A stretch of DNA of 64,000 bases from contig JAFTBM010000022.1 in the NCBI GenBank assembly GCA_017455205.1, positions 1 to 64,000 on the forward strand, read 5' to 3'. Positions 1 to 64,000 of this stretch are shown here, one piece after another. The position numbers were made by a program, and so were the translations under genes. How positions within the stretch are numbered: the first letter of the stretch is position 1; each line of letters begins with the position of its first letter. The notes under the pieces are model-generated. The model was not told the origin of the DNA and did not search any database. It worked only from the letters and a program-made list of their open reading frames with translations. The DNA comes from Bacteroidales bacterium (GTDB lineage: Bacteria > Bacteroidota > Bacteroidia > Bacteroidales > P3).

Positions 1-119
1 CAATACACCTCACCCCCGACACCCTCACCCTCGACCTCCGCACCCTCCCCGCCGGCACCTACTACCTCCGCGCCCACACCCCGCAAGGCATAGCCATCCA
101 AAAGCTAATCAAACGCTAA
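1..119 (+). CDS. C-terminal end of a T9SS (type A) cargo protein, 5' truncated by window
   Basis: Reading in frame from base 3 to the TAA at 117-119 gives a tail with the pattern L-x-AGTYYLRA-x-x-x-GIAIQKLIKR. This is the last strand region of the type A C-terminal sorting domain used by the type IX secretion system, which is cleaved when cargo is exported and anchored to the cell surface. Only about 38 residues are visible, so the passenger (protease, glycosidase, adhesin or other) cannot be inferred. The gene ends just before a perfect palindrome at 139-180. Confidence 0.75.
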   Translation, partial: IHLTPDTLTLDLRTLPAGTYYLRAHTPQGIAIQKLIKR

Positions 120-138
120 CCCCCCAACTATTATCAGC

Positions 139-180
139 AAGCGGCAGGGGCCAGAGCGTCCGCTCTGGCCCCTGCCGCTT
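139..180. terminator. Perfect 42-nt palindrome, probable bidirectional terminator
   Basis: Two exactly complementary 20-nt arms (AAGCGGCAGGGGCCAGAGCG and its reverse complement) enclose a 2-nt TC centre. The hairpin follows the stop codon of the T9SS cargo gene by about 20 bp. No T-run follows on the plus strand, so a classic intrinsic terminator is likely but not certain; a transcript-stabilising hairpin is the alternative. Confidence 0.55.
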
Positions 181-227
181 ACGCATCCTTCTCCACCCAC
201 CTCCCACCGTTCTCTATTTTTTTTTCG

Positions 228-235
228 TAACTTTG
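228..235 (+). promoter_or_regulatory. Bacteroidetes -7 promoter box TAACTTTG
   Basis: Exact match to TAnnTTTG. It lies only 9 bp before the ATG at 245, implying a nearly leaderless mRNA for the GH2-like gene. No clear -33 TTG element is seen at the usual spacing. Confidence 0.55.
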
Positions 236-244
236 CAGTCTGTT

Positions 245-2290
245 ATGAAAACACACAAAGGCACTACACAGACTGCCAACCGATGGCTATGCCTAATCGC
301 AGCCATAGTCCTCGCCCCCTGCTATGGATTGGCACAACGCCCCCACTGGAATAATCCCGCGATGTACCGCCTCAACAAGGTGCAACCCCACGACCGCATC
401 CTTCCCATAGGCCCATGGCAAAAAAGCCTCCAAGGCGGCTGGCAAAAGATGCCTGCCACCAGCCACCGTGGGAAAAATGAGTTGCACTACCAGCGCACAT
501 TCCAACTGCCCACCGCTTGGAACGGACGCCGCACCATAGTTAAATTCCCCTACACCGCAGCGGGCATCTACCTCTACATCAACGACCGCCAAGTGGGCTA
601 CTCGCAGGACTCGCGCACCCCCGCCGAATGGGACATCACGCGCTACCTGCAGTCAGGCTCCAACCGCATAGCCTACCATCTGCTGCCCCACACCGATGCC
701 GACAGCCTCGAATACCCCCTTTCCCTCCCACCCGCCCCCCTCGCTCCCGAGCTTCTCTCCCTACCCTCCACCTACATCTCCGACCTGAAAATCCTATCCG
801 CCCCCGACACCGCCGACCCCACCATAGGCCACCTCGACCTAATGCTCGACTTCAACCGCGAGGTGCCGGGCGGCATCATCGTGGTGGAAATCGGTGGCCA
901 AAAACAGAGCAAACGCCTCGAACCCCGCGACTGGTTTACCAGTCTGCAGGTCGAAGTGGAGGGCATCACGCCGTGGAGCAATGTTACCCCCGCGCTCTAT
1001 CCACTGACCATCCGCCTGCTGGATGCCTCGGGGCGCGAAACCGAGTGCCTCGTCAAGCAGGTAGGCTTCCGCCGCATTGGCACAAGCAATGGCAGCCTGC
1101 ACCTCAACGGCCAACCGCTACGCTTGGTGGGTCTCCGCCCGAGTGCAGAGGCATTCGACACCCTACTGCGTGGCACCGACTGGGTCATGGCAGCGGCTAT
1201 CAAATCCTACCTCGCCGCAGGCATCAACGTCCTGCACCTGCCCTATCCTGCCTCCGAGCGGTGGTACGACCTCTGCGACTCGCTGGGTCTTATGCTCTTC
1301 GACCAAGCCAACGTGCAGACCGACAGCTTCCCCTCTATCGCACGCGAGACCACTTGGCTCAACCCCATCCTCGACCGCCTCTTCAACCTCTACAAGCGCG
1401 ACCGCAACCATCCCTGCATCATCGCGTGGAGTCTTGCGGCAGGCCAAGCCAGTGGAAAATGCTTGGAAGAAGCCTACCGCTTCCTCAAAGGCAAGGACAA
1501 TTCGAGGCTGGTGGTCTACACTGGAGCCTCACTTACCGCCCACAGCGACCTGACACTGCCTCCGTTGGCCGAGTCCCACCTCTCCACCCTCTACACCCAC
1601 CAATTCCGCCGCCCCTACCTCCCCTACCTCGACTGCGAAACCCTCACCGCACTGCTGGGCGATATCCAGCAATCCCTCACCTCGCAAAGCTTCTTCCTTG
1701 CCGATTGCCTTCCCTCTCAATCCCCGCTTGCTGCCTCCGCACCCACCATGACTCCACAGAGTCCAAGTCCCCTCACCGAACCCCAAGAGGAACCTGCCAC
1801 AACCGCCGCCCTCAACCTTATAGCCACCGCCGTCTGCCGACCCGCACCCTCCGTCCCGCACCTCTTCCCCTACCTGCTTACCGACAGCCGCTACGCCGAC
1901 CCCAATCCCACCGCCGACGGCTGGACCGTATGGCACAACGCCGACACCATTGAGATAGTCCTCATGCTCCGCCAGCACACGAAACTGCACGAGGTAGCCG
2001 TCAGCCTGCTGCAAAGCCTGTCCGACAGCCTGCCGCCCCCCGCCGCCGTGCAAACGCGCTGGAGCACCAACGGGCACACCTGGAGCCGATGGCACACCAT
2101 GCATCCCCCGCAGCTGTCTCATTCGGCAAACAACGAAAGAGCAAGCGTGCTCTACACCTACAAGCCGCAGTCGGTTCGCCGACCACGCTTTGTCGCCCTG
2201 CGCATCCTGCATTCCCCCTCGCATTCCGCAGCCGCCCCCCTATCCGCAAGCCGCCTGATGATAGACGAAGTGGAAATCAGCGGGCAGTAG
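245..2290 (+). CDS. Secreted glycoside hydrolase family 2-like protein, probably catalytically dead
   Basis: 681 residues with an N-terminal signal peptide (hydrophobic WLCLIAAIVLAP segment, cleavage near GLAQ). A GH2 sugar-binding jelly-roll follows (YINDRQVGYSQDSRTPAEWDITRYL), then the immunoglobulin-like domain and a TIM-barrel region aligning with beta-galactosidase LacZ (RDRNHPCIIAWSL; WYDLCDSLGLMLFDQANVQT). The acid/base motif WSLGNE is replaced by WSLAAGQ, LacZ His391 (SHYP) aligns with LPYP, and the Glu and His of DEANIETHG become Gln and Asp. The nucleophile region may survive as DCE. The ATG at 245 is chosen over a TTG at 233 that lies inside the promoter box. Family membership is clear; loss of hydrolysis is inferred. 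A carbohydrate-binding role is possible. Confidence 0.75.
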   Translation: MKTHKGTTQTANRWLCLIAAIVLAPCYGLAQRPHWNNPAMYRLNKVQPHDRILPIGPWQKSLQGGWQKMPATSHRGKNELHYQRTFQLPTAWNGRRTIVKFPYTAAGIYLYINDRQVGYSQDSRTPAEWDITRYLQSGSNRIAYHLLPHTDADSLEYPLSLPPAPLAPELLSLPSTYISDLKILSAPDTADPTIGHLDLMLDFNREVPGGIIVVEIGGQKQSKRLEPRDWFTSLQVEVEGITPWSNVTPALYPLTIRLLDASGRETECLVKQVGFRRIGTSNGSLHLNGQPLRLVGLRPSAEAFDTLLRGTDWVMAAAIKSYLAAGINVLHLPYPASERWYDLCDSLGLMLFDQANVQTDSFPSIARETTWLNPILDRLFNLYKRDRNHPCIIAWSLAAGQASGKCLEEAYRFLKGKDNSRLVVYTGASLTAHSDLTLPPLAESHLSTLYTHQFRRPYLPYLDCETLTALLGDIQQSLTSQSFFLADCLPSQSPLAASAPTMTPQSPSPLTEPQEEPATTAALNLIATAVCRPAPSVPHLFPYLLTDSRYADPNPTADGWTVWHNADTIEIVLMLRQHTKLHEVAVSLLQSLSDSLPPPAAVQTRWSTNGHTWSRWHTMHPPQLSHSANNERASVLYTYKPQSVRRPRFVALRILHSPSHSAAAPLSASRLMIDEVEISGQ

Positions 2291-2316
2291 CCGACCACCA
2301 CAGCCGCATCAGATGC

Positions 2317-2493
2317 CTACTCCCTCGGCTTGCGGTCGCCCCTCGTGCAGCGATGCTTTCCGCCCGCGTGGGGACAATCCTTGCAGCCACAACCGCAGCC
2401 GCCACGTCCACGAGCCGTCCGCACCACCCACCTTGCGGCCAGCACCACCGTCGCCGTCACCACCGCCGCCACTATCCAAGTCTGTGCATCCAT
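2317..2493 (-). CDS. FeoB-associated Cys-rich membrane protein
   Basis: 58 residues starting MDAQTW, one membrane helix (IVAAVVTATVVLAARWVV), then a Cys cluster CGCGCKDCP and a basic tail. This is the pattern of the small FeoB-associated Cys-rich proteins found next to bacterial ferrous-iron transporters. It begins 5 bp after the stop codon of feoB with an AGGTT stretch between them, so it is co-transcribed. Inferred role: an accessory of the Feo transporter, perhaps passing Fe(II). An upstream in-frame ATG at 2586 lies within feoB and is not preferred. Confidence 0.8.
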   Translation of the reverse strand: MDAQTWIVAAVVTATVVLAARWVVRTARGRGGCGCGCKDCPHAGGKHRCTRGDRKPRE

Positions 2494-2498
2494 AACCT

Positions 2499-4997
2499 CT
2501 ATATCAACCAACTGCCAATCTGGAAAAACAGGGTACTCACCACCCAAGCCAACCCTATGGTGTAGGCCACCGTGAAGAGTGCCCACCGCCAGCGTCCGCT
2601 TTCGTTCTTGATGGCCACCACGGTGCTCAAGCAGGGCATGTAGAGCAGAATGAAGAGCAGCATCGAGGCCGCCGAGAGGGGAGTCATATTGTGGCGCACC
2701 AGCTCGCTGATTCGGCTCTCACCCTCCTCGCTATCGAAGTCGGCCTCAAGCGCCTCGGCCTCGGTATCCGACGTGGCATAGACCACAGCCATCGTCGAGG
2801 CCACCACCTCTTTAGCACCCACGCCTGCCAGCAGCGAGACGCTCTGTCGCCAATCGAATCCGCAGGGGTGCATAGCAGGCTCGATAGCCTTGCCAATCTT
2901 GGCCATATACGAGTTTTCGGCCTGCACCCGTCGGTCTTCGTGGGTGGGGTAGTAGCTCAATGCCCAGACGATGATGCTGGCACCGAGAATGATGGTTCCC
3001 ATCTTCTTGAGGTACTCCTTGCCCTTCTCCCAGGTGTGGCGAAGCACTGCCTTGGCTGTCGGCACCCGGTAGGGTGGAAGCTCCATGACGAAGGGCAGAC
3101 TTTCCCCCTTGACGAAGAATCGACTGAACAGCTTAGCCATCAGCACCGCCATAATCATGCCCAGCAAGTAGAGCCCCATCAACACAAAAGCAGCCCACTG
3201 GCTGAAAAAGGCCGACACGAGGATGACATAGACTGGGATGCGGGCCGAGCAGCTCATCATCGGGATAACCAGCATGGTGAGCAGGCGACTGCGACGATCC
3301 TCGATGGTGCGTGTGGCCATGATGGCTGGCACGTTGCATCCAAAGCCCATAATCATGGGGATAAAACTCTTGCCATGCAGCCCCATGCGGTGCATCAGCT
3401 TGTCCATGATGAAGGCCGCCCGAGCCATGTAGCCGCTATCTTCCATAAAGGAAATGAAGAGGTAGAGAATAAGGATGTTGGGCAAAAAGACCAGCACCGA
3501 CCCCACGCCAGCGATGATGCCGTCGCACACAAGGCTCTTGAGAGCCCCCTCGCCCATCCATCCGCCCACCACATCGCCCAACCAGCCGAACAGTGCTTCG
3601 AGCCAATCCATCGGGTACTGCCCCACGGCGAAGGTGCAGAAGAAGGTGATGAACATCACCACGAGGAATATTGGGTAGCCCCACCAGCGGTGGGTAACCA
3701 CTGCGTCGATGCGGTCGGTGGCTCGATGCAGCGTACTGGCCTCGTTGCGCTGATAGCACTCGGCCAAGGCTCCACGCACGAAAGCGTACTTGGCATCGGT
3801 GATGGCACTCTCGATATCCTGATGCGGGTGAGCCTCGCCGGCGTGGACTTGCCTGACGTGGTCGGCATCGTCCACCGTGTGGCGGCTGCGGCTCTTGTAG
3901 ATTTCGGCAATCTGGTTGCGCATCCGCATCACACTGCCGTCGGGGTCGCGGTCGGCGACATACTGCTCCAGCTGGCCATCATTCTCCAGCAGCTTGATGC
4001 TCAGGAAGCGGGTACTCAACTCGTCGCTGAACCCGTGCTCGTAGAGTTCGGTGCGTAGCCGCTGAATGTGCTGCTCCAGCTCGGGACCGTGGTTGACGTG
4101 GATGTGGCGGTAGAGCGGCTTCGGATTGCTCTGATTATTCTGAGTACTCTGATTACTCTGATTACTCTGACTATTCTGATTACTCTGACTATTCTGAAAT
4201 ACCTCAATAATAGTATCAAACAGCTTGCCAATGCCCTCGCCCGAGCGCCCAGTGGTGGGCACAATGGGCATACCCAGCAGGGTGGCGAGCTGGTCGATGT
4301 CGAGCTGGTCGCCGCTACGCTTCAACTCATCATACATGTTGAGGGCCATCACCATCGTGATGTCCATGTCTATGAGCTGCGTGGTGAGGTAGAGGTTGCG
4401 CTCGAGGTTGGTGCCGTCCACCACATTGAGGATGATATCGGGATCCTTTTCGAGGATGTGCTTGCGCACGTAGAGTTCCTCGGGTGAGTAGGCACTGAGC
4501 GAGTAGGTGCCTGGCAGATCGACCAAGTGGAACGTGTGGCCGCCATGCTCAAAGGTGCCCACCTTCTCGTCTACCGTCACGCCGCTGTAGTTGCCCACCC
4601 GCTCGTGGGCGTGAGCCGCGATGTTGAAGATGGAGGTCTTGCCGCAGTTGGGGTTGCCCACCAGTGCCACACGGATGGTGTGCGAATGGTCTTCCACGAT
4701 GTGGTGCAGCTTTGTCTCGCCCGCCTCGAGGCCACGGTAGTCGGCATGGTTGGCAATCTCGCGCTCGGCCTCCGCCTCGGTAACGATCTCCACCTTGGCG
4801 GCATCGCTGCGACGGAGCGAGACCTCGAAATTCATGATGCGGTACTTCACTGGGTCGTTGAGCGGTGCGTTGAGGGTAGCCTCCACCGTAGTGCCCTTGA
4901 TAAAACCCATCTCGATAATGCGCTTGCGAAAGGCACCATGACCCGCAACGCGCACCACTACGCCGCGTTCACCCGTCTGTAATTCAGAGAGAAGCAT
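2499..4997 (-). CDS. feoB: Ferrous iron transporter FeoA-FeoB fusion
   Basis: 832 residues from MLLSELQTGERG. Residues 1-75 are a FeoA SH3-like domain fused to FeoB, as is common in Bacteroidota. The G domain has G1 GNPNCGKT (114-121), G3 DLPGTYSL, G4 NMYD and G5-like TTGRSGEG. A Gln/Asn/Ser tandem repeat lies in the linker behind it. The membrane part carries the gate motifs (IPMIMGFGCNVPAIMATRT) and several helices to a C-terminal FFQIGSWLI. It imports Fe(II) across the inner membrane in a GTP-gated manner. The start at 4997 matches FeoA proteins; an upstream in-frame ATG at 5054 lies in the palindromic control region. Overlapped operon partner: the small Cys-rich protein at 2317-2493. Confidence 0.95.
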   Translation of the reverse strand: MLLSELQTGERGVVVRVAGHGAFRKRIIEMGFIKGTTVEATLNAPLNDPVKYRIMNFEVSLRRSDAAKVEIVTEAEAEREIANHADYRGLEAGETKLHHIVEDHSHTIRVALVGNPNCGKTSIFNIAAHAHERVGNYSGVTVDEKVGTFEHGGHTFHLVDLPGTYSLSAYSPEELYVRKHILEKDPDIILNVVDGTNLERNLYLTTQLIDMDITMVMALNMYDELKRSGDQLDIDQLATLLGMPIVPTTGRSGEGIGKLFDTIIEVFQNSQSNQNSQSNQSNQSTQNNQSNPKPLYRHIHVNHGPELEQHIQRLRTELYEHGFSDELSTRFLSIKLLENDGQLEQYVADRDPDGSVMRMRNQIAEIYKSRSRHTVDDADHVRQVHAGEAHPHQDIESAITDAKYAFVRGALAECYQRNEASTLHRATDRIDAVVTHRWWGYPIFLVVMFITFFCTFAVGQYPMDWLEALFGWLGDVVGGWMGEGALKSLVCDGIIAGVGSVLVFLPNILILYLFISFMEDSGYMARAAFIMDKLMHRMGLHGKSFIPMIMGFGCNVPAIMATRTIEDRRSRLLTMLVIPMMSCSARIPVYVILVSAFFSQWAAFVLMGLYLLGMIMAVLMAKLFSRFFVKGESLPFVMELPPYRVPTAKAVLRHTWEKGKEYLKKMGTIILGASIIVWALSYYPTHEDRRVQAENSYMAKIGKAIEPAMHPCGFDWRQSVSLLAGVGAKEVVASTMAVVYATSDTEAEALEADFDSEEGESRISELVRHNMTPLSAASMLLFILLYMPCLSTVVAIKNESGRWRWALFTVAYTIGLAWVVSTLFFQIGSWLI
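4125..4196. repeat. In-frame 9-bp tandem repeat inside feoB (8 units)
   Basis: Eight consecutive 9-bp units on the plus strand, of the type ATTACTCTG, ATTATTCTG or ACTATTCTG. In the protein they give eight Gln-x-x triplets (QNS, QSN, QST, QNN) just after the GTPase domain. Because 9 is a multiple of 3, changes in copy number would alter linker length without a frameshift. Confidence 0.9.
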
Positions 4998-5022
4998 TAT
5001 ATATCCACTTATAAATCCTGCT

Positions 5023-5072
5023 GCAAATGTCGGCAAAATAAAGCACATTTGCAATCACCATAAATGGTGATT
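5023..5072. promoter_or_regulatory. Two palindromes upstream of feoAB, candidate iron-responsive operator
   Basis: GCAAATGT (5023-5030) is repeated inverted as ACATTTGC (5045-5052). Immediately beyond it is AATCACCATAAATGGTGATT (5053-5072), an 8-bp perfect inverted repeat with a TAAA centre. Both lie 25-75 bp upstream of the FeoA start. They do not match the classical Fur box. No exact TAnnTTTG box is visible here, so the promoter itself is not located. Confidence 0.45.
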
Positions 5073-5170
5073 TCCACAGAACCCCCAGACAGCCTGCCTA
5101 TATACGGCACTTGCCTTGTGTAAAAATTACACACCATTTGCTCATTTTTACATCTCTGGAAATCAGTACT

Positions 5171-5262
5171 TTGTTCAATCGTTCTTCAATAGTTCTTCAA
5201 TAGATGTTCAATAGTTTATTGAAGAACGATTGAAGAACGATTGAAGAACGATTGGTGATCGA
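5171..5262. repeat. 11-bp-unit inverted tandem array, class I copy 1
   Basis: Left arm of four 11-bp units (TTGTTCAATCG, TTCTTCAATAG twice, ATGTTCAATAG; 5171-5214), a short TTTA centre, then three right-arm units TTGAAGAACGA (5219-5251) and a degenerate TTGGTGATCGA. Right-arm units are the reverse complement of left-arm units, so the array can fold into a long hairpin. A near-identical element is at 38423-38502. It sits in the 450-bp gap between feoAB and the carboxyltransferase gene, about 200 bp upstream of the latter's promoter. Nothing protein-coding is credible in this gap. Confidence 0.9.
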
Positions 5263-5433
5263 TAGGCGAAAAGAGGCAGTTGAAGCGGTTGTAAAATGTC
5301 TGTTGGATACCTGCTTTTCGCCTATGAAACGCCCGTTGGCCGCTCTGCGAGCAAAGGAGGTGCGAAAGGCACTGATGGAACATCCTATGATTGTGCGAGG
5401 TAGAGGGAAAAGGGCTTTGTGGAGAAAAGTTTT

Positions 5434-5464
5434 TTGGTGGGAAGAAGAAAAAAAGGTATATTTG
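5434..5464 (+). promoter_or_regulatory. Promoter: TTG -33 and TATATTTG -7
   Basis: TTG at 5434-5436, 20-bp spacer, TATATTTG at 5457-5464: the canonical Bacteroidetes housekeeping promoter. It gives a leader of roughly 50 nt before the ATG at 5523. Confidence 0.8.
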
Positions 5465-5522
5465 CAGTGCTCCAATTTTGTTATAAATTGGGGTAATGTT
5501 TTTTTAATCAACTAATTGCAAT

Positions 5523-7292
5523 ATGAGCAAAGAGATAAAATTTAGCCTTGTCTATCGCGACATGTGGCAGTCGAGCGGCAAATATCAGCCGCGCGTGGAC
5601 CAGTTGGTGCGTATTGCACCGGTGATAGTGGAAATGGGATGCTTCGACCGAATTGAGACCAACGGCGGTGCATTCGAGCAGGTGAACCTCATGTATGGCG
5701 AGAATCCCAACAAAGCGGTGCGTGCTTGGACCAAGCCGTTCAACGAGGCTGGCATCCAGACCCACATGCTGGAGCGCGCCCTCAACGGGTTGCGGATGTA
5801 TGGTGTGCCGAAAGATGTGCGGCGGCTGATGGCCAAGGTGAAGAAGGCGCAGGGGGTGGACATTATGCGCTCGTTCTGCGGGCTGAACGACCCGCGCAAC
5901 CTTGAGCTGAGCGTCAAGTATGCCAAAGAGGCTGGGATGATTAGTCAAGCGGCATTGTCCATCACCTCGTCGCCAGTGCACACGGTGGAATACTACATGG
6001 GCATCGTAGACAAGCTGGTGGAGTTTGGAGCCGATGAGATAGCGCTGAAGGATATGGCTGGCGTGGGTCGTCCGGCCACACTGGGTCGCTTGGTGCATGA
6101 AATCAAGACCAAATATCCGCACATCGTAGTGCAGTACCACGGGCACACGGGGCCTGGCCTCTCGATGGCCAGCACACTGATGGTGGCGCAAGCGGGAGCC
6201 GACGTGATCGACTGCGCTATGGAGCCCCTCTCGTGGGGAATGGTACACCCCGACGTCATCTCGGTGCAGGCCATGCTCAAGGATGCTGGCTTCCTGGTGA
6301 AGGACATCAACATGGATGCCTACATGGAGGCACGCAAGCTGACGCAGGAGTTTATCGACGACTTCCTCGGCCTCTACATCAACCCCGCCAATCGCATCAG
6401 CAGTTCGCTGTTGGTGGGCTGCGGCCTACCGGGCGGCATGATGGGCAGCATGATGACCGACCTCAAGGGGGTGCATGGAGCCATCAACATGGCCTTGAAG
6501 AAGAGCGGTAAGCCCGAAGTAAGCTTCGAGGAGCTGACCGTACAGCTCTTCCAAGAGGTGGAGCACATCTGGCCGATGCTGGGCTATCCTCCACTGGTTA
6601 CGCCGTTCAGCCAATACACCAAGAACATCGCCGTGATGAACCTCCTCGCTATGGCGCAGGGCAAGCCCCGCTTCAGCCAAATAGACAAAGACAGCTGGAG
6701 CATGATACTGGGACGTGCGGGGCAGTTGCCTGGCCAGTTGGCTCCTGAGATAGTGGAGTTGGCCAAGCAGAATGGCATGGAGTTCTACACTGGGGTGCCG
6801 CAGGATGCCTATCCTGATGCCCTGCCCGAATACATCAAAGAGATGGAGCAAAACGGCTGGGAGCGTGGCGAGGACGACGAGGAGCTCTTCGAGTTGGCGA
6901 TGCACGACCGCCAGTATCGCGACTACAAGGCTGGCATAGCCAAGGAGCGCTTCAACAAAGAGGTGGCACAGCTGCGTGCCGAGCGCGAAGCCCCCAAGGC
7001 ACCGGCCACTGCCGAGAGCATTGCCCTCAACTACATCACGCCCAAGCACCCCGGAGCCACGCCGATAGTGGCCACCGCCACAGGGCGGCTGCTGTGGGAG
7101 GTGCGGTTCGACGACCGCTCCACGCCTCCTGCCCCTGGCACCGAGATGAAAGAGGGCAGCGTGGTGGCCAACATTGAGGCCTCGTATGCCATCGTGCCCA
7201 TAGTGGCACTCAAGGGAGGCAAGGTGGTGGACACCTGCCTGCCGCAGGGCAAGATGGTCAGCAAGGGCGACATAGTCGGCTGGATAGAATAG
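5523..7292 (+). CDS. Oxaloacetate decarboxylase / pyruvate carboxylase subunit B-type carboxyltransferase, biotin-acceptor Lys missing
   Basis: 589 residues. The N-terminal HMGL-like TIM barrel keeps RDMWQS (metal Asp), FCGLNDPRNLE, ALKDMAG (active-site Lys) and the HGHTGPG metal-ligand loop; the PYC_OADA conserved domain follows. The C-terminus (about 500-589) resembles a biotinyl barrel, but the expected EAMKM reads EASYA (residues 552-556), with Tyr at the biotinylation position. The barrel enzyme would move CO2 between oxaloacetate/pyruvate and a biotin carrier; without its own Lys it would need a separate carrier protein or act differently. No carboxylase partner or sodium-pump subunit is adjacent. 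Confidence 0.8.
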   Translation: MSKEIKFSLVYRDMWQSSGKYQPRVDQLVRIAPVIVEMGCFDRIETNGGAFEQVNLMYGENPNKAVRAWTKPFNEAGIQTHMLERALNGLRMYGVPKDVRRLMAKVKKAQGVDIMRSFCGLNDPRNLELSVKYAKEAGMISQAALSITSSPVHTVEYYMGIVDKLVEFGADEIALKDMAGVGRPATLGRLVHEIKTKYPHIVVQYHGHTGPGLSMASTLMVAQAGADVIDCAMEPLSWGMVHPDVISVQAMLKDAGFLVKDINMDAYMEARKLTQEFIDDFLGLYINPANRISSSLLVGCGLPGGMMGSMMTDLKGVHGAINMALKKSGKPEVSFEELTVQLFQEVEHIWPMLGYPPLVTPFSQYTKNIAVMNLLAMAQGKPRFSQIDKDSWSMILGRAGQLPGQLAPEIVELAKQNGMEFYTGVPQDAYPDALPEYIKEMEQNGWERGEDDEELFELAMHDRQYRDYKAGIAKERFNKEVAQLRAEREAPKAPATAESIALNYITPKHPGATPIVATATGRLLWEVRFDDRSTPPAPGTEMKEGSVVANIEASYAIVPIVALKGGKVVDTCLPQGKMVSKGDIVGWIE

Positions 7293-7310
7293 TTTTCATC
7301 TTGAACAGAG

Positions 7311-7342
7311 CAAGGCCCTGCCGACAGAAAGGCGGGGTCTTG
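7311..7342 (+). terminator. Hairpin terminator after the carboxyltransferase gene
   Basis: CAAGGCCCTGCC (7311-7322) pairs with GGCGGGGTCTTG (7331-7342), 12 bp with two G-U pairs and an 8-nt loop, 19 bp after the stop codon. Only a weak T-rich stretch follows. Confidence 0.55.
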
Positions 7343-7387
7343 TCATTTGGAGGGAGAATGCGGGGCTGGGGCTGGGGAAAAAAGCTG

Positions 7388-7418
7388 TTGGCCGATTGAA
7401 GGAAAAAGTGTAAATTTG
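7388..7418 (+). promoter_or_regulatory. Promoter of the pth-coaX-lpt operon
   Basis: TTG at 7388-7390, 20-bp spacer, TAAATTTG at 7411-7418. The predicted start of transcription is about a dozen bases before the ATG at 7438. It is the only clear promoter before the long run of overlapping plus-strand genes that follows. Confidence 0.8.
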
Positions 7419-7437
7419 CAGACAAAACAGACTGGAT

Positions 7438-8109
7438 ATGGGGTTGCTTGAGCGAATAGCATCGATTTGGAAACGAAAAGATTGCAGCATATCCGAAGAA
7501 GAGACGATGGGCAAATATCTGATAGTGGGATTGGGCAATGTGGGCACAGAATACGAAGGGACGCGCCACAATGCAGGCTTCATGGTGGTGGAGGCGATGG
7601 CACGCGAGGCAGGAGCCAAGTGGAGCTTGGAGCGGCACGCCTATCGGGCTGAAGTGCGCCACAAAGGCGAGGTGCTGGTACTCATCAAGCCAACCACCTA
7701 TATGAACCTCAGCGGCAAGGCGGTGAAATACTGGTTGCAGGCCGAGCGGGTAGGTGTGGAGCAGCTGCTGGTGGTGGTGGACGACATTGCGCTGGAGCCT
7801 GGGGTGATACGCCTGCGGAAACAGGGTGGAGGCGGTGGCCACAACGGATTGGCCGACATAGAGTCCGCCCTCGGGACGCAATCCTACGCACGACTTCGCA
7901 TGGGAGTGGGAAGCCACTTCAGCCGTGGGCGGCAGATAGACTACGTGCTTGGCCGCATCGAGGGCGAGGAACTGGCGAAAGTGGAGAGTGCAGTGGCAGA
8001 GGCGTGCGAGGCGGTGAAGTGCTTTGCCAAGCAGGGAATTGACCGCACGATGAACCTCTACAACCACAAAGGCAACAGTGGTGGCGACAAAAAGGGGGAT
8101 GGGGAATGA
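7438..8109 (+). CDS. pth: Peptidyl-tRNA hydrolase
   Basis: 223 residues. Pth recycles peptidyl-tRNA dropped by ribosomes by cutting the ester bond. The core begins at KYLIVGLGNVGTEYEGTRHNAGF with the catalytic His in TRHN, followed by PTTYMNLSG, the Asp in VVDDI, and GGGGGHNGL. The 23-residue basic N-terminal extension (MGLLERIASIWKRK) resembles that of flavobacterial homologues and begins just after the promoter, so the ATG at 7438 is preferred; the ATG at 7507 would give the minimal enzyme. The stop overlaps the coaX start (ATGA). Confidence 0.93.
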   Translation: MGLLERIASIWKRKDCSISEEETMGKYLIVGLGNVGTEYEGTRHNAGFMVVEAMAREAGAKWSLERHAYRAEVRHKGEVLVLIKPTTYMNLSGKAVKYWLQAERVGVEQLLVVVDDIALEPGVIRLRKQGGGGGHNGLADIESALGTQSYARLRMGVGSHFSRGRQIDYVLGRIEGEELAKVESAVAEACEAVKCFAKQGIDRTMNLYNHKGNSGGDKKGDGE

Positions 8110-8801
8110 ACCTAACGTTTGACATAGGGAACAGCGCGGTGAAGTGGGCTGCCTTCGAGGGGGGGGAGATGGTGGAGTGCGGAGTGTGGAGTGCAGAGGG
8201 CAAGCTGCCACAAGCGGATGCCATGCTGGCCTGCGTCAGCGGTCGTGTGCCAGTGGAGCTGGAGGCTGTGCCGCAGCTGAGAGCCGATATGCCGCTGCCG
8301 ATAAAGATAGGCTACCGAAGTCCAGACACATTGGGGCCTGACCGCATAGCGGCGGCTTGTGGAGCGTGGAAGATACACCCGCAGGAGGCGAGCCTAATCA
8401 TTGATGCTGGGACCTGCATCACGGTGGACTTTTTGGACAGCGATGGAGTGTATCATGGAGGTGCCATCATGCCAGGGCTGGAGATGAAATTGCGAGCTTT
8501 GCATACTTTTACGGAGAAGTTGCCGTTAGTAGAGATAGCCGAGGGTAGGCGTGCACCCGTGTTTGGGACGACCACCGAGGAGAGCATCGTGGCTGGCACA
8601 TTGGGAGCCACAATGATGGCGTTGGCGGGCTACGTGGCGGTGTATCGCGAAAAGTGCGGGCGGCTGCGGGTGCTGCTGACGGGTGGGGATGCAGAGCGCC
8701 TCGTCGCAGCAGGAGCTACAGGCTGGGAGCACTGCCCACAGCTGACGCATATAGGAATGAACGGGATATTAACGAGAAACCAGAGATATGGCGACAAATA
8801 G
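8106..8801 (+). CDS. coaX: Type III pantothenate kinase
   Basis: 231 residues of the ASKHA-fold CoaX family, which phosphorylates pantothenate in the first step of coenzyme A synthesis. Visible motifs: DIGNSAVKWA near the N-terminus (phosphate loop), GPDRIAA, DAGTCITVD, GGAIMPG and LTGGDA. It overlaps pth by 4 bp and the next gene by 14 bp, consistent with translational coupling. Clustering of coaX with an outer-membrane protein, a TPR protein and lptC is a recurring Bacteroidota arrangement. Confidence 0.93.
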   Translation: MNLTFDIGNSAVKWAAFEGGEMVECGVWSAEGKLPQADAMLACVSGRVPVELEAVPQLRADMPLPIKIGYRSPDTLGPDRIAAACGAWKIHPQEASLIIDAGTCITVDFLDSDGVYHGGAIMPGLEMKLRALHTFTEKLPLVEIAEGRRAPVFGTTTEESIVAGTLGATMMALAGYVAVYREKCGRLRVLLTGGDAERLVAAGATGWEHCPQLTHIGMNGILTRNQRYGDK

Positions 8802-10137
8802 GAAGTGGGGATACAGGCGTGTGCGATGGGGAGGCATAGGGTTGATGTGGGTGCTGGTGCTGTGGGTGAGTGCGATGCAGGTCAAGGCACAAAACAACCT
8901 CAACCAACCCTACTCGCAATATGGCGTGGGGACGAGCGAGAGTCTGTTCAATATGCCTATGGCCATACGCCGAGGAGGAGCGATCCACACCTTGGGGGGG
9001 TACAACTTCATCAACCCGTTCAATCCTGCCTCGTATGGCAGCATAGAGCGGGAGAGTTTCGTGTTCGACATGGGGCTAACCCTTCAGATTGCCAACTTGA
9101 AAGATGCCACCAATAGTGCGCGCAACACCGATGGCAACCTTGGGCACTTGCTGCTCGGCTTCCCCCTAACGAAGTGGTGGAAGATGGCTGCGGGGGTGAT
9201 GCCCTACAGCTCGGTAGACTACAAGACAGTGGTAAGAAACGGAGGTGCGACGACTACCTACGATGGCACGGGGGGAGTCAATGAGTTCTTCATCGGGTCG
9301 GCATTCAACGTGGTTTCGAGTCAAAAACAGCAGTTGCAGGTAGGGTTCAACATAGGCTACTTGGCTGGAACCATTCAGCGGGCCATCACCTACACCTTCA
9401 CCGACACCTTGAGTCGTGCCTCGCGCAAGCAAAAGGACACTGAGGTGGGCAACGCGGTGCTTGACTTTGGGGTGCAATATCGGTATGCCCTCAACGAGCA
9501 GTACACCCTCGGGGTGGGGCTGACCTACAAGCCCAAGATGAGCCTCCACATAGACGAGCAGGCGATGGTCTACACCTTCACCACAGTGGGGGGGCAGGAG
9601 GTGCTGCTCGACACCATATTTCCCGCACAGGGAGCCACGACCGACATAGAGAGCCAGCTGGAGCAGCCACATAGCCTTGGAATAGGGGTGAGCATCGAAC
9701 GAAACGGCTACTGGGAGGCGATGGTGGATGCCACCTTTGCGGGCAGCCAGGGATTGAGCTACGAAGAGGGTGGCACGCAGCGGGTGTTTGGCAATAGTGC
9801 AGTCGAAGAGGGGAGCTACAGTCGATGCGCAATTGGATTTGAGAAGAAAGTGCGGATGGACGCAGCGAGCTACTGGGGCAGGATTGGCTGGAGCGTGGGT
9901 GCATATAGCGACCGCGGCGTGATGCACCTTCAGATAGACGGACAGAGCCATCGCGTGGATGAATGGGGGATGGGGATAGGAGCCAGTTTCCCCATGCGCA
10001 AAGGCAAATCGCTGCTGACCATCAGCATGGGATACAACAGCCTCGGCAAAGAGGAGTTGCTGCAATGCAACACACTGACCTTCGGCTTGGCGGTGAGCAG
10101 CTGTGAGCGGTGGTTTATGAAGCGAAAATACAATTAA
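8788..10137 (+). CDS. Predicted outer-membrane beta-barrel protein
   Basis: 449 residues with a signal peptide (basic start, hydrophobic GLMWVLVLWVSAMQ, cleavage near VKAQ). The mature part is rich in alternating, aromatic-ended strands and glycine turns, as in FadL/OmpP1-like barrels (NINQPYSQYGVG-type start; FGLAVSSCERWFMKRKYN end). No catalytic motif is seen. Lying between coaX and the TPR protein/lptC, it belongs to an envelope-biogenesis operon, but its cargo or substrate is unknown. Confidence 0.7.
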   Translation: MATNRKWGYRRVRWGGIGLMWVLVLWVSAMQVKAQNNLNQPYSQYGVGTSESLFNMPMAIRRGGAIHTLGGYNFINPFNPASYGSIERESFVFDMGLTLQIANLKDATNSARNTDGNLGHLLLGFPLTKWWKMAAGVMPYSSVDYKTVVRNGGATTTYDGTGGVNEFFIGSAFNVVSSQKQQLQVGFNIGYLAGTIQRAITYTFTDTLSRASRKQKDTEVGNAVLDFGVQYRYALNEQYTLGVGLTYKPKMSLHIDEQAMVYTFTTVGGQEVLLDTIFPAQGATTDIESQLEQPHSLGIGVSIERNGYWEAMVDATFAGSQGLSYEEGGTQRVFGNSAVEEGSYSRCAIGFEKKVRMDAASYWGRIGWSVGAYSDRGVMHLQIDGQSHRVDEWGMGIGASFPMRKGKSLLTISMGYNSLGKEELLQCNTLTFGLAVSSCERWFMKRKYN

Positions 10138-10197
10138 AGCGACAATAAAACCCACGCAAAGGGTACTAACACTAAAAAGAACAAAAGACCAATAACG

Positions 10198-11556
10198 ATG
10201 AAAGCAATCAGAACAATGGTCGCTGGCCTGCTCTTGGCAGCAGCCGCGATGCCAGCCAGTGCACAGATGGAAAAATGGGGATGCAGCGAGGCAGCATTGA
10301 ACGACCAGCAGACGATGATGGAGGCGGTGTCGCTCTACCAAGAAAACGTGAAGCAATACAAGGCCACGAAAGACGAGCGCTACCTGACCGAAGCCTATCC
10401 ACAGTGGAAAACCATCATTGGCGGATGCCCTCGGCAAAGCAAGAACCTCTACATCAACGGGGCGAACATCCTAAAAGTGAAGATAGCCAAAGCTGCCGAC
10501 AAAGCCGAGCGCGATGCACTGATAGCCGAGCTCTTGGCGATGTACGACACACGTATTGCCCAATATGGCGAGGCCGCCAAATACACAGCCAAGAAAGCCA
10601 ACGAAGTGGAAGAGCTGCTGAAAGAAGAGGGGCTTCAACAATACTATGCACTTTATGCCGAGGCGGTGAAGATAGGTGGGGACGACCTCGAAGCTGCCTA
10701 CTTGGTGAAATACATGGAGGCCACCATCAACTACGTCAGGGCAGGCTATGCCGAACCGACATTGGTGGTGGACAACTACGATGTGGCCAGCGACCTTTTG
10801 GAAGGAGAGCTTCAGAAAAACGCGGGGGACAGCACGAAAGCTGCCACCATCAGGGGGTATATTGCTGGAGTAGAGGCTGCTTTCTCGCCCTATGCCAGTT
10901 GCGACCAACTGGTGGAAATCTACGGCAAGAAGTTTGAGGCAGACCCCGAGAATGTGGAACTGCTGAAAAAGATCACGGGCATCATGATGCGCAAGCGTTG
11001 CACCGAGCAGCCGCTCTTCTTCTCGGCCACCGAGAACCTCTACCGACTGGAGCCCAGCCCTGCAACGGCTATGCGGATGGGACAGATGTGCCTCTCGAAA
11101 AAGCAATACTCCGAAGCTGTGAAATACTTGAGCGATGCGGTGAAAGGCGTAAGCGACAAAGACAAATACATCGCCTACCTCTACCTCGGCCATGCTTACA
11201 ACGGCATGAAGAGCTATAGTGCGGCACGGACGGCCTACAACAATGCTGCAGCGGCGGATGTAACCAAGGGAGAGCCCTACCGCATGATAGCATCGCTCTA
11301 CGCTGCGAGTGCGTCGAGTGCAACGGAGGACAACGTCAGCGGGCGGAGCGTCTACTGGGCGGCAGTGGATATGCTCACCCGTGCCAAGCAGGTTGACCCC
11401 TCGGAGGAGAACATAGAGGCATGCAACAAAGCTATCAGTGCCTACGCTGCCCACTTCCCCACGAAGACCGATGCATTCATGGCAGGATTGGAGAATGGCA
11501 AAAGCTTCACGGTGCCTGGCTGGATAGGGATGTCCACGACAGTTAGGACGCGATAA
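10198..11556 (+). CDS. Periplasmic TPR-repeat protein
   Basis: 452 residues with a cleavable signal peptide (MKAIRTMVAGLLLAAAAMPASA, mature from Q). The rest is helical with several degenerate tetratricopeptide repeats, most evident at about residues 285-370 (LGHAYNGMKSYSAARTAYNNAA). TPR arrays usually mediate protein contacts. The position between an outer-membrane protein and lptC suggests an envelope assembly role. It starts 60 bp after the previous gene with no clear promoter between them. Confidence 0.75.
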   Translation: MKAIRTMVAGLLLAAAAMPASAQMEKWGCSEAALNDQQTMMEAVSLYQENVKQYKATKDERYLTEAYPQWKTIIGGCPRQSKNLYINGANILKVKIAKAADKAERDALIAELLAMYDTRIAQYGEAAKYTAKKANEVEELLKEEGLQQYYALYAEAVKIGGDDLEAAYLVKYMEATINYVRAGYAEPTLVVDNYDVASDLLEGELQKNAGDSTKAATIRGYIAGVEAAFSPYASCDQLVEIYGKKFEADPENVELLKKITGIMMRKRCTEQPLFFSATENLYRLEPSPATAMRMGQMCLSKKQYSEAVKYLSDAVKGVSDKDKYIAYLYLGHAYNGMKSYSAARTAYNNAAAADVTKGEPYRMIASLYAASASSATEDNVSGRSVYWAAVDMLTRAKQVDPSEENIEACNKAISAYAAHFPTKTDAFMAGLENGKSFTVPGWIGMSTTVRTR

Positions 11557-11569
11557 GACTGGGAACGGA

Positions 11570-12136
11570 ATGACGTTGAGGGCTGGTAGTGCGAAGACAA
11601 GCGTGGCACTGAGCGTAGGCATAGTGATGATGGCTGTCGCTTGCCGTGGGAAAGATGCCGTTGTACCCGAAGACCGCACCGATTCGGCAGTGCAGGAGGT
11701 GCTGGATGCATGGGTGTGGCGCAGCGAGCGGGGAAAGTTGCAACTTGACCTTGATGCCCCCATCATACGCAAATACGACCATCCCCGTCCCAAGACAGTC
11801 TACCTTGGCAATGAGAGTCGGCGGGTGCTGATTAGATTCTACAACGAGGAACTGAAAGTGAGGTCGTCGATAGAGGCCGATAGTGCGTTCTCACTTGATG
11901 AGAGCAACATTATGGAGGCCCACGGCAATGTGGTGGTGATAGACTATTCGCAGAACGACACGATATACCTTGCCGACCTGATATGGAACTCGGCAGAAGA
12001 CCGCATCTACTCCGAGCACCCAGTGCTGGCCAAAAATGGCAGTCGCATCACCGAAGGCGACGGCTTCGAGAGCGACCAGCACATGGAGCACATGCACGTG
12101 GTAAGACAACGGGGCACAATAGAAATTGAAGATTGA
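11570..12136 (+). CDS. lptC: LPS-transport protein LptC, lipoprotein form
   Basis: 188 residues. A signal sequence ends in a lipobox MAVAC with Cys25, so the protein is probably lipid-anchored. The remainder fits the LptC/OstA-like beta-jelly-roll: RFYNEELKVRSSIEADSAFSLDESNIMEAHGNVVVID, ending with the typical YSEHPV and GDGFESD strands. LptC hands lipopolysaccharide from the LptBFG extractor to the periplasmic bridge. It starts 13 bp after the TPR gene and is followed by lpxD 6 bp later. Confidence 0.85.
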   Translation: MTLRAGSAKTSVALSVGIVMMAVACRGKDAVVPEDRTDSAVQEVLDAWVWRSERGKLQLDLDAPIIRKYDHPRPKTVYLGNESRRVLIRFYNEELKVRSSIEADSAFSLDESNIMEAHGNVVVIDYSQNDTIYLADLIWNSAEDRIYSEHPVLAKNGSRITEGDGFESDQHMEHMHVVRQRGTIEIED

Positions 12137-12142
12137 ACGAAT

Positions 12143-13156
12143 ATGCAGTTTACAGCAAACGAACTGGCAAAGATAGTGAAGGGGAAAGTGGAGGGGAACG
12201 GTGAGGTGAAAGTGTGGAAACCATGCAAGATAGAGGAGGGTTGCGAAGGGGGAATTACCTTCTTGGGCAATCCTGTGTACACACACTACATCTACGAGCA
12301 GGAAGCCTCGGTGGTGATTGTACGCAAAGACTTTGTGGCCGAGCACCCCATAGGTTCCACCTTGATTAGGGTGGACAATCCCTACGTGGCAGTAGCGGTG
12401 TTGCTACACGCATTCAACGAGCGTAGCAAGCCGCCCAAAGGCCGCTCACTGCGCAGCAGCATCGGGAGGGGAAGCAAGGTGGGGAAGCACTGCTATATTG
12501 GGGCTTACGCAGTGGTGGGTCGCCACTGCACGATAGGGGACAACGTGAAGATATACCCCAACGCTTGCATCGGGGATAACTGCAAAATAGGCGATGGCAC
12601 CATCATTTATGCTGGGGTGAAAATATATGAAGGCGTAGAGATAGGCCGCAACTGCATCATTCACGCTGGGGCGGTAATCGGTGCCGACGGATTCGGATTT
12701 GCACCAGCTGGCGATGGAACATGGAACAAGATAGACCAGATAGGCAATGTAGTGCTTGAGGACAATGTGGAAGTGGGGGCCAACACCTGCATTGACCGTG
12801 CCACCATGGGTTCCACCATCTTGCACGAAGGGGTAAAGGTGGATAATCTGTGCCAAGTGGCACACAACGTAGTAGTCGGTCGCAACACTGCGATGGCCTC
12901 GCAGGTAGGCATTGCCGGCAGCTGCAAAGTGGGAGAAGAATGCATCATAGCGGGGCAGGCTGGCATAGTAGGTCATATCACCGTAGGCGACCACGTTACC
13001 ATTGGTGCACAGAGTGGTGTTACCCATAGTGTGAAGTCGGGAAGCACAGTCTTTGGAAGTCCCGCGATGGAGGCCAGCAAACGGCGCAAGGTGGAGGTAC
13101 TGCTGCGAAACATTGAGCAACTGGTAGCACGCGTGGCGAAACTGGAGACCCGATGA
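12143..13156 (+). CDS. lpxD: UDP-3-O-acylglucosamine N-acyltransferase
   Basis: 337 residues: the N-terminal LpxD uridine-binding domain (about 1-100, with ITFLGNPVY), then a left-handed beta-helix of hexapeptide repeats (about 105-310) containing HAGAVIGADGFGFAP and the catalytic His region VAHNVVVGRNT, and a C-terminal helix. It adds the N-linked acyl chain in lipid A synthesis. Its stop overlaps the next start by 4 bp. lpxC/fabZ and lpxA, often neighbours in this phylum, are not here. Confidence 0.95.
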   Translation: MQFTANELAKIVKGKVEGNGEVKVWKPCKIEEGCEGGITFLGNPVYTHYIYEQEASVVIVRKDFVAEHPIGSTLIRVDNPYVAVAVLLHAFNERSKPPKGRSLRSSIGRGSKVGKHCYIGAYAVVGRHCTIGDNVKIYPNACIGDNCKIGDGTIIYAGVKIYEGVEIGRNCIIHAGAVIGADGFGFAPAGDGTWNKIDQIGNVVLEDNVEVGANTCIDRATMGSTILHEGVKVDNLCQVAHNVVVGRNTAMASQVGIAGSCKVGEECIIAGQAGIVGHITVGDHVTIGAQSGVTHSVKSGSTVFGSPAMEASKRRKVEVLLRNIEQLVARVAKLETR

Positions 13157-14655
13157 GCAGCAGTAAAACACTCCGCTTTATTGCCATCGTGGTGGCCATA
13201 CTGGCAGTGATAGGGCTACTTATGCCCGAAGAGGGCATCTCGCTCTTCGGCATACAGCTTCGCTTCCCTTCGCCGAGTGCCATAATGAAAAGCGATGAGC
13301 AGGAAGAGGTAGAAATCACCGCTGGAGAAGACCATCCCGAACTCAAAGCTTTGCAGGACACATTGAGTTACCTTCGCTGGCAGCGCGACAGTAGCGATGT
13401 CCGCTTTTGGCTACCCAATCCCCACTATTTGGACGACTTTTGGACAGCAGCCTCGACGGCACGCGAACAGAAGCAGACAGTGAGGATACTGCACTATGGC
13501 GACTCGCAGATTGAAATGGACCACATCTCCTCCAAAGTGAGAGCCAATATGCAGCACACCTTTGGAGGTGGAGGACCTGGGATGCTTCCCGTCAGGCAGA
13601 TAACCCCTATTGTAACCGTCAAGCAGAGCACACGAGGCCAGCTTGTCCACCTCGCTTCCTTTGGCGACAGCCTCGCCGTGAAAAGTCGCGGCAATTATGG
13701 CCCTATGATGCAATGCTTTCGCTTGGAAGATGGCGACATCAACGTCAGCATCAAAGCTGCAAATAGCAGCAAAATTGACAATGCAGTAAAGCACTTTGAG
13801 AGGGTGAAACTGATAGCCAACAACCGGAGTGTCCTCAAGGCTGAATTCACCAACGTCACCCACAAAAAAAAGGCGCGAAGCCAGTCGGCACGAGGGCGAG
13901 GCGTGGTGGCTATCGACTGGGAAACAGATAGTTCGACCAAATCCTTCCAAGTGCGCATCAGCGGTAACGCCGACCTCTATGCCCTGCTTGTGGATGCCGA
14001 CAGCGGTGGTGTGGCAGTAGACAACATACCCATGCGAGGCTGCTCGGGCGGACAGTTCACCCTTGTTGATGAGCAACTGCTGACCGATGCTTATAGTCAA
14101 ATGAACATAGGGCTTATTATAATGCAGTTCGGTGGCAACTCTGTACCATACATAAAATCCACAAGCCAAATCTCCACCTACTGCAAGACCATCGGCAAAC
14201 AGATTGACTACCTCCACCGATGCTGCCCCAAGGCAAAGATACTTTTCATTGGTCCATCGGACATGAGCCACCGCTCGGGAGGCGATGTGCAGACCTACGC
14301 TATGCTGCCTTCGCTCATAGATAGCCTCATCTCCACAACGACAGCCCACAACGCCGCCTATTGGAGTATCTACCATGCCATGGGAGGACACAACTCTATG
14401 AAAATGTGGGTAAAAAAGGGATTGGCTGGCAAAGACTACATCCACTTCTCGCAAAAAGGAGCCGACCTCATGGGCGAGCGATTAGCCACCGCACTTGCTG
14501 ACAACTACGCACTCTACCGCTTGGAGAAACGCATGGCTGCCGAAAAAAAACAAGCTGCCCAACTGAAGAAGAACAGCAAAAAAGCCGATGGGGGGAAGAA
14601 AAATAAGACGGCATCAGGCAAGCGCAAGTCGAAAAAGAAAGGAGGCCACCGATGA
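13153..14655 (+). CDS. Membrane-anchored SGNH-fold protein (putative polysaccharide O-acetyl esterase/transferase)
   Basis: 500 residues. An N-terminal helix (FIAIVVAILAVIGLLM) anchors an exported SGNH domain: block I GDSQ (116-119), a Gly/Asn block QFGGN, and block V DYIH (428-431). The C-terminal 35 residues are strongly Lys/Arg-rich. It overlaps lpxD and the next SGNH gene by 4 bp each and stands upstream of an MBOAT acyltransferase. In known O-acetylation systems (alginate, peptidoglycan) such exported SGNH proteins take acetyl groups delivered by the MBOAT protein. The acceptor polymer is not known. Confidence 0.75.
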   Translation: MSSSKTLRFIAIVVAILAVIGLLMPEEGISLFGIQLRFPSPSAIMKSDEQEEVEITAGEDHPELKALQDTLSYLRWQRDSSDVRFWLPNPHYLDDFWTAASTAREQKQTVRILHYGDSQIEMDHISSKVRANMQHTFGGGGPGMLPVRQITPIVTVKQSTRGQLVHLASFGDSLAVKSRGNYGPMMQCFRLEDGDINVSIKAANSSKIDNAVKHFERVKLIANNRSVLKAEFTNVTHKKKARSQSARGRGVVAIDWETDSSTKSFQVRISGNADLYALLVDADSGGVAVDNIPMRGCSGGQFTLVDEQLLTDAYSQMNIGLIIMQFGGNSVPYIKSTSQISTYCKTIGKQIDYLHRCCPKAKILFIGPSDMSHRSGGDVQTYAMLPSLIDSLISTTTAHNAAYWSIYHAMGGHNSMKMWVKKGLAGKDYIHFSQKGADLMGERLATALADNYALYRLEKRMAAEKKQAAQLKKNSKKADGGKKNKTASGKRKSKKKGGHR

Positions 14656-15899
14656 AGCACACCCTTACTGTGCTGCTACTACTGACTCCCCTTATGTTGC
14701 ATAGCCAGCCACGCTATGCCGCCATAGGTGAATACCCTTTCGTGCGCTATGCCTCCAACACACTGCAGATTGACACCCTCTCGCCCTCGATGCAACGATT
14801 CTTTACCAAATGGCAGACCATGGTAGGCCATGGCAGAGGCAACGTAAACATCGTCCACATCGGTGGTTCGCACGTACAAGCTGGGACACTTCCCAACACC
14901 ATTCGCGTCAATCTGCTATCAGCCTATCCTTCGCTTATAGGCTCGCGCGGCATGATATTTCCCTACTCGGCAGCTGCACGATGCAACAATCCACCTGACT
15001 ATCGAGTTCGCTGTCAGCAAAAGATGCAGCTTACTCGCAATGTACACAAAGAATACACTCAGCCTTTAGGGCTATGCGGCATAGCCGTAACAGCCGCCGA
15101 CACCCACACTGAAATCAGCATCCAACTCAATGAGCCTCGTATCAACTATGCTACCCACTATGTCGTCCTGCTTGGTCGTTCATCATCTGGCGTTATCCCC
15201 CGGCTGCGCGTGGGATCGCATGAGAACTATCCCTCCTACATTGACAACCTCTCTGGTCGCTACATCTTCAATCTTTCCTCCACCACAGATTCCTTCACCC
15301 TCGTCCTACCCTGCCGCAGTGGCGAACAATTTACAGTCAATGGGATATACCTCGGCAACCGCCTCCCTGGCATAAGTTACCACTCCATCGGCGTCAATGG
15401 TGCCTCGGTATCCGACTATCTACGCTGCCACCACTTCACAGCCGACCTCCGCATGCTCCAGCCCGACCTCGTTGTCTTCGGCATAGGTATCAACGATGCT
15501 GTCCCCTCCAACTTCGACACCGCAGCCTTCCGACGCAACTACCTGATGCTTGTGGATTCCATCCGACGCGTCAATCCCGACTGCGCCTTTATCTTTATCA
15601 CCAACAACGACAGCTTCCGCAAACTCAACCGCCGACACTATAGCGTCAATACCAACGGACTACTCGCCCGTGAAGCCTTTTATCGCATCGCCCGCAGTTG
15701 TGGTGGAGCAGTGTGGGATCAATTCGAGGTAATGGGAGGTCTCCGCTCTATGGACACTTGGCGAAAAGCAGGCTTGGCTCAATCCGACCGGATTCATTTC
15801 ACCACCGCTGGCTACCAGTTCATCGGCAACCTTTTCTCCGATGCTCTCCTCAAGGCTATCGCCGACCACACCACAGCCTTCCCTACCCCAGCCCCCTAA
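14652..15899 (+). CDS. Second exported SGNH-fold protein with altered block I (GGSH)
   Basis: 415 residues with a signal peptide (MKHTLTVLLLLTPLMLHS). Block I is HIGGSHVQAG: the nucleophile Ser73 is kept but the usual Asp of GDS is Gly72. Block III is GIGIND and block V is SDRIH (Asp379, His382), so the catalytic Ser-His-Asp set is otherwise present. It is the middle member of the SGNH-SGNH-MBOAT trio, whose close packing implies one complex or pathway for O-acylating a surface glycan. Confidence 0.72.
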   Translation: MKHTLTVLLLLTPLMLHSQPRYAAIGEYPFVRYASNTLQIDTLSPSMQRFFTKWQTMVGHGRGNVNIVHIGGSHVQAGTLPNTIRVNLLSAYPSLIGSRGMIFPYSAAARCNNPPDYRVRCQQKMQLTRNVHKEYTQPLGLCGIAVTAADTHTEISIQLNEPRINYATHYVVLLGRSSSGVIPRLRVGSHENYPSYIDNLSGRYIFNLSSTTDSFTLVLPCRSGEQFTVNGIYLGNRLPGISYHSIGVNGASVSDYLRCHHFTADLRMLQPDLVVFGIGINDAVPSNFDTAAFRRNYLMLVDSIRRVNPDCAFIFITNNDSFRKLNRRHYSVNTNGLLAREAFYRIARSCGGAVWDQFEVMGGLRSMDTWRKAGLAQSDRIHFTTAGYQFIGNLFSDALLKAIADHTTAFPTPAP

Positions 15900-15911
15900 T
15901 CCACAACGACC

Positions 15912-17825
15912 GTGGACACATTGACGACATACCTCATCAGCTTACTGAACTTCGATAGTTCACACCCCCTGCTTTTCACCCAAATCCACTTCTGGCTATT
16001 CTTCCTCCTCATCTACATCGGCTTCGCTCTCATCGTCAGCTTCACCCGCCGTGGCCAACAGCACGGACGGCAAACCCTGCGCAACTGCTATCTCTTCCTC
16101 GCCAGTCTGCTTTTCTATTATAAAACATCTGGACTCTTCGTCCTCCTGCTCATCTTCTCCACCCTCCTCGGTTGGCTGCTCGGCATCCGTATGGATCATA
16201 CACTCTCCGCCCCACGTCGCCGCCTGCAGATGGCCACTGGCGTGGTACTCAACCTCCTCGTTCTTTTCTACTTCAAATACGCCTACTTCTTCACCGACAT
16301 CTACAATGCCACCATTGCCGACCTCTTCTCCACCAGCCACCTGCAAGTAATCAACCACCTCGCCCTATGGGGCAACGCCCTTGCCACAGCCAGCGGACTA
16401 CACTCCTCCACCCAGCCCGTCTTCGATGCCTCCGTTATCCTGCTCCCAGTGGGCATTTCCTTCTTCACCTTCCAAAACATTAGCTACATTGTTGATGTCT
16501 ACAAACGCAAAATACCCCATGTCGCCAACATCCTTGACTTTGGATTCTACACCTCTTTCTTTCCCCAACTCGTAGCAGGTCCCATCCTTCGTGCTGACCA
16601 GTTTATACCCCAAATCTACAAGCCCTACCACCTACCTCGACGCCAATTCGGACTGGCCATTTTCTGGATACTCAACGGCCTGGTGAAAAAGCTCGTCTTG
16701 AGCGACTACCTCGCCGTCAATTTCATTGACCGCATCTTCGACAACCCCTCCCTCTACACCCCCTTCGAGAACTTCGCATCCCTGATGCTTTACTCACTGC
16801 AAGTCTACGCCGACTTTTCGGGCTACACCGATATCGCTATCGGCGTGGCTATGCTGATGGGATTCTACCTTCCCCGCAACTTCAACTCGCCCTATAAAGC
16901 TCAAAACCCCACCGATTTTTGGCGTCGCTGGCACATCTCTCTCTCCCACTGGCTGCGCGACTACCTCTACATACCCCTCGGCGGCAACCGCTCGGCAGGC
17001 TTCCTCTCCTATTTCATCCTCGCCTTCATCCTCGCCATCGCCGCCTTCCGCCTTCATAGCACCATATTCGCCATCATTGCCACCGCCATTATGCTGGTTT
17101 TGCTACTTGCCCTCGTCTTTTTCCCCAGCCGCAGACGCTCCCTTGGCACCCACGTCAATAATATGGACACCATGCTCCTCGGCGGACTATGGCATGGTGC
17201 CTCCTTCAACTTTATCACTTGGGGTGGCCTCAACGGCCTCGGCATCCTCATTCACAAATGGTGGCATCGCCGAGGCTGGATATCCCACATTTTTATTCTC
17301 CTCACAACCACCCTCACACTTTACTTTCTAAAAATTCACTTTCCGTCCCCCCTATTGAACCTCCTCTTCTTCTGCACAGCCGTAGCCTTTGTGGGGTTCA
17401 CCCTGCTCAACCTCCTTCCCCAAACCGCCCGCACCACCGCCCGTGCCTGGTCGGCTTGGAACATCTTTCTTACCTTCCTCTTTATCAGCTTCACCCGACT
17501 ATTCTTCCGTTCAGGTTCCAACCTTGACCCCGCTGAAGCCAATGAGGTGGCTTGGACTACCGCCTCACTTATGATCGACCAAATCGGCTCACATTGGCAT
17601 CTTGCACAAATCCCATCCATCATCGGCCACTATTGGCTACCCTTCCTTCTCTTCGCCCTCGGTATGGCCATCCACTGGCTTCCCACCCACTTCAAACGCC
17701 GCTACCGCCTATGGTTCGCCCAAATGCCACTATGGATGCTGACGCTCATCACCGTAGTCGCCATCTTTTTGGTCTACCAATTTGTTACGGCCGACCTGCA
17801 ACCTTTCATCTACTTCCAATTCTGA
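15912..17825 (+). CDS. MBOAT family O-acyltransferase (AlgI/DltB-like)
   Basis: 637 residues, about 11-12 membrane helices. The MBOAT signature is clear: SFFTFQNISYIVDVYK, PIL-ADQFIPQ, HISLSHWLRDYLYIPLGG and GGLWHGASFNFITWG with the invariant catalytic His428. MBOAT proteins pass acyl groups across the inner membrane to exported polymers. The start is GTG at 15912, 12 bp after the SGNH gene; no closer ATG fits. The end is 9 bp from the convergent purD stop. Confidence 0.88.
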   Translation: MDTLTTYLISLLNFDSSHPLLFTQIHFWLFFLLIYIGFALIVSFTRRGQQHGRQTLRNCYLFLASLLFYYKTSGLFVLLLIFSTLLGWLLGIRMDHTLSAPRRRLQMATGVVLNLLVLFYFKYAYFFTDIYNATIADLFSTSHLQVINHLALWGNALATASGLHSSTQPVFDASVILLPVGISFFTFQNISYIVDVYKRKIPHVANILDFGFYTSFFPQLVAGPILRADQFIPQIYKPYHLPRRQFGLAIFWILNGLVKKLVLSDYLAVNFIDRIFDNPSLYTPFENFASLMLYSLQVYADFSGYTDIAIGVAMLMGFYLPRNFNSPYKAQNPTDFWRRWHISLSHWLRDYLYIPLGGNRSAGFLSYFILAFILAIAAFRLHSTIFAIIATAIMLVLLLALVFFPSRRRSLGTHVNNMDTMLLGGLWHGASFNFITWGGLNGLGILIHKWWHRRGWISHIFILLTTTLTLYFLKIHFPSPLLNLLFFCTAVAFVGFTLLNLLPQTARTTARAWSAWNIFLTFLFISFTRLFFRSGSNLDPAEANEVAWTTASLMIDQIGSHWHLAQIPSIIGHYWLPFLLFALGMAIHWLPTHFKRRYRLWFAQMPLWMLTLITVVAIFLVYQFVTADLQPFIYFQF

Positions 17826-17834
17826 CCCACTCGA

Positions 17835-19124
17835 TCAGTCAATCATTGTCCGCAATAAGTCCTGCCCTATATCGGGTCGCTGGTACTTACCCTCCCATTT
17901 CACCCGCTCGGCTCGATTATAGCTCCTGTGCAACGCCTCGGGCAACGTTCGAGCTAATGCCGTAGCACATATCACACGCCCCCCTGCCGTAACCAATCGT
18001 CCCTCGCCATCGGTCGCCGTGCCACAATGGAAAAGCTGCACCTCTTCCATATCCTCGCCCAGCGAGATAGGCTGCCCTTTCTTATACTTCTCGGGGTATC
18101 CCCCAGCCACCATCATCACACAGGCTGCCGTTCTTGGATCTACATCAAGACCGCACTGGTTGAGAGAGCCATCAGCAACGTGTTCCATCAACTCTACTAC
18201 GTCGCTTTTGATACGTGGAAACACACTCTCGGTTTCGGGGTCACCCATACGGACATTATACTCAATCACGTAAGGATCTCCACCCACATTCATCAGTCCT
18301 ACAAAGATAAATCCCTTATAGTCTATCTTCTCCTTGTGCAACCCCTGCACCGTCGGCTTCACTATCCGCGACTCCACCTTCTGCATAAAATCCGCGTCAG
18401 CAAACGGCACTGGGCTGACCGACCCCATCCCTCCCGTGTTGAGTCCAGTATCCCCCTCACCAATGCGTTTATAATCCTTTGCACTCGGTAGCATCAAGTA
18501 GTGCATTCCATCAGTCAGCACAAACACACTCAATTCTATTCCCTCCAAATACTCTTCCACCACCACGCTACTTGAAGCTTCGCCGAACTTACCATCCAGC
18601 ATCTCGCGCAGACGAGCCTTTGCCGTAGCGAGGTCGGCTTCTATCAGCACCCCTTTACCCGCCGCCAATCCGTCGGCTTTTAGCACATAGGGCGACCTCA
18701 ACGTCTCAAGGAAAGCCTCCCCCTCGGCCATTGTTGCGGCAGTGAAAGTGCGGTAGGCCGCTGTCGGTATACCATGACGCAACATGAAAGCTTTGGCAAA
18801 ATCTTTGCTACCTTCCAGCTGCGCCCCTTGCTTGCGTGGGCCAATGACGATGATTTTGGCCAACATGGGTGTCTCGGCAAAGTAATCAGCTATGCCAGCC
18901 ACCAGCGGTGCCTCTGGTCCCACCACCATCATCTCCACCCGATGCTCTATCGCGAAACGCCCCACCGCCTCAAAGTCCATAATGTCCAACGCCACATTCT
19001 CCCCCACCGCAGCCGTCCCTGCATTCCCAGGAGCTATGTAGAGCTTCTCGCATCTTTCGCTTTTCGCTATGTTGCAAGCCATAGCGTGCTCGCGCCCTCC
19101 CGAACCAAGTAGAAGTATGTTCAT
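17835..19124 (-). CDS. purD: Phosphoribosylamine--glycine ligase
   Basis: 429 residues starting MNILLLGSGGREHA, the standard start of GARS. It joins glycine to phosphoribosylamine with ATP in purine synthesis. The ATP-grasp body contains GPEAPLVAGIAD, KADGLAAGKGV, EEYLEGIELSVF and NVRMGDPETE. The ATG at 19124 follows a TAAATTTG box at 19191-19198 by about 60 nt; a longer in-frame start at 19214 lies upstream of that promoter and is rejected. Confidence 0.96.
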   Translation of the reverse strand: MNILLLGSGGREHAMACNIAKSERCEKLYIAPGNAGTAAVGENVALDIMDFEAVGRFAIEHRVEMMVVGPEAPLVAGIADYFAETPMLAKIIVIGPRKQGAQLEGSKDFAKAFMLRHGIPTAAYRTFTAATMAEGEAFLETLRSPYVLKADGLAAGKGVLIEADLATAKARLREMLDGKFGEASSSVVVEEYLEGIELSVFVLTDGMHYLMLPSAKDYKRIGEGDTGLNTGGMGSVSPVPFADADFMQKVESRIVKPTVQGLHKEKIDYKGFIFVGLMNVGGDPYVIEYNVRMGDPETESVFPRIKSDVVELMEHVADGSLNQCGLDVDPRTAACVMMVAGGYPEKYKKGQPISLGEDMEEVQLFHCGTATDGEGRLVTAGGRVICATALARTLPEALHRSYNRAERVKWEGKYQRPDIGQDLLRTMID

Positions 19125-19190
19125 TGTCTTCTGTTTTTGTTTGCTTTCCTTGTTATTCCGCGGCATCCAAAACGCCCGCACTTTAGATTG

Positions 19191-19198
19191 CAAATTTA
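19191..19198 (-). promoter_or_regulatory. -7 box TAAATTTG of purD
   Basis: The plus-strand CAAATTTA reads TAAATTTG on the minus strand, followed downstream by the purD ATG at 19124. Confidence 0.6.
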
Positions 19199-19380
19199 CA
19201 AAAAAAAAGCACAACCAATAAGAGCAATGTGCCCATTGATACTATTTCGTCATCACGATTCTGGTCAAAGCCATAATCTTATTCGTCATCCACACCACGA
19301 TAGCCACAAGAGTGGCGAAAAATTCTACAATGTATCGTGGACACTTCAAAGCCACCCACCCAGGCATCAGCATCCTCACC

Positions 19381-19713
19381 TCAACCATCCAACGCCAACC
19401 ATTCGAAAGAGCGAGTGCAAAAAGATTTTACTCGCTTGGGCGAGTCGAAGAATGGAACACGAAGCGAACGTAGAAGTGTGCCGTTGTTGAGATATTTGGC
19501 TTGGTCGGCTGCGTCGGCCTTGTCCTCAATTATGATGATAAAGTCGCCCGATTGGGCAATGAATTCGGGGAAGCCATGCTTGCCTGTACCGTGTTTCGAA
19601 GAAGATGACAGGGCTATATCAATCTCCTTTATGCGGCTTTTCTGCTCGTCGAATGCTATGCCTGCCGATGTCAGCAGGTTAGCCACGAGGCGGTCTGTTG
19701 TTCTTTCGCTCAT
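19381..19713 (-). pseudogene. Remnant of a restriction enzyme N-terminal nuclease domain
   Basis: The frame from MSERTTDRLVANLL keeps about 75 residues typical of the N-terminus of type I/IIG-like restriction enzymes: EEQ-like FDEQKSRIKEIDIALSSSSKHGTGKHGFPEFI, then DFIIIIEDKADAADQAKYL, a PD-(D/E)xK nuclease pattern (Glu-Asp-Lys). After NNGTLL the similarity stops and the frame soon ends, while intact relatives continue for hundreds of residues into helicase or methylase domains. No such continuation is seen in any frame. Interpreted as a truncated gene; a short free-standing nuclease is less likely. Confidence 0.6.
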
Positions 19714-19831
19714 CTGCGTTGCGTGTTGTGGCACGTTTGGCTTATCGCTTACAGCCTACTACGGACAGATGGAGAGCAAAAAGAAACGTGGACTTCGACT
19801 ATCCATGCTTCTGAGGCTCTGGTAACTGCCC

Positions 19832-19894
19832 GTATTTGTCAATAAGTCGTCATCCACGCAAGCGGACGTCCGCAGACTTATTCGCGACAAATAC
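19832..19894. repeat. 63-bp imperfect inverted repeat in a gene-free stretch
   Basis: GTATTTGTC (19832) pairs with GACAAATAC (19886-19894) and AATAAGTC (19841) with GACTTATT (19875-19882); a perfect 12-bp palindrome GCGGACGTCCGC (19862-19873) lies near the centre. The rest of the 317-bp gap 19735-20051 is AT-rich and shows no gene. It may be a scar or small element linked to loss of the neighbouring restriction gene. Confidence 0.7.
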
Positions 19895-20051
19895 TTTCTT
19901 TGAATTTTCCAGATTCCAGAATCAATGCTGAATAAATAGCAAACGCTATGATTATGTATGTTATATATTGTCGTTTATATCATCTATGTGTGGTGGTTAG
20001 TAATTACTATCCTGTTGTTTTATACCATAATTTTTGTTTTCGTTTGTAATT

Positions 20052-20360
20052 TCAATAAGTTATCATGCACGATGGCAATATCTTGTCCACAATCACATAT
20101 TCGCCGTCAATATGAAATATCACCGTCAGTTTGCGGTGGCAAACCGGAAGCGTTTTTGCTTTGGAGTGAAATAGCAGCGGCATCCTGTATTTGCATTTCG
20201 GCAACGAGTCTGCAAGGTAAGATAACTCGGCGACTTCGCTTCGGAGCATCTGCAAATACTCCATCGCGCCCTCTAAACTGCGGTTGGCGATAAGCCAATC
20301 ACGAAGTTTCGAGAGGTCGGCTTCCGCCTCGACATCGTAGTCAACAAGATACTCCCGCAT
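20052..20360 (-). CDS. RelE/ParE-family toxin
   Basis: 102 residues with the compact alpha/beta pattern of the RelE/ParE fold: N-terminal helices (EAEADLSKLRDWLIANRSLEGAMEYLQML), then strands with Arg/Lys-rich KCKYRMPLLFHSK and a terminal YVIVDKILPS. RelE-type toxins cut ribosome-bound mRNA and ParE-type toxins poison gyrase; the sequence does not decide which. The gene starts inside the upstream antitoxin gene (20-bp overlap), the usual order for type II modules. Confidence 0.75.
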   Translation of the reverse strand: MREYLVDYDVEAEADLSKLRDWLIANRSLEGAMEYLQMLRSEVAELSYLADSLPKCKYRMPLLFHSKAKTLPVCHRKLTVIFHIDGEYVIVDKILPSCMITY

Positions 20361-20550
20361 AATGCTTCTTCACGCTGTCTTCCAGTTTCTTCCATAATTC
20401 CTCAATTGGGCGATGCACTTTCCCTCGGTTGGGATTGAGTATATCGCGCTCGATGGAAGCCTCCCAATAGGCTCTTTCCTCGGAAGTCAGCTCATCCTGC
20501 ATCTCCATGACAATGGTGTCATCCAATGTGCTGGCAAACGTATCGCTCAT
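20341..20550 (-). CDS. Antitoxin of type II toxin-antitoxin pair
   Basis: 69 residues, acidic N-terminus (MSDTFASTLDDTIVMEMQDELTSEERAYWEASIERDI) and a helical C-terminus (EELWKKLEDSVKKHYAG) that would wrap the toxin. No clear DNA-binding domain is seen. Identified by size, charge, position and overlap with the toxin gene. A TAAATTTG box at 20575-20582 lies 25 bp before its ATG. Confidence 0.7.
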   Translation of the reverse strand: MSDTFASTLDDTIVMEMQDELTSEERAYWEASIERDILNPNRGKVHRPIEELWKKLEDSVKKHYAGVSC

Positions 20551-20574
20551 TTTTTAATGCGTTTAATTCGACTG

Positions 20575-20582
20575 CAAATTTA
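20575..20582 (-). promoter_or_regulatory. -7 box TAAATTTG of the toxin-antitoxin operon
   Basis: CAAATTTA on the plus strand; exact TAnnTTTG on the minus strand, 25 bp upstream of the antitoxin start. Confidence 0.6.
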
Positions 20583-20711
20583 CATAAAATTCCCGAATTA
20601 CATGCAGACGCATAAAATTTAGCATAAATTCGCATTCTCCCAATGTATACGAAAAGCATTCGCTCTGCGTTACTTTCGCATACGTACCCACTCTCATTCC
20701 TCACTGTCGCC

Positions 20712-21653
20712 ATGAAGCATTCGTCCCATTCTCCGTGCCAGCATCCAAGTCGCCGCCTTGCCATCGGCCACATTGCTTGCGCCGCCGCCTACATCATTTT
20801 TGGCATCAATGTGGTGGTCTGCCGCGATATTGCTACCGAGGGATTTATCCCACCTATCGTGCTTTTTACTATGCGAGCCTTTGTGGCAGGTGCATTGTTT
20901 TGGATAGTCTCGCTATTCACCCCGCATGAGCATGTACCCCCTCGCGACTTGCTGAAGCTCTCTGGCGCAGGTCTTATCGGTCTGTTTCTTCCTCAACTGA
21001 CATTCCTGCATGCCATTGGGCACACCACCCCCGTCGACCTTTCAGTGATGAGTACCGTTACCCCTGTGCTTACCATGTTTGTGGCAGCCATCTTTCTCAA
21101 AGAACCCATCACGTGGAAGAAGGCACTCGGTGTAGCCTTGAGCTTTGGCGGCATCCTTTGGCTTATCCTTCAAAGCAGCACCGCGGCCACTGGTCCTGCA
21201 CAGACCGAACCCATCGGCATCGCTTTCTGCTTCGCCAATTATATCGTCTTTGCACTCTACCTCGGCACCTGCCGCAACCTCATCGCACGCTACTCGGTGA
21301 TAACCTCCATGAAGTGGATGTTTCTCACCTCTTTCCTCGTCTCGCTACCCTTCTCGCTCCCCAGCCTCCACGATGCCCACTTTGCAGCAGTCTCCACACA
21401 AGTGTGGTGGGAGATAGCCTACATGATTTTCTTTTCCACTTTTTTGGCCTACTACCTCATCCCCATTGGCCAGCAGCGCATCCGCCCCACCTTGGTGAGC
21501 ATGTACGGCTACCTCCAGCCCATCATCGCCATCGCCGTGGCCATCTGGACTGGTATGGATCGCCTCACCTTCACCAAAGTGCTCTCCGCCCTACTGGTCT
21601 TTGTGGGAGTATGGGTGGTGAACCGCAGCCGTGCGGCATCGCCTACCAAGTAG
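20712..21653 (+). CDS. DMT-superfamily (EamA) transporter
   Basis: 313 residues from MKHSSHSPCQ, ten predicted membrane helices in two EamA repeats (about 20-145 and 165-305). Recognisable pieces: GINVVVCRDI, PPIVLFTMRAF, IGLFLPQLTFLHAIG, FLKEPITWKKALGVALSFGGI, STFLAYYLIPIGQQRIRPTLVSMYGYLQPIIA. It is probably an inner-membrane exporter or permease for small metabolites; the substrate cannot be read from sequence. An in-frame ATG at 20643 would add an untypical 23-residue leader. Convergent with uppS, 8 bp apart. Confidence 0.85.
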   Translation: MKHSSHSPCQHPSRRLAIGHIACAAAYIIFGINVVVCRDIATEGFIPPIVLFTMRAFVAGALFWIVSLFTPHEHVPPRDLLKLSGAGLIGLFLPQLTFLHAIGHTTPVDLSVMSTVTPVLTMFVAAIFLKEPITWKKALGVALSFGGILWLILQSSTAATGPAQTEPIGIAFCFANYIVFALYLGTCRNLIARYSVITSMKWMFLTSFLVSLPFSLPSLHDAHFAAVSTQVWWEIAYMIFFSTFLAYYLIPIGQQRIRPTLVSMYGYLQPIIAIAVAIWTGMDRLTFTKVLSALLVFVGVWVVNRSRAASPTK

Positions 21654-21661
21654 GTCCGTTG

Positions 21662-22408
21662 CTATTCTTCGGCCTCCACCTGTGCTTCTGTCTTCCCGTA
21701 GCGTCGCTGCCGATGCTGATAGTCCACCACAGCCTCGTAGAAATGCTCCTGGCGGAAGTCGGGCCATAGTAGGTCGGTGAAGTAAAACTCTGTATAGGCC
21801 ATCTGCCACAGCAGGAAGTTGCTCACCCTCAATTCTCCCCCCGTGCGGATAAGCAGGTCGGGGTCGGGGTAGTCGCGTGTGGCAAGATAACGGCGCAGAC
21901 TCTCCTCGTTGATATCCTCAGCTTTCACCCCCTCGCTAACCATCTGCCTCACCGCCTCGGCTATTTCCCAACGCGAACTGTAGCTCAACGCCAGCACCAG
22001 CGTGGTACCCGTGTTGCCAGCCGTCTGCTCCACGCATCCCTCCAGCACCTTTCTCGACCGTTCTGGAAGCCTCCCCATGTTGCCAATGGCCTGCAGGCGA
22101 ACCTTGTTTTTCATCAGCGTAGGGGTCTCGTCGTGTACCGCCTTGACCAGCAGTTCCATCAACCCCTCCACTTCCTCCTTGGGACGATTCCAGTTCTCTG
22201 TACTGAACGTGTAGAGCGTCAGGAAGCGCACTCCAAGGCGGGCAGCCGCCTCCACAGCCTCCCTCACCGCCGTGATGGCACTCCGATGGCCAAACAGCCG
22301 CTGGTGCTTGCGCTGCATGGCCCAGCGGCCATTGCCATCCATGATGATGGCCACATGCTGAGGTACCCTCTGCCTATCAATCTGCTCTTCAATATTCATA
22401 ACCGACAT
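21662..22408 (-). CDS. uppS: Isoprenyl transferase (undecaprenyl diphosphate synthase)
   Basis: 248 residues of the cis-prenyltransferase family: HVAIIMDGNGRWA with catalytic Asp24, LTLYTFSTENWNRP, ALSYSSRWEI, and the C-terminal PDPDLLIRTGGELRVSNFLLWQMAYTEFYF block. It makes the C55 carrier lipid for peptidoglycan and surface glycans. It lies downstream of porG; bamA, which often follows uppS in this phylum, is absent and a convergent transporter takes its place. Confidence 0.95.
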   Translation of the reverse strand: MSVMNIEEQIDRQRVPQHVAIIMDGNGRWAMQRKHQRLFGHRSAITAVREAVEAAARLGVRFLTLYTFSTENWNRPKEEVEGLMELLVKAVHDETPTLMKNKVRLQAIGNMGRLPERSRKVLEGCVEQTAGNTGTTLVLALSYSSRWEIAEAVRQMVSEGVKAEDINEESLRRYLATRDYPDPDLLIRTGGELRVSNFLLWQMAYTEFYFTDLLWPDFRQEHFYEAVVDYQHRQRRYGKTEAQVEAEE

Positions 22409-22435
22409 TTATTTTGTTTTAACTCTCACTTCTTA

Positions 22436-23305
22436 TCAATCGCATTTCTTCGAGCGTGTCCATCCCAGCAGGGTCTCAAGGCTTACGCCCACCGACAGGC
22501 GAAAGCAGGTGTACCAATCGTCGAGCGAGTCATCGCCCCTCTTGATGCCAGCCGCATTCTCGCTTCCTCCCTCTACCTCGCCACTGCGGTCGGCCAACCT
22601 CGCGGCCAGCACTCCGTTAGGCTCTCCCTCGGTGAGTGCCGCACTCCCCACATAGGTGGTACTCACATCGTCGAGGTAGTCCGTCCACGTCTTTCGAAAG
22701 CCGTATTCCGCCGTCAGCGAAAAGGTCTTATTCAACTTCACCCTCACCCCCACTCCAAACGGGAAGCACAACTGCATCAGTCGGTAAGGGCCTCGGTCGG
22801 GATAGGCTTCGAGGTATTGCCCCTCTGTGCCCAGCGGCTCCAGCTCCACCCATCGCCTTCCCTCGCCCTCTATCTCTATCTCCGCCTCAGGGCAGAAATG
22901 GAACGCACCCAACCCACCGTAAATATACGGTGTCCAGCGAGCCTCCGAACCTCCCATCCCGAACGGCCTAAAATTGAACTGCACCGTGAATGTAGCCTCC
23001 ACGATGTCGCTCCGAAAGCTGAGATTGCGCCGGGCTATGTAATCCTTGTCGCACCCTATGCGCCCATAGCCTACCTCGCCCTGCAGCGCCCACCGGTTGT
23101 CAATCCTATACCGCACCCCGCCAGCCACCGACAGCCCAGGCACTTCAAACACACTCTGGTTGTTGAGGTCGCCCACGTAGCCCATTCCTCCTCCGCCCAG
23201 CACTATCTCGGTGCGCCCCATTGCCCACCTCGACTGTGCCGAGGCCGAGGCCACCAGTGCCATCAAGCCTACTATCAGCCACCCGCGCCTCACTCCTCCT
23301 CCCAA
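22436..23305 (-). CDS. porG: PorG-like outer-membrane protein of the type IX secretion system (DUF6089)
   Basis: 289 residues with a signal peptide (WLIVGLMALVASASAQ) followed by barrel-like strands: TEIVLGGGGMGYVGDLNN, YRIDNRWALQGEVGYGRI, VEATFTVQFNFRPFG, TPYIYGGLGAFHF, FPFGVGVRVKLNKTFSLTAEYGFRKTWTDYLDDVSTTY. This order, and position directly before uppS, matches PorG of Porphyromonas gingivalis. PorG is thought to hold the PorK/N ring to the outer membrane. It overlaps the preceding lipoprotein gene by 16 bp. Confidence 0.8.
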   Translation of the reverse strand: MGGGVRRGWLIVGLMALVASASAQSRWAMGRTEIVLGGGGMGYVGDLNNQSVFEVPGLSVAGGVRYRIDNRWALQGEVGYGRIGCDKDYIARRNLSFRSDIVEATFTVQFNFRPFGMGGSEARWTPYIYGGLGAFHFCPEAEIEIEGEGRRWVELEPLGTEGQYLEAYPDRGPYRLMQLCFPFGVGVRVKLNKTFSLTAEYGFRKTWTDYLDDVSTTYVGSAALTEGEPNGVLAARLADRSGEVEGGSENAAGIKRGDDSLDDWYTCFRLSVGVSLETLLGWTRSKKCD

Positions 23306-24285
23306 TTGGCCGACCGGCAGATGCCATCCACCTGCATCAAGTAATCGCGCTTCTCAAACCGCGGACAATAGACGTATCCCACCAAATCCACCACCCACTC
23401 GCCATCGGGCGAAAGCAGCGTGTAGCATACGTATGGGCCTCCCATAAAGTCGCCAAAGAGCCGCCAAAGCCCACGGGTCTCCACGCAGTATTTCGTCCCC
23501 TCGAAGGCCACCACGCGGCTCACAGCCTCGACCCTCCGCTCGGTGCCCATATAGCTCCCTTCAGCAGGGCCTGCCACCTCGCGCCGCATCATCGTGTCCA
23601 GCCTGTCAAGCACCCGCTCCTGCCCAAACTGTTCCTCCTTCCGATACGGACTCTCGCTGACCAGCACCCCAAGTCCAAAATCTTTCGTCTCCTTCCGCAG
23701 CCACAGGAAATCGCCATCCTCCTTTGCCCACGCAAACTCTTGAGGCAGCGTCAGTCCGAAGCCCAGCTTCGCCCTCACCCGTGCCATTAGCTCCACATTC
23801 CTATCTTTGTAGAATGCACGTCTCATCCGCTCATACTCAGCCCGGTAAAGCTCTTCCAGTATGCTGCCGCTATACCTCTCAAGCAGCTCCGCCAACGCCG
23901 CCCCAGTGGCTGCCGACACCTCCACCACCACCTGCGGTTCAGCCCACTGGTTGCGACGGATGAAGCACTTGTCGGGATTGCCCTCCGCCACTTGGCAAAT
24001 GATAATATTGCGGTGCATTCTGAACATCTGGGTCTTCTCCAGTGCCTCCACCGTGATATTCACCACATTGAACCTCGCCTCGGCCTGCGGCAATCCTTCC
24101 TGCGGAGCTTTCAGCACCGCCTCGGCCCAAGCCAACGCCTCGGCCTCGCCTGCGCCATGCACTGTCGCCAGCAGCACCTCGCACGTCTTTCCCGACGAGC
24201 TGCGCATCGTCAGGGCCTTATTCTCCCTGCTGCCGCACCCCACAAGCATTCCCACCAGCATCAGCATCCAACCAAACTTCTTCAT
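23290..24285 (-). CDS. DUF4837 family lipoprotein
   Basis: 331 residues from MKKFGWMLMLVGMLVGC, a lipoprotein signal with Cys17. The body matches the DUF4837 pattern: early GKTCEVLL, then PQAEARFNVVNI, MFRMHRNIIICQ, a helical middle and a late VETRGLWRLFGDFMGGPYV. Function unknown. It lies in an operon with an epimerase, porG and uppS, overlapping porG by 16 bp, so an envelope role is likely. An in-frame ATG at 24318 lies inside the upstream gene. Confidence 0.8.
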   Translation of the reverse strand: MKKFGWMLMLVGMLVGCGSRENKALTMRSSSGKTCEVLLATVHGAGEAEALAWAEAVLKAPQEGLPQAEARFNVVNITVEALEKTQMFRMHRNIIICQVAEGNPDKCFIRRNQWAEPQVVVEVSAATGAALAELLERYSGSILEELYRAEYERMRRAFYKDRNVELMARVRAKLGFGLTLPQEFAWAKEDGDFLWLRKETKDFGLGVLVSESPYRKEEQFGQERVLDRLDTMMRREVAGPAEGSYMGTERRVEAVSRVVAFEGTKYCVETRGLWRLFGDFMGGPYVCYTLLSPDGEWVVDLVGYVYCPRFEKRDYLMQVDGICRSANWEEE

Positions 24286-24290
24286 ATCTA

Positions 24291-25286
24291 CTATTTTATA
24301 TTGTTTTCTTCTCTCCACCGATGGAAACTCTCTATCGCATCCCCAATGGGCGTCTCGCCAAAGCCCAAGCAGCTGGCTCCCAGCCGTCCGTCATAGTGTT
24401 CACTCACCATCAGCTGCCGCACGTTCACCGTCGACAGTTCCGTCCGCACCCCGAGCCACCTCAACCCATCGCCCACACGGCCAGCCACCGACACCAGACA
24501 GCCAGGCAGCAGTCCCACCCGCTGCCGATAACCCATCCGCTGCGCCTGAAGCTGGTATAAATCTTTGATACTCATACAACCAGAAGCATTCGCCACTATA
24601 TACCGCTTCCCATTCTCGCCCCGTTCCAACGCATTCACCACCGCCTCGGCCACATCCTCCACCGCCACAAACGCTTTCCCCCCACGCGGAGCCAGCATTA
24701 CCCGCCGACGATAGGCCGCCAACAGCATCCGCCCCGACGAGGGCTTCACATCGTAAGCTCCCAGCATAAACCCCGGACACACCACCACTGCGTGCCAATC
24801 GGCATGTCGCCGTGCGGCCTCCACCACCACCCTCTCACCCTCTCGCTTGCTCTGTGCATACAGGCTGCTGCTGAAAGGCTCCTCCATCGGTGCTTCCTCG
24901 GCAGCTGGCCTCTCGGACGTGCCATAGCCGATAGTGTTCACCGTCGAGACATGCACCAGCCGCCGTATGCCCCTCTCTTCCATCACCCTCACTATCTGCT
25001 TCGGAAGTTCCACATTGGCCTCACTATACTCCTCTGCCCGCAGCAAATCCATCCGAGCCTCACCCGCACAATTGACCACCGCCTCGCACCCCTCTGACGC
25101 CTGAAGCAGCACCTGATAGTCGAGCGGCGACCCCACCACCTGCCGCCACCGCCCCGCAGGCAGGCGTATCCCACCCTCGCGGCGGCACGTAGCCACCACC
25201 TCCATCCCGCGCTCCTCCATCAGCCGAAGCACCTGATGACCCAGCAGACCCGTGGCACCTATAAGCAGCACTTTCATATCACTCAT
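24291..25286 (-). CDS. NAD(P)-dependent epimerase/dehydratase family protein (extended SDR)
   Basis: 331 residues: Rossmann motif GATGLLGHQVL at the N-terminus, NCAGEARMD, STVNTIGYG and the catalytic YAQSK, followed by a substrate-binding C-terminal half (VEDVAEAVVNALERG). It resembles dihydroflavonol-reductase-like SDRs; the substrate is unknown. First gene of the minus-strand operon that continues with DUF4837, porG and uppS, 5 bp before the next start. The upstream gap contains an 11-bp-unit array and no exact TAnnTTTG on this strand. Confidence 0.85.
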   Translation of the reverse strand: MSDMKVLLIGATGLLGHQVLRLMEERGMEVVATCRREGGIRLPAGRWRQVVGSPLDYQVLLQASEGCEAVVNCAGEARMDLLRAEEYSEANVELPKQIVRVMEERGIRRLVHVSTVNTIGYGTSERPAAEEAPMEEPFSSSLYAQSKREGERVVVEAARRHADWHAVVVCPGFMLGAYDVKPSSGRMLLAAYRRRVMLAPRGGKAFVAVEDVAEAVVNALERGENGKRYIVANASGCMSIKDLYQLQAQRMGYRQRVGLLPGCLVSVAGRVGDGLRWLGVRTELSTVNVRQLMVSEHYDGRLGASCLGFGETPIGDAIESFHRWREENNIK

Positions 25287-25398
25287 AACGTCTCTGCCCC
25301 TTTTTTATTATATTTGATCCCTTGACACCCCGACCCGAGGCCAGCCACATCCCCCCACTTCGATGCCCATTTTTCGTCAGCAGTCGGTAGGGATTTCC

Positions 25399-25508
25399 AC
25401 CGTGTTTGGTTCGTACTTGGTACGTGTTTGACCCGTGTTAAGTCCGACTCCACTCGGACGTGACACGGAGATGACACGGAGATGACACGGAGATGACACG
25501 GACCAAGT
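25399..25508. repeat. 11-bp-unit inverted tandem array, class II copy A (10 units)
   Basis: Ten contiguous 11-bp units. The plus strand shows ACCGTGTTTGG, TTCGTACTTGG, TACGTGTTTGA, CCCGTGTTAAG, TCCGACTCCAC, TCGGACGTGAC, ACGGAGATGAC three times and ACGGACCAAGT. Reverse-complemented, it aligns unit by unit with the array at 51896-52005. It is flanked at 25511-25545 by an A/T-rich AATTGAGAATTGAG motif also found beside copy B. It fills the gap 25287-25710 between divergent genes; nothing coding is credible there. Confidence 0.9.
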
Positions 25509-25678
25509 GGCAATTGAGAATTGAGAATTGAGAACTGAAAATTGGGGGCATCCACTTGAGGTGGGAAGCCGCTCGCCACGCTCACACAGAGTGCGATTTG
25601 TCGCATCAGATGTCGTTGAAAGAGGCTGCACAAAAATAGTTCAGCAAAAAACATTTCCATCATATCACAGAAAATGCT

Positions 25679-25686
25679 TATTTTTG
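25679..25686 (+). promoter_or_regulatory. -7 box TATTTTTG of the DUF3791/DUF3990 module
   Basis: Exact TAnnTTTG, 24 bp before the ATG at 25711. No TTG at the usual -33 distance. Confidence 0.55.
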
Positions 25687-25710
25687 CAACAGATTTTTAA
25701 GAATAGACGG

Positions 25711-25935
25711 ATGGACAACACACTGCAAGATACGGCCTATTTTCTTTCATTCTGTATTGAGCAGTACAAGAATGAGAAGCACCTAACGGGCAAGGAAGCG
25801 GCGGAGGTGCTGGGTAGGTATGGTGTGCTGGACTACCTCGCAGCACATTATGGGACGCTGCACACGCAGAGCCGCCAATGGCTGATGGAGGATATTGAAG
25901 AGTTTATTTCATCTCGCAGAAAGGAGGGTGCATGA
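25711..25935 (+). CDS. DUF3791 domain protein
   Basis: 74 residues, fully helical in appearance: LQDTAYFLSFCIEQYKNEKHLTGKEAAEVLGRYGVLDYLAAHYGTLHTQSRQWLMEDIEEFI. This is the DUF3791 pattern (ending in Y-x-x-LHTQ and a DI-E helix). It is followed with a 4-bp overlap by a DUF3990 gene, a recurring pairing in Bacteroidota that looks like an antitoxin with its toxin. The ATG at 25711 sits correctly behind the promoter; longer in-frame starts run into the repeat array. Confidence 0.75.
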   Translation: MDNTLQDTAYFLSFCIEQYKNEKHLTGKEAAEVLGRYGVLDYLAAHYGTLHTQSRQWLMEDIEEFISSRRKEGA

Positions 25936-26417
25936 AGTTATATCATGGGAGCCTGGATATAGTGCAGAAGCCCGAGATACGCAAAAGCGGACGGACGCTT
26001 GACTATGGCAGCGGGTTTTATTGCACCACTTCGTATGCCCAGGCCGAAGCATGGGTTTGCCGCCGACTGGAAGAGACAAGGCAAAAGATTGGCTATGTGA
26101 ACATATACGAGTTCCCAGAGGAGATTCCTTCCAACCTAAAACGCCTTGTTTTTCGGACACCGACGGAGGAATGGGTAGACTTTGTTATGTGCAACCGCAC
26201 GAAGAAGGGTTTTGTCCACGACTATGACATAGTCTATGGTCCTGTGGCTAACGACCGCGTGTATGCCGCCTTTGCCCTTTACGAAGGGGGAATGTTCGAC
26301 AAAAAAGACCTTATTAAGGGGCTAAAAGCATACAAATTGGTCGACCAATACTTGTTCCACACGGTGGATTCTCTTCTGGCTCTTACTTTTATCGAGGCAA
26401 AGGAGGTCGTGCAATGA
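25932..26417 (+). CDS. DUF3990 protein, ADP-ribosyltransferase-like, putative toxin
   Basis: 161 residues. MKLYHGSLDIV at the start and YGSGFYCTTSYAQAEAWVCRRL follow the DUF3990 pattern; the His of LYHGS and the Tyr of GFY.TT recall the first two positions of the H-Y-x signature of diphtheria-toxin-type ADP-ribosyltransferases. Later conserved stretches are EEWVDFVMCNR, YDIVYGPVANDRVY and LVDQYLFHTVDSLLAL. It overlaps small genes on both sides by 4 bp. Toxin function is inferred from fold resemblance and context, not shown. Confidence 0.7.
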   Translation: MKLYHGSLDIVQKPEIRKSGRTLDYGSGFYCTTSYAQAEAWVCRRLEETRQKIGYVNIYEFPEEIPSNLKRLVFRTPTEEWVDFVMCNRTKKGFVHDYDIVYGPVANDRVYAAFALYEGGMFDKKDLIKGLKAYKLVDQYLFHTVDSLLALTFIEAKEVVQ

Positions 26418-26629
26418 ATCTTGACATCACGCAGAGCAACCTGCACTTGATACTGCCATCGAAAATCGGACGAATGGCAGAGATGTTGGCCACGGATAGC
26501 AATCGGAGCATCGTGGATGCCGTGAGGGATATTTATGCGTCCGACCTATACAGACGTTTGGAGCAGGAGCAGACAAAGCAGTGGCACCTTGGACCAGTCG
26601 CCCTATACCAAGAGTTGGGGTTACAATAA
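26414..26629 (+). CDS. Small helical protein, third member of the DUF3990 module
   Basis: 71 residues: [58 protein letters not shown]. The S-x-LY-x-x-LE-x-E-x-T-x-x-W-x-x-x-P-x-x-LY pattern is seen in small proteins that accompany DUF3990 genes. It resembles a ribbon-helix-helix or short antitoxin but has no confirmed domain. It overlaps the DUF3990 gene by 4 bp, so the three genes form one translationally coupled unit. Confidence 0.65.
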
Positions 26630-26634
26630 GCAAA

Positions 26635-27087
26635 ATGAAGTCAAACGATATGCAAGTGAAGTTTGTTAATACCAGCCATCACCCGCTGCCGAGGTACGAG
26701 ACCTCGCAATCGGCAGGGATGGACCTCAGGGCTTACCTGCCCGAAGGACCGATTACACTGCGACCGATGGAACGCAGGCTCGTCAAAACTGGACTCTTTA
26801 TGGAGTTGCCTGCGGGATATGAGGCGCAGGTGCGTCCGCGCAGCGGGTTGGCACTGAAGAAGGGCATCACCGTACTCAACAGCCCTGGCACCATCGATGC
26901 CGACTACCGCGGCGAGATATGCGTCATCCTCATCAACCTCGGTGCGGAGGATTTCGTCATCGAAGACGGCGAGCGCATTGCCCAGATGGTGATAGCGAGG
27001 CACGAGCAGGCGGAAGTGGTACTGGTAGAGGAACTCACCGACACAGAGCGCGGTGCGGGAGGGTTCGGTCACACTGGGAAAAAGTGA
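26635..27087 (+). CDS. dut: Deoxyuridine 5'-triphosphate nucleotidohydrolase
   Basis: 150 residues of the trimeric dUTPase family, which removes dUTP and supplies dUMP. All motifs are present: [38 protein letters not shown] and the C-terminal P-loop-like [10 protein letters not shown]. The ATG at 26650 (MQVKFVN) matches the usual family start; the ATG at 26635 adds five residues. The longer form is given and the choice is uncertain. It starts a few bases after the DUF3990 module. Confidence 0.95.
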
Positions 27088-28199
27088 AGGGACTGGCGCA
27101 TACACTGGTTGCGTGGGTTGCGATTGTGTCGCAACTCGCCAGTGCTTGCTATGCCCAAAGTAGTGCAACGCCACAAAGTTCACCACTGCGGACGGGAGCC
27201 GAAGAGCTGCTTTCCCACGGAGATGCCAATTTCGCGTTGGCTCGAGTGGCAGTGGTGGGCAATCAGACCTCGATGGTCGGCCACACACACCTGGTAGATA
27301 CCCTGCTGGCCAGTGGCATACACGTGGTCAAGATATTCTGCCCCGAGCATGGTTTCCGCGGCACAGCCGAGGCGGGTGCCCGTGTGGACGACGGCGTCGA
27401 CCCTGCGACTGGCATCCCCATCGTCTCGCTCTACGGCAAGAACAAGAAGCCCACGGCGGAGCAGATGAGAGGGGTGGATAGGGTGCTGTTTGACCTGCAG
27501 GATGTCGGCTGCCGCTTCTACACCTACCTTTCCACACTGCACTACGTGATGGAGGCCTGCGCCGAGGCCGATGTGCCGCTGACGGTGCTTGACCGCCCCA
27601 ACCCCAACGGACACTACGTAGACGGGCCGGTGCTCGACACTGGATGCTGCCGCTCATTTGTGGGGATGCACCCAGTGCCTGTGGTCTACGGCATGACCAT
27701 CGGCGAGTATGCCCGAATGATTAACGGCGAAGGATGGCTTAAAGGCGGCATTCGGTGCCGACTCACTGTGGTTCCGATGCAGGGATATAGGCGCGACAGC
27801 ACGGGTTACCAGTTGCCTATTGCGCCTTCGCCAAACCTGCGCAATGCACATGCTGTGGCACTCTACCCGAGCCTTTGCCTCTTCGAGGGGACACACTGTG
27901 GCGTGGGGCGCGGCACAGGGTTTCCTTTCGAGTGGGTTACCTATCAGGCCGACACGCTCGACCTTCGCGATGAGGTGCCGCCACAGTCGTTCAGCCTCAA
28001 ATATCTGATAGAGATGCACCGCCGAGTGCCACAGGGACAGTTTTTCCTCGGCAACAGTTTTTTCGACCGCTTGGCTGGCACCACGGCCTTGCGCCTGCAA
28101 CTTGAGCAGGGCGAAAGCGAGGAGACGATAAGAGCCTCGTGGCAGCCTGCACTCGAGGAGTTCAAAGCAATGAGAAAGAAATACTTAATCTACAAATAA
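27084..28199 (+). CDS. namZ: Exo-beta-N-acetylmuramidase NamZ-like (DUF1343)
   Basis: 371 residues, starting with GTG inside the dut stop (GTGA overlap). A signal peptide ([21 protein letters not shown]) precedes a DUF1343 domain: [27 protein letters not shown] with the Glu proposed as catalytic, [58 protein letters not shown] and [10 protein letters not shown]. NamZ enzymes release MurNAc from the ends of peptidoglycan fragments, a recycling or salvage step in the periplasm. Confidence 0.85.
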
Positions 28200-28200
28200 C

Positions 28201-28839
28201 ATGAAGAAAACAACCATTCTGCTCGCAGTGGCAGCCCTGATGATGGGTGCCTGCTGCCACAAACAAGAGGCTTCGACAGGAAGCACAGCCGAGGCCGTGG
28301 TGAACAACATCATGCAGCGCAAGAGCGTGCGCCAGTATACGGGTGCTCCCATTGCGCAGGACACGCTGGCGACAATCCTCCGTGCAGCGATGGCCGCACC
28401 CAGTGCCCGCGATTGGCGTCCGTGGAGCTTCGTGGTGATCGACGACAAGAGCCAGCTGGAAAGCATCTTCGGCGACAACATGAACATGCGCATGTTCCGA
28501 CAGGCGGGAGCCATCGTGGTGGTCTGTGCCGACACGGTGCACGTCAGTCCCACACGCGAAAATCCCGATGGGCCAGCCGTGCCACAGGTCAACAGCATGT
28601 GGCGCGACGATATGGGAGCTGTGTGCGAGAACCTGCTGCTTGCCGTTGAGGCCTACGGACTTGGGGCTTGCTGGACAGCCTGCTATCCCTTTGCCGACCG
28701 TATGGCACCCGTCAGGGAGGCTCTTGGACTCCCCCCGACGGTGGTGCCCTACGCGGTGGTGCCTATCGGCATCCCCACAGGCGATAGCCAGCCCAAGGAC
28801 AAGTGGGATGAAACGCGTATCCACCACAACCGCTGGTAG
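28201..28839 (+). CDS. Nitroreductase-family lipoprotein
   Basis: 212 residues. A short lipoprotein signal (LAVAALMMGAC) is followed by the FMN-dependent nitroreductase fold: RKSVRQYTGAPI, AAMAAPSARDWRPWSFVVID, MWRDDMGAVCENLLLAVEAYGLGACW and PYAVVPIGIPTGDSQPKDKWDETRIH. Such enzymes reduce nitro or quinone groups with NAD(P)H, but an envelope-anchored version needs another electron source, so the physiological role is open. It starts 1 bp after namZ. Confidence 0.85.
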   Translation: MKKTTILLAVAALMMGACCHKQEASTGSTAEAVVNNIMQRKSVRQYTGAPIAQDTLATILRAAMAAPSARDWRPWSFVVIDDKSQLESIFGDNMNMRMFRQAGAIVVVCADTVHVSPTRENPDGPAVPQVNSMWRDDMGAVCENLLLAVEAYGLGACWTACYPFADRMAPVREALGLPPTVVPYAVVPIGIPTGDSQPKDKWDETRIHHNRW

Positions 28840-28842
28840 GCT

Positions 28843-29232
28843 ATGCTGCACACTGGAATAACCCACCGCATCGAGCAAGAGGTTCGGCCCGAGATGTCCG
28901 CTGCCCGCGTGGGCAGCGGACTGGCCGATGTGTTGGCCACACCAGCGATGATTGCCCTTGCAGAGCGGACATGCTATGAGAGTGTGGTTCCCTACTTGGA
29001 GGAGGGACTGGGCACTGTCGGCACACTGGTGAACATCAAGCACCTTTCGGCCACGCCGATTGGCATGAGCGTGTGGTGCGAGAGCGAACTGGTCGAGGTG
29101 GATAGGCGACGGCTACTGTTCGCGGTGAAAGTCTACGATAGGTGTGGCCTCATCGGTGAAGGATGGCACGAGCGCTTTGTGGTCGACACAGCGCAGTTTG
29201 AAGCCAAGACAGCCGCAAAGTTCAGCCAGTAG
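28843..29232 (+). CDS. Hotdog-fold thioesterase (FlK-like)
   Basis: 129 residues. The hotdog helix PAMIALAERTCYESVVPYL contains the Thr-Glu pair and VNIKHLSATPIG the His used by fluoroacetyl-CoA thioesterase FlK; the rest alternates strands (SVWCESELVEVDRRRLLFAVKVYD). It probably hydrolyses a small acyl-CoA. Real fluoroacetate use is unlikely; this branch is widespread and of unknown substrate. It ends 11 bp from the convergent nadK stop. Confidence 0.8.
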   Translation: MLHTGITHRIEQEVRPEMSAARVGSGLADVLATPAMIALAERTCYESVVPYLEEGLGTVGTLVNIKHLSATPIGMSVWCESELVEVDRRRLLFAVKVYDRCGLIGEGWHERFVVDTAQFEAKTAAKFSQ

Positions 29233-29243
29233 ACGGCGGTGGA

Positions 29244-30074
29244 CTATGCTGGGCGTATGCCTGTCCCCCACATAAGCTTCTCCCTGATGGCCGAGAAGAA
29301 ATTCTGACCGCCGAGCCTAACCAACCGCAGCAGGGTGTGAGCTTTCGCCAATTGGAGGGTGGTGGGTGCGTTCAAGGGCAAGCGCTTGGAGTCTATGCCC
29401 AATGTAGCATTACCACTGGATGCTTCGAGGTGGATGGTCGCCGTGTCGGATATAATGATAGGACGCAGGGTGAGGGTATGGGGCGCGATGGGCGTGATGA
29501 TAAAAGTGTGGGAGTCTGGGGTAAGGATAGGGCCACCGCAGCTGAGCGAATAGGCCGTGGAGCCTGTCGGAGTGGCTACAATGACGCCATCTCCCTCGTA
29601 GTCGGCCACATACTCGCCGTTCACATTCACCCTCACTTGCAACAGCGAGTGGGATTCGACCCGATGGAGAAACACCTCGTTGAGGGCATATTGCGGCATT
29701 GACTCGTGTGCGGTCGCTGCTTGGTTGATCATCTCCCAATGCAGGAGGGTGCGGTTCTCGATGGTATAGTCGCTCTTGACCAGATGCTCTACCATAGCCA
29801 CTACTCCCTCCTTGGGTGCAGCGGTAAGGAAGCCCAGATGTCCAAAGTTGATACCCAACACGGGGGGAAGCACTGCACCGCCACGGGCGAACTGGAGTGT
29901 ACTCAAGAGTGTGCCATCGCCCCCGATAGAAAGCAGCATATCGAAGTCGCTCACGCTGCCGCCTTCGGAGACTATGGTAGTGGATACATGCTGGTCGTGC
30001 AGAGCTTGCAGCAGAGTGTGGAGCAGCACCTCGTCGGGCGAGGCAATGTGGCGGTAGTAGAGTGCAATATTCAT
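29244..30074 (-). CDS. nadK: NAD kinase
   Basis: 276 residues: the invariant GGDGT (51-55) with catalytic Asp53, GINFGHLGFLT, EGDGVIVATPTGSTAYSLSCGGP, and a beta-sandwich C-terminal domain ending SAIREKLMWG. It makes NADP from NAD. Last gene of the minus operon purB - ABC exporter - T9SS cargo - nadK, 8 bp after the preceding stop. Confidence 0.95.
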   Translation of the reverse strand: MNIALYYRHIASPDEVLLHTLLQALHDQHVSTTIVSEGGSVSDFDMLLSIGGDGTLLSTLQFARGGAVLPPVLGINFGHLGFLTAAPKEGVVAMVEHLVKSDYTIENRTLLHWEMINQAATAHESMPQYALNEVFLHRVESHSLLQVRVNVNGEYVADYEGDGVIVATPTGSTAYSLSCGGPILTPDSHTFIITPIAPHTLTLRPIIISDTATIHLEASSGNATLGIDSKRLPLNAPTTLQLAKAHTLLRLVRLGGQNFFSAIREKLMWGTGIRPA

Positions 30075-30082
30075 CGGTGGGA

Positions 30083-31294
30083 CTATTTAATTAGGGTTAT
30101 GGTGCCGTAGAGGGTCTGGATAGTGCCATCGGCAAAGGCTACGCGGAGGAGGTAGGTATAGGCTCCTTGCGGAGTAGTGTCCGAGGGATGCCATGCCTCG
30201 GCAGGGCTATCAGTATGGAAGACACAAAGCCCCTGCCGATTGTAGACAAACAGCTGGTATTCGCTTCCTATCACGCCCGCTATATATGGGCGGAACGTGC
30301 CGTTGGCATCATCGCCAAGGCGGAGGGCATTGGGCACTTGGATGTCGGGCTGTGGAGGGAGAGGTATGATGGTACATTGCTGGGGAGAGAAAGCATAGTC
30401 GCTGTTGCAGGCATCCTGCAGCGAGGTGCGGTAGCAGAGAAGGGTGTCGCGATAAGGATGAATGTCGCGGTCAGTATATTCTGTCGGCGACCCTTCGAGC
30501 ATGGCAAGGCGCTGCCATTGTCCGCCGTTGGTGCTTCGCCACAGGGAACGGGGCATCTCGGACGAATCACTGCCGCTCAATAGAACTTTCACCTGGTAGG
30601 CGACACTATCCACAAGGAGACTATCAATCCGAAGCATGGCCGAAGTGTCGGCAGCCTCACGCTCGACACACACCACATTCGAAGTGGATTGTATCAGCGT
30701 ATCCCTGCCTACGGCAAGAACCTTGAACCACACTTTCTGTGCATCAAGAGGTGGTACGTAATCAACATGCCGTGGAGCAGCACTATCAGAGGTGGCTATC
30801 AGCTCATAACCCTGTGCCGAGGGGTCGGATTTGGCATAAAGTCTATATTCCGCCACACCAGAGTACATACCCTCGCAGGCCGACCAGTCAATGCTCACCG
30901 CTGATTGGCAGGCAGCTGCATAGGCTTGCAACACTATGTTGCCAAACGAGGGAGAAAGAATGCTGGTGTTGCCCTCGGCATCGAAGACGTGCAGCCGGTA
31001 ACGATGGGCTGTGGTCGGTGCGTGGTCGGTGCAGACGTAGGAGGTGTCCCATCGGCTGTGAAGAATAGCATATTGCCTGCAAGTATCGCCCGAGCAGATA
31101 TGATAGCCCGTGGCCAGAGAGTCGGTCGTGGGACTCCAGCGGAGGATTATCTGCTGCGTGGATTCGTCCACTGTGGCCACCCAACGGCTGCAAGGAGCCA
31201 CATAACGCTGTGCCCACGCTGCAGGAAGCCCCCACGCCGGCCACATCATGGCGACCGCCAAGAGTAGTGCTACCTTATGTGCCTTTGCTTCCAC
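30083..31294 (-). CDS. T9SS cargo protein with type B (CHU_C) sorting domain
   Basis: 403 residues. A signal peptide (LLLAVAMMWPAWGLPAAWAQ) leads into fibronectin-III-like repeats (STQQIILRWSPTTDSLATGYHIC; VAEYRLYAKSDPSAQGYELIATS). The last 85 residues are the gliding-motility-type (type B) tail: PNALRLGDDANGTFRPY, YQLFVYNRQGLCVFHT, W, PQGAYTYLLRVAFADGTIQTLYGTITLIK. Exported through the outer membrane by T9SS; ligand unknown. Packed between an ABC exporter (2-bp gap) and nadK. Confidence 0.87.
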   Translation of the reverse strand: MEAKAHKVALLLAVAMMWPAWGLPAAWAQRYVAPCSRWVATVDESTQQIILRWSPTTDSLATGYHICSGDTCRQYAILHSRWDTSYVCTDHAPTTAHRYRLHVFDAEGNTSILSPSFGNIVLQAYAAACQSAVSIDWSACEGMYSGVAEYRLYAKSDPSAQGYELIATSDSAAPRHVDYVPPLDAQKVWFKVLAVGRDTLIQSTSNVVCVEREAADTSAMLRIDSLLVDSVAYQVKVLLSGSDSSEMPRSLWRSTNGGQWQRLAMLEGSPTEYTDRDIHPYRDTLLCYRTSLQDACNSDYAFSPQQCTIIPLPPQPDIQVPNALRLGDDANGTFRPYIAGVIGSEYQLFVYNRQGLCVFHTDSPAEAWHPSDTTPQGAYTYLLRVAFADGTIQTLYGTITLIK

Positions 31295-31296
31295 GG

Positions 31297-33105
31297 CTAT
31301 ATGCTCTGCAAAGCAATCATTTCGGCGTACCGCCCACCCTTATCCATAAGTTCCTTGTGCGTTCCCCACTCCACTATGCGTCCTCCATCCAGCACTGCAA
31401 TAGCATCGGCTCCTTGGATAGTGGAGAGGCGGTGAGCAATCATTATAGCCGTATGACCTTTGATTACCTCGGTGAGGGTCTTTTGCAGACTACGCTCGCT
31501 CTCGGTATCCAAGGCCGAGGTTGCCTCGTCCAAGATGAACAAGTCGGGCTTACAGAGCAGTGCACGTGCAATGCTGATGCGCTGCCGCTGTCCACCGCTG
31601 AGTGCACTGCCACCATCGCCGATATTGGTCTCATATTGAGCAGGCAACGACTGGATAAACTCGTGCGCATTGGCTGCCATAGCAGCAGCCTCTATTTCTT
31701 CCCTACTGGCTTCGGGGTGTCCAAAGGCTATGTTTTCCGCCACCGAGGCATTGAAAAGCAAAGTCTCCTGTGCCACCACGCCTATCCTCTCCCTCAACTC
31801 TCCCAGCGTCATTGCCTTCACATCGGTGCCGTCAAGCAGTATTTTGCCCTCATAGTTGTCGTAGAAACGACAGATGAGGTCGGCGATAGTGGACTTGCCA
31901 CTACCCGATGCCCCTACGATGGCGAGGGTCTTCCCCCTTTCTATCTTGAAGCTTACATCGTTCACCACAGGAGTACCCTCTACGTAGGCAAAGCTCACGT
32001 GCTGAAATTCCACTGCGATATTATCCTCGCTACCCTTCCTATCCGTGGTGGCCTGCGTCTTGCGTTCTTCGTAAGGCTCTTCCTCTTCTGCGAGGAAGTC
32101 GCTAATGCGGGTGGCACAAGCTTGTCCCTTCTTTATCTGCGATATGGCTGTGGTCAAATCCTTGGCAGGTGGTATCATGAGTACAAAGAGCATCACGTAG
32201 GAGATGAACATTTCTGCCGTCAGCCCATTGTCACCATTCATCACCAGCATGGCTCCAAAGAGCAGTATGCCCACCACAATCACGTTGCTTAAAAACTCAC
32301 TTATCGGCGAGGCCGCACTGACGCGCATATACACCCCGTTGCGTAAGCGTGTGTAGCGACGATTGTAGGCCACAAAACGGCGATTGGAGAATTCAATGGC
32401 CGTGTAGGCTTTTATCACCTTCAATCCCCCCATGGTTTCATCGGTCAGCGAGATAAGGTGGGCATTCATCTCCTGCACCTTCTTGGAAGCCCGCTTCAGG
32501 TGGTGGGAAAGCCCCGACACCACCAACGCTACTATCGGCAGCATGCAAAGCACAAACAAGGTCAGCTTCACGTTAATGTATATCAGCATCGCAAGGTACA
32601 GCACAAGGCTTATCACCGAAGCCAGCAGCGACTGCACCGAACCCAGCACTCCCTCCTCGTACTCGGCCATATCGCAGCTCATCCTCGACAGCACGTCGCC
32701 TTTCTTGTGGCGGTCGTAGTAGCTAAGTGGCAACCGCATCGCCTTGGCGAACATATTGTCCCTAATATCCCTAACTACCCTTGTTTTGATGACCGACATC
32801 TGCACTATCGACAAGTAGCCGAAGACATTCTTCAGCCCATAAAGTACGAAGACGATTACCGAGAACAGCACCAAGGCTGTCCGCCTGCCGAAAGTCATCA
32901 GCCAAGCATATAGGCCGTCCAGCACTTGTGCCAGAAAGCCCACCGAGGGTACACCCTCCTCGGCCTCGCTGCCGAAAAGTATCTTCAAGAAGTCCGACAC
33001 CGAGAGTGCCGTAGCCATAGTGGCTACCACACTCAACACCACCAGCACCACATACAGCACCCCTCGGGTGCTGTAGGGCTTAAGGTAGCACCACGTGAGG
33101 TTCAT
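31297..33105 (-). CDS. ABC exporter (fused permease and ATPase, MsbA-like)
   Basis: 602 residues. N-terminal six-helix exporter domain (about 1-320) and C-terminal nucleotide-binding domain with Walker A GASGSGKST (about 397-405), LSGGQRQR (about 498), Walker B LFILDEATSALD and the switch His in AHRLS. The half-transporter would dimerise and flip a lipid or other hydrophobic substrate; MsbA-like lipid A export is plausible but not proven. It overlaps purB by 4 bp. Confidence 0.88.
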   Translation of the reverse strand: MNLTWCYLKPYSTRGVLYVVLVVLSVVATMATALSVSDFLKILFGSEAEEGVPSVGFLAQVLDGLYAWLMTFGRRTALVLFSVIVFVLYGLKNVFGYLSIVQMSVIKTRVVRDIRDNMFAKAMRLPLSYYDRHKKGDVLSRMSCDMAEYEEGVLGSVQSLLASVISLVLYLAMLIYINVKLTLFVLCMLPIVALVVSGLSHHLKRASKKVQEMNAHLISLTDETMGGLKVIKAYTAIEFSNRRFVAYNRRYTRLRNGVYMRVSAASPISEFLSNVIVVGILLFGAMLVMNGDNGLTAEMFISYVMLFVLMIPPAKDLTTAISQIKKGQACATRISDFLAEEEEPYEERKTQATTDRKGSEDNIAVEFQHVSFAYVEGTPVVNDVSFKIERGKTLAIVGASGSGKSTIADLICRFYDNYEGKILLDGTDVKAMTLGELRERIGVVAQETLLFNASVAENIAFGHPEASREEIEAAAMAANAHEFIQSLPAQYETNIGDGGSALSGGQRQRISIARALLCKPDLFILDEATSALDTESERSLQKTLTEVIKGHTAIMIAHRLSTIQGADAIAVLDGGRIVEWGTHKELMDKGGRYAEMIALQSI

Positions 33106-34451
33106 AGGCTGTAGCCAGTATAGTTTTGCGGCGTGATGGTCTTCAGCCGCTGCTTCACTTCGGGCGACACCTCCAGTGCATCCACAAACGAGGCAATCGT
33201 CTCTGCCGTGACCTTCTCGTTGGTGCGGGTCAGTTGCTTCAAGGTCTCGTAAGGATTGGGATAACCTTCGGCTCGCAGGATGGTCTGCAATGCCTCGGCC
33301 ACCACCGCCCAGTTGTTCTCCAAATCCCTTTGCAATGCCTGCTCGTTGAGCAGCAGTTTCCCCAAACCTTTTTCGAGCGAGGCAAGGGCAATTATTGTGT
33401 GGGCAATCGGCACCCCGATGTTGCGGCTCACCGTCGAATCGGTCAGATCCCGCTGCATACGACTGATGGGCAGCTTGTGGCTCAAATGCTCAAACAGAGC
33501 CACTGCCAATCCGAGGTTGCCCTCGGCATTCTCGAAGTCTATGGGATTGACCTTATGGGGCATAGCCGACGACCCTACCTCGCCCGCCTTGATGCGCTGC
33601 TTGAAGTATTCCATCGAGACGTAGGTCCACACATCGCGGCAGAGGTCAATCAGCACCACCGCTATGCGCTTGCACCCGTCGAACCACGCCGCCATCATGT
33701 CGTAGTTCTCTATCTGCGTGGTCAGCTGCTGGCGTTCCAAGCCAAGCCTCTGATCCACAAATTCATTGCCAAACTCGCGCCAGTCAACCTCGGGGAAAGC
33801 CACCTTGTGGGCATTGAAATTGCCTGTGGCTCCTCCAAACTTGGCCGTGAACGGCAAGCGTTCCAACTCTTCAATTTGCCTTTTTAGCCTGTAGGCAAAC
33901 ACCCCCCATTCCTTGCCCAGTGTGGTGGGCGAGGCAGGCTGACCATGCGTATGAGCCAGCATGGGGATGGCTTTCCACTCCTCGGCACGCTCCTCTATCA
34001 TCAACAGCACACGCCGATAGGCTGGCAGCAGCACCTCCCTCGCGCAATCACGCATTGAGAGCGGCACACTCGTATTGTTGATGTCCTGCGAGGTGAGTCC
34101 AAAGTGCACGTACTCTTTCACGCTGCCCAATCCCATAGCATCCAACTTCCCTTTCAAGAAGTACTCCACGGCTTTCACATCGTGGTTGGTGGTCTTCTCG
34201 GTCTCTTTGATGGCCTCTGCATCGCTTTGCGAGAACTGCTGGTAGATTGCCCTCAATTCTGCAGCCCGCGCCACCACATCGGCCAGCTGGGGCCTTGCCC
34301 CACACAGCCTTTCGGCCAAGGCTATAAGATACTCCACCTCCACCTGCACCCTATACTTCATCAGTGCTCCTTCCGAAAAATATCTTGCCAGCGGCTCACA
34401 CTTGGCACGATAGCGACCATCGATAGGCGACACAGCATCAAGACTGTTCAT
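33102..34451 (-). CDS. purB: Adenylosuccinate lyase
   Basis: 449 residues from MNSLDAVSPIDGRY, the usual start of the long PurB class. Motifs: TTNHDVKAVEYFLK, LTSQDINNTS, MLAHTHGQPASPTT and the signature GSSAMPHKVNPIDFENAEGN with the catalytic Ser. It cleaves succinyl groups twice in purine synthesis. An ATG five codons earlier (34466) is possible. Head of the minus-strand operon; no exact TAnnTTTG is seen upstream. Confidence 0.95.
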   Translation of the reverse strand: MNSLDAVSPIDGRYRAKCEPLARYFSEGALMKYRVQVEVEYLIALAERLCGARPQLADVVARAAELRAIYQQFSQSDAEAIKETEKTTNHDVKAVEYFLKGKLDAMGLGSVKEYVHFGLTSQDINNTSVPLSMRDCAREVLLPAYRRVLLMIEERAEEWKAIPMLAHTHGQPASPTTLGKEWGVFAYRLKRQIEELERLPFTAKFGGATGNFNAHKVAFPEVDWREFGNEFVDQRLGLERQQLTTQIENYDMMAAWFDGCKRIAVVLIDLCRDVWTYVSMEYFKQRIKAGEVGSSAMPHKVNPIDFENAEGNLGLAVALFEHLSHKLPISRMQRDLTDSTVSRNIGVPIAHTIIALASLEKGLGKLLLNEQALQRDLENNWAVVAEALQTILRAEGYPNPYETLKQLTRTNEKVTAETIASFVDALEVSPEVKQRLKTITPQNYTGYSL

Positions 34452-34597
34452 ATTCCTTTTCCTCAATTATGTTCACCCCTCATAACGCACCCTTGCCGTC
34501 TATATTGTATCCGCCTGCTCCTAATTTTCCATTTGCCACGTGCAATAATGCATCTGCCACCGCGTTATAAAGGCACATCATCCAACAAGGAGCCATT

Positions 34598-35776
34598 ATG
34601 GAGCTGTCTGGTTATTTCGAACCTATCGACCCCCGCGTTGTAGACTATGAGCCACAACCTTTCCACGCCGCATTGGGGGAACAAATCAGCGTCTACGCAC
34701 CTGGGCAGCCCTTCCCCAACCCCGAGGAAGCCTCAATAGTGCTGCTGGGCGTTGCCGAAGACCGTCGCAGCCTCTACAACCGCGGCTGCGCCATCGCCCC
34801 AGACCACATCCGCCACTATCTCTACCGCCTTGCCCCTCCCCACCCCGACACCCGCATCGCCGACCTCGGCAACCTCGCCCCCGGTGCCACTCCCGAGGAT
34901 ACCTATGCCGCCGTGGCCGAAGTGGCAGGCCACCTGCTCTCCCGGGGCTGCACCCTCCTCCTGCTCGGCGGCAGCGACGACCTCGTCTTCCCCCTCTACA
35001 AAGCCTACGCCTCCACCTCCAGCATCATCAATATCTGCTCCGTTGACTCTCGCTTCAACCTCGACGGCGGCGACACCATCAACAGCGAAAACTACCTCCA
35101 GCACATCATCCTCCAGCAACCCAACTACCTCTTCGACTATATGAACCTCGGCTACCAGTCCTACTTCGTCGGCCAAGAGATGACCCGCCTGATGGAAGAA
35201 CTCAAGTTCACCACCCACCGCGTGGGCGAAATCCAACCCGACTTGGAACGCTCCGAGCCTATTGTCCGCTACGCCGACCTGGTGGCTGTCGACGTCAGTG
35301 CCCTGCGCCAAAGCGATGCCCCAGCCAACGCCAACCCCTCGCCCCACGGCTTCTATGGCGAACAACTCTGCCAAATCGCACGCTATGCCGGCATGAGCGA
35401 CAAGACCTCCTGCTTCGGCCTCTTCGAACTCAACCCTGCCCACGACCGCAGCGGACAGACCGCCCACCTCTACGCCCACGCAGCTTGGTTCTTCATCGAA
35501 GGCTATCACTACCGCCTGGGCGACTTCCCCCGCCCCGACTCCCCGCAATACAAGCGCTTCACCGTACCCCTCGAAGGCCATGGTTTGGACATCATCTTCT
35601 ACAAAAGCCTCCGCACCGACCGCTGGTGGATGGAAGTGCCCTGCCAAGCCCCTCCCTCCAACGCCCGCTACCAGCGCCACTCCCTCATCCCCTGCAACTA
35701 TAGCGACTACCAGCAAGCCCTCGAAAACGATATTCCCGAACTCTGGTGGCACTACTACAACCGCTTCAACGGCTAA
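34598..35776 (+). CDS. Arginase/formimidoylglutamase-family protein with degenerate metal site
   Basis: 392 residues with the ureohydrolase fold order: VLLGVAEDRRSLYNRGCA, LLLLGGSDDLVFPLYKAY, INICSVDSRFNLD, LVAVDVSALRQSDAP, CFGLFELNP, then a family-specific end (FYKSLRTDRWWMEVP). Compared with arginase, GGDHS is GGSDD, DAHxD is DSRFN and SxDxD is AVDVS, so most Mn ligands are gone. In this phylum such proteins are often annotated formimidoylglutamase; catalysis is doubtful. An AAGGAG stretch precedes the ATG. The downstream genes (lptE) match a known Bacteroidota neighbourhood. Confidence 0.75.
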   Translation: MELSGYFEPIDPRVVDYEPQPFHAALGEQISVYAPGQPFPNPEEASIVLLGVAEDRRSLYNRGCAIAPDHIRHYLYRLAPPHPDTRIADLGNLAPGATPEDTYAAVAEVAGHLLSRGCTLLLLGGSDDLVFPLYKAYASTSSIINICSVDSRFNLDGGDTINSENYLQHIILQQPNYLFDYMNLGYQSYFVGQEMTRLMEELKFTTHRVGEIQPDLERSEPIVRYADLVAVDVSALRQSDAPANANPSPHGFYGEQLCQIARYAGMSDKTSCFGLFELNPAHDRSGQTAHLYAHAAWFFIEGYHYRLGDFPRPDSPQYKRFTVPLEGHGLDIIFYKSLRTDRWWMEVPCQAPPSNARYQRHSLIPCNYSDYQQALENDIPELWWHYYNRFNG

Positions 35777-35812
35777 CCCCTCCCCTCCGCATTCACAACA
35801 ACCCTCTCAAAT

Positions 35813-35983
35813 ATGGACCTCGCATTCAAAGAAAAAATCGACAGCCTCATCGGCGAAGTATCGGCACTGACCGACCTTATGACCAAAATCTCCGTCCTCA
35901 ACTACATCCAGCAAGAGGCTGGCTTCCTGCTTTGGCAGCTCGAAGACGAACAGCGCATCGACGAGGACTCGCGCGACTACTAA
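35813..35983 (+). CDS. Small acidic helical protein, unknown function
   Basis: 56 residues from ATG 35813 to TAA 35983: starts MDLAFKEKIDSLIGEV and ends EDEQRIDEDSRDY. Predicted as one or two amphipathic helices with a very acidic tail; no signal peptide or motif. It fits exactly between the arginase-like gene (36 bp before) and lptE (13 bp after) on the same strand, and its composition matches its neighbours, which supports it being real. Not recognised. Confidence 0.6.
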   Translation: MDLAFKEKIDSLIGEVSALTDLMTKISVLNYIQQEAGFLLWQLEDEQRIDEDSRDY

Positions 35984-35996
35984 TCCCCGCCGCTCT

Positions 35997-36494
35997 ATGA
36001 AACGCCTGCTCCTCCTCTTGCCATGGGTGCTGCTCGGCGGCTGCTCCGGCGGCTACTCCTTCACCGGTGCCTCCATACCCGTAGGGGCAAAAACCATCTC
36101 CGTAGCCACCTTCCCCAACTATGCAGCCACCGTCAACCCACAGCTCAGCCAAAAACTGACCGACGAGCTCATGCGGATGTTCTCCTCGCAGACCCCACTC
36201 ATCGTTACCACCAGCGAGGGCGACCTGCAGGTCGGCGGCGAAATCACCGCCTACGACACCCGTGCCTCCTCCCTCTCCAGCAGCGACGAAGTCTCCATGA
36301 ACCGACTGACCATCACCATCAAAGTCAAGTTCGTCAATTCCCTCGACCCCGAAGCCGACTTCGAGCAGCAGTTCTCGCGCTACCGCGACTATGCCGCCTC
36401 GCAGGACTTCTCCACCGTCGAATCCTCCCTCATGGAAGAAATCGTTACCGAACTATGCGAGGACATCTTCAACAAGGCCGTCGTCAACTGGTAG
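35997..36494 (+). CDS. lptE: LptE family LPS-assembly lipoprotein
   Basis: 165 residues. Lipoprotein signal MKRLLLLLPWVLLGGC, then YSFTGASIPVGAKTISVATFPNYAATVNPQLSQKLTDELMRMF, the standard opening of Bacteroidota LptE, followed by strands and a terminal helix (LMEEIVTELCEDIFNKAVVNW). LptE plugs the LptD barrel that inserts lipopolysaccharide in the outer membrane. The next gene probably starts inside it. Confidence 0.87.
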   Translation: MKRLLLLLPWVLLGGCSGGYSFTGASIPVGAKTISVATFPNYAATVNPQLSQKLTDELMRMFSSQTPLIVTTSEGDLQVGGEITAYDTRASSLSSSDEVSMNRLTITIKVKFVNSLDPEADFEQQFSRYRDYAASQDFSTVESSLMEEIVTELCEDIFNKAVVNW

Positions 36495-38233
36495 CCCCAC
36501 TGCTCTCGCTCTTCGCCACCACCCTCTACCTCCTCACCCTCGACCGCTCGGCCAGCTGGTGGGATTGTGGCGAATTCATCGCCGTCAGCCACCTCCTCCA
36601 AGTAGGCCACCCACCCGGTGCACCGCTCTACCAGCTCCTCGCCCACCTCTGCTCACTCCTCGCCTTTGGCAACCCCCTCCTCGTCGCCCCCCTATGCAAC
36701 GCCCTCTCCGCCCTCTGCGGCGGCCTCACCGTCGGCCTACTCTACCTCACAGCCACCGAGCTCGGAGCCAGCCGCCGCGGTGCCCTCATCGGTGCCCTCT
36801 GCTACCTCTTCTGCGACACCGCCTGGTTCTCCGCCGTCGAAAGCGAAGTCTACGCCCTCGCCATGCTCTTCTGCTCCCTCGACCTATGGCTAACCCTTCG
36901 CTACCGCCGCACCCGCAACCCACGCCTGCTCCCCCTCCTCACGCTGCTCCTCGGCCTCGGCCTCTGCGTCCACCTAATGACCCTCCTTATCCTCCCAGCC
37001 ATTCTCCTCATCCTCGGGCGCGAAGCCGCAAGCCACCACGCCACTCCCCGTCTGCTCCGCCTCGCACCGATGCTTGCCCTCTTCTTCCTCCTCGGCACCA
37101 CCCCCTACCTCATCATCCCCATCCGCGCAGCCGCCCACCCGCCCATCAACGAAGGCAACCCCGCCACCGCCCACGACTTTGCTGCCTACCTCCACCGCGA
37201 CCAATACACCAAAGCCCCGCTCTACCCCCGCCTCTGGCGCGAACGCGACAGCCTCAACACCCGCTACTGGACTGGCGGCCATAGTGGCCTCCTCGGCAAT
37301 GCCCGCTACTTCATCACCTACCAAGCAGGCTACATGTATGCCCGCTACCTGATGTACAACTTCATCGGGCGCGAAAACCTGGCCTACAACCCTAACGCCA
37401 AACAAGTCCCAATTCTCAACTCCCAATTCTCAATCTTCATCCTCCCCTTCCTCCTCGGCCTCTACGGCCTACTGCTCCACCGACGCCACCGACGAGCCGA
37501 CTACTGGGTCGTCATGCTGCTCTTCCTCTTCGGCGGCATCCTCCTCGGCATCTACCTCAACCACCCCTGCTACGAGCCCCGCGAACGCGACTACGCCTAC
37601 ATCCTCTCCTTCTACGCCTTCGCCCTCTGGATAGGCATCGGCGCCTCTCGCCTCATGGCCACCGCCCAACGCTGGCGTGCCACCCGTCGGCTCGCCTCCA
37701 CCGCACTCTTCCTCCTCACCCTCGCCGCACCACTCACCCTCGCCGCAGGCAACTTCGGCGACCACAACCGCAGCCGATGCCACTCCGTCCACGACATCGC
37801 CCTCAACCACCTCCAATCCTGCGACCACGGCGCACTCCTCCTCACTCTCGGCGACAACGACACCTTCCCCCTCTGGTACCTTCAGCAAGTCGAACACCGA
37901 CGCCCCGACATCACCATCCTCAACATCAACCTCGAAGGCTACCTCCCCACCCTTCAGGCCGCAAGCCTTGCCCTCGCCTCCCGCCCAGTCTACGTCAGCC
38001 ACTACTTCCACGAGCGCTACCCCACCTTCCTTTCCCTCCCCCAGCGCTGCGAAGGCTACTGCTGGAGGCTGCTCCCCCCCGACGAAGACCCCACCTCCCT
38101 GCTCCCTCTCCAACGCCACGTGGCCGACTCCATCCGATGGCACATCACCCCAGGTGAATACCTCGACCCCGTCTCCCGCTCCTTCCTCCGCATCTGGGAA
38201 GAAAACACAACTCTTCCCCCCAAAGCCCTCTGA
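36455..38233 (+). CDS. DUF2723 (TMEM260-like) membrane glycosyltransferase, short form
   Basis: 592 residues, about ten membrane helices. Start region TLYLLTLDRSASWWDCGEFIAVSHLLQVGHPPGAP is diagnostic of DUF2723, with the WDCGEF acid pair proposed as catalytic in protein O-mannosyltransferase-like enzymes; later PREGDY-like PRERDYAYILSFYAFALWIG and TLGDNDTFPLWYLQ are present. Family members in this phylum often run much longer with a C-terminal soluble part, which is reduced here. The ATG at 36455 overlaps lptE by 40 bp; a later CTG start is possible. An ILNSQFSI insertion at about residues 319-327 comes from a dispersed repeat. Confidence 0.8.
   Translation: MRGHLQQGRRQLVAPLLSLFATTLYLLTLDRSASWWDCGEFIAVSHLLQVGHPPGAPLYQLLAHLCSLLAFGNPLLVAPLCNALSALCGGLTVGLLYLTATELGASRRGALIGALCYLFCDTAWFSAVESEVYALAMLFCSLDLWLTLRYRRTRNPRLLPLLTLLLGLGLCVHLMTLLILPAILLILGREAASHHATPRLLRLAPMLALFFLLGTTPYLIIPIRAAAHPPINEGNPATAHDFAAYLHRDQYTKAPLYPRLWRERDSLNTRYWTGGHSGLLGNARYFITYQAGYMYARYLMYNFIGRENLAYNPNAKQVPILNSQFSIFILPFLLGLYGLLLHRRHRRADYWVVMLLFLFGGILLGIYLNHPCYEPRERDYAYILSFYAFALWIGIGASRLMATAQRWRATRRLASTALFLLTLAAPLTLAAGNFGDHNRSRCHSVHDIALNHLQSCDHGALLLTLGDNDTFPLWYLQQVEHRRPDITILNINLEGYLPTLQAASLALASRPVYVSHYFHERYPTFLSLPQRCEGYCWRLLPPDEDPTSLLPLQRHVADSIRWHITPGEYLDPVSRSFLRIWEENTTLPPKAL
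37411..37434. repeat. AATTCTCAA-type dispersed repeat inside the DUF2723 gene
   Basis: AATTCTCAACTCCCAATTCT and a following CAAT encode ILNSQFSI in frame. The same AATTCTCAATTCT motif flanks the class II arrays at 25511-25545 (minus) and 51830-51856. It is AT-rich inside a GC-rich gene. Confidence 0.65.
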
Positions 38234-38422
38234 CCATCCCAGCGCATAGTTTTACTCCATCCAGCGGTGCAGTCCACTCACCCACCGCTGCAGTCCGCCG
38301 CAGCCACGTCCGCTCTGTCCATATTGAAGAAAATACACTACAAATTCCTGACTAACAGAAGATTACATTACATTTTGCGGTTTTCTTTGCAACTTGCTGT
38401 ATGTTAGCACTTTCATAGGCAG

Positions 38423-38502
38423 TTCTTCAATAGTTCTTCAATAGTTCTTCAATCGATGTTCAATAATTATTGAAGAACGATTGAAGAACGATTGAAGAAC
38501 GA
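38423..38502. repeat. 11-bp-unit inverted tandem array, class I copy 2
   Basis: Left arm TTCTTCAATAG twice, TTCTTCAATCG and ATGTTCAATAA (38423-38466), centre TTA, right arm TTGAAGAACGA three times (38470-38502), then TTGGTGA. This is the same order and nearly the same sequence as copy 1 at 5171. It lies in the 472-bp gap between DUF2723 and the S46 peptidase, about 150 bp before the latter's promoter. The gap also holds a small AGCGGT/ACCGCT hairpin near 38263-38287 and no credible gene. Confidence 0.9.
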
Positions 38503-38650
38503 TTGGTGAAAACACCTCGCGAAACTACACCTACACACCACTACTGGCAGTCTGCTTTCCACCGCAGCAATCTGAAGTGTTGTGAGGGCAGAAGCAGGCC
38601 ACAATGGGGATTTTTTTGAAGATGCGACCCTCGGTTTTGGAAAAAAAGTG

Positions 38651-38658
38651 TAAATTTG
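38651..38658 (+). promoter_or_regulatory. -7 box TAAATTTG of the S46 peptidase gene
   Basis: Exact TAnnTTTG, 47 bp before the ATG at 38706. No TTG at canonical spacing, so strength is uncertain. Confidence 0.6.
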
Positions 38659-38705
38659 CAACCTGCATTCAACGCTACGAATAACCAATAATAAAAGATA
38701 AAGCA

Positions 38706-40865
38706 ATGAAAATACGCGCACTACTGGCAATGGTAGCACTATCGCTGCTGATGCCGACAATGGCTTGGGCCGACGAGGGCATGTGGTTGCTCTCGCTGGT
38801 GGGAAAGAACTACAACGACATGCAGCGGGCAGGCTTCAAGCTGATGCCCGAGGATGTGTATAGCATCAATCAGGGATGCCTGAAAGATGCCATCGTGGGG
38901 CTTGGCAATGCTGGGAGCCCGTTTTGGCACTTCTGCACAGGCGAAATCATCTCTACGCAAGGGCTGGTCAGCACCAACCACCACTGCGGCTACGGGCAGT
39001 TGCAGAAGCATTCGACCGTGGAGCACGACTACCTGCGCGATGGCTTTTGGGCCTACTCGAAAGACCAGGAACTTCCCAATCCGGGGCTGACGGCTTCGAT
39101 CCTGGTGCGCATGGAGGATGTTACCGACCAAGTGAAGGCCACCCTCAACGACGACATGAGCGAGGCCGACCGCGAGGCGGCCATCAAGCAGGTGGGCGAA
39201 GAGATAGCCAGCAAGGCCGTGGAGGGAACGCAATATGATGCCAAGGTAATACCGATGTTCAACGGCAACCAGTTCTTCCTTTTTGTGCACATCATCTACA
39301 AGGATGTGCGCTTGGTGGGAGCGCCGCCCTCGTCGATGGGTAAATTCGGTGGCGACACCGACAACTGGTCGTGGCCTCGCCACACGTGCGACTTTTCCAT
39401 GTTCCGCATCTACACTGCTCCCGATGGCAGTCCAGCCGAATACAGCGAGGACAACGTGCCGCTGGTGCCGAAGTACCACCTGCGCGTCAGTGCTGGCGAG
39501 CTGAACGACGGCGATTATGCCATGGTGATGGGGTTCCCCGGGTCGACCGACCGCTTCTTGACCAGCTACGGCTTGGAGGAAACTATCGACATCACCAATA
39601 AGCTTCGCCACGAGATACGGACTGTGAAAATCAACATCCTGCGTGAGCGGATGGCCGCCGACCAGGCCACGCGTATCAAGTACGCCTCCAAGTATGCCAG
39701 CTGCTCCAACTACTGGAAATACAGCGGCGAGCAAAACAAGGCTTTGGTGGCACTCAACACTATGGGCGTCAAGCAAGACATAGAGCGCGAATATACCGAC
39801 TGGGCACGGGGACATGCACCGAAATACAGCCGTGCGCTGGAACTCATCAAGGAGGGTTATGCCGCTCGGCGCGAGAGCCAAAGCGCGATGATGTACGTGC
39901 TGGAAGGCCTACTGACAGGTCCCGAGGCGCTGCTCTTCTCCTGCCGACTGGGCAACAGCTTCCTGCGCACTATGGGCGATGCCAAGGATGACGACCTCTC
40001 GCGCTTCGAGGGCTACGCTGCCAACTACTTCAAGGACTACGACGCGGAGGTCGACCGTCAGCTGGCAGCGGCACTATTCGCCTACGTCTACGAGCATATC
40101 AACCCGATGCAATGCCCCGCATTCCTGCGCGAGGCTCACAAAAAGTATAAAGGCAACTGGGATAAATACGTGGCCGAGCTTTACGGCAAAAGCATATTTG
40201 CCAGCGAAGAGGCACTGACCAAATTCATGCAGAAGCCGAATCGAAAACAGGTGGAACGCGACCCCCTGTTCAAGGCGGGGAGCGCGGCCATGGAGGCTTA
40301 TCAAGCACTCTATAAAGCCACCCCACAGGCCACGAGAGACAACCTCGAGCGCGGCATACGCGACTTCACCGACGGCATCCTGCAAATCAACGCAGGTCAG
40401 AAGTTCCTGGCTCCCGATGCCAACTCAACCATCCGCTTCACCTATGGCAACGTGAAGAGCTACGACCCGCGCGACGGCGTAACCTACAAGCACTACACCA
40501 CAATGAAAGGTGTCATCGAAAAAGAAGACTCCACGAGCACAGAGTTCTACGTACCCGACCGCTTGAAGAGGCTCTACGCCGATGGACGTTTCGGCTCCTA
40601 TGCCGACAAGAACGGCCAGCTGCCCACCTGCTTCATCACCAACAACGACATCACGGGTGGCAATAGTGGCTCGCCCGTCATCAACGCCAACGGCCACCTC
40701 ATCGGCTTGGCATTCGACGGCAACGGCGAGGCCATGAGCGGCGACATCGACTTCGAGGAGAACCTGCAACGCTGCATCTGCCTCGACAGCCGCTACATGC
40801 TTTGGGTGATCGACGTCTATGCCGGTGCCCACAACCTAATCGAGGAAATCGACATTGTGAGGTAG
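38706..40865 (+). CDS. S46 family dipeptidyl-peptidase, DPP7-type
   Basis: 719 residues with a signal peptide (ALLAMVALSLLMPTMAWA). The chymotrypsin-like triad is visible: His in TNHHCGYG (92/93), Asp229 in RHTCDFSMFR and Ser654 in GGNSGSPV. The residue 18 after the Ser, which sets P1 preference, is Gly (FDGN, residue 672) as in DPP7 and not Arg as in DPP11, so broad hydrophobic P1 cleavage is expected. These periplasmic enzymes supply dipeptides to amino-acid-fermenting Bacteroidota. Five bases separate its stop from rpoN. Confidence 0.92.
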   Translation: MKIRALLAMVALSLLMPTMAWADEGMWLLSLVGKNYNDMQRAGFKLMPEDVYSINQGCLKDAIVGLGNAGSPFWHFCTGEIISTQGLVSTNHHCGYGQLQKHSTVEHDYLRDGFWAYSKDQELPNPGLTASILVRMEDVTDQVKATLNDDMSEADREAAIKQVGEEIASKAVEGTQYDAKVIPMFNGNQFFLFVHIIYKDVRLVGAPPSSMGKFGGDTDNWSWPRHTCDFSMFRIYTAPDGSPAEYSEDNVPLVPKYHLRVSAGELNDGDYAMVMGFPGSTDRFLTSYGLEETIDITNKLRHEIRTVKINILRERMAADQATRIKYASKYASCSNYWKYSGEQNKALVALNTMGVKQDIEREYTDWARGHAPKYSRALELIKEGYAARRESQSAMMYVLEGLLTGPEALLFSCRLGNSFLRTMGDAKDDDLSRFEGYAANYFKDYDAEVDRQLAAALFAYVYEHINPMQCPAFLREAHKKYKGNWDKYVAELYGKSIFASEEALTKFMQKPNRKQVERDPLFKAGSAAMEAYQALYKATPQATRDNLERGIRDFTDGILQINAGQKFLAPDANSTIRFTYGNVKSYDPRDGVTYKHYTTMKGVIEKEDSTSTEFYVPDRLKRLYADGRFGSYADKNGQLPTCFITNNDITGGNSGSPVINANGHLIGLAFDGNGEAMSGDIDFEENLQRCICLDSRYMLWVIDVYAGAHNLIEEIDIVR

Positions 40866-40870
40866 GTGCG

Positions 40871-43162
40871 GTGAAGCAACTCCAGCGACAGCAACTGCAA
40901 CAGAAACTCTCGCCTCAACAGATACAGTTGATGCGGCTGCTGCAGTTGCCCGTCACCGACCTCGAAATGGCCATCAAAGAAGAGGTGGAGCGCAATCCAC
41001 TGCTTGAGGCCACGCCGCCCGAAGAGCAGCCCCTGCCGCAGGAGGAAATCGGGGGCGACGAGTGGGAAAGGGGCGACGAGGCAGCGGAGGAAGAGTACGA
41101 CTACCGCGAGCGAAGCGAGCGCGACCCCAACGCGGTGAGGCGCGAATTTGTGGTGAGCGACACCCCTTCGGGTACGGAAAGGCTGCTGCAACAACTCTCA
41201 CTACTGAAAATCAGCGAGAGGCAGCAGGCGATAGCCGTCGAAATAGTGGGCAGCCTCGATGATGCTGGCTACCTCACCCGCAGCCTCGACCTGATTGCCA
41301 ACGACCTCGCTTTCCGCCGTGGAATTGAGGCCAGCGATGCCGAGATGGCAGAAGCACTGCACACAGTGCAAAGCCTTGACCCCGCAGGCGTAGGGGCGCG
41401 CAGCCTGCAAGAATGCCTCACCCTGCAGCTGGAACGCATCTCAAGCCACCGCGATGACCCAATCCTCACCATCGCCCGCACCATTGTGGCTCACCATTTC
41501 GACAACTTCGCCTGCCGCCGCTACACACCTATACTCACTGCCTTGAAAATCGACCAGCAGCAGCTCGAGCAGGCCATGCAACTCATCCGCAGCCTCAATC
41601 CCAAACCCGCTGGAAGCGAAAGTGAAAGTGAGGCCGCAGCTTATATCACCCCCGACATCGTGGTGGAGCAGCGGGAAGGAAAATTGCAGTTCTACCTCAA
41701 CGATGGCCACCTACCCTCGCTCAGCCTCAACCCCTACTACACCGCAATGCTTCACGACCTGGAGCAACAGCATAGCGACAAGAAGACGCTGCAATTTCTC
41801 CGCACCAAGCAGGGCGAGGCGCAATCGTTTATCGACCTTCTGGGTCAGCGCGGCGAGACCATGCGGCGCGTGATGCGCTACATAGTGCAGCACCAGGAGC
41901 AATACCTCCTCACTGGCGACCCCGACCAGTTGCAGCCTATGCGCCAGCGCGAAGTGGCCGAAGCCACGGGGCTGGACATCAGCACCATATCGCGCATGGC
42001 AAATAGCAAATACCTTCAGACCGACTTCGGCACTATCCCCCTCAAAGAATGCTTTTCGAAAGGGATGGCCACCGAAGATGGCGAGGTTGCAGTGGAGGCC
42101 ATCAAGCAGCGGCTGTCGGAGGCTGTGGAGAGCGAGGATAAACATTCACCGCTTTCCGACGATGCCCTGATGCGCATACTCAACGCACAGGGAATGCCAC
42201 TGGCACGGCGCACGGTGGCCAAATACCGCGAGCAGCTGGGCATCCCCACAGCTCGTCTGCGGCGGATATTGCTGTTGGTGCTGCTTGTGATAGGAGCCAG
42301 TCAAAGTAGGGCACAGATGTCGTACTACGATAGCCTTATTGCCGTGCGATTGGAGGCTGCCTCTAAAAGCCAATCTGCCCCGAAAGTCAGTCCTTCTCCC
42401 GCCGCGAAGTCTGCGGTTTCCCCCAAGCCCTCTGCTCCGAAGCCGCATAAGGCCGCCGCAGTACACAGCAAGGCAGAGCCAAGCAGCACTGCCGAGGCTG
42501 CGCCCGACACTGGCATCTGCCGTATATGGTACGACGCATTCCCTCGCCATCGGGTCAATCCGCTCGGACGGACACAACTGGACATGATGCCCGATGAGAT
42601 CAACCTAATGCTGGTACGCGACAGCTCGGAGTTTTGCTTCCCCGTGCGCAATGCCAAGACGAGCAATTATGGCTGGCGGTGGAACAGAGGGCACCACGGG
42701 GTAGACATACGCTTGCGCACGGGCGACTCGGTGCAGGCTGCATTCGGTGGCATAGTGCGCGTGGCATCTCGCATGGGCGGCTATGGCAACTGCGTGGTGA
42801 TCAGACATCCCAATGGGTTGGAGACCCTCTACGGCCACCTGTCGAAAATCAACGTAAAGCATGGACAACGCGTGGCAGTGGGCGAGGTGATAGGTCTGGG
42901 TGGCAGCACGGGCAACTCCACTGGGCCACATCTCCACTTCGAATGCCGCTTTCTCTACCAAACCTTCGACCCTGAATGGATACTGGATTTCAACACGTAT
43001 AGCCTTCGCACCCGCCGCCTGCACCTCGACAAAAGCTACTTCGGAATCAGGCGTCCGCGCACAAAGGATGCCACAGCCTACAAGGCCGATGAAAGCTATG
43101 TCCGCGAGAGCAAGAAACGGAGAAAAACGACCGCCACAACCATCAGTACCAAAGACTTTTGA
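40871..43162 (+). CDS. rpoN: Fusion of sigma-54 factor (RpoN) with a secreted M23 murein peptidase
   Basis: 763 residues from GTG 40871. Residues 1-465 are a complete RpoN: activator-binding region (LQQKLSPQQIQLMRLLQLP), core-binding domain (SLDPAGVGARSLQECL), helix-turn-helix (QREVAEATGLDISTISRMAN) and RpoN box ARRTVAKYREQLGI. With no stop, GIPTARLRR runs into ILLLVLLVIGASQSRAQ, a textbook signal peptide, then an M23 LytM domain (GHHGVDIRL; GPHLHFE). In most genomes these are separate genes. Either a true membrane-tethered fusion is made, or the peptidase starts internally at a TTG or GTG (42269-42280). Which product exists cannot be told from sequence. Confidence 0.85.
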   Translation: MKQLQRQQLQQKLSPQQIQLMRLLQLPVTDLEMAIKEEVERNPLLEATPPEEQPLPQEEIGGDEWERGDEAAEEEYDYRERSERDPNAVRREFVVSDTPSGTERLLQQLSLLKISERQQAIAVEIVGSLDDAGYLTRSLDLIANDLAFRRGIEASDAEMAEALHTVQSLDPAGVGARSLQECLTLQLERISSHRDDPILTIARTIVAHHFDNFACRRYTPILTALKIDQQQLEQAMQLIRSLNPKPAGSESESEAAAYITPDIVVEQREGKLQFYLNDGHLPSLSLNPYYTAMLHDLEQQHSDKKTLQFLRTKQGEAQSFIDLLGQRGETMRRVMRYIVQHQEQYLLTGDPDQLQPMRQREVAEATGLDISTISRMANSKYLQTDFGTIPLKECFSKGMATEDGEVAVEAIKQRLSEAVESEDKHSPLSDDALMRILNAQGMPLARRTVAKYREQLGIPTARLRRILLLVLLVIGASQSRAQMSYYDSLIAVRLEAASKSQSAPKVSPSPAAKSAVSPKPSAPKPHKAAAVHSKAEPSSTAEAAPDTGICRIWYDAFPRHRVNPLGRTQLDMMPDEINLMLVRDSSEFCFPVRNAKTSNYGWRWNRGHHGVDIRLRTGDSVQAAFGGIVRVASRMGGYGNCVVIRHPNGLETLYGHLSKINVKHGQRVAVGEVIGLGGSTGNSTGPHLHFECRFLYQTFDPEWILDFNTYSLRTRRLHLDKSYFGIRRPRTKDATAYKADESYVRESKKRRKTTATTISTKDF

Positions 43163-43163
43163 T

Positions 43164-43646
43164 ATGAAAAAGACCAATCTTTCCGACTACGACCCAGCGG
43201 CTGTCCCCGATGGTGCCGACTATCGTATTGCCGTAGTGGCAGCCGAGTGGAATCCCGAAATCACCGATGCCATGCTGCAAGGTGCCGTGGAGACGCTTGC
43301 CGAGCATGGAGTGAAAGATATCATCGTCAAGCGTGTGCCAGGCACATTCGAGCTCACCTATGCAGCCAGCAAGTTGCTCTCCGTGCGGGAAGATATTGAT
43401 GCCGTGATATGCATCGGCTGCGTCATCCAAGGCGAGACGCGCCACTTCGAGTTTATCTGCCAAGCAGTGTCGCAAGGCATCAGCAACGTGGCCATCAAAT
43501 ATGAAAAACCAGTGATATTTAGCGTCCTCACTTGCGACACCCTGCAGCAGGCCCTCGACCGTGCAGGTGGCAAGCATGGCAACAAAGGGGTGGAGGGAGC
43601 CATCACTGCATTGAAGATGTGTAAATTCACCAGCGAATGCGAGTAG
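43164..43646 (+). CDS. ribH: 6,7-dimethyl-8-ribityllumazine synthase
   Basis: 160 residues from MKKTNLSDYDPAAV, one base after the previous stop. Lumazine synthase motifs: AEWNPEIT, VPGTFELTYAA, GCVIQGETRHFEF with the catalytic His, KPVIFSVLTCDTLQQALDRAGG and a C-terminal helix. It makes the direct precursor of riboflavin; ribE is in the same window at 62.3 kb, not in an operon with it. It overlaps fmt by 10 bp. Confidence 0.95.
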   Translation: MKKTNLSDYDPAAVPDGADYRIAVVAAEWNPEITDAMLQGAVETLAEHGVKDIIVKRVPGTFELTYAASKLLSVREDIDAVICIGCVIQGETRHFEFICQAVSQGISNVAIKYEKPVIFSVLTCDTLQQALDRAGGKHGNKGVEGAITALKMCKFTSECE

Positions 43647-44569
43647 TGTTTTTCGGCACGCCCGAGTTTGCCGTGGCGAGCCTTGAGGCTATTATGGACG
43701 GCGGCCACGAAGTGGCCGCCGTAGTAACCACCCCCGACCGCCCAGCAGGCCGTGGCCAAAAAGTACTGTTCAGTGCCGTCAAGCAATGTGCACTGCAACA
43801 CCATATCCCCCTGCTGCAGCCCGAATGGCTCAAAGATGAGGCATTTCTCGAAAGCCTTCGCTCCTTGCGAGCCGAGGCATTCGTGGTGGTAGCCTTCCGC
43901 ATGTTGCCCGAGGCCGTATGGGCCATGCCTCCACAAGGGACATTCAACCTCCACGCCTCACTTCTGCCTCGCTATCGGGGCGCTGCCCCTATCAACTGGG
44001 CTATCATCAACGGCGAAAGCGTAACAGGAGTAACCACCTTTATGCTCAACCATCATATTGATGAGGGTGCAATCCTGCTTCAACGAAGCGTTGAATTGGC
44101 TTCCAACGAGACCGCTGGTAGCCTCCACGACAAGCTTGCATCCGTCGGGCAACATCTGGTAGTGGAAACCCTTGATGGAATTGAAAAAGGCATCCTCACC
44201 CCTCGGCCACAGCAAGGCATCGCCTGCCCAGCCCCCAAAATATATAAAGAGACTTGCAAAATCAATTTTCAGGCCACCGCTCGTGAGGTGGAACGTTTTG
44301 TGCGTGGCCTTGCCCCCTATCCCGCAGCCACCCTCTCGCTATGCACCCCTGCAGGCGAAATCATCCCGTTCAAGATATTCCGCTGCAAGGTGTCCGACAC
44401 TCAAAGCACTGCTTGCGGTGCAGTGGAATGCGATGGAAAAAGCACGTTGAAAATTGCTGCAAGCGACTATTTTGTAGAGATTTTAGAGCTGCAAATGGCT
44501 GGAAAAAGGAAAAATAGCGTGGAAGAATTTCTGCGAGGGAAAGATTTAACAGGCTGTAAATTAGTTTAA
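43637..44569 (+). CDS. fmt: Methionyl-tRNA formyltransferase
   Basis: 310 residues. Formyltransferase domain with RVVFFGTPEFAV, TPDRPAGRGQK, FNLHASLLPRYRGAAPINWAIINGE (catalytic Asn-His) and HHIDEGAIL, then the C-terminal OB-fold tRNA-binding domain. It formylates initiator Met-tRNA. Translationally coupled to ribH by overlap. Confidence 0.96.
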   Translation: MRVVFFGTPEFAVASLEAIMDGGHEVAAVVTTPDRPAGRGQKVLFSAVKQCALQHHIPLLQPEWLKDEAFLESLRSLRAEAFVVVAFRMLPEAVWAMPPQGTFNLHASLLPRYRGAAPINWAIINGESVTGVTTFMLNHHIDEGAILLQRSVELASNETAGSLHDKLASVGQHLVVETLDGIEKGILTPRPQQGIACPAPKIYKETCKINFQATAREVERFVRGLAPYPAATLSLCTPAGEIIPFKIFRCKVSDTQSTACGAVECDGKSTLKIAASDYFVEILELQMAGKRKNSVEEFLRGKDLTGCKLV

Positions 44570-44614
44570 TGCAAAAACATCCACGAAGGAGTAGTCAGAA
44601 AAACGAAAAAAAAT

Positions 44615-44646
44615 TTGGTGCTAATTGAAAAATATACATATATTTG
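44615..44646 (+). promoter_or_regulatory. Promoter of the HU gene
   Basis: TTG at 44615-44617, 21-bp spacer, TATATTTG at 44639-44646. Leader of about 100 nt before the ATG at 44751. Confidence 0.8.
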
Positions 44647-44750
44647 CACCAAGATTGCAACTGCAACAATCACTGACCGAAAGGCACATTAGGGCATGCT
44701 GCAAGCAGAATGGAAACGAGGCAAATTAATAACCCTTAAATAATCATATT

Positions 44751-45041
44751 ATGAACAAAACAGAACTTGTTAACGCAATGGCCGAAAAGGCTGGCTTGAC
44801 CAAGGCAGATGCCAAAAAGGCCATGAATGCTTGCTTCGCCTCCATTCAGGAAGAGCTGAACAAAGGCGAGAAAGTTACGTTGATTGGATTCGGCACATTC
44901 AGTGTTGTGGAGCGCAAAGCTCGCACCGCCAAGAACCCGCGCACGGGTGCCACGGTGAAAGTAGCCGCCAAGAAGGTTGCCAAGTTCAAAGCTGGTAGCA
45001 ACTTGATCGTTGCCAAGAAAGCCGCCAAAAAGAAAAAATAA
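44751..45041 (+). CDS. hup: HU family DNA-binding protein
   Basis: 96 residues: MNKTELVNAMAEKAGLTKADAKKAMNACFASI, the DNA-binding beta-arm region GFGTFSVVERKARTAKNPRTGATVKVAAKKVAKFKAG, and a Lys-rich C-terminal tail (KKAAKKKK). A histone-like protein that bends and compacts DNA. It is a single gene with its own promoter and terminator. Confidence 0.95.
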   Translation: MNKTELVNAMAEKAGLTKADAKKAMNACFASIQEELNKGEKVTLIGFGTFSVVERKARTAKNPRTGATVKVAAKKVAKFKAGSNLIVAKKAAKKKK

Positions 45042-45065
45042 GTTTCTGCGCGACTAACCGCAAAG

Positions 45066-45097
45066 GAGGGGAAAGCAACAACGCTATCCCCTCTTTT
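45066..45097 (+). terminator. Intrinsic terminator after HU
   Basis: GAGGGGA (45066-45072) pairs with TCCCCTC (45087-45093), followed by TTTT. Confidence 0.75.
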
Positions 45098-45226
45098 GAT
45101 TTAGAAGGTTTTTTCAGGAGCCACATTTGCCACCATCTATTGGCATTCTTTCCGTTTCCTATCAATCAACCACGCATATTCTGAATATTTAACAATAGTT
45201 TGTTATAAAGTGTGAAATACTATTCT

Positions 45227-45234
45227 TACCTTTG
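45227..45234 (+). promoter_or_regulatory. -7 box TACCTTTG of gpsA
   Basis: Exact TAnnTTTG, 59 bp before the gpsA ATG. An upstream TTG at 45200 has a longer than normal 24-bp spacer. Confidence 0.6.
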
Positions 45235-45293
45235 CAAAGGAAATCGTTGGGGAAAACCACTGGAAGTGGAAGACCAATGCAAAGAACTACAGA

Positions 45294-46289
45294 ATGATAG
45301 GAGTTATTGGAGGTGGCAGCTGGGCCACCGCAATAGTCAAAATACTACTCGAGAACAACGCAACGCATATCAACTGGTGGGTAAGAAGCGAAGAGACTTG
45401 TAAAGAAATCCAACGCAGTGGCCACAATCCTCGGCACCTCACAAAGACTGCCCTTGATTCCAAGCGTATTCAAGTCTCAACCCACCTTGCAGATATTGTT
45501 GAGAAAAGCGATATGCTGTTTTTAGCCGTTCCTTCGGCCTATTTGCACAGCGTGTTGAGCCAAATCCAGCCAAGTCTGCTTCACGCAAAAAAGATAGTGT
45601 CCGCCATCAAAGGTTCGGTAACCGAATACTGCTTGAGCGTCTCTATGTACTTGGAGCAAATCTTGGGTGTGGCGAAGCACAATATCGGCCTTATCAGTGG
45701 CCCCAGCCATGCCGAAGAGGTGGGATGTGGATTGCACACATTCCTCACTATCGCCTCCACTAACGACGAACTATCGCACGAGGTGGAGCAGGCTCTGCAC
45801 TGCCCATATATCCACACCTCTCTTTCAAGCGACATTGATGGCATTGAGCGCTGCGGACTGGGAAAGAATATCTATGCCATCGCCGCTGGCATCTGCCAAG
45901 GGCTCGGCTATGGCGACAACCTCAACGCCGTGCTGACACTTGCTGCTGCCCGCGAAATGCGACAGCTGATGGACACGTTCATCCCCTATCCCCAACGCGA
46001 TTTTGATGTACCGTGCTACTTTGGCGACTTGATGGTAACATGCTGGTCGCCCCATAGTCGCAACCGACGCCTTGGCGAGATGATAGCCCGTGGTAAATCA
46101 TTAGAGGAAGCCGCAGCCAGCATTGGGACGCTCCCCGAAGGCTACTACTCAGTCAATACCCTCCACAAACGAGCCGAGAGCCTTCGCTCCGAAGCCCCCA
46201 TTCCAATAGTTGAGGCTATATACCGAATACTCTATGAGGAATCCGACCCTCGCAGTGAGATGGACTACCTGATTGAACACGTGTTCTGA
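45294..46289 (+). CDS. gpsA: Glycerol-3-phosphate dehydrogenase [NAD(P)+]
   Basis: 331 residues: Rossmann start IGVIGGGSWATAIVKILL, FLAVPSAYL, IGLISGPSHAEEV, the catalytic Lys in GLGKNIYAIAAGICQGLGYGDN and GDLMVTCWSPHSRNRRLG. It makes sn-glycerol-3-phosphate for phospholipids. The next gene, a glycerolipid acyltransferase homologue, starts inside its stop (TGATG), so the two probably act in sequence. Confidence 0.95.
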   Translation: MIGVIGGGSWATAIVKILLENNATHINWWVRSEETCKEIQRSGHNPRHLTKTALDSKRIQVSTHLADIVEKSDMLFLAVPSAYLHSVLSQIQPSLLHAKKIVSAIKGSVTEYCLSVSMYLEQILGVAKHNIGLISGPSHAEEVGCGLHTFLTIASTNDELSHEVEQALHCPYIHTSLSSDIDGIERCGLGKNIYAIAAGICQGLGYGDNLNAVLTLAAAREMRQLMDTFIPYPQRDFDVPCYFGDLMVTCWSPHSRNRRLGEMIARGKSLEEAAASIGTLPEGYYSVNTLHKRAESLRSEAPIPIVEAIYRILYEESDPRSEMDYLIEHVF

Positions 46290-47383
46290 TGAACGACTTT
46301 GACGACATTCGACCTTACCACGACTCCGAGATAGCAGCGGCCATGACTCAAGTGGCCGAATGGGACATGTTCCCTCAAATCCTACGCTTCATCTACCCCA
46401 ACATGAGCCTTGAGGAGGGCTTCCAGCGGTTGCGAACTATCTCCACTGTCCACCAGCTGCAGGCCTCTTTTATGGACGATACCATCCTCCGCATCATCCA
46501 TGAGACCACCGATGGCTTCACCTACAGCGGTCTGCAGAACCTCCGGCGCGGCAAACCCAGCCTCTTTATTTCCAACCACCGCGACATCACCCTCGATGCT
46601 TTCCTTTTGCAGCACATCCTGCTCCACCATTGTGGCGACACCTCCCACATCGTCTTTGGCGAGAACCTGCTGGCCATGCCTATCATTGATATCCTGTTCC
46701 GCAGCAACAAGCTGATACGCATGAAGCGTGGCGACACGCCCCGTGCTTTCTACAACAGCCTCGCCTATCTATCTAAATATATCAACCACCTTATCCGCAA
46801 CGAGCGCCAATCGGTTTGGATTGCACAAAAAAACGGACGCGCCAAGGATGGCCACGACCTCACCGCCCCAGCCATGCTCAAGATGCTCACCCTCGGGAGC
46901 GACCTTCCACCGCTGCAAGCCCTCGATTCCATGCACATCGTTCCCATAAGCGTCAGCTACGAGTGGGACCCCTGCGACTGTCTGAAAGCCGTCGAGCTGT
47001 CCAAAAGCCAGCATGGCCCTTATCAGAAGGAAAAGGGCGAAGACCTCAAAAGCGTCATCACAGGCATCATCGGGCAAAAAGGCCACGTGCACCTAACCAT
47101 TTGCAAACCCTTAAGCCAACAAGAGCTGCAGCCAACCGAGGGAGAAGATCTTTTTGTGCACATAGCGGCAGTTATCGACCAGCGCATACACGAAGGCTAC
47201 CGCCTCATGCCGTCCAACTACGCAGCCCAAAGCCTCCTTTCCCCATCGACAGCGACCAAGCGCTACACCCAGCACACCCTGGAGCAACTCAAGGCACGTG
47301 CAGCCACGCTCCCCACCTCCGAAATGCAAAGACTGCTGCTGGAAGCCTACGCAGCCCCCGTTGTAGCCCACTCCAAGTACTGA
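46289..47383 (+). CDS. Acyltransferase of the glycerol-3-phosphate/1-acylglycerol-3-phosphate family
   Basis: 364 residues. The PlsC-type motif I is NHRDITLD (H-x4-D) within KPSLFISNHRDITLDAFLLQ; a second block is FRSNKLIRMKRGDTPRAFYNSL and a substrate-binding block QSVWIAQKNGRAKDG. Larger than a minimal PlsC (about 240 residues), so it belongs to a divergent branch. Coupling to gpsA supports a role in acylating glycerol-3-phosphate or its lyso derivative at the membrane. Confidence 0.8.
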   Translation: MNDFDDIRPYHDSEIAAAMTQVAEWDMFPQILRFIYPNMSLEEGFQRLRTISTVHQLQASFMDDTILRIIHETTDGFTYSGLQNLRRGKPSLFISNHRDITLDAFLLQHILLHHCGDTSHIVFGENLLAMPIIDILFRSNKLIRMKRGDTPRAFYNSLAYLSKYINHLIRNERQSVWIAQKNGRAKDGHDLTAPAMLKMLTLGSDLPPLQALDSMHIVPISVSYEWDPCDCLKAVELSKSQHGPYQKEKGEDLKSVITGIIGQKGHVHLTICKPLSQQELQPTEGEDLFVHIAAVIDQRIHEGYRLMPSNYAAQSLLSPSTATKRYTQHTLEQLKARAATLPTSEMQRLLLEAYAAPVVAHSKY

Positions 47384-47402
47384 CCTCCCGGCCGCAGACA
47401 AC

Positions 47403-48854
47403 CTACTGCTTCTCAACCGCATCTTTGAAAAACCGCTCCTCGAAACCAAGCAGGTAGACCCGCGTTGTGGCACGTGTGAAAGCGGTGTAGAGCCATCGAA
47501 GATAGTCGCGGTCAAGCCTGAAATCGGGCGGCAGGAATCCCTGGTCGATGATGACCGTCCGCCACTGCCCACCCTGCGTCTTGTGGCAAGTGAGGGCATA
47601 GGAGAACTTAACCTGCAAGGCATTGTAGTAGGGGTTGGCTCGTAGCTCGCGCAGGCGGTCAGCCTTGTGGGGAAGGTCGGCATAATCCTCCATAACTGCT
47701 TCGTAGAGCCTTCCCTGTTCCTCCGCCGTCAGCGAAGGCGACTCACTGGTCAGCGTGGTCAGCAGCAGCTTGCAGTCATGTTCCGTCTCATCGGGATAAT
47801 CCACAAACCGCAGCGAAGCATCGGCAAAGCGGAAGCCATACATCTCCTGCACATTCCTCACACTGAGCACCTCCGCTATGTCGCCGTTGGCAATAAAACC
47901 AATGGAGGACTCGCGATCAAGCCAGTAGTAATTGTTCTTCACCACCATAATGTAGTCGCCCGCATTGATTTCCTCCTCCCGATAGAGTACACGCCCACGG
48001 ATTCCCTGATTGTAAAGGTTGGCACGCTTGTTCGACCGCGTAATCACCACCACCTCCTCCTGCCCGACATCCTCATATTCGCGATAGAGCGTCTCCACGA
48101 AATCCGCTCCCGCAAGGTTCACCACATCGGCTGCCTCCGAAAACATCGGCCACCGCGCTTCTTCGCTCGCCACGAGTTCGGCTATCTGCTGCCGCAACCC
48201 AGTGGCATTCATCAGCAGACCCGATGCCTCCTGCTGACGCACCACCTCCGTCAGCTCGCTCGTCAGCACATTAAGCCCGAAGGCGGCTGCCAGATACTGT
48301 GCATCAAGTGCAGGGCTCTCCGTCTGCCCTACGGGCGGCAACTGTGCACTATCGCCAATAAGCATCAGTCGGCAATGCGTGCCGTCATACACATAGTCAA
48401 TCAAGTCTTCGAGGAGGCTCCGTTGCCCAACCGAGGCATCAAGACCGATCATTGACGCCTCATCGACGATGAAAAGCGTGTGGCTGTGGCGATTGATGCC
48501 CCTCATCGTCCGCACCTTGCCCTCGGCATCGGCCGCAGTCATGTAGATCTTCTTGTGGATAGTAAAGGCAGGGCTTCCGCTATAGGTGGCCAGCACTTTG
48601 GCCGCACGACCCGTGGGAGCCAGCAGCAGCGTGTTTACCTTCAACTCGGGCAGAGTTTTTATTAGTGCAGCCACCAGCGAGGTCTTACCAGTGCCAGCGT
48701 AGCCTTTGAGCAGGATGGCCGAGCGAGGGTCGCTATCGAACAGGAACTGTGCCATACGCAAACACGCCTCCCGCTGCCCCGAAGTGGGGGTGTATGGGAA
48801 ACGTGAAAGTATACGGCCAGCAACCGCTTGCTCTACACCACGGTGTTCCACCAC
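47403..48854 (-). CDS. RecD-like superfamily 1 helicase (AAA_30/UvrD_C_2)
   Basis: 483 residues: Walker A GYAGTGKTSLV, APTGRAAK, Walker B IVDEASMIG, GDSAQLPPVG, LTEVVRQQE and the C-terminal ALTCHKTQGGQW and YTAFTRATTRVYL motifs of UvrD_C_2. This is the stand-alone RecD/exonuclease V alpha-like helicase common in Bacteroidota; it unwinds DNA with 5'-3' polarity by family analogy. No recB/recC are nearby. It starts 1 bp after secG. Confidence 0.88.
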   Translation of the reverse strand: MVEHRGVEQAVAGRILSRFPYTPTSGQREACLRMAQFLFDSDPRSAILLKGYAGTGKTSLVAALIKTLPELKVNTLLLAPTGRAAKVLATYSGSPAFTIHKKIYMTAADAEGKVRTMRGINRHSHTLFIVDEASMIGLDASVGQRSLLEDLIDYVYDGTHCRLMLIGDSAQLPPVGQTESPALDAQYLAAAFGLNVLTSELTEVVRQQEASGLLMNATGLRQQIAELVASEEARWPMFSEAADVVNLAGADFVETLYREYEDVGQEEVVVITRSNKRANLYNQGIRGRVLYREEEINAGDYIMVVKNNYYWLDRESSIGFIANGDIAEVLSVRNVQEMYGFRFADASLRFVDYPDETEHDCKLLLTTLTSESPSLTAEEQGRLYEAVMEDYADLPHKADRLRELRANPYYNALQVKFSYALTCHKTQGGQWRTVIIDQGFLPPDFRLDRDYLRWLYTAFTRATTRVYLLGFEERFFKDAVEKQ

Positions 48855-48855
48855 A

Positions 48856-49188
48856 CTACTCCTCTGCGGCCATAGGCTCGGCCACAGGAGCCGCAGGCTG
48901 CACGGGCGTCAGGTCGCTCACCGACGTAACCTCGGTCTGCATCTCGTCCGCACCCGAAGTCCGCGTACCCGATATGCTGACTGTGGCAGCCATGCAGAGC
49001 ACTACAAGTATTCCACCAAGCCACCAAGTCGCTTTCTCCAGAAAGTCGGCCGTCTGCCGAGCACCCAGCACCTGCGTGGGAGCTGAAAAATTGGCCGCCA
49101 ATCCGCCACCCTTCGAGTTCTGCACCAGCACCACCATCGCAAGCAGCAGGCTGACTATGATGATCAAAACTACAATAAACGTGTACAT
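48856..49188 (-). CDS. secG: Preprotein translocase subunit SecG
   Basis: 110 residues: helix MYTFIVVLIIIVSLLLAMVVLVQNSKGGGLA, the conserved loop with GARQTADFLEKATWWLG, second helix, then an Ala/Pro/Glu-rich tail typical of this phylum. It assists SecYEG export. Preceded by a TPR gene 21 bp upstream, in the same order as in other Bacteroidota genomes. Confidence 0.92.
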   Translation of the reverse strand: MYTFIVVLIIIVSLLLAMVVLVQNSKGGGLAANFSAPTQVLGARQTADFLEKATWWLGGILVVLCMAATVSISGTRTSGADEMQTEVTSVSDLTPVQPAAPVAEPMAAEE

Positions 49189-49209
49189 TGCACTTCTTTA
49201 TTTTAGTTA

Positions 49210-49824
49210 CTATTTGCTATTCAACAATGCCTCCAAACGCTCAATTTGGGCTGCAAAGTTACTGCTTTTTTCGGGATTTCGCTCCAATAATTTGCGGTAA
49301 ACGGCCAACGCTTTGTCGGCCTTCCCCTGTTTTTCAAGTATAACTGCCAGTGTCTCAGTGGCAACCATTCCGTCCGCTTCTCCATCTTTTTTCTCCTCGC
49401 CACCCGCATAACCCTCCTCCGCCCCCGACGGAAACACCTCGTTTCCCACCTCGCCCTGCAAAAATTCCGACAGAATCACGCTCTTGGGAGCCGTCTTGAA
49501 CGAAACCTCTTGGAACGTGTTGATTTCATTGAGGATATCAAACGCCGAATCGTCAATCGTACTCACCGCGCTACCCATCATAGCCTCCAAATGGCTGCTG
49601 TCGCACATAGCCAAAGCCACCGCCCGCTGCTGCTCTGCGGAATCGAAATTGAAAGCGTGGTCGGCCAGCAGTGCCAGCAGCCCCACCACCGACGAGTGCG
49701 GATACTTCGCCTGCATCGCCTTCAGCCACCCCCGCTCCGCCGAACTGAACCGCTCGGCATGCGCTATCAACTCGTCGAATCGCTTCCTATCCATGCTTTT
49801 TTTCCATTCATTTTTACTCGCCAC
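49210..49824 (-). CDS. TPR-containing protein upstream of secG
   Basis: 204 residues, helical and without a signal peptide. A C-terminal tetratricopeptide unit is visible (TETLAVILEKQGKADKALAVYRKLLERNPEKSSNFAAQIERLEALL). The N-terminal half (ELIAHAERFSSAERGWLKAMQAKYPHSS) is unassigned. Function unknown. A promoter with TACATTTG at 49892-49899 lies about 65 bp upstream and probably drives this gene, secG and the RecD-like helicase. A second ATG at 49794 is possible. Confidence 0.75.
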   Translation of the reverse strand: MASKNEWKKSMDRKRFDELIAHAERFSSAERGWLKAMQAKYPHSSVVGLLALLADHAFNFDSAEQQRAVALAMCDSSHLEAMMGSAVSTIDDSAFDILNEINTFQEVSFKTAPKSVILSEFLQGEVGNEVFPSGAEEGYAGGEEKKDGEADGMVATETLAVILEKQGKADKALAVYRKLLERNPEKSSNFAAQIERLEALLNSK

Positions 49825-49891
49825 CCAACTTCCCCTCGCTGTGCAACTAAACTGCTATTTTAACATTTATTCACTCTATCCAAACGCTTTG

Positions 49892-49920
49892 CAAATGTAC
49901 AAAAAATTTCTCAACCGCAA
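49892..49920 (-). promoter_or_regulatory. Promoter of TPR-secG-helicase operon
   Basis: On the minus strand: TTG (49918-49920), 18-bp spacer, TACATTTG (49892-49899). Confidence 0.65.
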
Positions 49921-50026
49921 AAAATCATTTTCTTTTAATCGAATTACCACGCTAATTGACAGTATTTTGCAATCTAAACAAACAACTTTTCAACGTTTTT
50001 TTTCGCGCTGTTAGAAAAAAAATACT

Positions 50027-50034
50027 TACCTTTG
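50027..50034 (+). promoter_or_regulatory. -7 box TACCTTTG of rpmH
   Basis: Exact TAnnTTTG, 71 bp before the rpmH ATG; the region is strongly A/T-rich upstream. Confidence 0.65.
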
Positions 50035-50105
50035 CAAACTCATTTTGATGCGGATTATCGCCGCATCGAAGCAACAAAAGGGTATAACAAAAAACGAAGA
50101 GCAAT

Positions 50106-50252
50106 ATGAAAAGAACGTTCCAACCCTCGTGGAGAAAAAGAGCCAACAAGCATGGCTTCCGCAAAAGAATGTCGACCGCCAACGGTCGCAAAGTGCTGGC
50201 TGCTCGCCGTCGCAAAGGCAGAAAAAGACTGACCGTCTCCGACGAGCGTTAG
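50106..50252 (+). CDS. rpmH: 50S ribosomal protein L34
   Basis: 48 residues beginning [18 protein letters not shown] with the family core [22 protein letters not shown]. It is identified directly from sequence and confirmed by its own promoter (50027) and terminator (50303). The longer overlapping frame that continues into rlmD is a shadow across this gene. The dnaA and rnpA genes that flank rpmH in many bacteria are not here. Confidence 0.96.
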
Positions 50253-50302
50253 TCCGCTCCAGCCCTTGCCCTCTATGTGCAAAAGGCCAAGCCAAAACAG
50301 AC

Positions 50303-50340
50303 AAAGGAAGTGAACCGAAAGGGGGCTTCCTTTTTCTTTT
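50303..50340 (+). terminator. Intrinsic terminator after rpmH
   Basis: AAAGGAAG (50303-50310) pairs with CTTCCTTT (50326-50333), followed by a T-rich tail to 50340. Confidence 0.8.
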
Positions 50341-50386
50341 AGCCATTTTGAAGCAACCCCAAAGCCAACCCCTCAAACCCCATCCA

Positions 50387-51820
50387 GTGAAAAAAAGCAA
50401 AGCCCCGCTTCCACTCCTACCCAGCGTAGAGATAGCCGATGCCGGTGCCGAAGGCATGGCAGTGGCCAAAGTCGATGGCCTCGTAGTGTTTGTCCCATTC
50501 GCCGTCCCGGGCGACATTGCCGACATTCAGCTCTGCCGCAAGAAGAAGAACTACGCCGAAGGGCGCATCGCCACGCTCCTCTCCCCATCCCCCCTCCGCG
50601 TCGCACCCCAGTGCCCACACTTCGGCACCTGCGGCGGATGCAAATGGCAGACCCTCGCCTACGAAGCACAACTCAAGGCCAAGCAGCAGCAGGTGAAGGA
50701 CAGCCTCGAGCGCATCGGCAAAATCGACTGCTCTGGTATGCAGCCCATCTGTGGCTCGAAGGCCATCTACCACTACCGCAACAAGTTGGAATTCACCTTC
50801 TCCACCAAAGCCTGGCACTCGCTGCCCATCGCACCCGATGCCCCACCGCAACCCGAGTGGGGTGCCCTCGGCTTCCACGTGTCCCGATTGTTCGACAAAG
50901 TGCTTCCCATCACCCAATGTGCCCTGCAGGCCGAACCCTCCAACGCCATCCGCAACGCCGTCCGCGACTATGCAATCCAGCACCAGCTCCCATGCTACGA
51001 CATCCGCAACCACACCGGCTACATGCGCAACCTCGTCGTCCGCTGCACCTCCACTGGGCAATGGATGGTGATAGTCATCGTGGCCGAAGACTCGCCCGAC
51101 CGCCTCTTCCCACTGCTCGACATGCTCCACCATCGCTTCCCAGAAATCACCTCGCTCCAATACATCATCAACCCCAAGTGGAACGACTCCTACGCCGACC
51201 TCGCTGTCCACACCTACCACGGCTCCGACCATATCGAAGAGCAAATGGAAGCCTACCACGGTTCCACCCCCCTCACCTTCATCATCAACCCCAAGTCATT
51301 CTACCAGACCAACTCCGCTCAAGCCCAACGCCTCTACACCCACGTGGCTCAAATGGCCGACCTCCGCCCCACCGACACCCTCTACGACCTCTACACCGGC
51401 ACTGGCACCATAGCCCTCTTCCTCGCCTCGCAGGTCAGCAAAGTGGTGGGCATTGAATATGTGGAAGAGGCCATAGCCGACGCCAAGTCCAACGCCCTGC
51501 GCAACGGCTATGCCAACACCACCTTCGTCGCAGGCGACATGGCACAGGTGCTCACCGCCGACTTCATCGCCCTTCACGGCCGCCCCGACGTCGTGGTAAC
51601 CGACCCTCCCCGCGCAGGAATGCACGAAAAGGTCATCGCCCAACTGCTGGCCGCCCGCCCTCGCAAAATCATCTACGTCAGTTGCAACCCCGCCACCCAA
51701 GCCCGCGACCTCCAGTTGCTCGCCGAAGGCTACCGCGTGGGGCGCATCCAGCCCGTCGACATGTTCCCCCACACCCAGCACGTGGAAAACATCGCCGAGC
51801 TCCTCCTACGCACCGATTGA
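50387..51820 (+). CDS. rlmD: 23S rRNA (uracil(1939)-C(5))-methyltransferase
   Basis: 477 residues from GTG 50387 (VKKSKAPLPLLPSVEIADAGAEG). TRAM domain (VVFVPFAVPGDIADIQL), 4Fe-4S ligands in CPHFGTCGGC and a later Cys in ITQCAL, SAM fold with LYDLYTGTGTIAL, and the catalytic region DPPRAGMHEKV with YVSCNPATQARDL carrying the nucleophilic Cys. A start at 50045 would cross the rpmH gene and its terminator, and is rejected; a TTG at 50348 is an alternative. Confidence 0.92.
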   Translation: MKKSKAPLPLLPSVEIADAGAEGMAVAKVDGLVVFVPFAVPGDIADIQLCRKKKNYAEGRIATLLSPSPLRVAPQCPHFGTCGGCKWQTLAYEAQLKAKQQQVKDSLERIGKIDCSGMQPICGSKAIYHYRNKLEFTFSTKAWHSLPIAPDAPPQPEWGALGFHVSRLFDKVLPITQCALQAEPSNAIRNAVRDYAIQHQLPCYDIRNHTGYMRNLVVRCTSTGQWMVIVIVAEDSPDRLFPLLDMLHHRFPEITSLQYIINPKWNDSYADLAVHTYHGSDHIEEQMEAYHGSTPLTFIINPKSFYQTNSAQAQRLYTHVAQMADLRPTDTLYDLYTGTGTIALFLASQVSKVVGIEYVEEAIADAKSNALRNGYANTTFVAGDMAQVLTADFIALHGRPDVVVTDPPRAGMHEKVIAQLLAARPRKIIYVSCNPATQARDLQLLAEGYRVGRIQPVDMFPHTQHVENIAELLLRTD

Positions 51821-51895
51821 CACCCCCAATTCTCAATTCTCCGTTCTCAATTTTCTATAACCTATAACCCATCACCTATCACCTTTCCCCCACCC

Positions 51896-52005
51896 ACTTG
51901 GTCCGTGTCAACTCCGTGTCAACTCCGTGTCAGGTCCGTGTCACCTCCGACTCGATACGGACCTGACGCGGATCAAACACGAACCAAGCACGGGCGAAAC
52001 ACGGC
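51896..52005. repeat. 11-bp-unit inverted tandem array, class II copy B (10 units)
   Basis: Units: ACTTGGTCCGT, GTCAACTCCGT twice, GTCAGGTCCGT, GTCACCTCCGA, CTCGATACGGA, CCTGACGCGGA, TCAAACACGAA, CCAAGCACGGG, CGAAACACGGC. It aligns unit by unit with copy A at 25399-25508 in the opposite orientation, and is preceded by the same AATTCTCAATTCT motif (51830-51856). It occupies the gap 51821-52213 between rlmD and the antiporter. No gene is seen in the gap and no exact TAnnTTTG is found. Confidence 0.9.
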
Positions 52006-52213
52006 GTAAGTCCCTCCGCAAGAGAGTCGGCATTTGGGAGGCTGAAAGGAGGCATCCCTGCACGGAAAGCATACACCCTTGACTCCAGCGAATGCTTGAA
52101 GCCTCGGAACCATTGCCGCAGAGAATAATTTGCACACCGGGCAATAATGCAGCTGCAATAGCGTTAGCAGGAGAGTGCTACATTGTGAGCCGTGCAAATC
52201 ACAGGAGTCTCGT

Positions 52214-54472
52214 ATGGAAGAATTGCCCGCAATATTTATGGATTTGGCCGTGATACTGGTCACGGCAGGTGTGATTACCGTGGTGTTCAAATGGCTCAAG
52301 CAGCCGCTGGTGCTGGGCTACATCTTGGCTGGTTTTTTTATCGGTCCTCACTTCCCCTGGTTTCCCGCCGTGACGGACACCGAGAGCGTACACGTGTGGA
52401 GCGACATCGGCATCGTGTTCCTAATGTTTGCCCTCGGCCTTGAGTTCAGCCTAAAGAAGTTGAAGAAAGTGGGCGGCACGGGAGCCATCACGGCCTTAAC
52501 CGAACTGGCTATTATGTTCCTCATCGGCAACACGGTGGGGCATCTGCTGGGCTTCAGCGACATGTCGTGCATCTTCCTAGGATGCATGCTCTCCATTTCG
52601 TCGACGGCCATCATCGTCAAGAGCTTCGACGACCTCAAGCTCAAGCAGCAGAAATTCACTTCGACGGTGACTGGGGTGCTGGTGGTGGAGGACATTGTGG
52701 CGGTGCTGCTGCTGGTGGTGCTGGGGACGTTGAGCGTCAGCCGCAGCTTCAACGGGGGAGAGCTGGCGGGGAGCTTGGTGAGGCTGGTGTTTTTCCTGCT
52801 GGTGTGGTTTTTGTTCGGCATCTACTTCATCCCCACGTTCTTGCGCTGGATGCGGCGCTACATGACCGAGGAGACGCTGCTGCTGGTGGCTGTGGGGTTG
52901 TGCTTCGGCATGGTGGTGCTTGCCGCCAAGGCGGGTCTTTCCACCGCCCTGGGAGCCTTCGTCATGGGGGCTATACTGGCCGAGACCATTGAGGCCGACG
53001 TCATCCACCGACTCATCACGCCGCTCAAGAACCTCTTTGCGGCAGTCTTCTTCGTGTCGGTAGGTATGATGGTGCAGCCCGCTGTGCTGGGGCAGTTCTG
53101 GTGGAAGATACTCATCATCGCACTCTGCATCATCGTCTTCAAGAGCATGGCAGCCACCCTCGGGGTGCTGCTTTCGGGCAAGCCGCTGCGCACCGCCGTG
53201 CAGAGTGGGTTCTGCTTCTGCCAGATAGGCGAGTTCTCGTTTATCATCGCTGGGCTGGGTATGAGCTACGGCGTGATCGACGAAAACCTCTACCCGATTA
53301 TCGTCTCGGTGTCGATACTGACCACCTTCGTAACCCCCTATATGATCAAGGGAGCCAACCCTGCCTACGAGTGGATTGAGCCCCGATTGCCCGAAAGCCT
53401 AAAAAAGCACCTCGAGGCTTACAGCAGCCACTCGGGGGGCGATGAAGGTAGCCGCGCCACGGTGGGCGGTTTCCTGCGCAAGCAGCTGGTCAATATCCTC
53501 ATCTATGGAGCCATTTTGGCTGCCATATCGCTGCTCAGCATCAGCCTGCTTCGCCCCTTCCTCGATGGGTTGTTCCACGACCTTGAGGTGCCGCAGATAT
53601 GGAGTCGCCTGATAGGGCTGGTGGGCACCTTGATACTGATGTCGCCGTTCCTGTGGGCGGTGGCCGTGAAAAACGTAAGCCGCAGCAAAATCAAAAAGAT
53701 GTTCAGTGCCTTTCGCTTCTCGCAGGCGGTGGTCATCCCGCTGCTGCTGCTGCGCTACTTTGTGGCCATCTTCGCCGTGGGCATGGTGGTGGCTGGCTAC
53801 GTGGACTTGGCCATAGGCTCGCTGCTGGTGATAGCGGTGGTGGTGGTGGCCGTGGTGCTCTTCTCGCGCCGTGCCGATGGGTTCTATGGCAGGATAGAGG
53901 AGAGCTTCAACAAGAACTTCAACTCGCGCTCGGCACAGGCCGCCTTCCGCATCCCCTCGGGTATGGAGAACGAGTTTGCCATGGAGCGGCTGCGGCTCTC
54001 GCCCGCCTCACCGCTGGCAGGCAAAACCCTCGCCCAAGCCGAAGTCAGAGAGCGCTACGGAGCCAACGTGGTAGCCATTGAGCGGGGCGACACAGTGGTC
54101 GACCTCCCAGGCAAAAGCGAGATACTGATGCCCACCGACGTGCTGACCGTCATCGGCACCGAGGACGAGGTGGGTGCCATCCGTGGCGACATTGAGAAAG
54201 AGGCCGACATGCTGGTCCACGACCATTCCGACCACGAGATGCACATGTATCGCTACCATGTAGAGGCTGGTGGCCCGCTGTGCGGCATGCAGATAGGCAC
54301 CTCGCTGCTGGCCGTCAAGCACCACGTGATGGTGATAGCCATCGAAAGGGGTGGCCAAAAGATAGTCAATCCGCCCAAAGGCACAGTCTTCCTGCACGAC
54401 GACCTGCTATGGTTCGTCAGCCCCGAAGAACTCACCATCGAAGGCTTCGAAAAGAAGATGGTGGAGATGTAG
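52214..54472 (+). CDS. CPA2-family cation:proton antiporter with TrkA-C domains
   Basis: 752 residues from MEELPAIFMDLAVILVTAG. The first 390 residues form the Na+/H+ exchanger domain (PLVLGYILAGFFIGPHF, LFALGLEFSLKKL-type helix, SSTAIIVKSFDDL, LAETIEADVIHRLITPLKNLFAAVFFVSVGMMV). Extra membrane helices follow (about 430-570), then two TrkA-C (RCK_C) ligand-binding domains near 600-750. Probably K+ or Na+ efflux controlled by a nucleotide or ion. An in-frame ATG at 52175 would add an untypical Cys-rich leader. Confidence 0.9.
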   Translation: MEELPAIFMDLAVILVTAGVITVVFKWLKQPLVLGYILAGFFIGPHFPWFPAVTDTESVHVWSDIGIVFLMFALGLEFSLKKLKKVGGTGAITALTELAIMFLIGNTVGHLLGFSDMSCIFLGCMLSISSTAIIVKSFDDLKLKQQKFTSTVTGVLVVEDIVAVLLLVVLGTLSVSRSFNGGELAGSLVRLVFFLLVWFLFGIYFIPTFLRWMRRYMTEETLLLVAVGLCFGMVVLAAKAGLSTALGAFVMGAILAETIEADVIHRLITPLKNLFAAVFFVSVGMMVQPAVLGQFWWKILIIALCIIVFKSMAATLGVLLSGKPLRTAVQSGFCFCQIGEFSFIIAGLGMSYGVIDENLYPIIVSVSILTTFVTPYMIKGANPAYEWIEPRLPESLKKHLEAYSSHSGGDEGSRATVGGFLRKQLVNILIYGAILAAISLLSISLLRPFLDGLFHDLEVPQIWSRLIGLVGTLILMSPFLWAVAVKNVSRSKIKKMFSAFRFSQAVVIPLLLLRYFVAIFAVGMVVAGYVDLAIGSLLVIAVVVVAVVLFSRRADGFYGRIEESFNKNFNSRSAQAAFRIPSGMENEFAMERLRLSPASPLAGKTLAQAEVRERYGANVVAIERGDTVVDLPGKSEILMPTDVLTVIGTEDEVGAIRGDIEKEADMLVHDHSDHEMHMYRYHVEAGGPLCGMQIGTSLLAVKHHVMVIAIERGGQKIVNPPKGTVFLHDDLLWFVSPEELTIEGFEKKMVEM

Positions 54473-54529
54473 GCTGCACGGCAGATCCTGCCCCCTCACA
54501 TTTTTCACCCCAAAAAGCAAATTATTTTG

Positions 54530-54537
54530 TAACTTTG
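54530..54537 (+). promoter_or_regulatory. -7 box TAACTTTG before the restriction-modification locus
   Basis: Exact TAnnTTTG nearly 300 bp upstream of the first coding ATG, implying a long untranslated leader or a separate small RNA. Confidence 0.6.
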
Positions 54538-54543
54538 CAACAC

Positions 54544-54830
54544 CAATCAATAGCAACATAAAAAAGCAGATTATCAGAATAGAACCATCATTATTGAAAT
54601 AGATATAGCGCGTTTGCTGTTTATTAGAAAACGTTCTGAAGCTTGGCCGCAAAAAGAACACATCCAATGATAACGCAAACGTCCACGGCAAGTGGGCGTT
54701 TATCTTTAGGATGTAGGTCAGGCCAAGCACCTCAGAACGTTGGATAAATTCCCACGTTTTTTAGTGCCTGGCCTGGCCTTCGGTTGATTTTCTTTTACTC
54801 GGCATCGACGCATACAACACAATCGCTTGT
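54544..54830 (+). promoter_or_regulatory. Structured leader (or stand-alone RNA) of the restriction-modification operon
   Basis: A rod-like hairpin spans 54631-54742: AACGTTCTGA with TCAGAACGTT, GCTTGGCC with GGCCAAGC, inner ACATCC (54661) with GGATGT (54710), and AAACGTCCAC (54678) with GTGGGCGTTT (54693). The 3' strand GGCCAAGCAC (54722-54731) can instead pair with GTGCCTGGCC (54765-54774), across a T-run at 54758-54763. A last hairpin, CGCATACAA (54809) with TTGTATGTG (54827-54835), covers the start codon. The 54473-54830 gap has no gene. No known Rfam class is recognised. Confidence 0.6.
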
Positions 54831-55826
54831 ATGTGCAACGAGATTGACATCCGCGAGGACTATATTGCTCGGGAATATTCGCCCGAGGTGCTGAACTTGC
54901 TGTTGATTGACCATGGCCGTCGACGTGGGGATAGGACAGATGGCCACGACCATATCATTTGGGCTACCAACAGCTATCAGAGGCTTGGTGAGCGCTATGG
55001 CTTCCACCTGCCCATCACGGCCGACCTCATCACGGGGCAGGCGGGCCGCGTCATTATGCCGCGCGTGGCCAAAAGCTGCGATGTGCAGCAAGAGAGGGTG
55101 CGGGACAGGGCAGAGGTGTTTACCCCGGCGTGGGTGTGCAATGCACAGAACAATCTTGTCGACGAGGCTTGGTTTGGTCGCAAGAATGTGTTCAATACCC
55201 CCAGCGGCATAACTTGGGTTTCCACCGCCGACCCCATTGTCTTCCCCGAAGGGAGGACATGGAAAGACTATGTGGCAGACTTGCGACTGGAGATAAGTTG
55301 CGGCGAAGCCCCCTACCTCACGAGCCGCTACGATGCCGCCACAGGGCAGCCTTTGCCTGTAGGGGAACGAGTGGGGTTGTTTGACCGGAAACTGCGGGTG
55401 GTGAACGAGAATACCGCCACCACGGGGCAGTGGCTTGCAGCGGCGCAGTGGGCACTGAAAAGCACCTACGGCTTCGAGTGGCAAGGCGACAGCCTGCTGA
55501 TTGCCCGCGAAAACCTGCTTTTCTCTTTTGTTGATGCCTATAAAGCCAAATTCGGCAGCAAGCCACAACTGCGGTCGGTGTGCTATGCCGCCTACATCAT
55601 CTCGTGGAACCTGGTGCAAATGGACGGGTTGAAATTCGTGGTGCCGGAGAGTTGCCACGACGACCAGCAACTTGACCTTTTCGGCGTGGCGGCACAAGCC
55701 CCCTGTCCAGGTTGTGCAAAAGACTCGTCGCGTCTGCACAACGGGGTGCACACCATTGTGCGCGACTGGCATCGTCGACCGAAGGAGCGGCAAATCGTGG
55801 AATTCATGCAACTGCTCAAACAATAG
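54831..55826 (+). CDS. Restriction-modification subunit M: N-terminal part of a split adenine methyltransferase
   Basis: 331 residues, the type annotated as restriction endonuclease subunit M in Bacteroidota. RAEVFTPAWVCNAQNNLVDEAWFG matches the EVFTP region (motif X neighbourhood) of N6-adenine methylases. LRLEISCGEAPYLTSRYDAATG is the probable SAM-binding motif I, followed by RVGLFDRKLRVVNEN and AYIISWNLVQMDGLKFVVP. The catalytic motif IV (NPPY) is absent here and is found near the C-terminus of the next protein. The start codon is held in a hairpin. It ends 10 bp before the large subunit. Confidence 0.72.
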   Translation: MCNEIDIREDYIAREYSPEVLNLLLIDHGRRRGDRTDGHDHIIWATNSYQRLGERYGFHLPITADLITGQAGRVIMPRVAKSCDVQQERVRDRAEVFTPAWVCNAQNNLVDEAWFGRKNVFNTPSGITWVSTADPIVFPEGRTWKDYVADLRLEISCGEAPYLTSRYDAATGQPLPVGERVGLFDRKLRVVNENTATTGQWLAAAQWALKSTYGFEWQGDSLLIARENLLFSFVDAYKAKFGSKPQLRSVCYAAYIISWNLVQMDGLKFVVPESCHDDQQLDLFGVAAQAPCPGCAKDSSRLHNGVHTIVRDWHRRPKERQIVEFMQLLKQ

Positions 55827-55836
55827 GAATATCCCG

Positions 55837-58800
55837 ATGGAATACGTATCAACATTCAGAAACAGACTGGTCTACATCTTCCGCATCAACGATGTGGAGC
55901 ACCTCGGCTGCATAAAGATAGGCGAGGCAACAGCCCCCGACGGTTTCTATCAGCCCAACAGCCGCGAACTCAACAAGGCGGCGCGCCAGCGTATCGACCA
56001 ATACACCCGCACGGCGGGCATCCGCTATGAACTGCTGCATACCGAGCAAACGGCCTATGTCGCAGACGGGGCTTTCCGCAGTTTCAACGACAAGCAGGTA
56101 CACGACGTGCTGCTGCGGTCGGGAGTGGTACGCAAGGAGTTTGGCACCGGCAGCCGTGCCACCGAGTGGTTCTGCTGCGACCTTGAAACCGCTTTGGTCG
56201 CTATCGCCGCTGCCAAACGTGGTGAGAGCAGCCTTGAAACCTCACAGGTGAGCAAAGAGCGCTCGCCTGTGGTGTTCCGCCCCGAACAATTGCAGGCCAT
56301 CGGGCAGACCAAGCGGGTTCTGAAAAAGAGCGGTCGCATGCTCTGGAACGCCAAGATGCGCATGGGCAAAACGCTCACCTCGCTGCAGGTGGTCAAGGAA
56401 ATGCAACTGCATCGCACCATCATTGTTACACACAGGCCTGTGGTCGATGCCAGCTGGTATGACGATTTCCACAAGGTATTCTACGAGTCGGACACACCGT
56501 GGCTATACGGCTCGAGAGACAAGGGTGAAGGTGACCTGGAGAGGCTGGAACGCAGTGGCCGACACTACGTCTACTTCGCCTCGCTGCAAGACTTGCGTGG
56601 GTCGAACCGTGTGGGGGGCAATTTCAAGAAGCACGACGACCTGTTCGACACTCCGTGGGACCTCCTCATCATCGATGAGGCTCATGAGGGGACGCAGACT
56701 CCCTTGGGCAAAGCGGTGCAAGAAGCCTTGACCCACGAGGGAACCAAGGTACTCAGCCTCAGCGGTACGCCCTTCAACCTGATGGAGCAGTTTGACGAGC
56801 AGACCACTTTCACCTGGGACTATGTGATGGAGCAGCAGGCCAAGGCCGAATGGCAACGGCTGCATCCGCTGGAGCATAACCCCTACGAGGAACTGCCGAG
56901 AATGAACATCCTCACTTTCGACATCGGGGAATTGCACGAGCACTACGCCGACGGGGAACTGGTTTTCAACTTCAGCGAGTTTTTCCGTACGGGCGCAAAT
57001 GGCAGCTTTGTCCACGAGGCTGATGTCAGCCGCTTTCTCGACATTATTTCCACAACAGGCACCACGCGCTACCCATTCAGCAGCGAAGCCTTGCGCGAGT
57101 TGTTCCACCACACGTTCTGGATTGTTCCGGGCGTGAAGGAGGGGGCTGCGCTGGCCACAATGTTGCGCGACCACCCCGTGTTTGGCAACTACAAGGTGGT
57201 CAATGTGGCTGGCGACGAAGACGAGGAAAGCGTCTACAGCAACGATGCACTGCGTGAGGTGCTGGATGCAATAGGCGACAAGCCGGAGGAAACCTACACT
57301 ATCACCCTCAGTTGTGGCAAACTGACCACCGGCGTAACGGTGCGTCCGTGGACGGCTGTGCTTTACTTGGCAGGCAGCAAAAACACCTCGCCGCAGAGCT
57401 ACATGCAGACCATCTTCCGGGTGCAAAGTCCGGCCATGATAGGCGGGCAGATGAAAACCGACTGCTATGTGTTCGACTTCGCGCCCGACCGCACGCTGAA
57501 AATGGTGGCCGAGGTGGCTCGGATAAGTACCCGCGCCGGCGAGGCCGAGGATGGCGACCGCGAGGCTTTGGGCGACTTCCTCAATTTCTGCCCCATCGTC
57601 AGCTGCAAGGGAACACAAATGCTGCCCTACGATGTGGACCAGATGATGCAGCAATTGAAGCGCGTCTATGTGGACAAGGTGGTGGGCAGCGGCTTCGACG
57701 ACGGACATCTCTACAGCCGCCGGCTGCTCAACCTCAGCAGCGACGAGCTGGAAACCTTTGCCAACCTACGCGAGATTATAGGCAGCACCCGATCCAACGG
57801 CCGCACCCGCGAAGTAGTGATAAACAATCAGGGCTTCGACCAGGAGGAAATAGACAGGCAGAAGAAGGATGCGCACAAGAAGGAAAAGCGCGAACTGACC
57901 GACAAGGAGGCACGCGACCTGTTGGAGAAGAAACGCCGCCGCCAGCAGCGCGACACGGCGGTAAGCATCCTGCGCGGCATCAGCATACGTATGCCGCTAC
58001 TCATCTACGGTGCGCAACTCGAGAGTGAAGAGGAGTCCCTGACACTGGACCGCTTTGTGCAGCTGGTCGACGACGAGTCGTGGCGGGAGTTCATGCCCGC
58101 AGGGGTGGACAAAGAGGTGTTTGCCGTCTACAAGAAGTACTACGACGAGGACATCTTTGCCGCTGCGGGGCATCAGATACGCCAGCTGGCGCGGGCGGCC
58201 GACCGCATGGGGGTTACCGACCGAGTGAAGCGCATCGCCGAGATATTCAACTCGTTCCGCAACCCCGACAAGGAGACGGTACTCACGCCCTGGCAGGTGG
58301 TGAACATGCACATGGCTGACACCGTGGGCGGCTACTGCTTCTACGACGAGAACTACGAGGCTCTCTTGCCCGAACCCCGCTTGGTCGACCAAGGTCTTGT
58401 AACCCAGCGGCTACTCGAAAACAGCTATGCCCGCGTGCTGGAGGTGAACAGCAAGAGCGGCCTCTACCCGCTCTATGTGGCCTACAGCCTCTTCCGCCAC
58501 CGCATCAGGCAGCGGCAGCAAGTGGGAGTCACCTCTACGCCGAGGATAGACTTCGGCTGCGAGGCAAGCCCAAAAGTGGAGCAGGAGGTGTGGAGCGAGG
58601 TGGTGAGGGAAAACATCTTCATCATCTGCAAGACCGAAATGGCACGCAGCATCACCCAGCGCACGCTCTGCGGATTTACCAATGCCAAGCCCAACACCCA
58701 CGTCTACGACGACCTGCTCAACCAGATCAGCAACCGCCGTACCGAATTCATCAGCCGTCTCCTTTCGGGCAGCATATTCAAACAAATCAAAAACAACATG

Positions 58801-59817
58801 AAATTCGATGCCATTGTGGGCAATCCGCCCTACCAGGTGATGGACGGCGGGGCGCAGGCCAGCGCCACACCGGTCTACAACCGCTTTGTCGAGGTGGCCA
58901 AAGCCCTCTCGCCGCGGTATATCAGCATGATTATGCCTTCGCGCTGGATGACCGGCGGCAAAGGGCTCGACGGCTTCCGCCACGAAATAATCCACGACCG
59001 CAGCATCCGTGTGCTACACGACTATGCCGACAGCAAGGAGCTCTTTTCCAACGTCGACATCAAGGGCGGGGTGAGCTACTTCCTGCGCGACAGCAGCTAT
59101 GAGGGCAAGTGTACCTGCATACGCCATAGCGACAAAGGGGTGGAGCAGACGGTGCGCTACCTCGCCGAAGAGGGCGACGACATCTTCATCCGTGAGGGAA
59201 TGCTCATCGGCATCAAGGAGAAGGTGTGGGCTGAACCAGCCGTCTCTGTCGAGAGCATGGTTTCGGCACGTAAGCCATACGGCTTAGTGGCCGAAACCAT
59301 GCTCTCGACAGAGAAATACGGGTTGCCGCCCTTCAGCGCGGATCCAGTGGAAGGCGGCTACCGCATTCTCGGCCTCGTCGACGGGCGAAACCGCGGCTGG
59401 CGCTACATCGGTGCTGGTTACCCGCTTCCGCGGCGAAGCCCATGCCTCGGGAAGTGGAAAGTCTTTGTGCCCGAGGCCTACGGTTGCGGCGAAATCGGCG
59501 AAGTGCCAAGCACGCCAGTGCTTGGCACGCCAGTGCTTGGCACGCCAGTGGACATCTGCACCGAGACCTTCCTCGAGATAGGCCCCTTCTCCACCGAGGC
59601 CGAAGCCTCCAACTTCCTCTCCTACCTGCGTACACGGTTCTTCCGCGCCCTGGTGGGCATCAAGAAACAGACGCAGCACACCACCCACAAAGTCTACCGC
59701 TACGTGCCGATGCAGGACTTCAGCCACCCTTGGACTGACGCGATGCTGTACGCCAAATATGGACTAACGCCAGAAGAGCAGACCTATCTGGAAGGGACGG
59801 TGAAAGAGATGCCATAG
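55837..59817 (+). CDS. Large restriction-modification protein: GIY-YIG-like domain, SF2 helicase, and Eco57I-type methylase half
   Basis: 1326 residues. About 8-115: a GIY-YIG/T5orf172-like segment (LVYIFRINDVEHLGCIKIGEAT, ARQRIDQYTRTAG). About 145-620: SF2 helicase with Walker A-like KMRMGKT (Lys178), DEAH (280-283), LSLSGTPFN and a late SYMQTIFRVQSP motif. Then a charged linker and a helical region. From about 985: FDAIVGNPPY (996-999), the motif IV of gamma-class N6-adenine methylases, ISMIMPSRWMTGGKG, and a target-recognition-like end. The methylase motif I is supplied by the preceding gene product. It resembles single-chain translocating enzymes (type ISP) but with a different nuclease and a split methylase. 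Nuclease activity is inferred. Confidence 0.75.
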   Translation: MEYVSTFRNRLVYIFRINDVEHLGCIKIGEATAPDGFYQPNSRELNKAARQRIDQYTRTAGIRYELLHTEQTAYVADGAFRSFNDKQVHDVLLRSGVVRKEFGTGSRATEWFCCDLETALVAIAAAKRGESSLETSQVSKERSPVVFRPEQLQAIGQTKRVLKKSGRMLWNAKMRMGKTLTSLQVVKEMQLHRTIIVTHRPVVDASWYDDFHKVFYESDTPWLYGSRDKGEGDLERLERSGRHYVYFASLQDLRGSNRVGGNFKKHDDLFDTPWDLLIIDEAHEGTQTPLGKAVQEALTHEGTKVLSLSGTPFNLMEQFDEQTTFTWDYVMEQQAKAEWQRLHPLEHNPYEELPRMNILTFDIGELHEHYADGELVFNFSEFFRTGANGSFVHEADVSRFLDIISTTGTTRYPFSSEALRELFHHTFWIVPGVKEGAALATMLRDHPVFGNYKVVNVAGDEDEESVYSNDALREVLDAIGDKPEETYTITLSCGKLTTGVTVRPWTAVLYLAGSKNTSPQSYMQTIFRVQSPAMIGGQMKTDCYVFDFAPDRTLKMVAEVARISTRAGEAEDGDREALGDFLNFCPIVSCKGTQMLPYDVDQMMQQLKRVYVDKVVGSGFDDGHLYSRRLLNLSSDELETFANLREIIGSTRSNGRTREVVINNQGFDQEEIDRQKKDAHKKEKRELTDKEARDLLEKKRRRQQRDTAVSILRGISIRMPLLIYGAQLESEEESLTLDRFVQLVDDESWREFMPAGVDKEVFAVYKKYYDEDIFAAAGHQIRQLARAADRMGVTDRVKRIAEIFNSFRNPDKETVLTPWQVVNMHMADTVGGYCFYDENYEALLPEPRLVDQGLVTQRLLENSYARVLEVNSKSGLYPLYVAYSLFRHRIRQRQQVGVTSTPRIDFGCEASPKVEQEVWSEVVRENIFIICKTEMARSITQRTLCGFTNAKPNTHVYDDLLNQISNRRTEFISRLLSGSIFKQIKNNMKFDAIVGNPPYQVMDGGAQASATPVYNRFVEVAKALSPRYISMIMPSRWMTGGKGLDGFRHEIIHDRSIRVLHDYADSKELFSNVDIKGGVSYFLRDSSYEGKCTCIRHSDKGVEQTVRYLAEEGDDIFIREGMLIGIKEKVWAEPAVSVESMVSARKPYGLVAETMLSTEKYGLPPFSADPVEGGYRILGLVDGRNRGWRYIGAGYPLPRRSPCLGKWKVFVPEAYGCGEIGEVPSTPVLGTPVLGTPVDICTETFLEIGPFSTEAEASNFLSYLRTRFFRALVGIKKQTQHTTHKVYRYVPMQDFSHPWTDAMLYAKYGLTPEEQTYLEGTVKEMP
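59243..59314. repeat. Perfect 25-bp inverted repeat within the large R-M gene
   Basis: Arms 59243-59267 and 59290-59314 are exact reverse complements (beginning TCTCTGTCGAGAGC). The 22-bp spacer contains a second hairpin, TAAGCC/GGCTTA with an ATAC loop. The repeat encodes residues about 1136-1160 (VESMVSARKPYGLVAETMLSTE), just before the target-recognition-like region. Confidence 0.95.
59511..59550. repeat. 15-bp in-frame tandem repeat in the large R-M gene
   Basis: Unit CACGCCAGTGCTTGG at 59511 and 59526, plus a partial third copy to 59550; it encodes TPVLG-TPVLG-TPV near residues 1225-1238. The first junction also forms an 11-bp perfect inverted repeat, GTGCCAAGCAC and GTGCTTGGCAC. Confidence 0.9.
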
Positions 59818-59912
59818 AGGTCGCATACACAGGTAGGAGGTTTCCTGCCACCTCCAACCAGTGGCCAATCCTCCTCTCAATTCGGTAGGAAACCATTCCC
59901 TCTTACCTACCC

Positions 59913-60000
59913 ACCCGCTCCGTATCCGCTCCGTATCCACTCCGTATCCGCTCCGTATCAAGTCCGTATCCGAACGGTGAAAATACGGGGACAAAGCGGA
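59913..60000. repeat. 11-bp-unit tandem array, class II copy C (8 units, divergent)
   Basis: Units ACCCGCTCCGT, ATCCGCTCCGT, ATCCACTCCGT, ATCCGCTCCGT, ATCAAGTCCGT, ATCCGAACGGT, GAAAATACGGG, GACAAAGCGGA. The TCCGT end of left units and the ACGG of right units match copies A and B. It lies in the 609-bp gap between the R-M locus and cysK, together with a GGAGGT/ACCTCC hairpin near 59836 and the RNA described below; no gene is seen in the gap. Confidence 0.85.
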
Positions 60001-60170
60001 GGGGAATGGCTGGGGGTGGTAGGTGAATGATGAGAGGCACCGCAGCCTCTTGATTCTCCCCTACCCTCTCTCCCTTCTTTTTCTTCTCTTGATGCTTGCA
60101 GCAGACCCAAATGCCGAGAGGGAAGATTGCATATAAACAGTTAAAAGATGTTAATAATACACATTTAGGC

Positions 60171-60200
60171 TTGATGGTAATGAACAATTGGCTATATTTG
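60171..60200 (+). promoter_or_regulatory. Promoter of the structured RNA upstream of cysK
   Basis: TTG at 60171-60173, 19-bp spacer, TATATTTG at 60193-60200: canonical elements and spacing. Confidence 0.8.
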
Positions 60201-60205
60201 CAGCG

Positions 60206-60375
60206 TCAAACAGACGAAAAGAAAACGCTGAATGAAGCTGAACGCCAATAATATGTGTTGCTGTCCCCATCCGAAAGCGGTTGGGTATTCGCGTTAATGC
60301 TGTTCAGCAAGGAGAAGATTCACAGAACATCGAACATGAATATAGCCAACCCACAGAAGGTTGGCTTTTTTTTAT
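60206..60375 (+). ncRNA. Structured RNA of about 170 nt with own promoter and terminator (6S-like candidate or cysK leader)
   Basis: From the predicted transcription start to the T-run there is no credible ORF. GCTGAAC (60237-60243) pairs with GTTCAGC (60302-60308), enclosing a large internal bubble and an apical CCCA-U-CCG-AAAG-CGG-U-UGGG hairpin (60266-60285); a CGTC/GACG hairpin is near the 5' end. Size and rod-with-bubble shape recall 6S RNA, but position directly before cysK also fits a transcription-attenuating leader. The class is not recognised. Confidence 0.55.
60344..60374 (+). terminator. Intrinsic terminator between the structured RNA and cysK
   Basis: AGCCAACC (60344-60351) pairs exactly with GGTTGGCT (60359-60366), 7-nt loop, followed by eight or more T. 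Confidence 0.9.
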
Positions 60376-60426
60376 TGAAAAGGTACCTTAAACGATATTT
60401 TAACAACAATCAAACAATTATCAATC

Positions 60427-61359
60427 ATGGTTTATCAAAATCTTACAGAACTGGTGGGGAACACCCCGATGCTTAAAGTCGCTGGCTTTGAAGGGCAGCA
60501 GGCCGAAGTGCTGCTGAAGCTGGAATATTTCAATCCTGGCGGGAGCGTGAAAGACCGCATTGCACTGGCGATGATTGAAGATGCCGAGCGCAGCGGCCAG
60601 CTGAAGGCGGGTGCCACCATCATTGAGCCCACTTCGGGCAACACTGGCGTAGGCTTGGCCTGGGTAGGCACGGCCAAAGGCTACCGCGTGATACTCACCA
60701 TGCCCGAAACCATGAGCATCGAGCGGCGCAGTCTGCTCAAGGCCCTCGGTGCGCAGCTGGAGCTGACGCCTGGGGCTGACGGCATGAAAGGAGCCATTCG
60801 CCGAGCCGAAGAGCTGAAGGCCGAGATAGAGGGTTCGGTCATCTTAGGGCAGTTCGTCAATCCTGCCAATCCCGCTATGCACGAGCGTACCACGGGTCAG
60901 GAGATCTGGCGCGACACCGAAGGGAAGGTGGACATCTTTGTGGCTGGGGTAGGCACGGGTGGCACCGTCAGCGGTGTAGGTCGCGCCTTGAAGGCTCACA
61001 AGCCGCAGGTGAAGATAGTGGCCGTGGAGCCTGCCACCTCGGCTGTGCTCTCCACTGGCGTGGCTGGCAAGCACAAGATACAGGGCATCGGGGCAGGCTT
61101 TGTGCCACAGACCTACGATGCTTCCGCCGTGGACCAGATTACACCTGTGGCCGACGAGCAGGCAGTCCACGCCTCGCGGATGTTGGCCTCGCGCTACGGC
61201 CTGCTGGTGGGTATCTCGTCGGGGGCTGCCTTCCACGCTGCACTGGAAGAGGCTCGCAAACCAGAGAACGCTGGCAAGACCATCGTGGCACTGCTGCCCG
61301 ATACTGGCGAGCGTTACCTATCCACTATCCTCTACAATTTTGAAGACTATCCTGCATGA
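60427..61359 (+). CDS. cysK: Cysteine synthase A
   Basis: 310 residues of the PLP-dependent O-acetylserine sulfhydrylase family: LVGNTPMLKV, the Schiff-base Lys42 in GGSVKDR, PTSGNTGVGLA, GTGGTVSGVGRALK and GISSGAAFHAAL. It makes cysteine from O-acetylserine and sulfide. cysE follows with a 4-bp overlap. There is no exact TAnnTTTG between the terminator at 60344 and the ATG, so expression may depend on readthrough. Confidence 0.96.
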   Translation: MVYQNLTELVGNTPMLKVAGFEGQQAEVLLKLEYFNPGGSVKDRIALAMIEDAERSGQLKAGATIIEPTSGNTGVGLAWVGTAKGYRVILTMPETMSIERRSLLKALGAQLELTPGADGMKGAIRRAEELKAEIEGSVILGQFVNPANPAMHERTTGQEIWRDTEGKVDIFVAGVGTGGTVSGVGRALKAHKPQVKIVAVEPATSAVLSTGVAGKHKIQGIGAGFVPQTYDASAVDQITPVADEQAVHASRMLASRYGLLVGISSGAAFHAALEEARKPENAGKTIVALLPDTGERYLSTILYNFEDYPA

Positions 61360-62258
61360 ACAGCACACTCAATCGGCAGATGCTCGGCGTGGCCGAGACG
61401 CTTTCTCACCCCAGCGAGGCGGAGGTTCGCATGAACCTCCGCCCAGCTGCTGCACTTCCCTCCACCGACGAGTTGGAGGAGCTGCTGCGGAGGGTGCGGA
61501 GTGCTTTCTTCCCCAGCTTCTTTAGCGAGGGAGGCTCCAATCCCGAAATGCAGCACTACCAAATTGGCGTCGATGTGAACCAGATAGGGTACATACTGCG
61601 TCGGCAGGTGGCTCGGGGGTTCGCCTTTTGCGGCTCCGACGAGTGCACCGAGGCAATGGTCAGTCGGATTGTGGAAGCCTTCTTGGGCGATATGCCCGAA
61701 ATCAAGCGCGTCCTACTCACCGACATAGAGGCTATCGCCCTGCGCGACCCCGCCACCGCCAACCATAGCGAGATTGTGTTTGCCTACCCGGTGGTGCAGG
61801 TGATGCTCCACCACCGCGTGGCTCATAAGCTATGGCAGCTCGGCGTGCCTATCATCCCACGGATTATCGCCGAGATGGCACACTCACGCACTGGCATCGA
61901 CATCCACCCAGCAGCCACCATTGGCGAGTACTTCGCCATCGACCACGGCACGGGCATAGTCATTGGCGAGACCACCATTATCGGGAACCACGTCATGCTC
62001 TACCAGGGTGTTACGCTGGGTGCAAAGAGCTTCAAGCTCGATGCCGATGGGCGTCCGCAGAATGTGCCACGCCACCCAGTGCTGGAGGACGGCGTTACGG
62101 TCTATTCCAACGCCTCAATCCTGGGGCGGGTTACCATCGGCCACGACTCGGTGATTGGGGGAAACGTGTGGATTACTACCGATGTGCCGCCCAACACACG
62201 TGTGTTGCAAGGGAAGCCACGCTCGGTAGACACCTTCGAGGCGGGTCTTGGCATCTGA
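61356..62258 (+). CDS. cysE: Serine O-acetyltransferase
   Basis: 300 residues: N-terminal helical domain (ALRDPATANHSEIVFAYPVVQVMLHHRVAHKLW) and C-terminal left-handed beta-helix with GIDIHPAATIGEYFAIDHGTGIVIGET and VMLYQGVTLGAKSF. It makes O-acetylserine for CysK; the two enzymes commonly form the cysteine synthase complex, and the C-terminal Ile (GLGI) that docks into CysK is present. Confidence 0.95.
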   Translation: MNSTLNRQMLGVAETLSHPSEAEVRMNLRPAAALPSTDELEELLRRVRSAFFPSFFSEGGSNPEMQHYQIGVDVNQIGYILRRQVARGFAFCGSDECTEAMVSRIVEAFLGDMPEIKRVLLTDIEAIALRDPATANHSEIVFAYPVVQVMLHHRVAHKLWQLGVPIIPRIIAEMAHSRTGIDIHPAATIGEYFAIDHGTGIVIGETTIIGNHVMLYQGVTLGAKSFKLDADGRPQNVPRHPVLEDGVTVYSNASILGRVTIGHDSVIGGNVWITTDVPPNTRVLQGKPRSVDTFEAGLGI

Positions 62259-62267
62259 AAAATAGTC

Positions 62268-62306
62268 AAGCGGCCATCTGACGATAGATTCCAGTTGGCC
62301 GCTTTT
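62268..62306. terminator. Bidirectional terminator between cysE and ribE
   Basis: AAGCGGCCA (62268-62276) pairs exactly with TGGCCGCTT (62296-62304) followed by TT; A-rich bases upstream provide a T-rich tail for the opposite strand. Confidence 0.8.
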
Positions 62307-62322
62307 ACTTCAGCGCTTGCTA

Positions 62323-62934
62323 CTACTGGCGAGCAGCCATATACTGCTCGAGCAGCCGCTGGACGTACTTGCCAAAGACATCAAACTCGATGTTCACCAC
62401 CGTGCCCGGCTGGAAGTTGTGGAAGTTGGTAACCTTGTAGGTGTAGGGGATGATAGCCACACTGAACATCGAGGGCTTCGAATCTACCACCGTCAGGCTC
62501 ACCCCGTTGATGCTGATGCTACCTTTGGGCACGGTGATCGAGGGGGCTTTTGCTGGGTCGTATTCAAAGTAGAAGCGCCAGCTGCCGTTGTCGTCGACCA
62601 CGCGGGTGCAAGTGGCCGTCAAGTCGACGTGGCCTTGCACGATGTGGCCATCGAAGCGTCCATCCATGCGCATGGAGCGTTCCACATTGACCTCGGTGCC
62701 TACCTGCCAGCGGGAGAGGTTGGTCTTGAGCATGGTCTCGTCCATGGCCGTTACGGTATATTGCTTCCTTTCGCGGTCTACTTTCACCACTGTCAGGCAG
62801 CAGCCGTCGTGAGCCATGCTCTGGTCGATAGCCAGCTCGCCGGCGAAAGGGACTTCAAGCGTGAAGTGGTAGTTGGAGTTTTCCTTCTCGATGGCAACCA
62901 CACGTGCGGTGGTTTCTATAATGCCTGTAAACAT
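62323..62934 (-). CDS. ribE: Riboflavin synthase alpha chain
   Basis: 203 residues with the internal duplication of two lumazine-binding domains: MFTGIIE at the start, DGCCLTVV in the first half, GHIVQGHVDLTATC, and INGVSLTVV in the second. It dismutates two lumazine molecules to riboflavin, the step after RibH (43.2 kb). Single gene, convergent with cysE. Confidence 0.95.
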   Translation of the reverse strand: MFTGIIETTARVVAIEKENSNYHFTLEVPFAGELAIDQSMAHDGCCLTVVKVDRERKQYTVTAMDETMLKTNLSRWQVGTEVNVERSMRMDGRFDGHIVQGHVDLTATCTRVVDDNGSWRFYFEYDPAKAPSITVPKGSISINGVSLTVVDSKPSMFSVAIIPYTYKVTNFHNFQPGTVVNIEFDVFGKYVQRLLEQYMAARQ

Positions 62935-62958
62935 AGTTTTACGCTGTTTAGGGTTGGG

Positions 62959-64000
62959 TTAATCTTCTTCGTAGATGAGGAGCTGCCCGTCGGCCCAGAT
63001 GAAGAGCAGGGGGTCCTTGTCGTGCTTCTTGGAGATCCAGCAGCCGCCATTGTCCTCATCGATGACCATGTTGCAATACTTGCGGTGGATTTTTTGCTCG
63101 GCCAGCAGGTGGTCGTCCTTGTCGTAGACTTGCAGGTAGGTGGTTCGCCCGTCGCGCACGATGGCGTACATAATGTCGCCGCTGATGCCGTAGGTAACCA
63201 TGTCCACCTTGTAGGTCTCTTTCACATACTCACGCACCACGACGACGTCGGTTACGTGGTAGTCGTACCAGTAGCTATTGCAGTAGCCCCAGAAGCCAGG
63301 CCAGTACCAAGCACGCGGGGGCATAGGCTCCCAGAAGACGGGGTGGCAGTGTACCATGTAATGATGCCACGGATGGTGGAAGTAGGGGGCTGGATGCACT
63401 GGGCGAGCCGCAGGGGGCATGGGGCCAGCTGGGCGTGAAGGTGTGGCGTAGTGCTTCGGTGCTGCAGGAGCAGCGGCACGGGCTGCAGGGGGTGTAGCAC
63501 TGGCAGCAGGGGTCGCTGCACGCGAAGGTGTGTGGACTGATGAACCACGCGAGTGCGAGGCCGATGTAGTACCCGCACGGCGCACACCACTGGTGGCTGC
63601 CGCCCGGCTTGAAGAGGTGCTGCCTCCCACCGAAGCACCAGCACGGCGCGAGGTGGAGATTCCACTCCGCGTGGCTGCACGGCCGCTTCCGCTTGTGGCT
63701 GCGCTACGACTCGGTGTGCTTGCACTGCGGGTCGTTGTAGTGCTGCGGGTGGTTGCGGTGCTGCTACGGGTGGTAGTAGTCGCACTACGGCTACTACGCG
63801 AAGCACTGCTCACGCTGCGCGAAGAGGAACTCGGCGTACTGCTACTCCTCACCGAACTGCTGCTGCCCCGACTGCTACTCACCGAGCTACCACTGCCCCG
63901 ACTGCTGCTCACCGCTCCGCCACTTCTGGACGAAGAGCCGGCACTGCGGCTCACACTTGCTCCGCCACCTCGGCTGCCACCGCCGTTGCGTTGTGCTGCC
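62959..64000 (-). CDS. Ser/Arg/Thr-rich secreted protein, N-terminus beyond the window
   Basis: The frame stays open to the window edge (upstream residues AAQRNGGGSRGGGASVSRS), so the start lies outside; the GTG at 63954 is not a credible start. A long low-complexity region of Ser, Arg, Thr and Gly (over 130 residues) passes into an Ala/Pro segment and then a compact domain rich in aromatic residues and His (YFHHPWHHYMVHCHPVFWEPMPPRAWYWPGFWGYCNSYWYDYH) and beta strands ending WADGQLLIYEED. Not recognised; probably exported. It lies 24 bp upstream of ribE on the same strand. Confidence 0.65.
   Translation of the reverse strand, partial: AAQRNGGGSRGGGASVSRSAGSSSRSGGAVSSSRGSGSSVSSSRGSSSSVRSSSTPSSSSRSVSSASRSSRSATTTTRSSTATTRSTTTTRSASTPSRSAATSGSGRAATRSGISTSRRAGASVGGSTSSSRAAATSGVRRAGTTSASHSRGSSVHTPSRAATPAASATPPAARAAAPAAPKHYATPSRPAGPMPPAARPVHPAPYFHHPWHHYMVHCHPVFWEPMPPRAWYWPGFWGYCNSYWYDYHVTDVVVVREYVKETYKVDMVTYGISGDIMYAIVRDGRTTYLQVYDKDDHLLAEQKIHRKYCNMVIDEDNGGCWISKKHDKDPLLFIWADGQLLIYEED

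What the first reader, a model, noticed from the sequence alone, without database searches (positions are those of the whole stretch)
40871..43162. Sigma-54 fused in frame to a secreted M23 murein peptidase
One uninterrupted frame holds a complete RpoN (ending in the RpoN box and ARLRR at residue 465) followed at once by a signal-peptide-like segment ILLLVLLVIGA-SQSRAQ and a full M23 domain with GHHGVD and HLH zinc motifs. The basic end of RpoN doubles as the n-region of the signal peptide. If translated as one chain, sigma-54 would be tethered to the inner membrane with a peptidoglycan hydrolase outside, linking wall status to sigma-54 transcription. If signal peptidase cuts it, both parts are released to different compartments from one message. 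An internal TTG or GTG start (42269-42280) is a third option.
Basis: partly seen in the sequence, partly recalled or inferred. Interest (0 to 1): 0.88.

Follow-up and report, generated by a model that had tools for sequence, protein, structure and literature searches.

The report
Sigma-54 fused to exported wall enzyme
In a group of uncultured gut bacteria, many of them from ruminants, the only sigma-54 gene found runs without a stop codon into the gene for a predicted secreted cell-wall-cutting enzyme, so this transcription factor would be made attached to an export signal, which possibly ties stress-gene control to protein export.

Summary
Window 40871-43162 is one open frame of 763 codons: a complete sigma-54, then at sigma-54's natural end (ARLRR) a signal peptide with a Bacteroidota-type A|Q cleavage site, then an M23 domain. 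It is not an assembly error: the frame is unbroken in 85 of 116 rpoN-bearing genomes of the genus (29 have two separate frames, 2 have no M23 there) and in 43 of 51 named MAG loci. Another genus of the family has rpoN-stop-M23, so the fusion looks derived. Q follows the predicted cut in 85 of 85, M23 catalytic residues are kept, and both halves are under purifying selection (pN/pS 0.13 and 0.10). No start codon at the junction is shared by all. It is the genome's only rpoN hit; sigma-54-type promoters precede htpG in 21 of 21 fused genomes where htpG was found. Whether this regulates anything is untested.

The parts
40871..42265 (+). rpoN half, residues 1-465: complete sigma-54 (AID 2-46, core-binding 94-290, DNA-binding 308-465, RpoN box 445-453)
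   Evidence: Pfam and NCBIfam; structure comparison with solved sigma-54
42254..42313 (+). internal signal peptide, residues 462-481 (RLRR, hydrophobic core, A at -1)
   Evidence: sequence; R462, R464 and Q482 invariant in a 41-row alignment; pattern in 85 fused genomes
42314..42316 (+). Gln482, predicted new N-terminus after signal peptidase I (Q-rule)
   Evidence: Q at this place in 85 of 85 fused genomes; Q-rule from PMC5837995
42215..42217 (+). GTG (Val449, RpoN box): the best candidate for an additional internal start; not required and not universal
   Evidence: GTG in 68 of 83 Val codons at this place
42314..42688 (+). low-complexity linker between signal peptide and M23, residues 482-606
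   Evidence: mostly pLDDT below 50; pN/pS 0.30
42689..42973 (+). M23 peptidase domain, residues 607-701 (H608, D612, H656, H687, H689)
   Evidence: Pfam; residues invariant in the 41-row alignment; LytM fold
38706..40865 (+). S46 dipeptidyl peptidase gene (Dpp7-like), ends 5 bases before the rpoN start; possible operon neighbour
   Evidence: ORF and Pfam
43164..43640 (+). ribH (lumazine synthase), starts one base after the fusion stop; the order rpoN-M23-ribH is seen in relatives
   Evidence: Pfam; order in L024, L027, L031 and L227

Best explanation
The only sigma-54 gene found in this genome reads without a stop into an M23 peptidoglycan-hydrolase gene through a predicted internal signal peptide, and its product is predicted to be a polyprotein whose hydrolase half is exported and cut off by signal peptidase I while the sigma-54 half likely stays at the inner membrane on its leftover signal peptide. 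Shown: the unbroken frame and its conservation, complete domains, the invariant basic/hydrophobic/Q pattern, selection on both halves, and sigma-54-type promoters before chaperone and protease genes. Inferred: translation as one chain (no stop offers an exit), N-in/C-out insertion by Sec, and the cut at A|Q. Further inferred and untested: release of sigma-54 by an RseP-type site-2 protease, or escape of uncut chains when export is blocked, so that the amount of free sigma-54 for the htpG/lon/clp genes would report on the envelope or on export.
For: One uninterrupted frame in 85 of 116 genus genomes with rpoN and 43 of 51 named loci. Basic RR/RK in 85 of 85 and the acidic residue of the usual LRKEL tail lost in 84 of 85. 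Small residue then Q after the hydrophobic core in 85 of 85: A|Q 77, S|Q 5, G|Q 3, against a mean of 71% Q for Bacteroidetes signal peptidase I substrates (PMC5837995 section 16). M23 zinc/catalytic residues in 85 of 85 (81 by pattern, 4 by reading the printed sequences). pN/pS 0.13 (sigma-54) and 0.10 (M23) over 15 close pairs, synonymous change at the junction not reduced. One PF04552 match in the own genome. Exact TGGCAY-N5-TTG upstream of htpG in 22 of 24 genomes where htpG was found, against 0 of 91 upstream of rpoN and 0 of 38 upstream of ribH. One M50 protease gene.
Against: No expression, protein or localisation data. GTG in the RpoN box is enriched in fused genomes (68 seen, 42.2 expected), so an additional internal start is not excluded. 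The hydrophobic core is not stronger than in relatives with separate genes (median 2.73 against 2.62, P 0.30), so no adaptation to an internal position shows there. G013 and G077, which lie near fused rows on the tree, lack M23 and have a stop after rpoN, so sigma-54 can do without it. Coupling to export is inference only.
Confidence: 0.55

Rival explanations
1. Dual initiation: M23 is mainly made from an internal start (most likely GTG 42215 in the RpoN box, which would give an n-region ending in RLRR), and the full-length chain is a by-product that is trimmed.
For: GTG at this Val in 68 of 83, against 42.2 expected from each gene's own usage. Several separate-gene relatives overlap by ATGA (5 of 29), so coupled starts existed nearby.
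Against: 17 of 85 lack GTG there. No ATG in codons 0-25 from the box in 41 of 85; no ATG, GTG or TTG in codons 0-20 in 4 of 85. 18 of 28 separate-gene genomes have GTG at the same codon, and another Val column reaches 0.77 GTG. Shine-Dalgarno-like words in the junction in 8 of 85 fused against 10 of 30 unfused. Synonymous sites there are not conserved. Without a stop, sigma-54 would still be read into M23.
Confidence: 0.15
2. The join has no regulatory meaning: a stop was lost between coupled genes, the chain is cut by housekeeping proteases, and sigma-54 works as usual with a harmless tail.
For: Separate, adjacent genes are common in relatives (29 of 116) and M23 was lost in G013 and G077. 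The same promoter type stands before htpG in at least one separate-gene genome (1 of 3 exact, 2 with one mismatch).
Against: The fusion is kept across very diverged species (down to 47-50% identity), with few changes of state on the trees (5 and 3), and with the same junction pattern throughout.
Confidence: 0.3
3. Stable tether: the chain is not cut, and sigma-54 acts as a membrane-anchored regulator with a periplasmic M23 domain, in the manner of CadC or ToxR.
For: The single helix predicted across the junction (461-477) would permit insertion in the membrane.
Against: A cleavage site with Q at +1 follows the core in 85 of 85, and the segment from RR to the cut is 12-21 residues in 83 of 85, as in signal peptides.
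Confidence: 0.08
4. Artefact: a sequencing or assembly error removed a stop codon.
For: None found.
Against: 85 of 116 genus genomes and 43 of 51 named loci from several MAG projects share the junction.
Confidence: 0.01

Closest known systems
Sigma-54 of Bacteroidota, e.g. the SM4 promoters of Flavobacterium psychrophilum (PMC9723704; passages and section 15 part 1 read)
   Same: Complete sigma-54, -24/-12 promoters, and target classes (HtpG and Lon in both)
   Different: The sigma-54 examples read in other Bacteroidales genomes end shortly after the RpoN box; here the chain runs on into a signal peptide and an M23 enzyme. PorU is listed under another motif (SM6) in that paper.
M23 (LytM) endopeptidases such as ShyA, DipM, Csd1/Csd2
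   Same: M23 fold and zinc motif
   Different: Those chains begin with their own signal; here a whole sigma factor precedes it.
Anti-sigma factors RsiV and RsiP cut by signal peptidase and then the site-2 protease RasP (PMC8844934 passages read; PMC4183432 listing only)
   Same: Signal peptidase as site-1 protease in sigma factor control
   Different: There the anti-sigma factor is cut; here the sigma factor itself carries the site, and the second step is only proposed.
ATFS-1, a stress transcription factor with a mitochondrial import signal (PMC5835775, listing and start of abstract only; mechanism recalled)
   Same: A stress regulator with a transport signal, so failed transport could activate it
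   Different: Eukaryotic, not a sigma factor; the parallel is a hypothesis here.
Bradyrhizobium cytochrome b/c1 polyprotein (recalled; the search found no paper on it)
   Same: A bacterial chain with an internal signal cut by signal peptidase
   Different: Two respiratory subunits, no regulator.

Membership tests
Sigma-54 (RpoN) | AID, core-binding and DNA-binding domains | tested here: met
   PF00309, PF04963, PF04552 above cut-off; TIGR02395 410.5 bits, cut-off 277.35
Sigma-54 (RpoN) | RpoN box ARRTVAKYR | tested here: met
   present in the window; A, R, R, T in 85 of 85, V in 83, A in 82, K in 82, Y and R in 85 of 85 fused
Sigma-54 (RpoN) | an activator (PF00158) in the genome | tested here: met
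   one strong gene with AAA+ and HTH_8
Sigma-54 (RpoN) | -24/-12 promoters | tested here: met
   htpG upstream 22 of 24 exact; controls 0 of 91 and 0 of 38; by sequence only
M23 peptidase | HxxxD, H and HxH residues | tested here: met
   H608, D612, H656, H687, H689; 85 of 85 fused
M23 peptidase | cleaves peptidoglycan | not testable with these tools
   needs an assay
Bacteroidota signal peptidase I substrate | basic n-region, hydrophobic core, small residue then Q | tested here: met
   85 of 85 fused
Bacteroidota signal peptidase I substrate | signal at the N-terminus of the chain | tested here: not met
   the signal lies behind 465 residues of sigma-54 unless an internal start is used
Regulator freed by regulated intramembrane proteolysis | cut by site-1 and site-2 proteases | not testable with these tools
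   only the site and one M50 gene were seen
CadC/ToxR-type tethered one-component regulator | DNA-binding domain with a lasting membrane anchor | tested here: inconclusive
   the core is followed by a cleavage site, which speaks against a lasting anchor, but processing was not measured

The most novel reading that the evidence does not exclude
A bacterial export-failure sensor: the cell's only sigma-54, which serves a proteostasis regulon (htpG, lon, a Clp ATPase), carries its own export cargo. While Sec and signal peptidase run, the hydrolase is exported and sigma-54 is held at the membrane; when export stalls, uncut chains stay in the cytoplasm, or the remnant is cut loose, and chaperones and proteases are switched on. 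The activator has no recognisable sensor domain, so the sigma factor itself would be the sensor, as ATFS-1 is for mitochondrial import.
Probability: 0.2. Interest if true: 0.96.

Novelty: new variant of a known kind. Interest (0 to 1): 0.88.

Why it matters
I know of no other sigma factor encoded as one chain with an exported enzyme, and the four library searches aimed at such fusions listed no paper on one; most subscription journals are not in that library. Here it is the only rpoN found in the genome, and 85 species-level genomes of one genus share it. If the chain is made as the sequence says, sigma-54 becomes a membrane-targeted protein in these bacteria. That would couple envelope export physically to the sigma-54 stress regulon, and it makes testable how Bacteroidota sense the need for that regulon, since the activator found here has no recognisable sensor domain.

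Tried and rejected
Assembly artefact: rejected.

Conserved internal start: not found. No ATG in codons 0-25 from the RpoN box in 41 of 85, and no junction codon column is a start codon in all 85. GTG enrichment in the RpoN box is real but not universal, so it is kept as a rival.

Frameshift exit to free sigma-54: an in-frame slippery heptamer in only 2 of 85.

Stronger hydrophobic core after fusion: tested, negative.

Fusion elsewhere in the order: one search covered 295 genomes, but its match table is cut; no other fusion was seen in the rows listed. The 712-aa frame of G385 was read and is an open frame extended upstream; its RpoN ends VARLRKFL-stop.

PorU as a shared target: a site in only 7 of 30, and in F. 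psychrophilum PorU is under another motif, so it is not claimed.

Number of fusion events: 5 changes of state on the sigma-54 tree and 3 on the M23 tree, both quick trees with many unsure branches. G011 and G078 stand apart on the sigma-54 tree, so one origin with losses and two or three origins are both possible.

Rows left out or weak: four of 120 genus genomes (G003, G032, G062, G143) gave no rpoN hit and are not in the 116; all four still have the activator, so rpoN may be missing from the assembly. G120 (rpoN frame disturbed near its end) and G132 (contig starts inside rpoN) are counted among the 29 separate but left out of the M23 tree; G104 is left out. The column open_frame_aa runs across stops between same-frame neighbours, so it was not used as evidence of fusion.

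Recalled, from no call: the sigma-54 promoter consensus used as search pattern, the meaning of the M23 motifs, Sec topology rules, hydropathy scales, CadC/ToxR, the Bradyrhizobium polyprotein.

Full report

It is not an error. PF04552 matches once in the own genome. In 120 genus genomes searched with the fusion, 116 gave an rpoN; reading their DNA (and earlier loci) gave 85 with sigma-54 and M23 in one uninterrupted frame, 29 with separate frames and 2 without M23 in the stretch read. Of 51 named loci from a scan of public genome contigs, 43 are fused and 8 are not; the titles are uncultured Bacteroidales or Bacteroidetes MAGs, and 15 of the 43 fused titles name a ruminant. A protein search scored with the M23 half found 1415 proteins; the 120 listed all carry PF04552 and PF01551, and where a name is shown it is RNA polymerase sigma-54 factor.

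How it arose. Another genus of the same family (L227) has rpoN ending in a stop, then M23 with its own start and signal peptide, then ribH and fmt; its two other genomes were not read. The order rpoN-M23-ribH as separate genes was also read in three separate-gene genomes, and 5 of 29 separate pairs overlap by ATGA. In 8 more distant Bacteroidales loci the M23 frame opens 692-992 bases behind rpoN. So two neighbours seem to have fused by loss of the stop. Quick trees need 5 (sigma-54) or 3 (M23) changes of state. In G013 and G077 rpoN ends in a stop and is followed directly by ribH.

The junction. In 85 of 85 fused genomes the RpoN box is followed at a fixed distance by R-R (77) or R-K (8). The residue after it, acidic in the usual LRKEL tail, is acidic in only 1 of 85. 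A small residue followed by Q ends the hydrophobic core in 85 of 85 (A|Q 77, S|Q 5, G|Q 3). My first, stricter pattern for the -3 position matched 46 of 85. Bacteroidetes signal peptidase I substrates have Q there in 71% on average (PMC5837995 section 16). Signal-like composition is otherwise the same as in separate relatives. Over 15 close fused pairs (one genome used twice) pN/pS is 0.13 for sigma-54, 0.10 for M23, 0.32 for tail plus signal and 0.30 for the linker; synonymous change is 0.46 at the junction against 0.42 in sigma-54, so no extra nucleotide-level constraint is seen there.

Internal start or other exits. 41 of 85 have no ATG in codons 0-25 from the RpoN box, 52 of 85 none in codons 0-20, and 4 of 85 no ATG, GTG or TTG in codons 0-20. 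GTG at the Val of the box occurs in 68 of 83 against 42.2 expected; the six Val columns examined range from 0.43 to 0.82 GTG; in unfused genus members it is 18 of 28. An additional internal start is therefore possible in many species but not shared by all, and it would not spare sigma-54 from being read into M23. An in-frame slippery heptamer occurs in 2 of 85.

Is this sigma-54 in use? One strong activator gene lies in the genome (408 aa; AAA+ domain from residue 12, Fis-type HTH at 365-405, so no room for a receiver domain; GAFTGA in the sequence). 109 of 119 genus genomes have a match at E below 1e-40, 98 of them exactly one. TGGCAY-N5-TTG occurs 140 times in the genome against 23 for the reversed pattern; in 105 loci read, 19 sites passed a simple filter for lying before an ATG-started frame, not all of them credible. 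Those before htpG, lon, a Clp ATPase gene and mrp were confirmed as such genes by Pfam. For htpG, found in 24 of 30 genomes searched, the exact site stands upstream in 22 of 24: 21 of 21 fused, 1 of 3 separate, the other two with one mismatch. The same pattern stands in 0 of 91 regions upstream of rpoN, 0 of 38 upstream of ribH and 7 of 30 around the start of the porU-like gene. In F. psychrophilum sigma-54 promoters precede GroES/EL, Lon, DnaK, GrpE-DnaJ, HtpG, Skp and ClpB (PMC9723704 section 15 part 1), and a promoter survey also reports chaperones in the Bacteroidota sigma-54 regulon (PMC12316311 passages). So the fused factor very likely still serves a protein-quality regulon.

Mechanism. 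By general Sec rules (recalled), a hydrophobic segment behind a positively charged cytoplasmic domain inserts N-in/C-out and signal peptidase I cuts outside. The hydrolase would leave into the periplasm; sigma-54 would keep residues 466-481 in the membrane. Freeing it would need a site-2 protease; one M50 gene exists. Signal peptidase followed by a site-2 protease is known for anti-sigma factors (PMC8844934 passages). Alternatively uncut chains in the cytoplasm are the active form, which would make sigma-54 a reporter of failed export. Neither is tested, and a join without regulatory meaning stays a serious rival (0.3).

Literature. The searches aimed at such a fusion listed no paper on one. 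Other searches served the Q-rule, proteolysis, the sigma-54 regulon and analogues.

Noticed in passing
L232-L255 (htpG loci), L346 (lon), L304 (Clp ATPase), L223 (mrp): Sigma-54-type -24/-12 sites before proteostasis genes: htpG in 22 of 24 genomes; lon, a Clp ATPase gene and mrp in the own genome. Sigma-54 looks like a protein-quality sigma factor in these Bacteroidales.
   Followed up: partly
L190:1468-2694: The genome's one strong sigma-54 activator has no sensor domain and lies beside what looks like dnaG, whereas in F. psychrophilum an activator gene is listed together with lptE (PMC9723704); the window has an lptE-like gene at 35997-36494.
   Followed up: no
window 42974-43162: The window's fusion ends in a basic tail (KKRRKTTATTISTKDF); 21 of 85 fused chains end in a LysM-like IRVR end instead.
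   Followed up: no
L228, L229: G013 and G077 have rpoN with a stop followed directly by ribH; the M23 gene is gone there.
   Followed up: partly
G003, G032, G062, G143: Four genus genomes without an rpoN hit keep the sigma-54 activator, so rpoN is either lost or missing from the assembly.
   Followed up: no
L214-L216, L224: TGGCACCGAGGTTGC recurs several times inside open frames of contigs 15 and 50, probably a repeated coding motif rather than promoters.
   Followed up: no
L186 (G120): The rpoN frame is disturbed within the DNA-binding domain, possibly a sequencing error.
   Followed up: no
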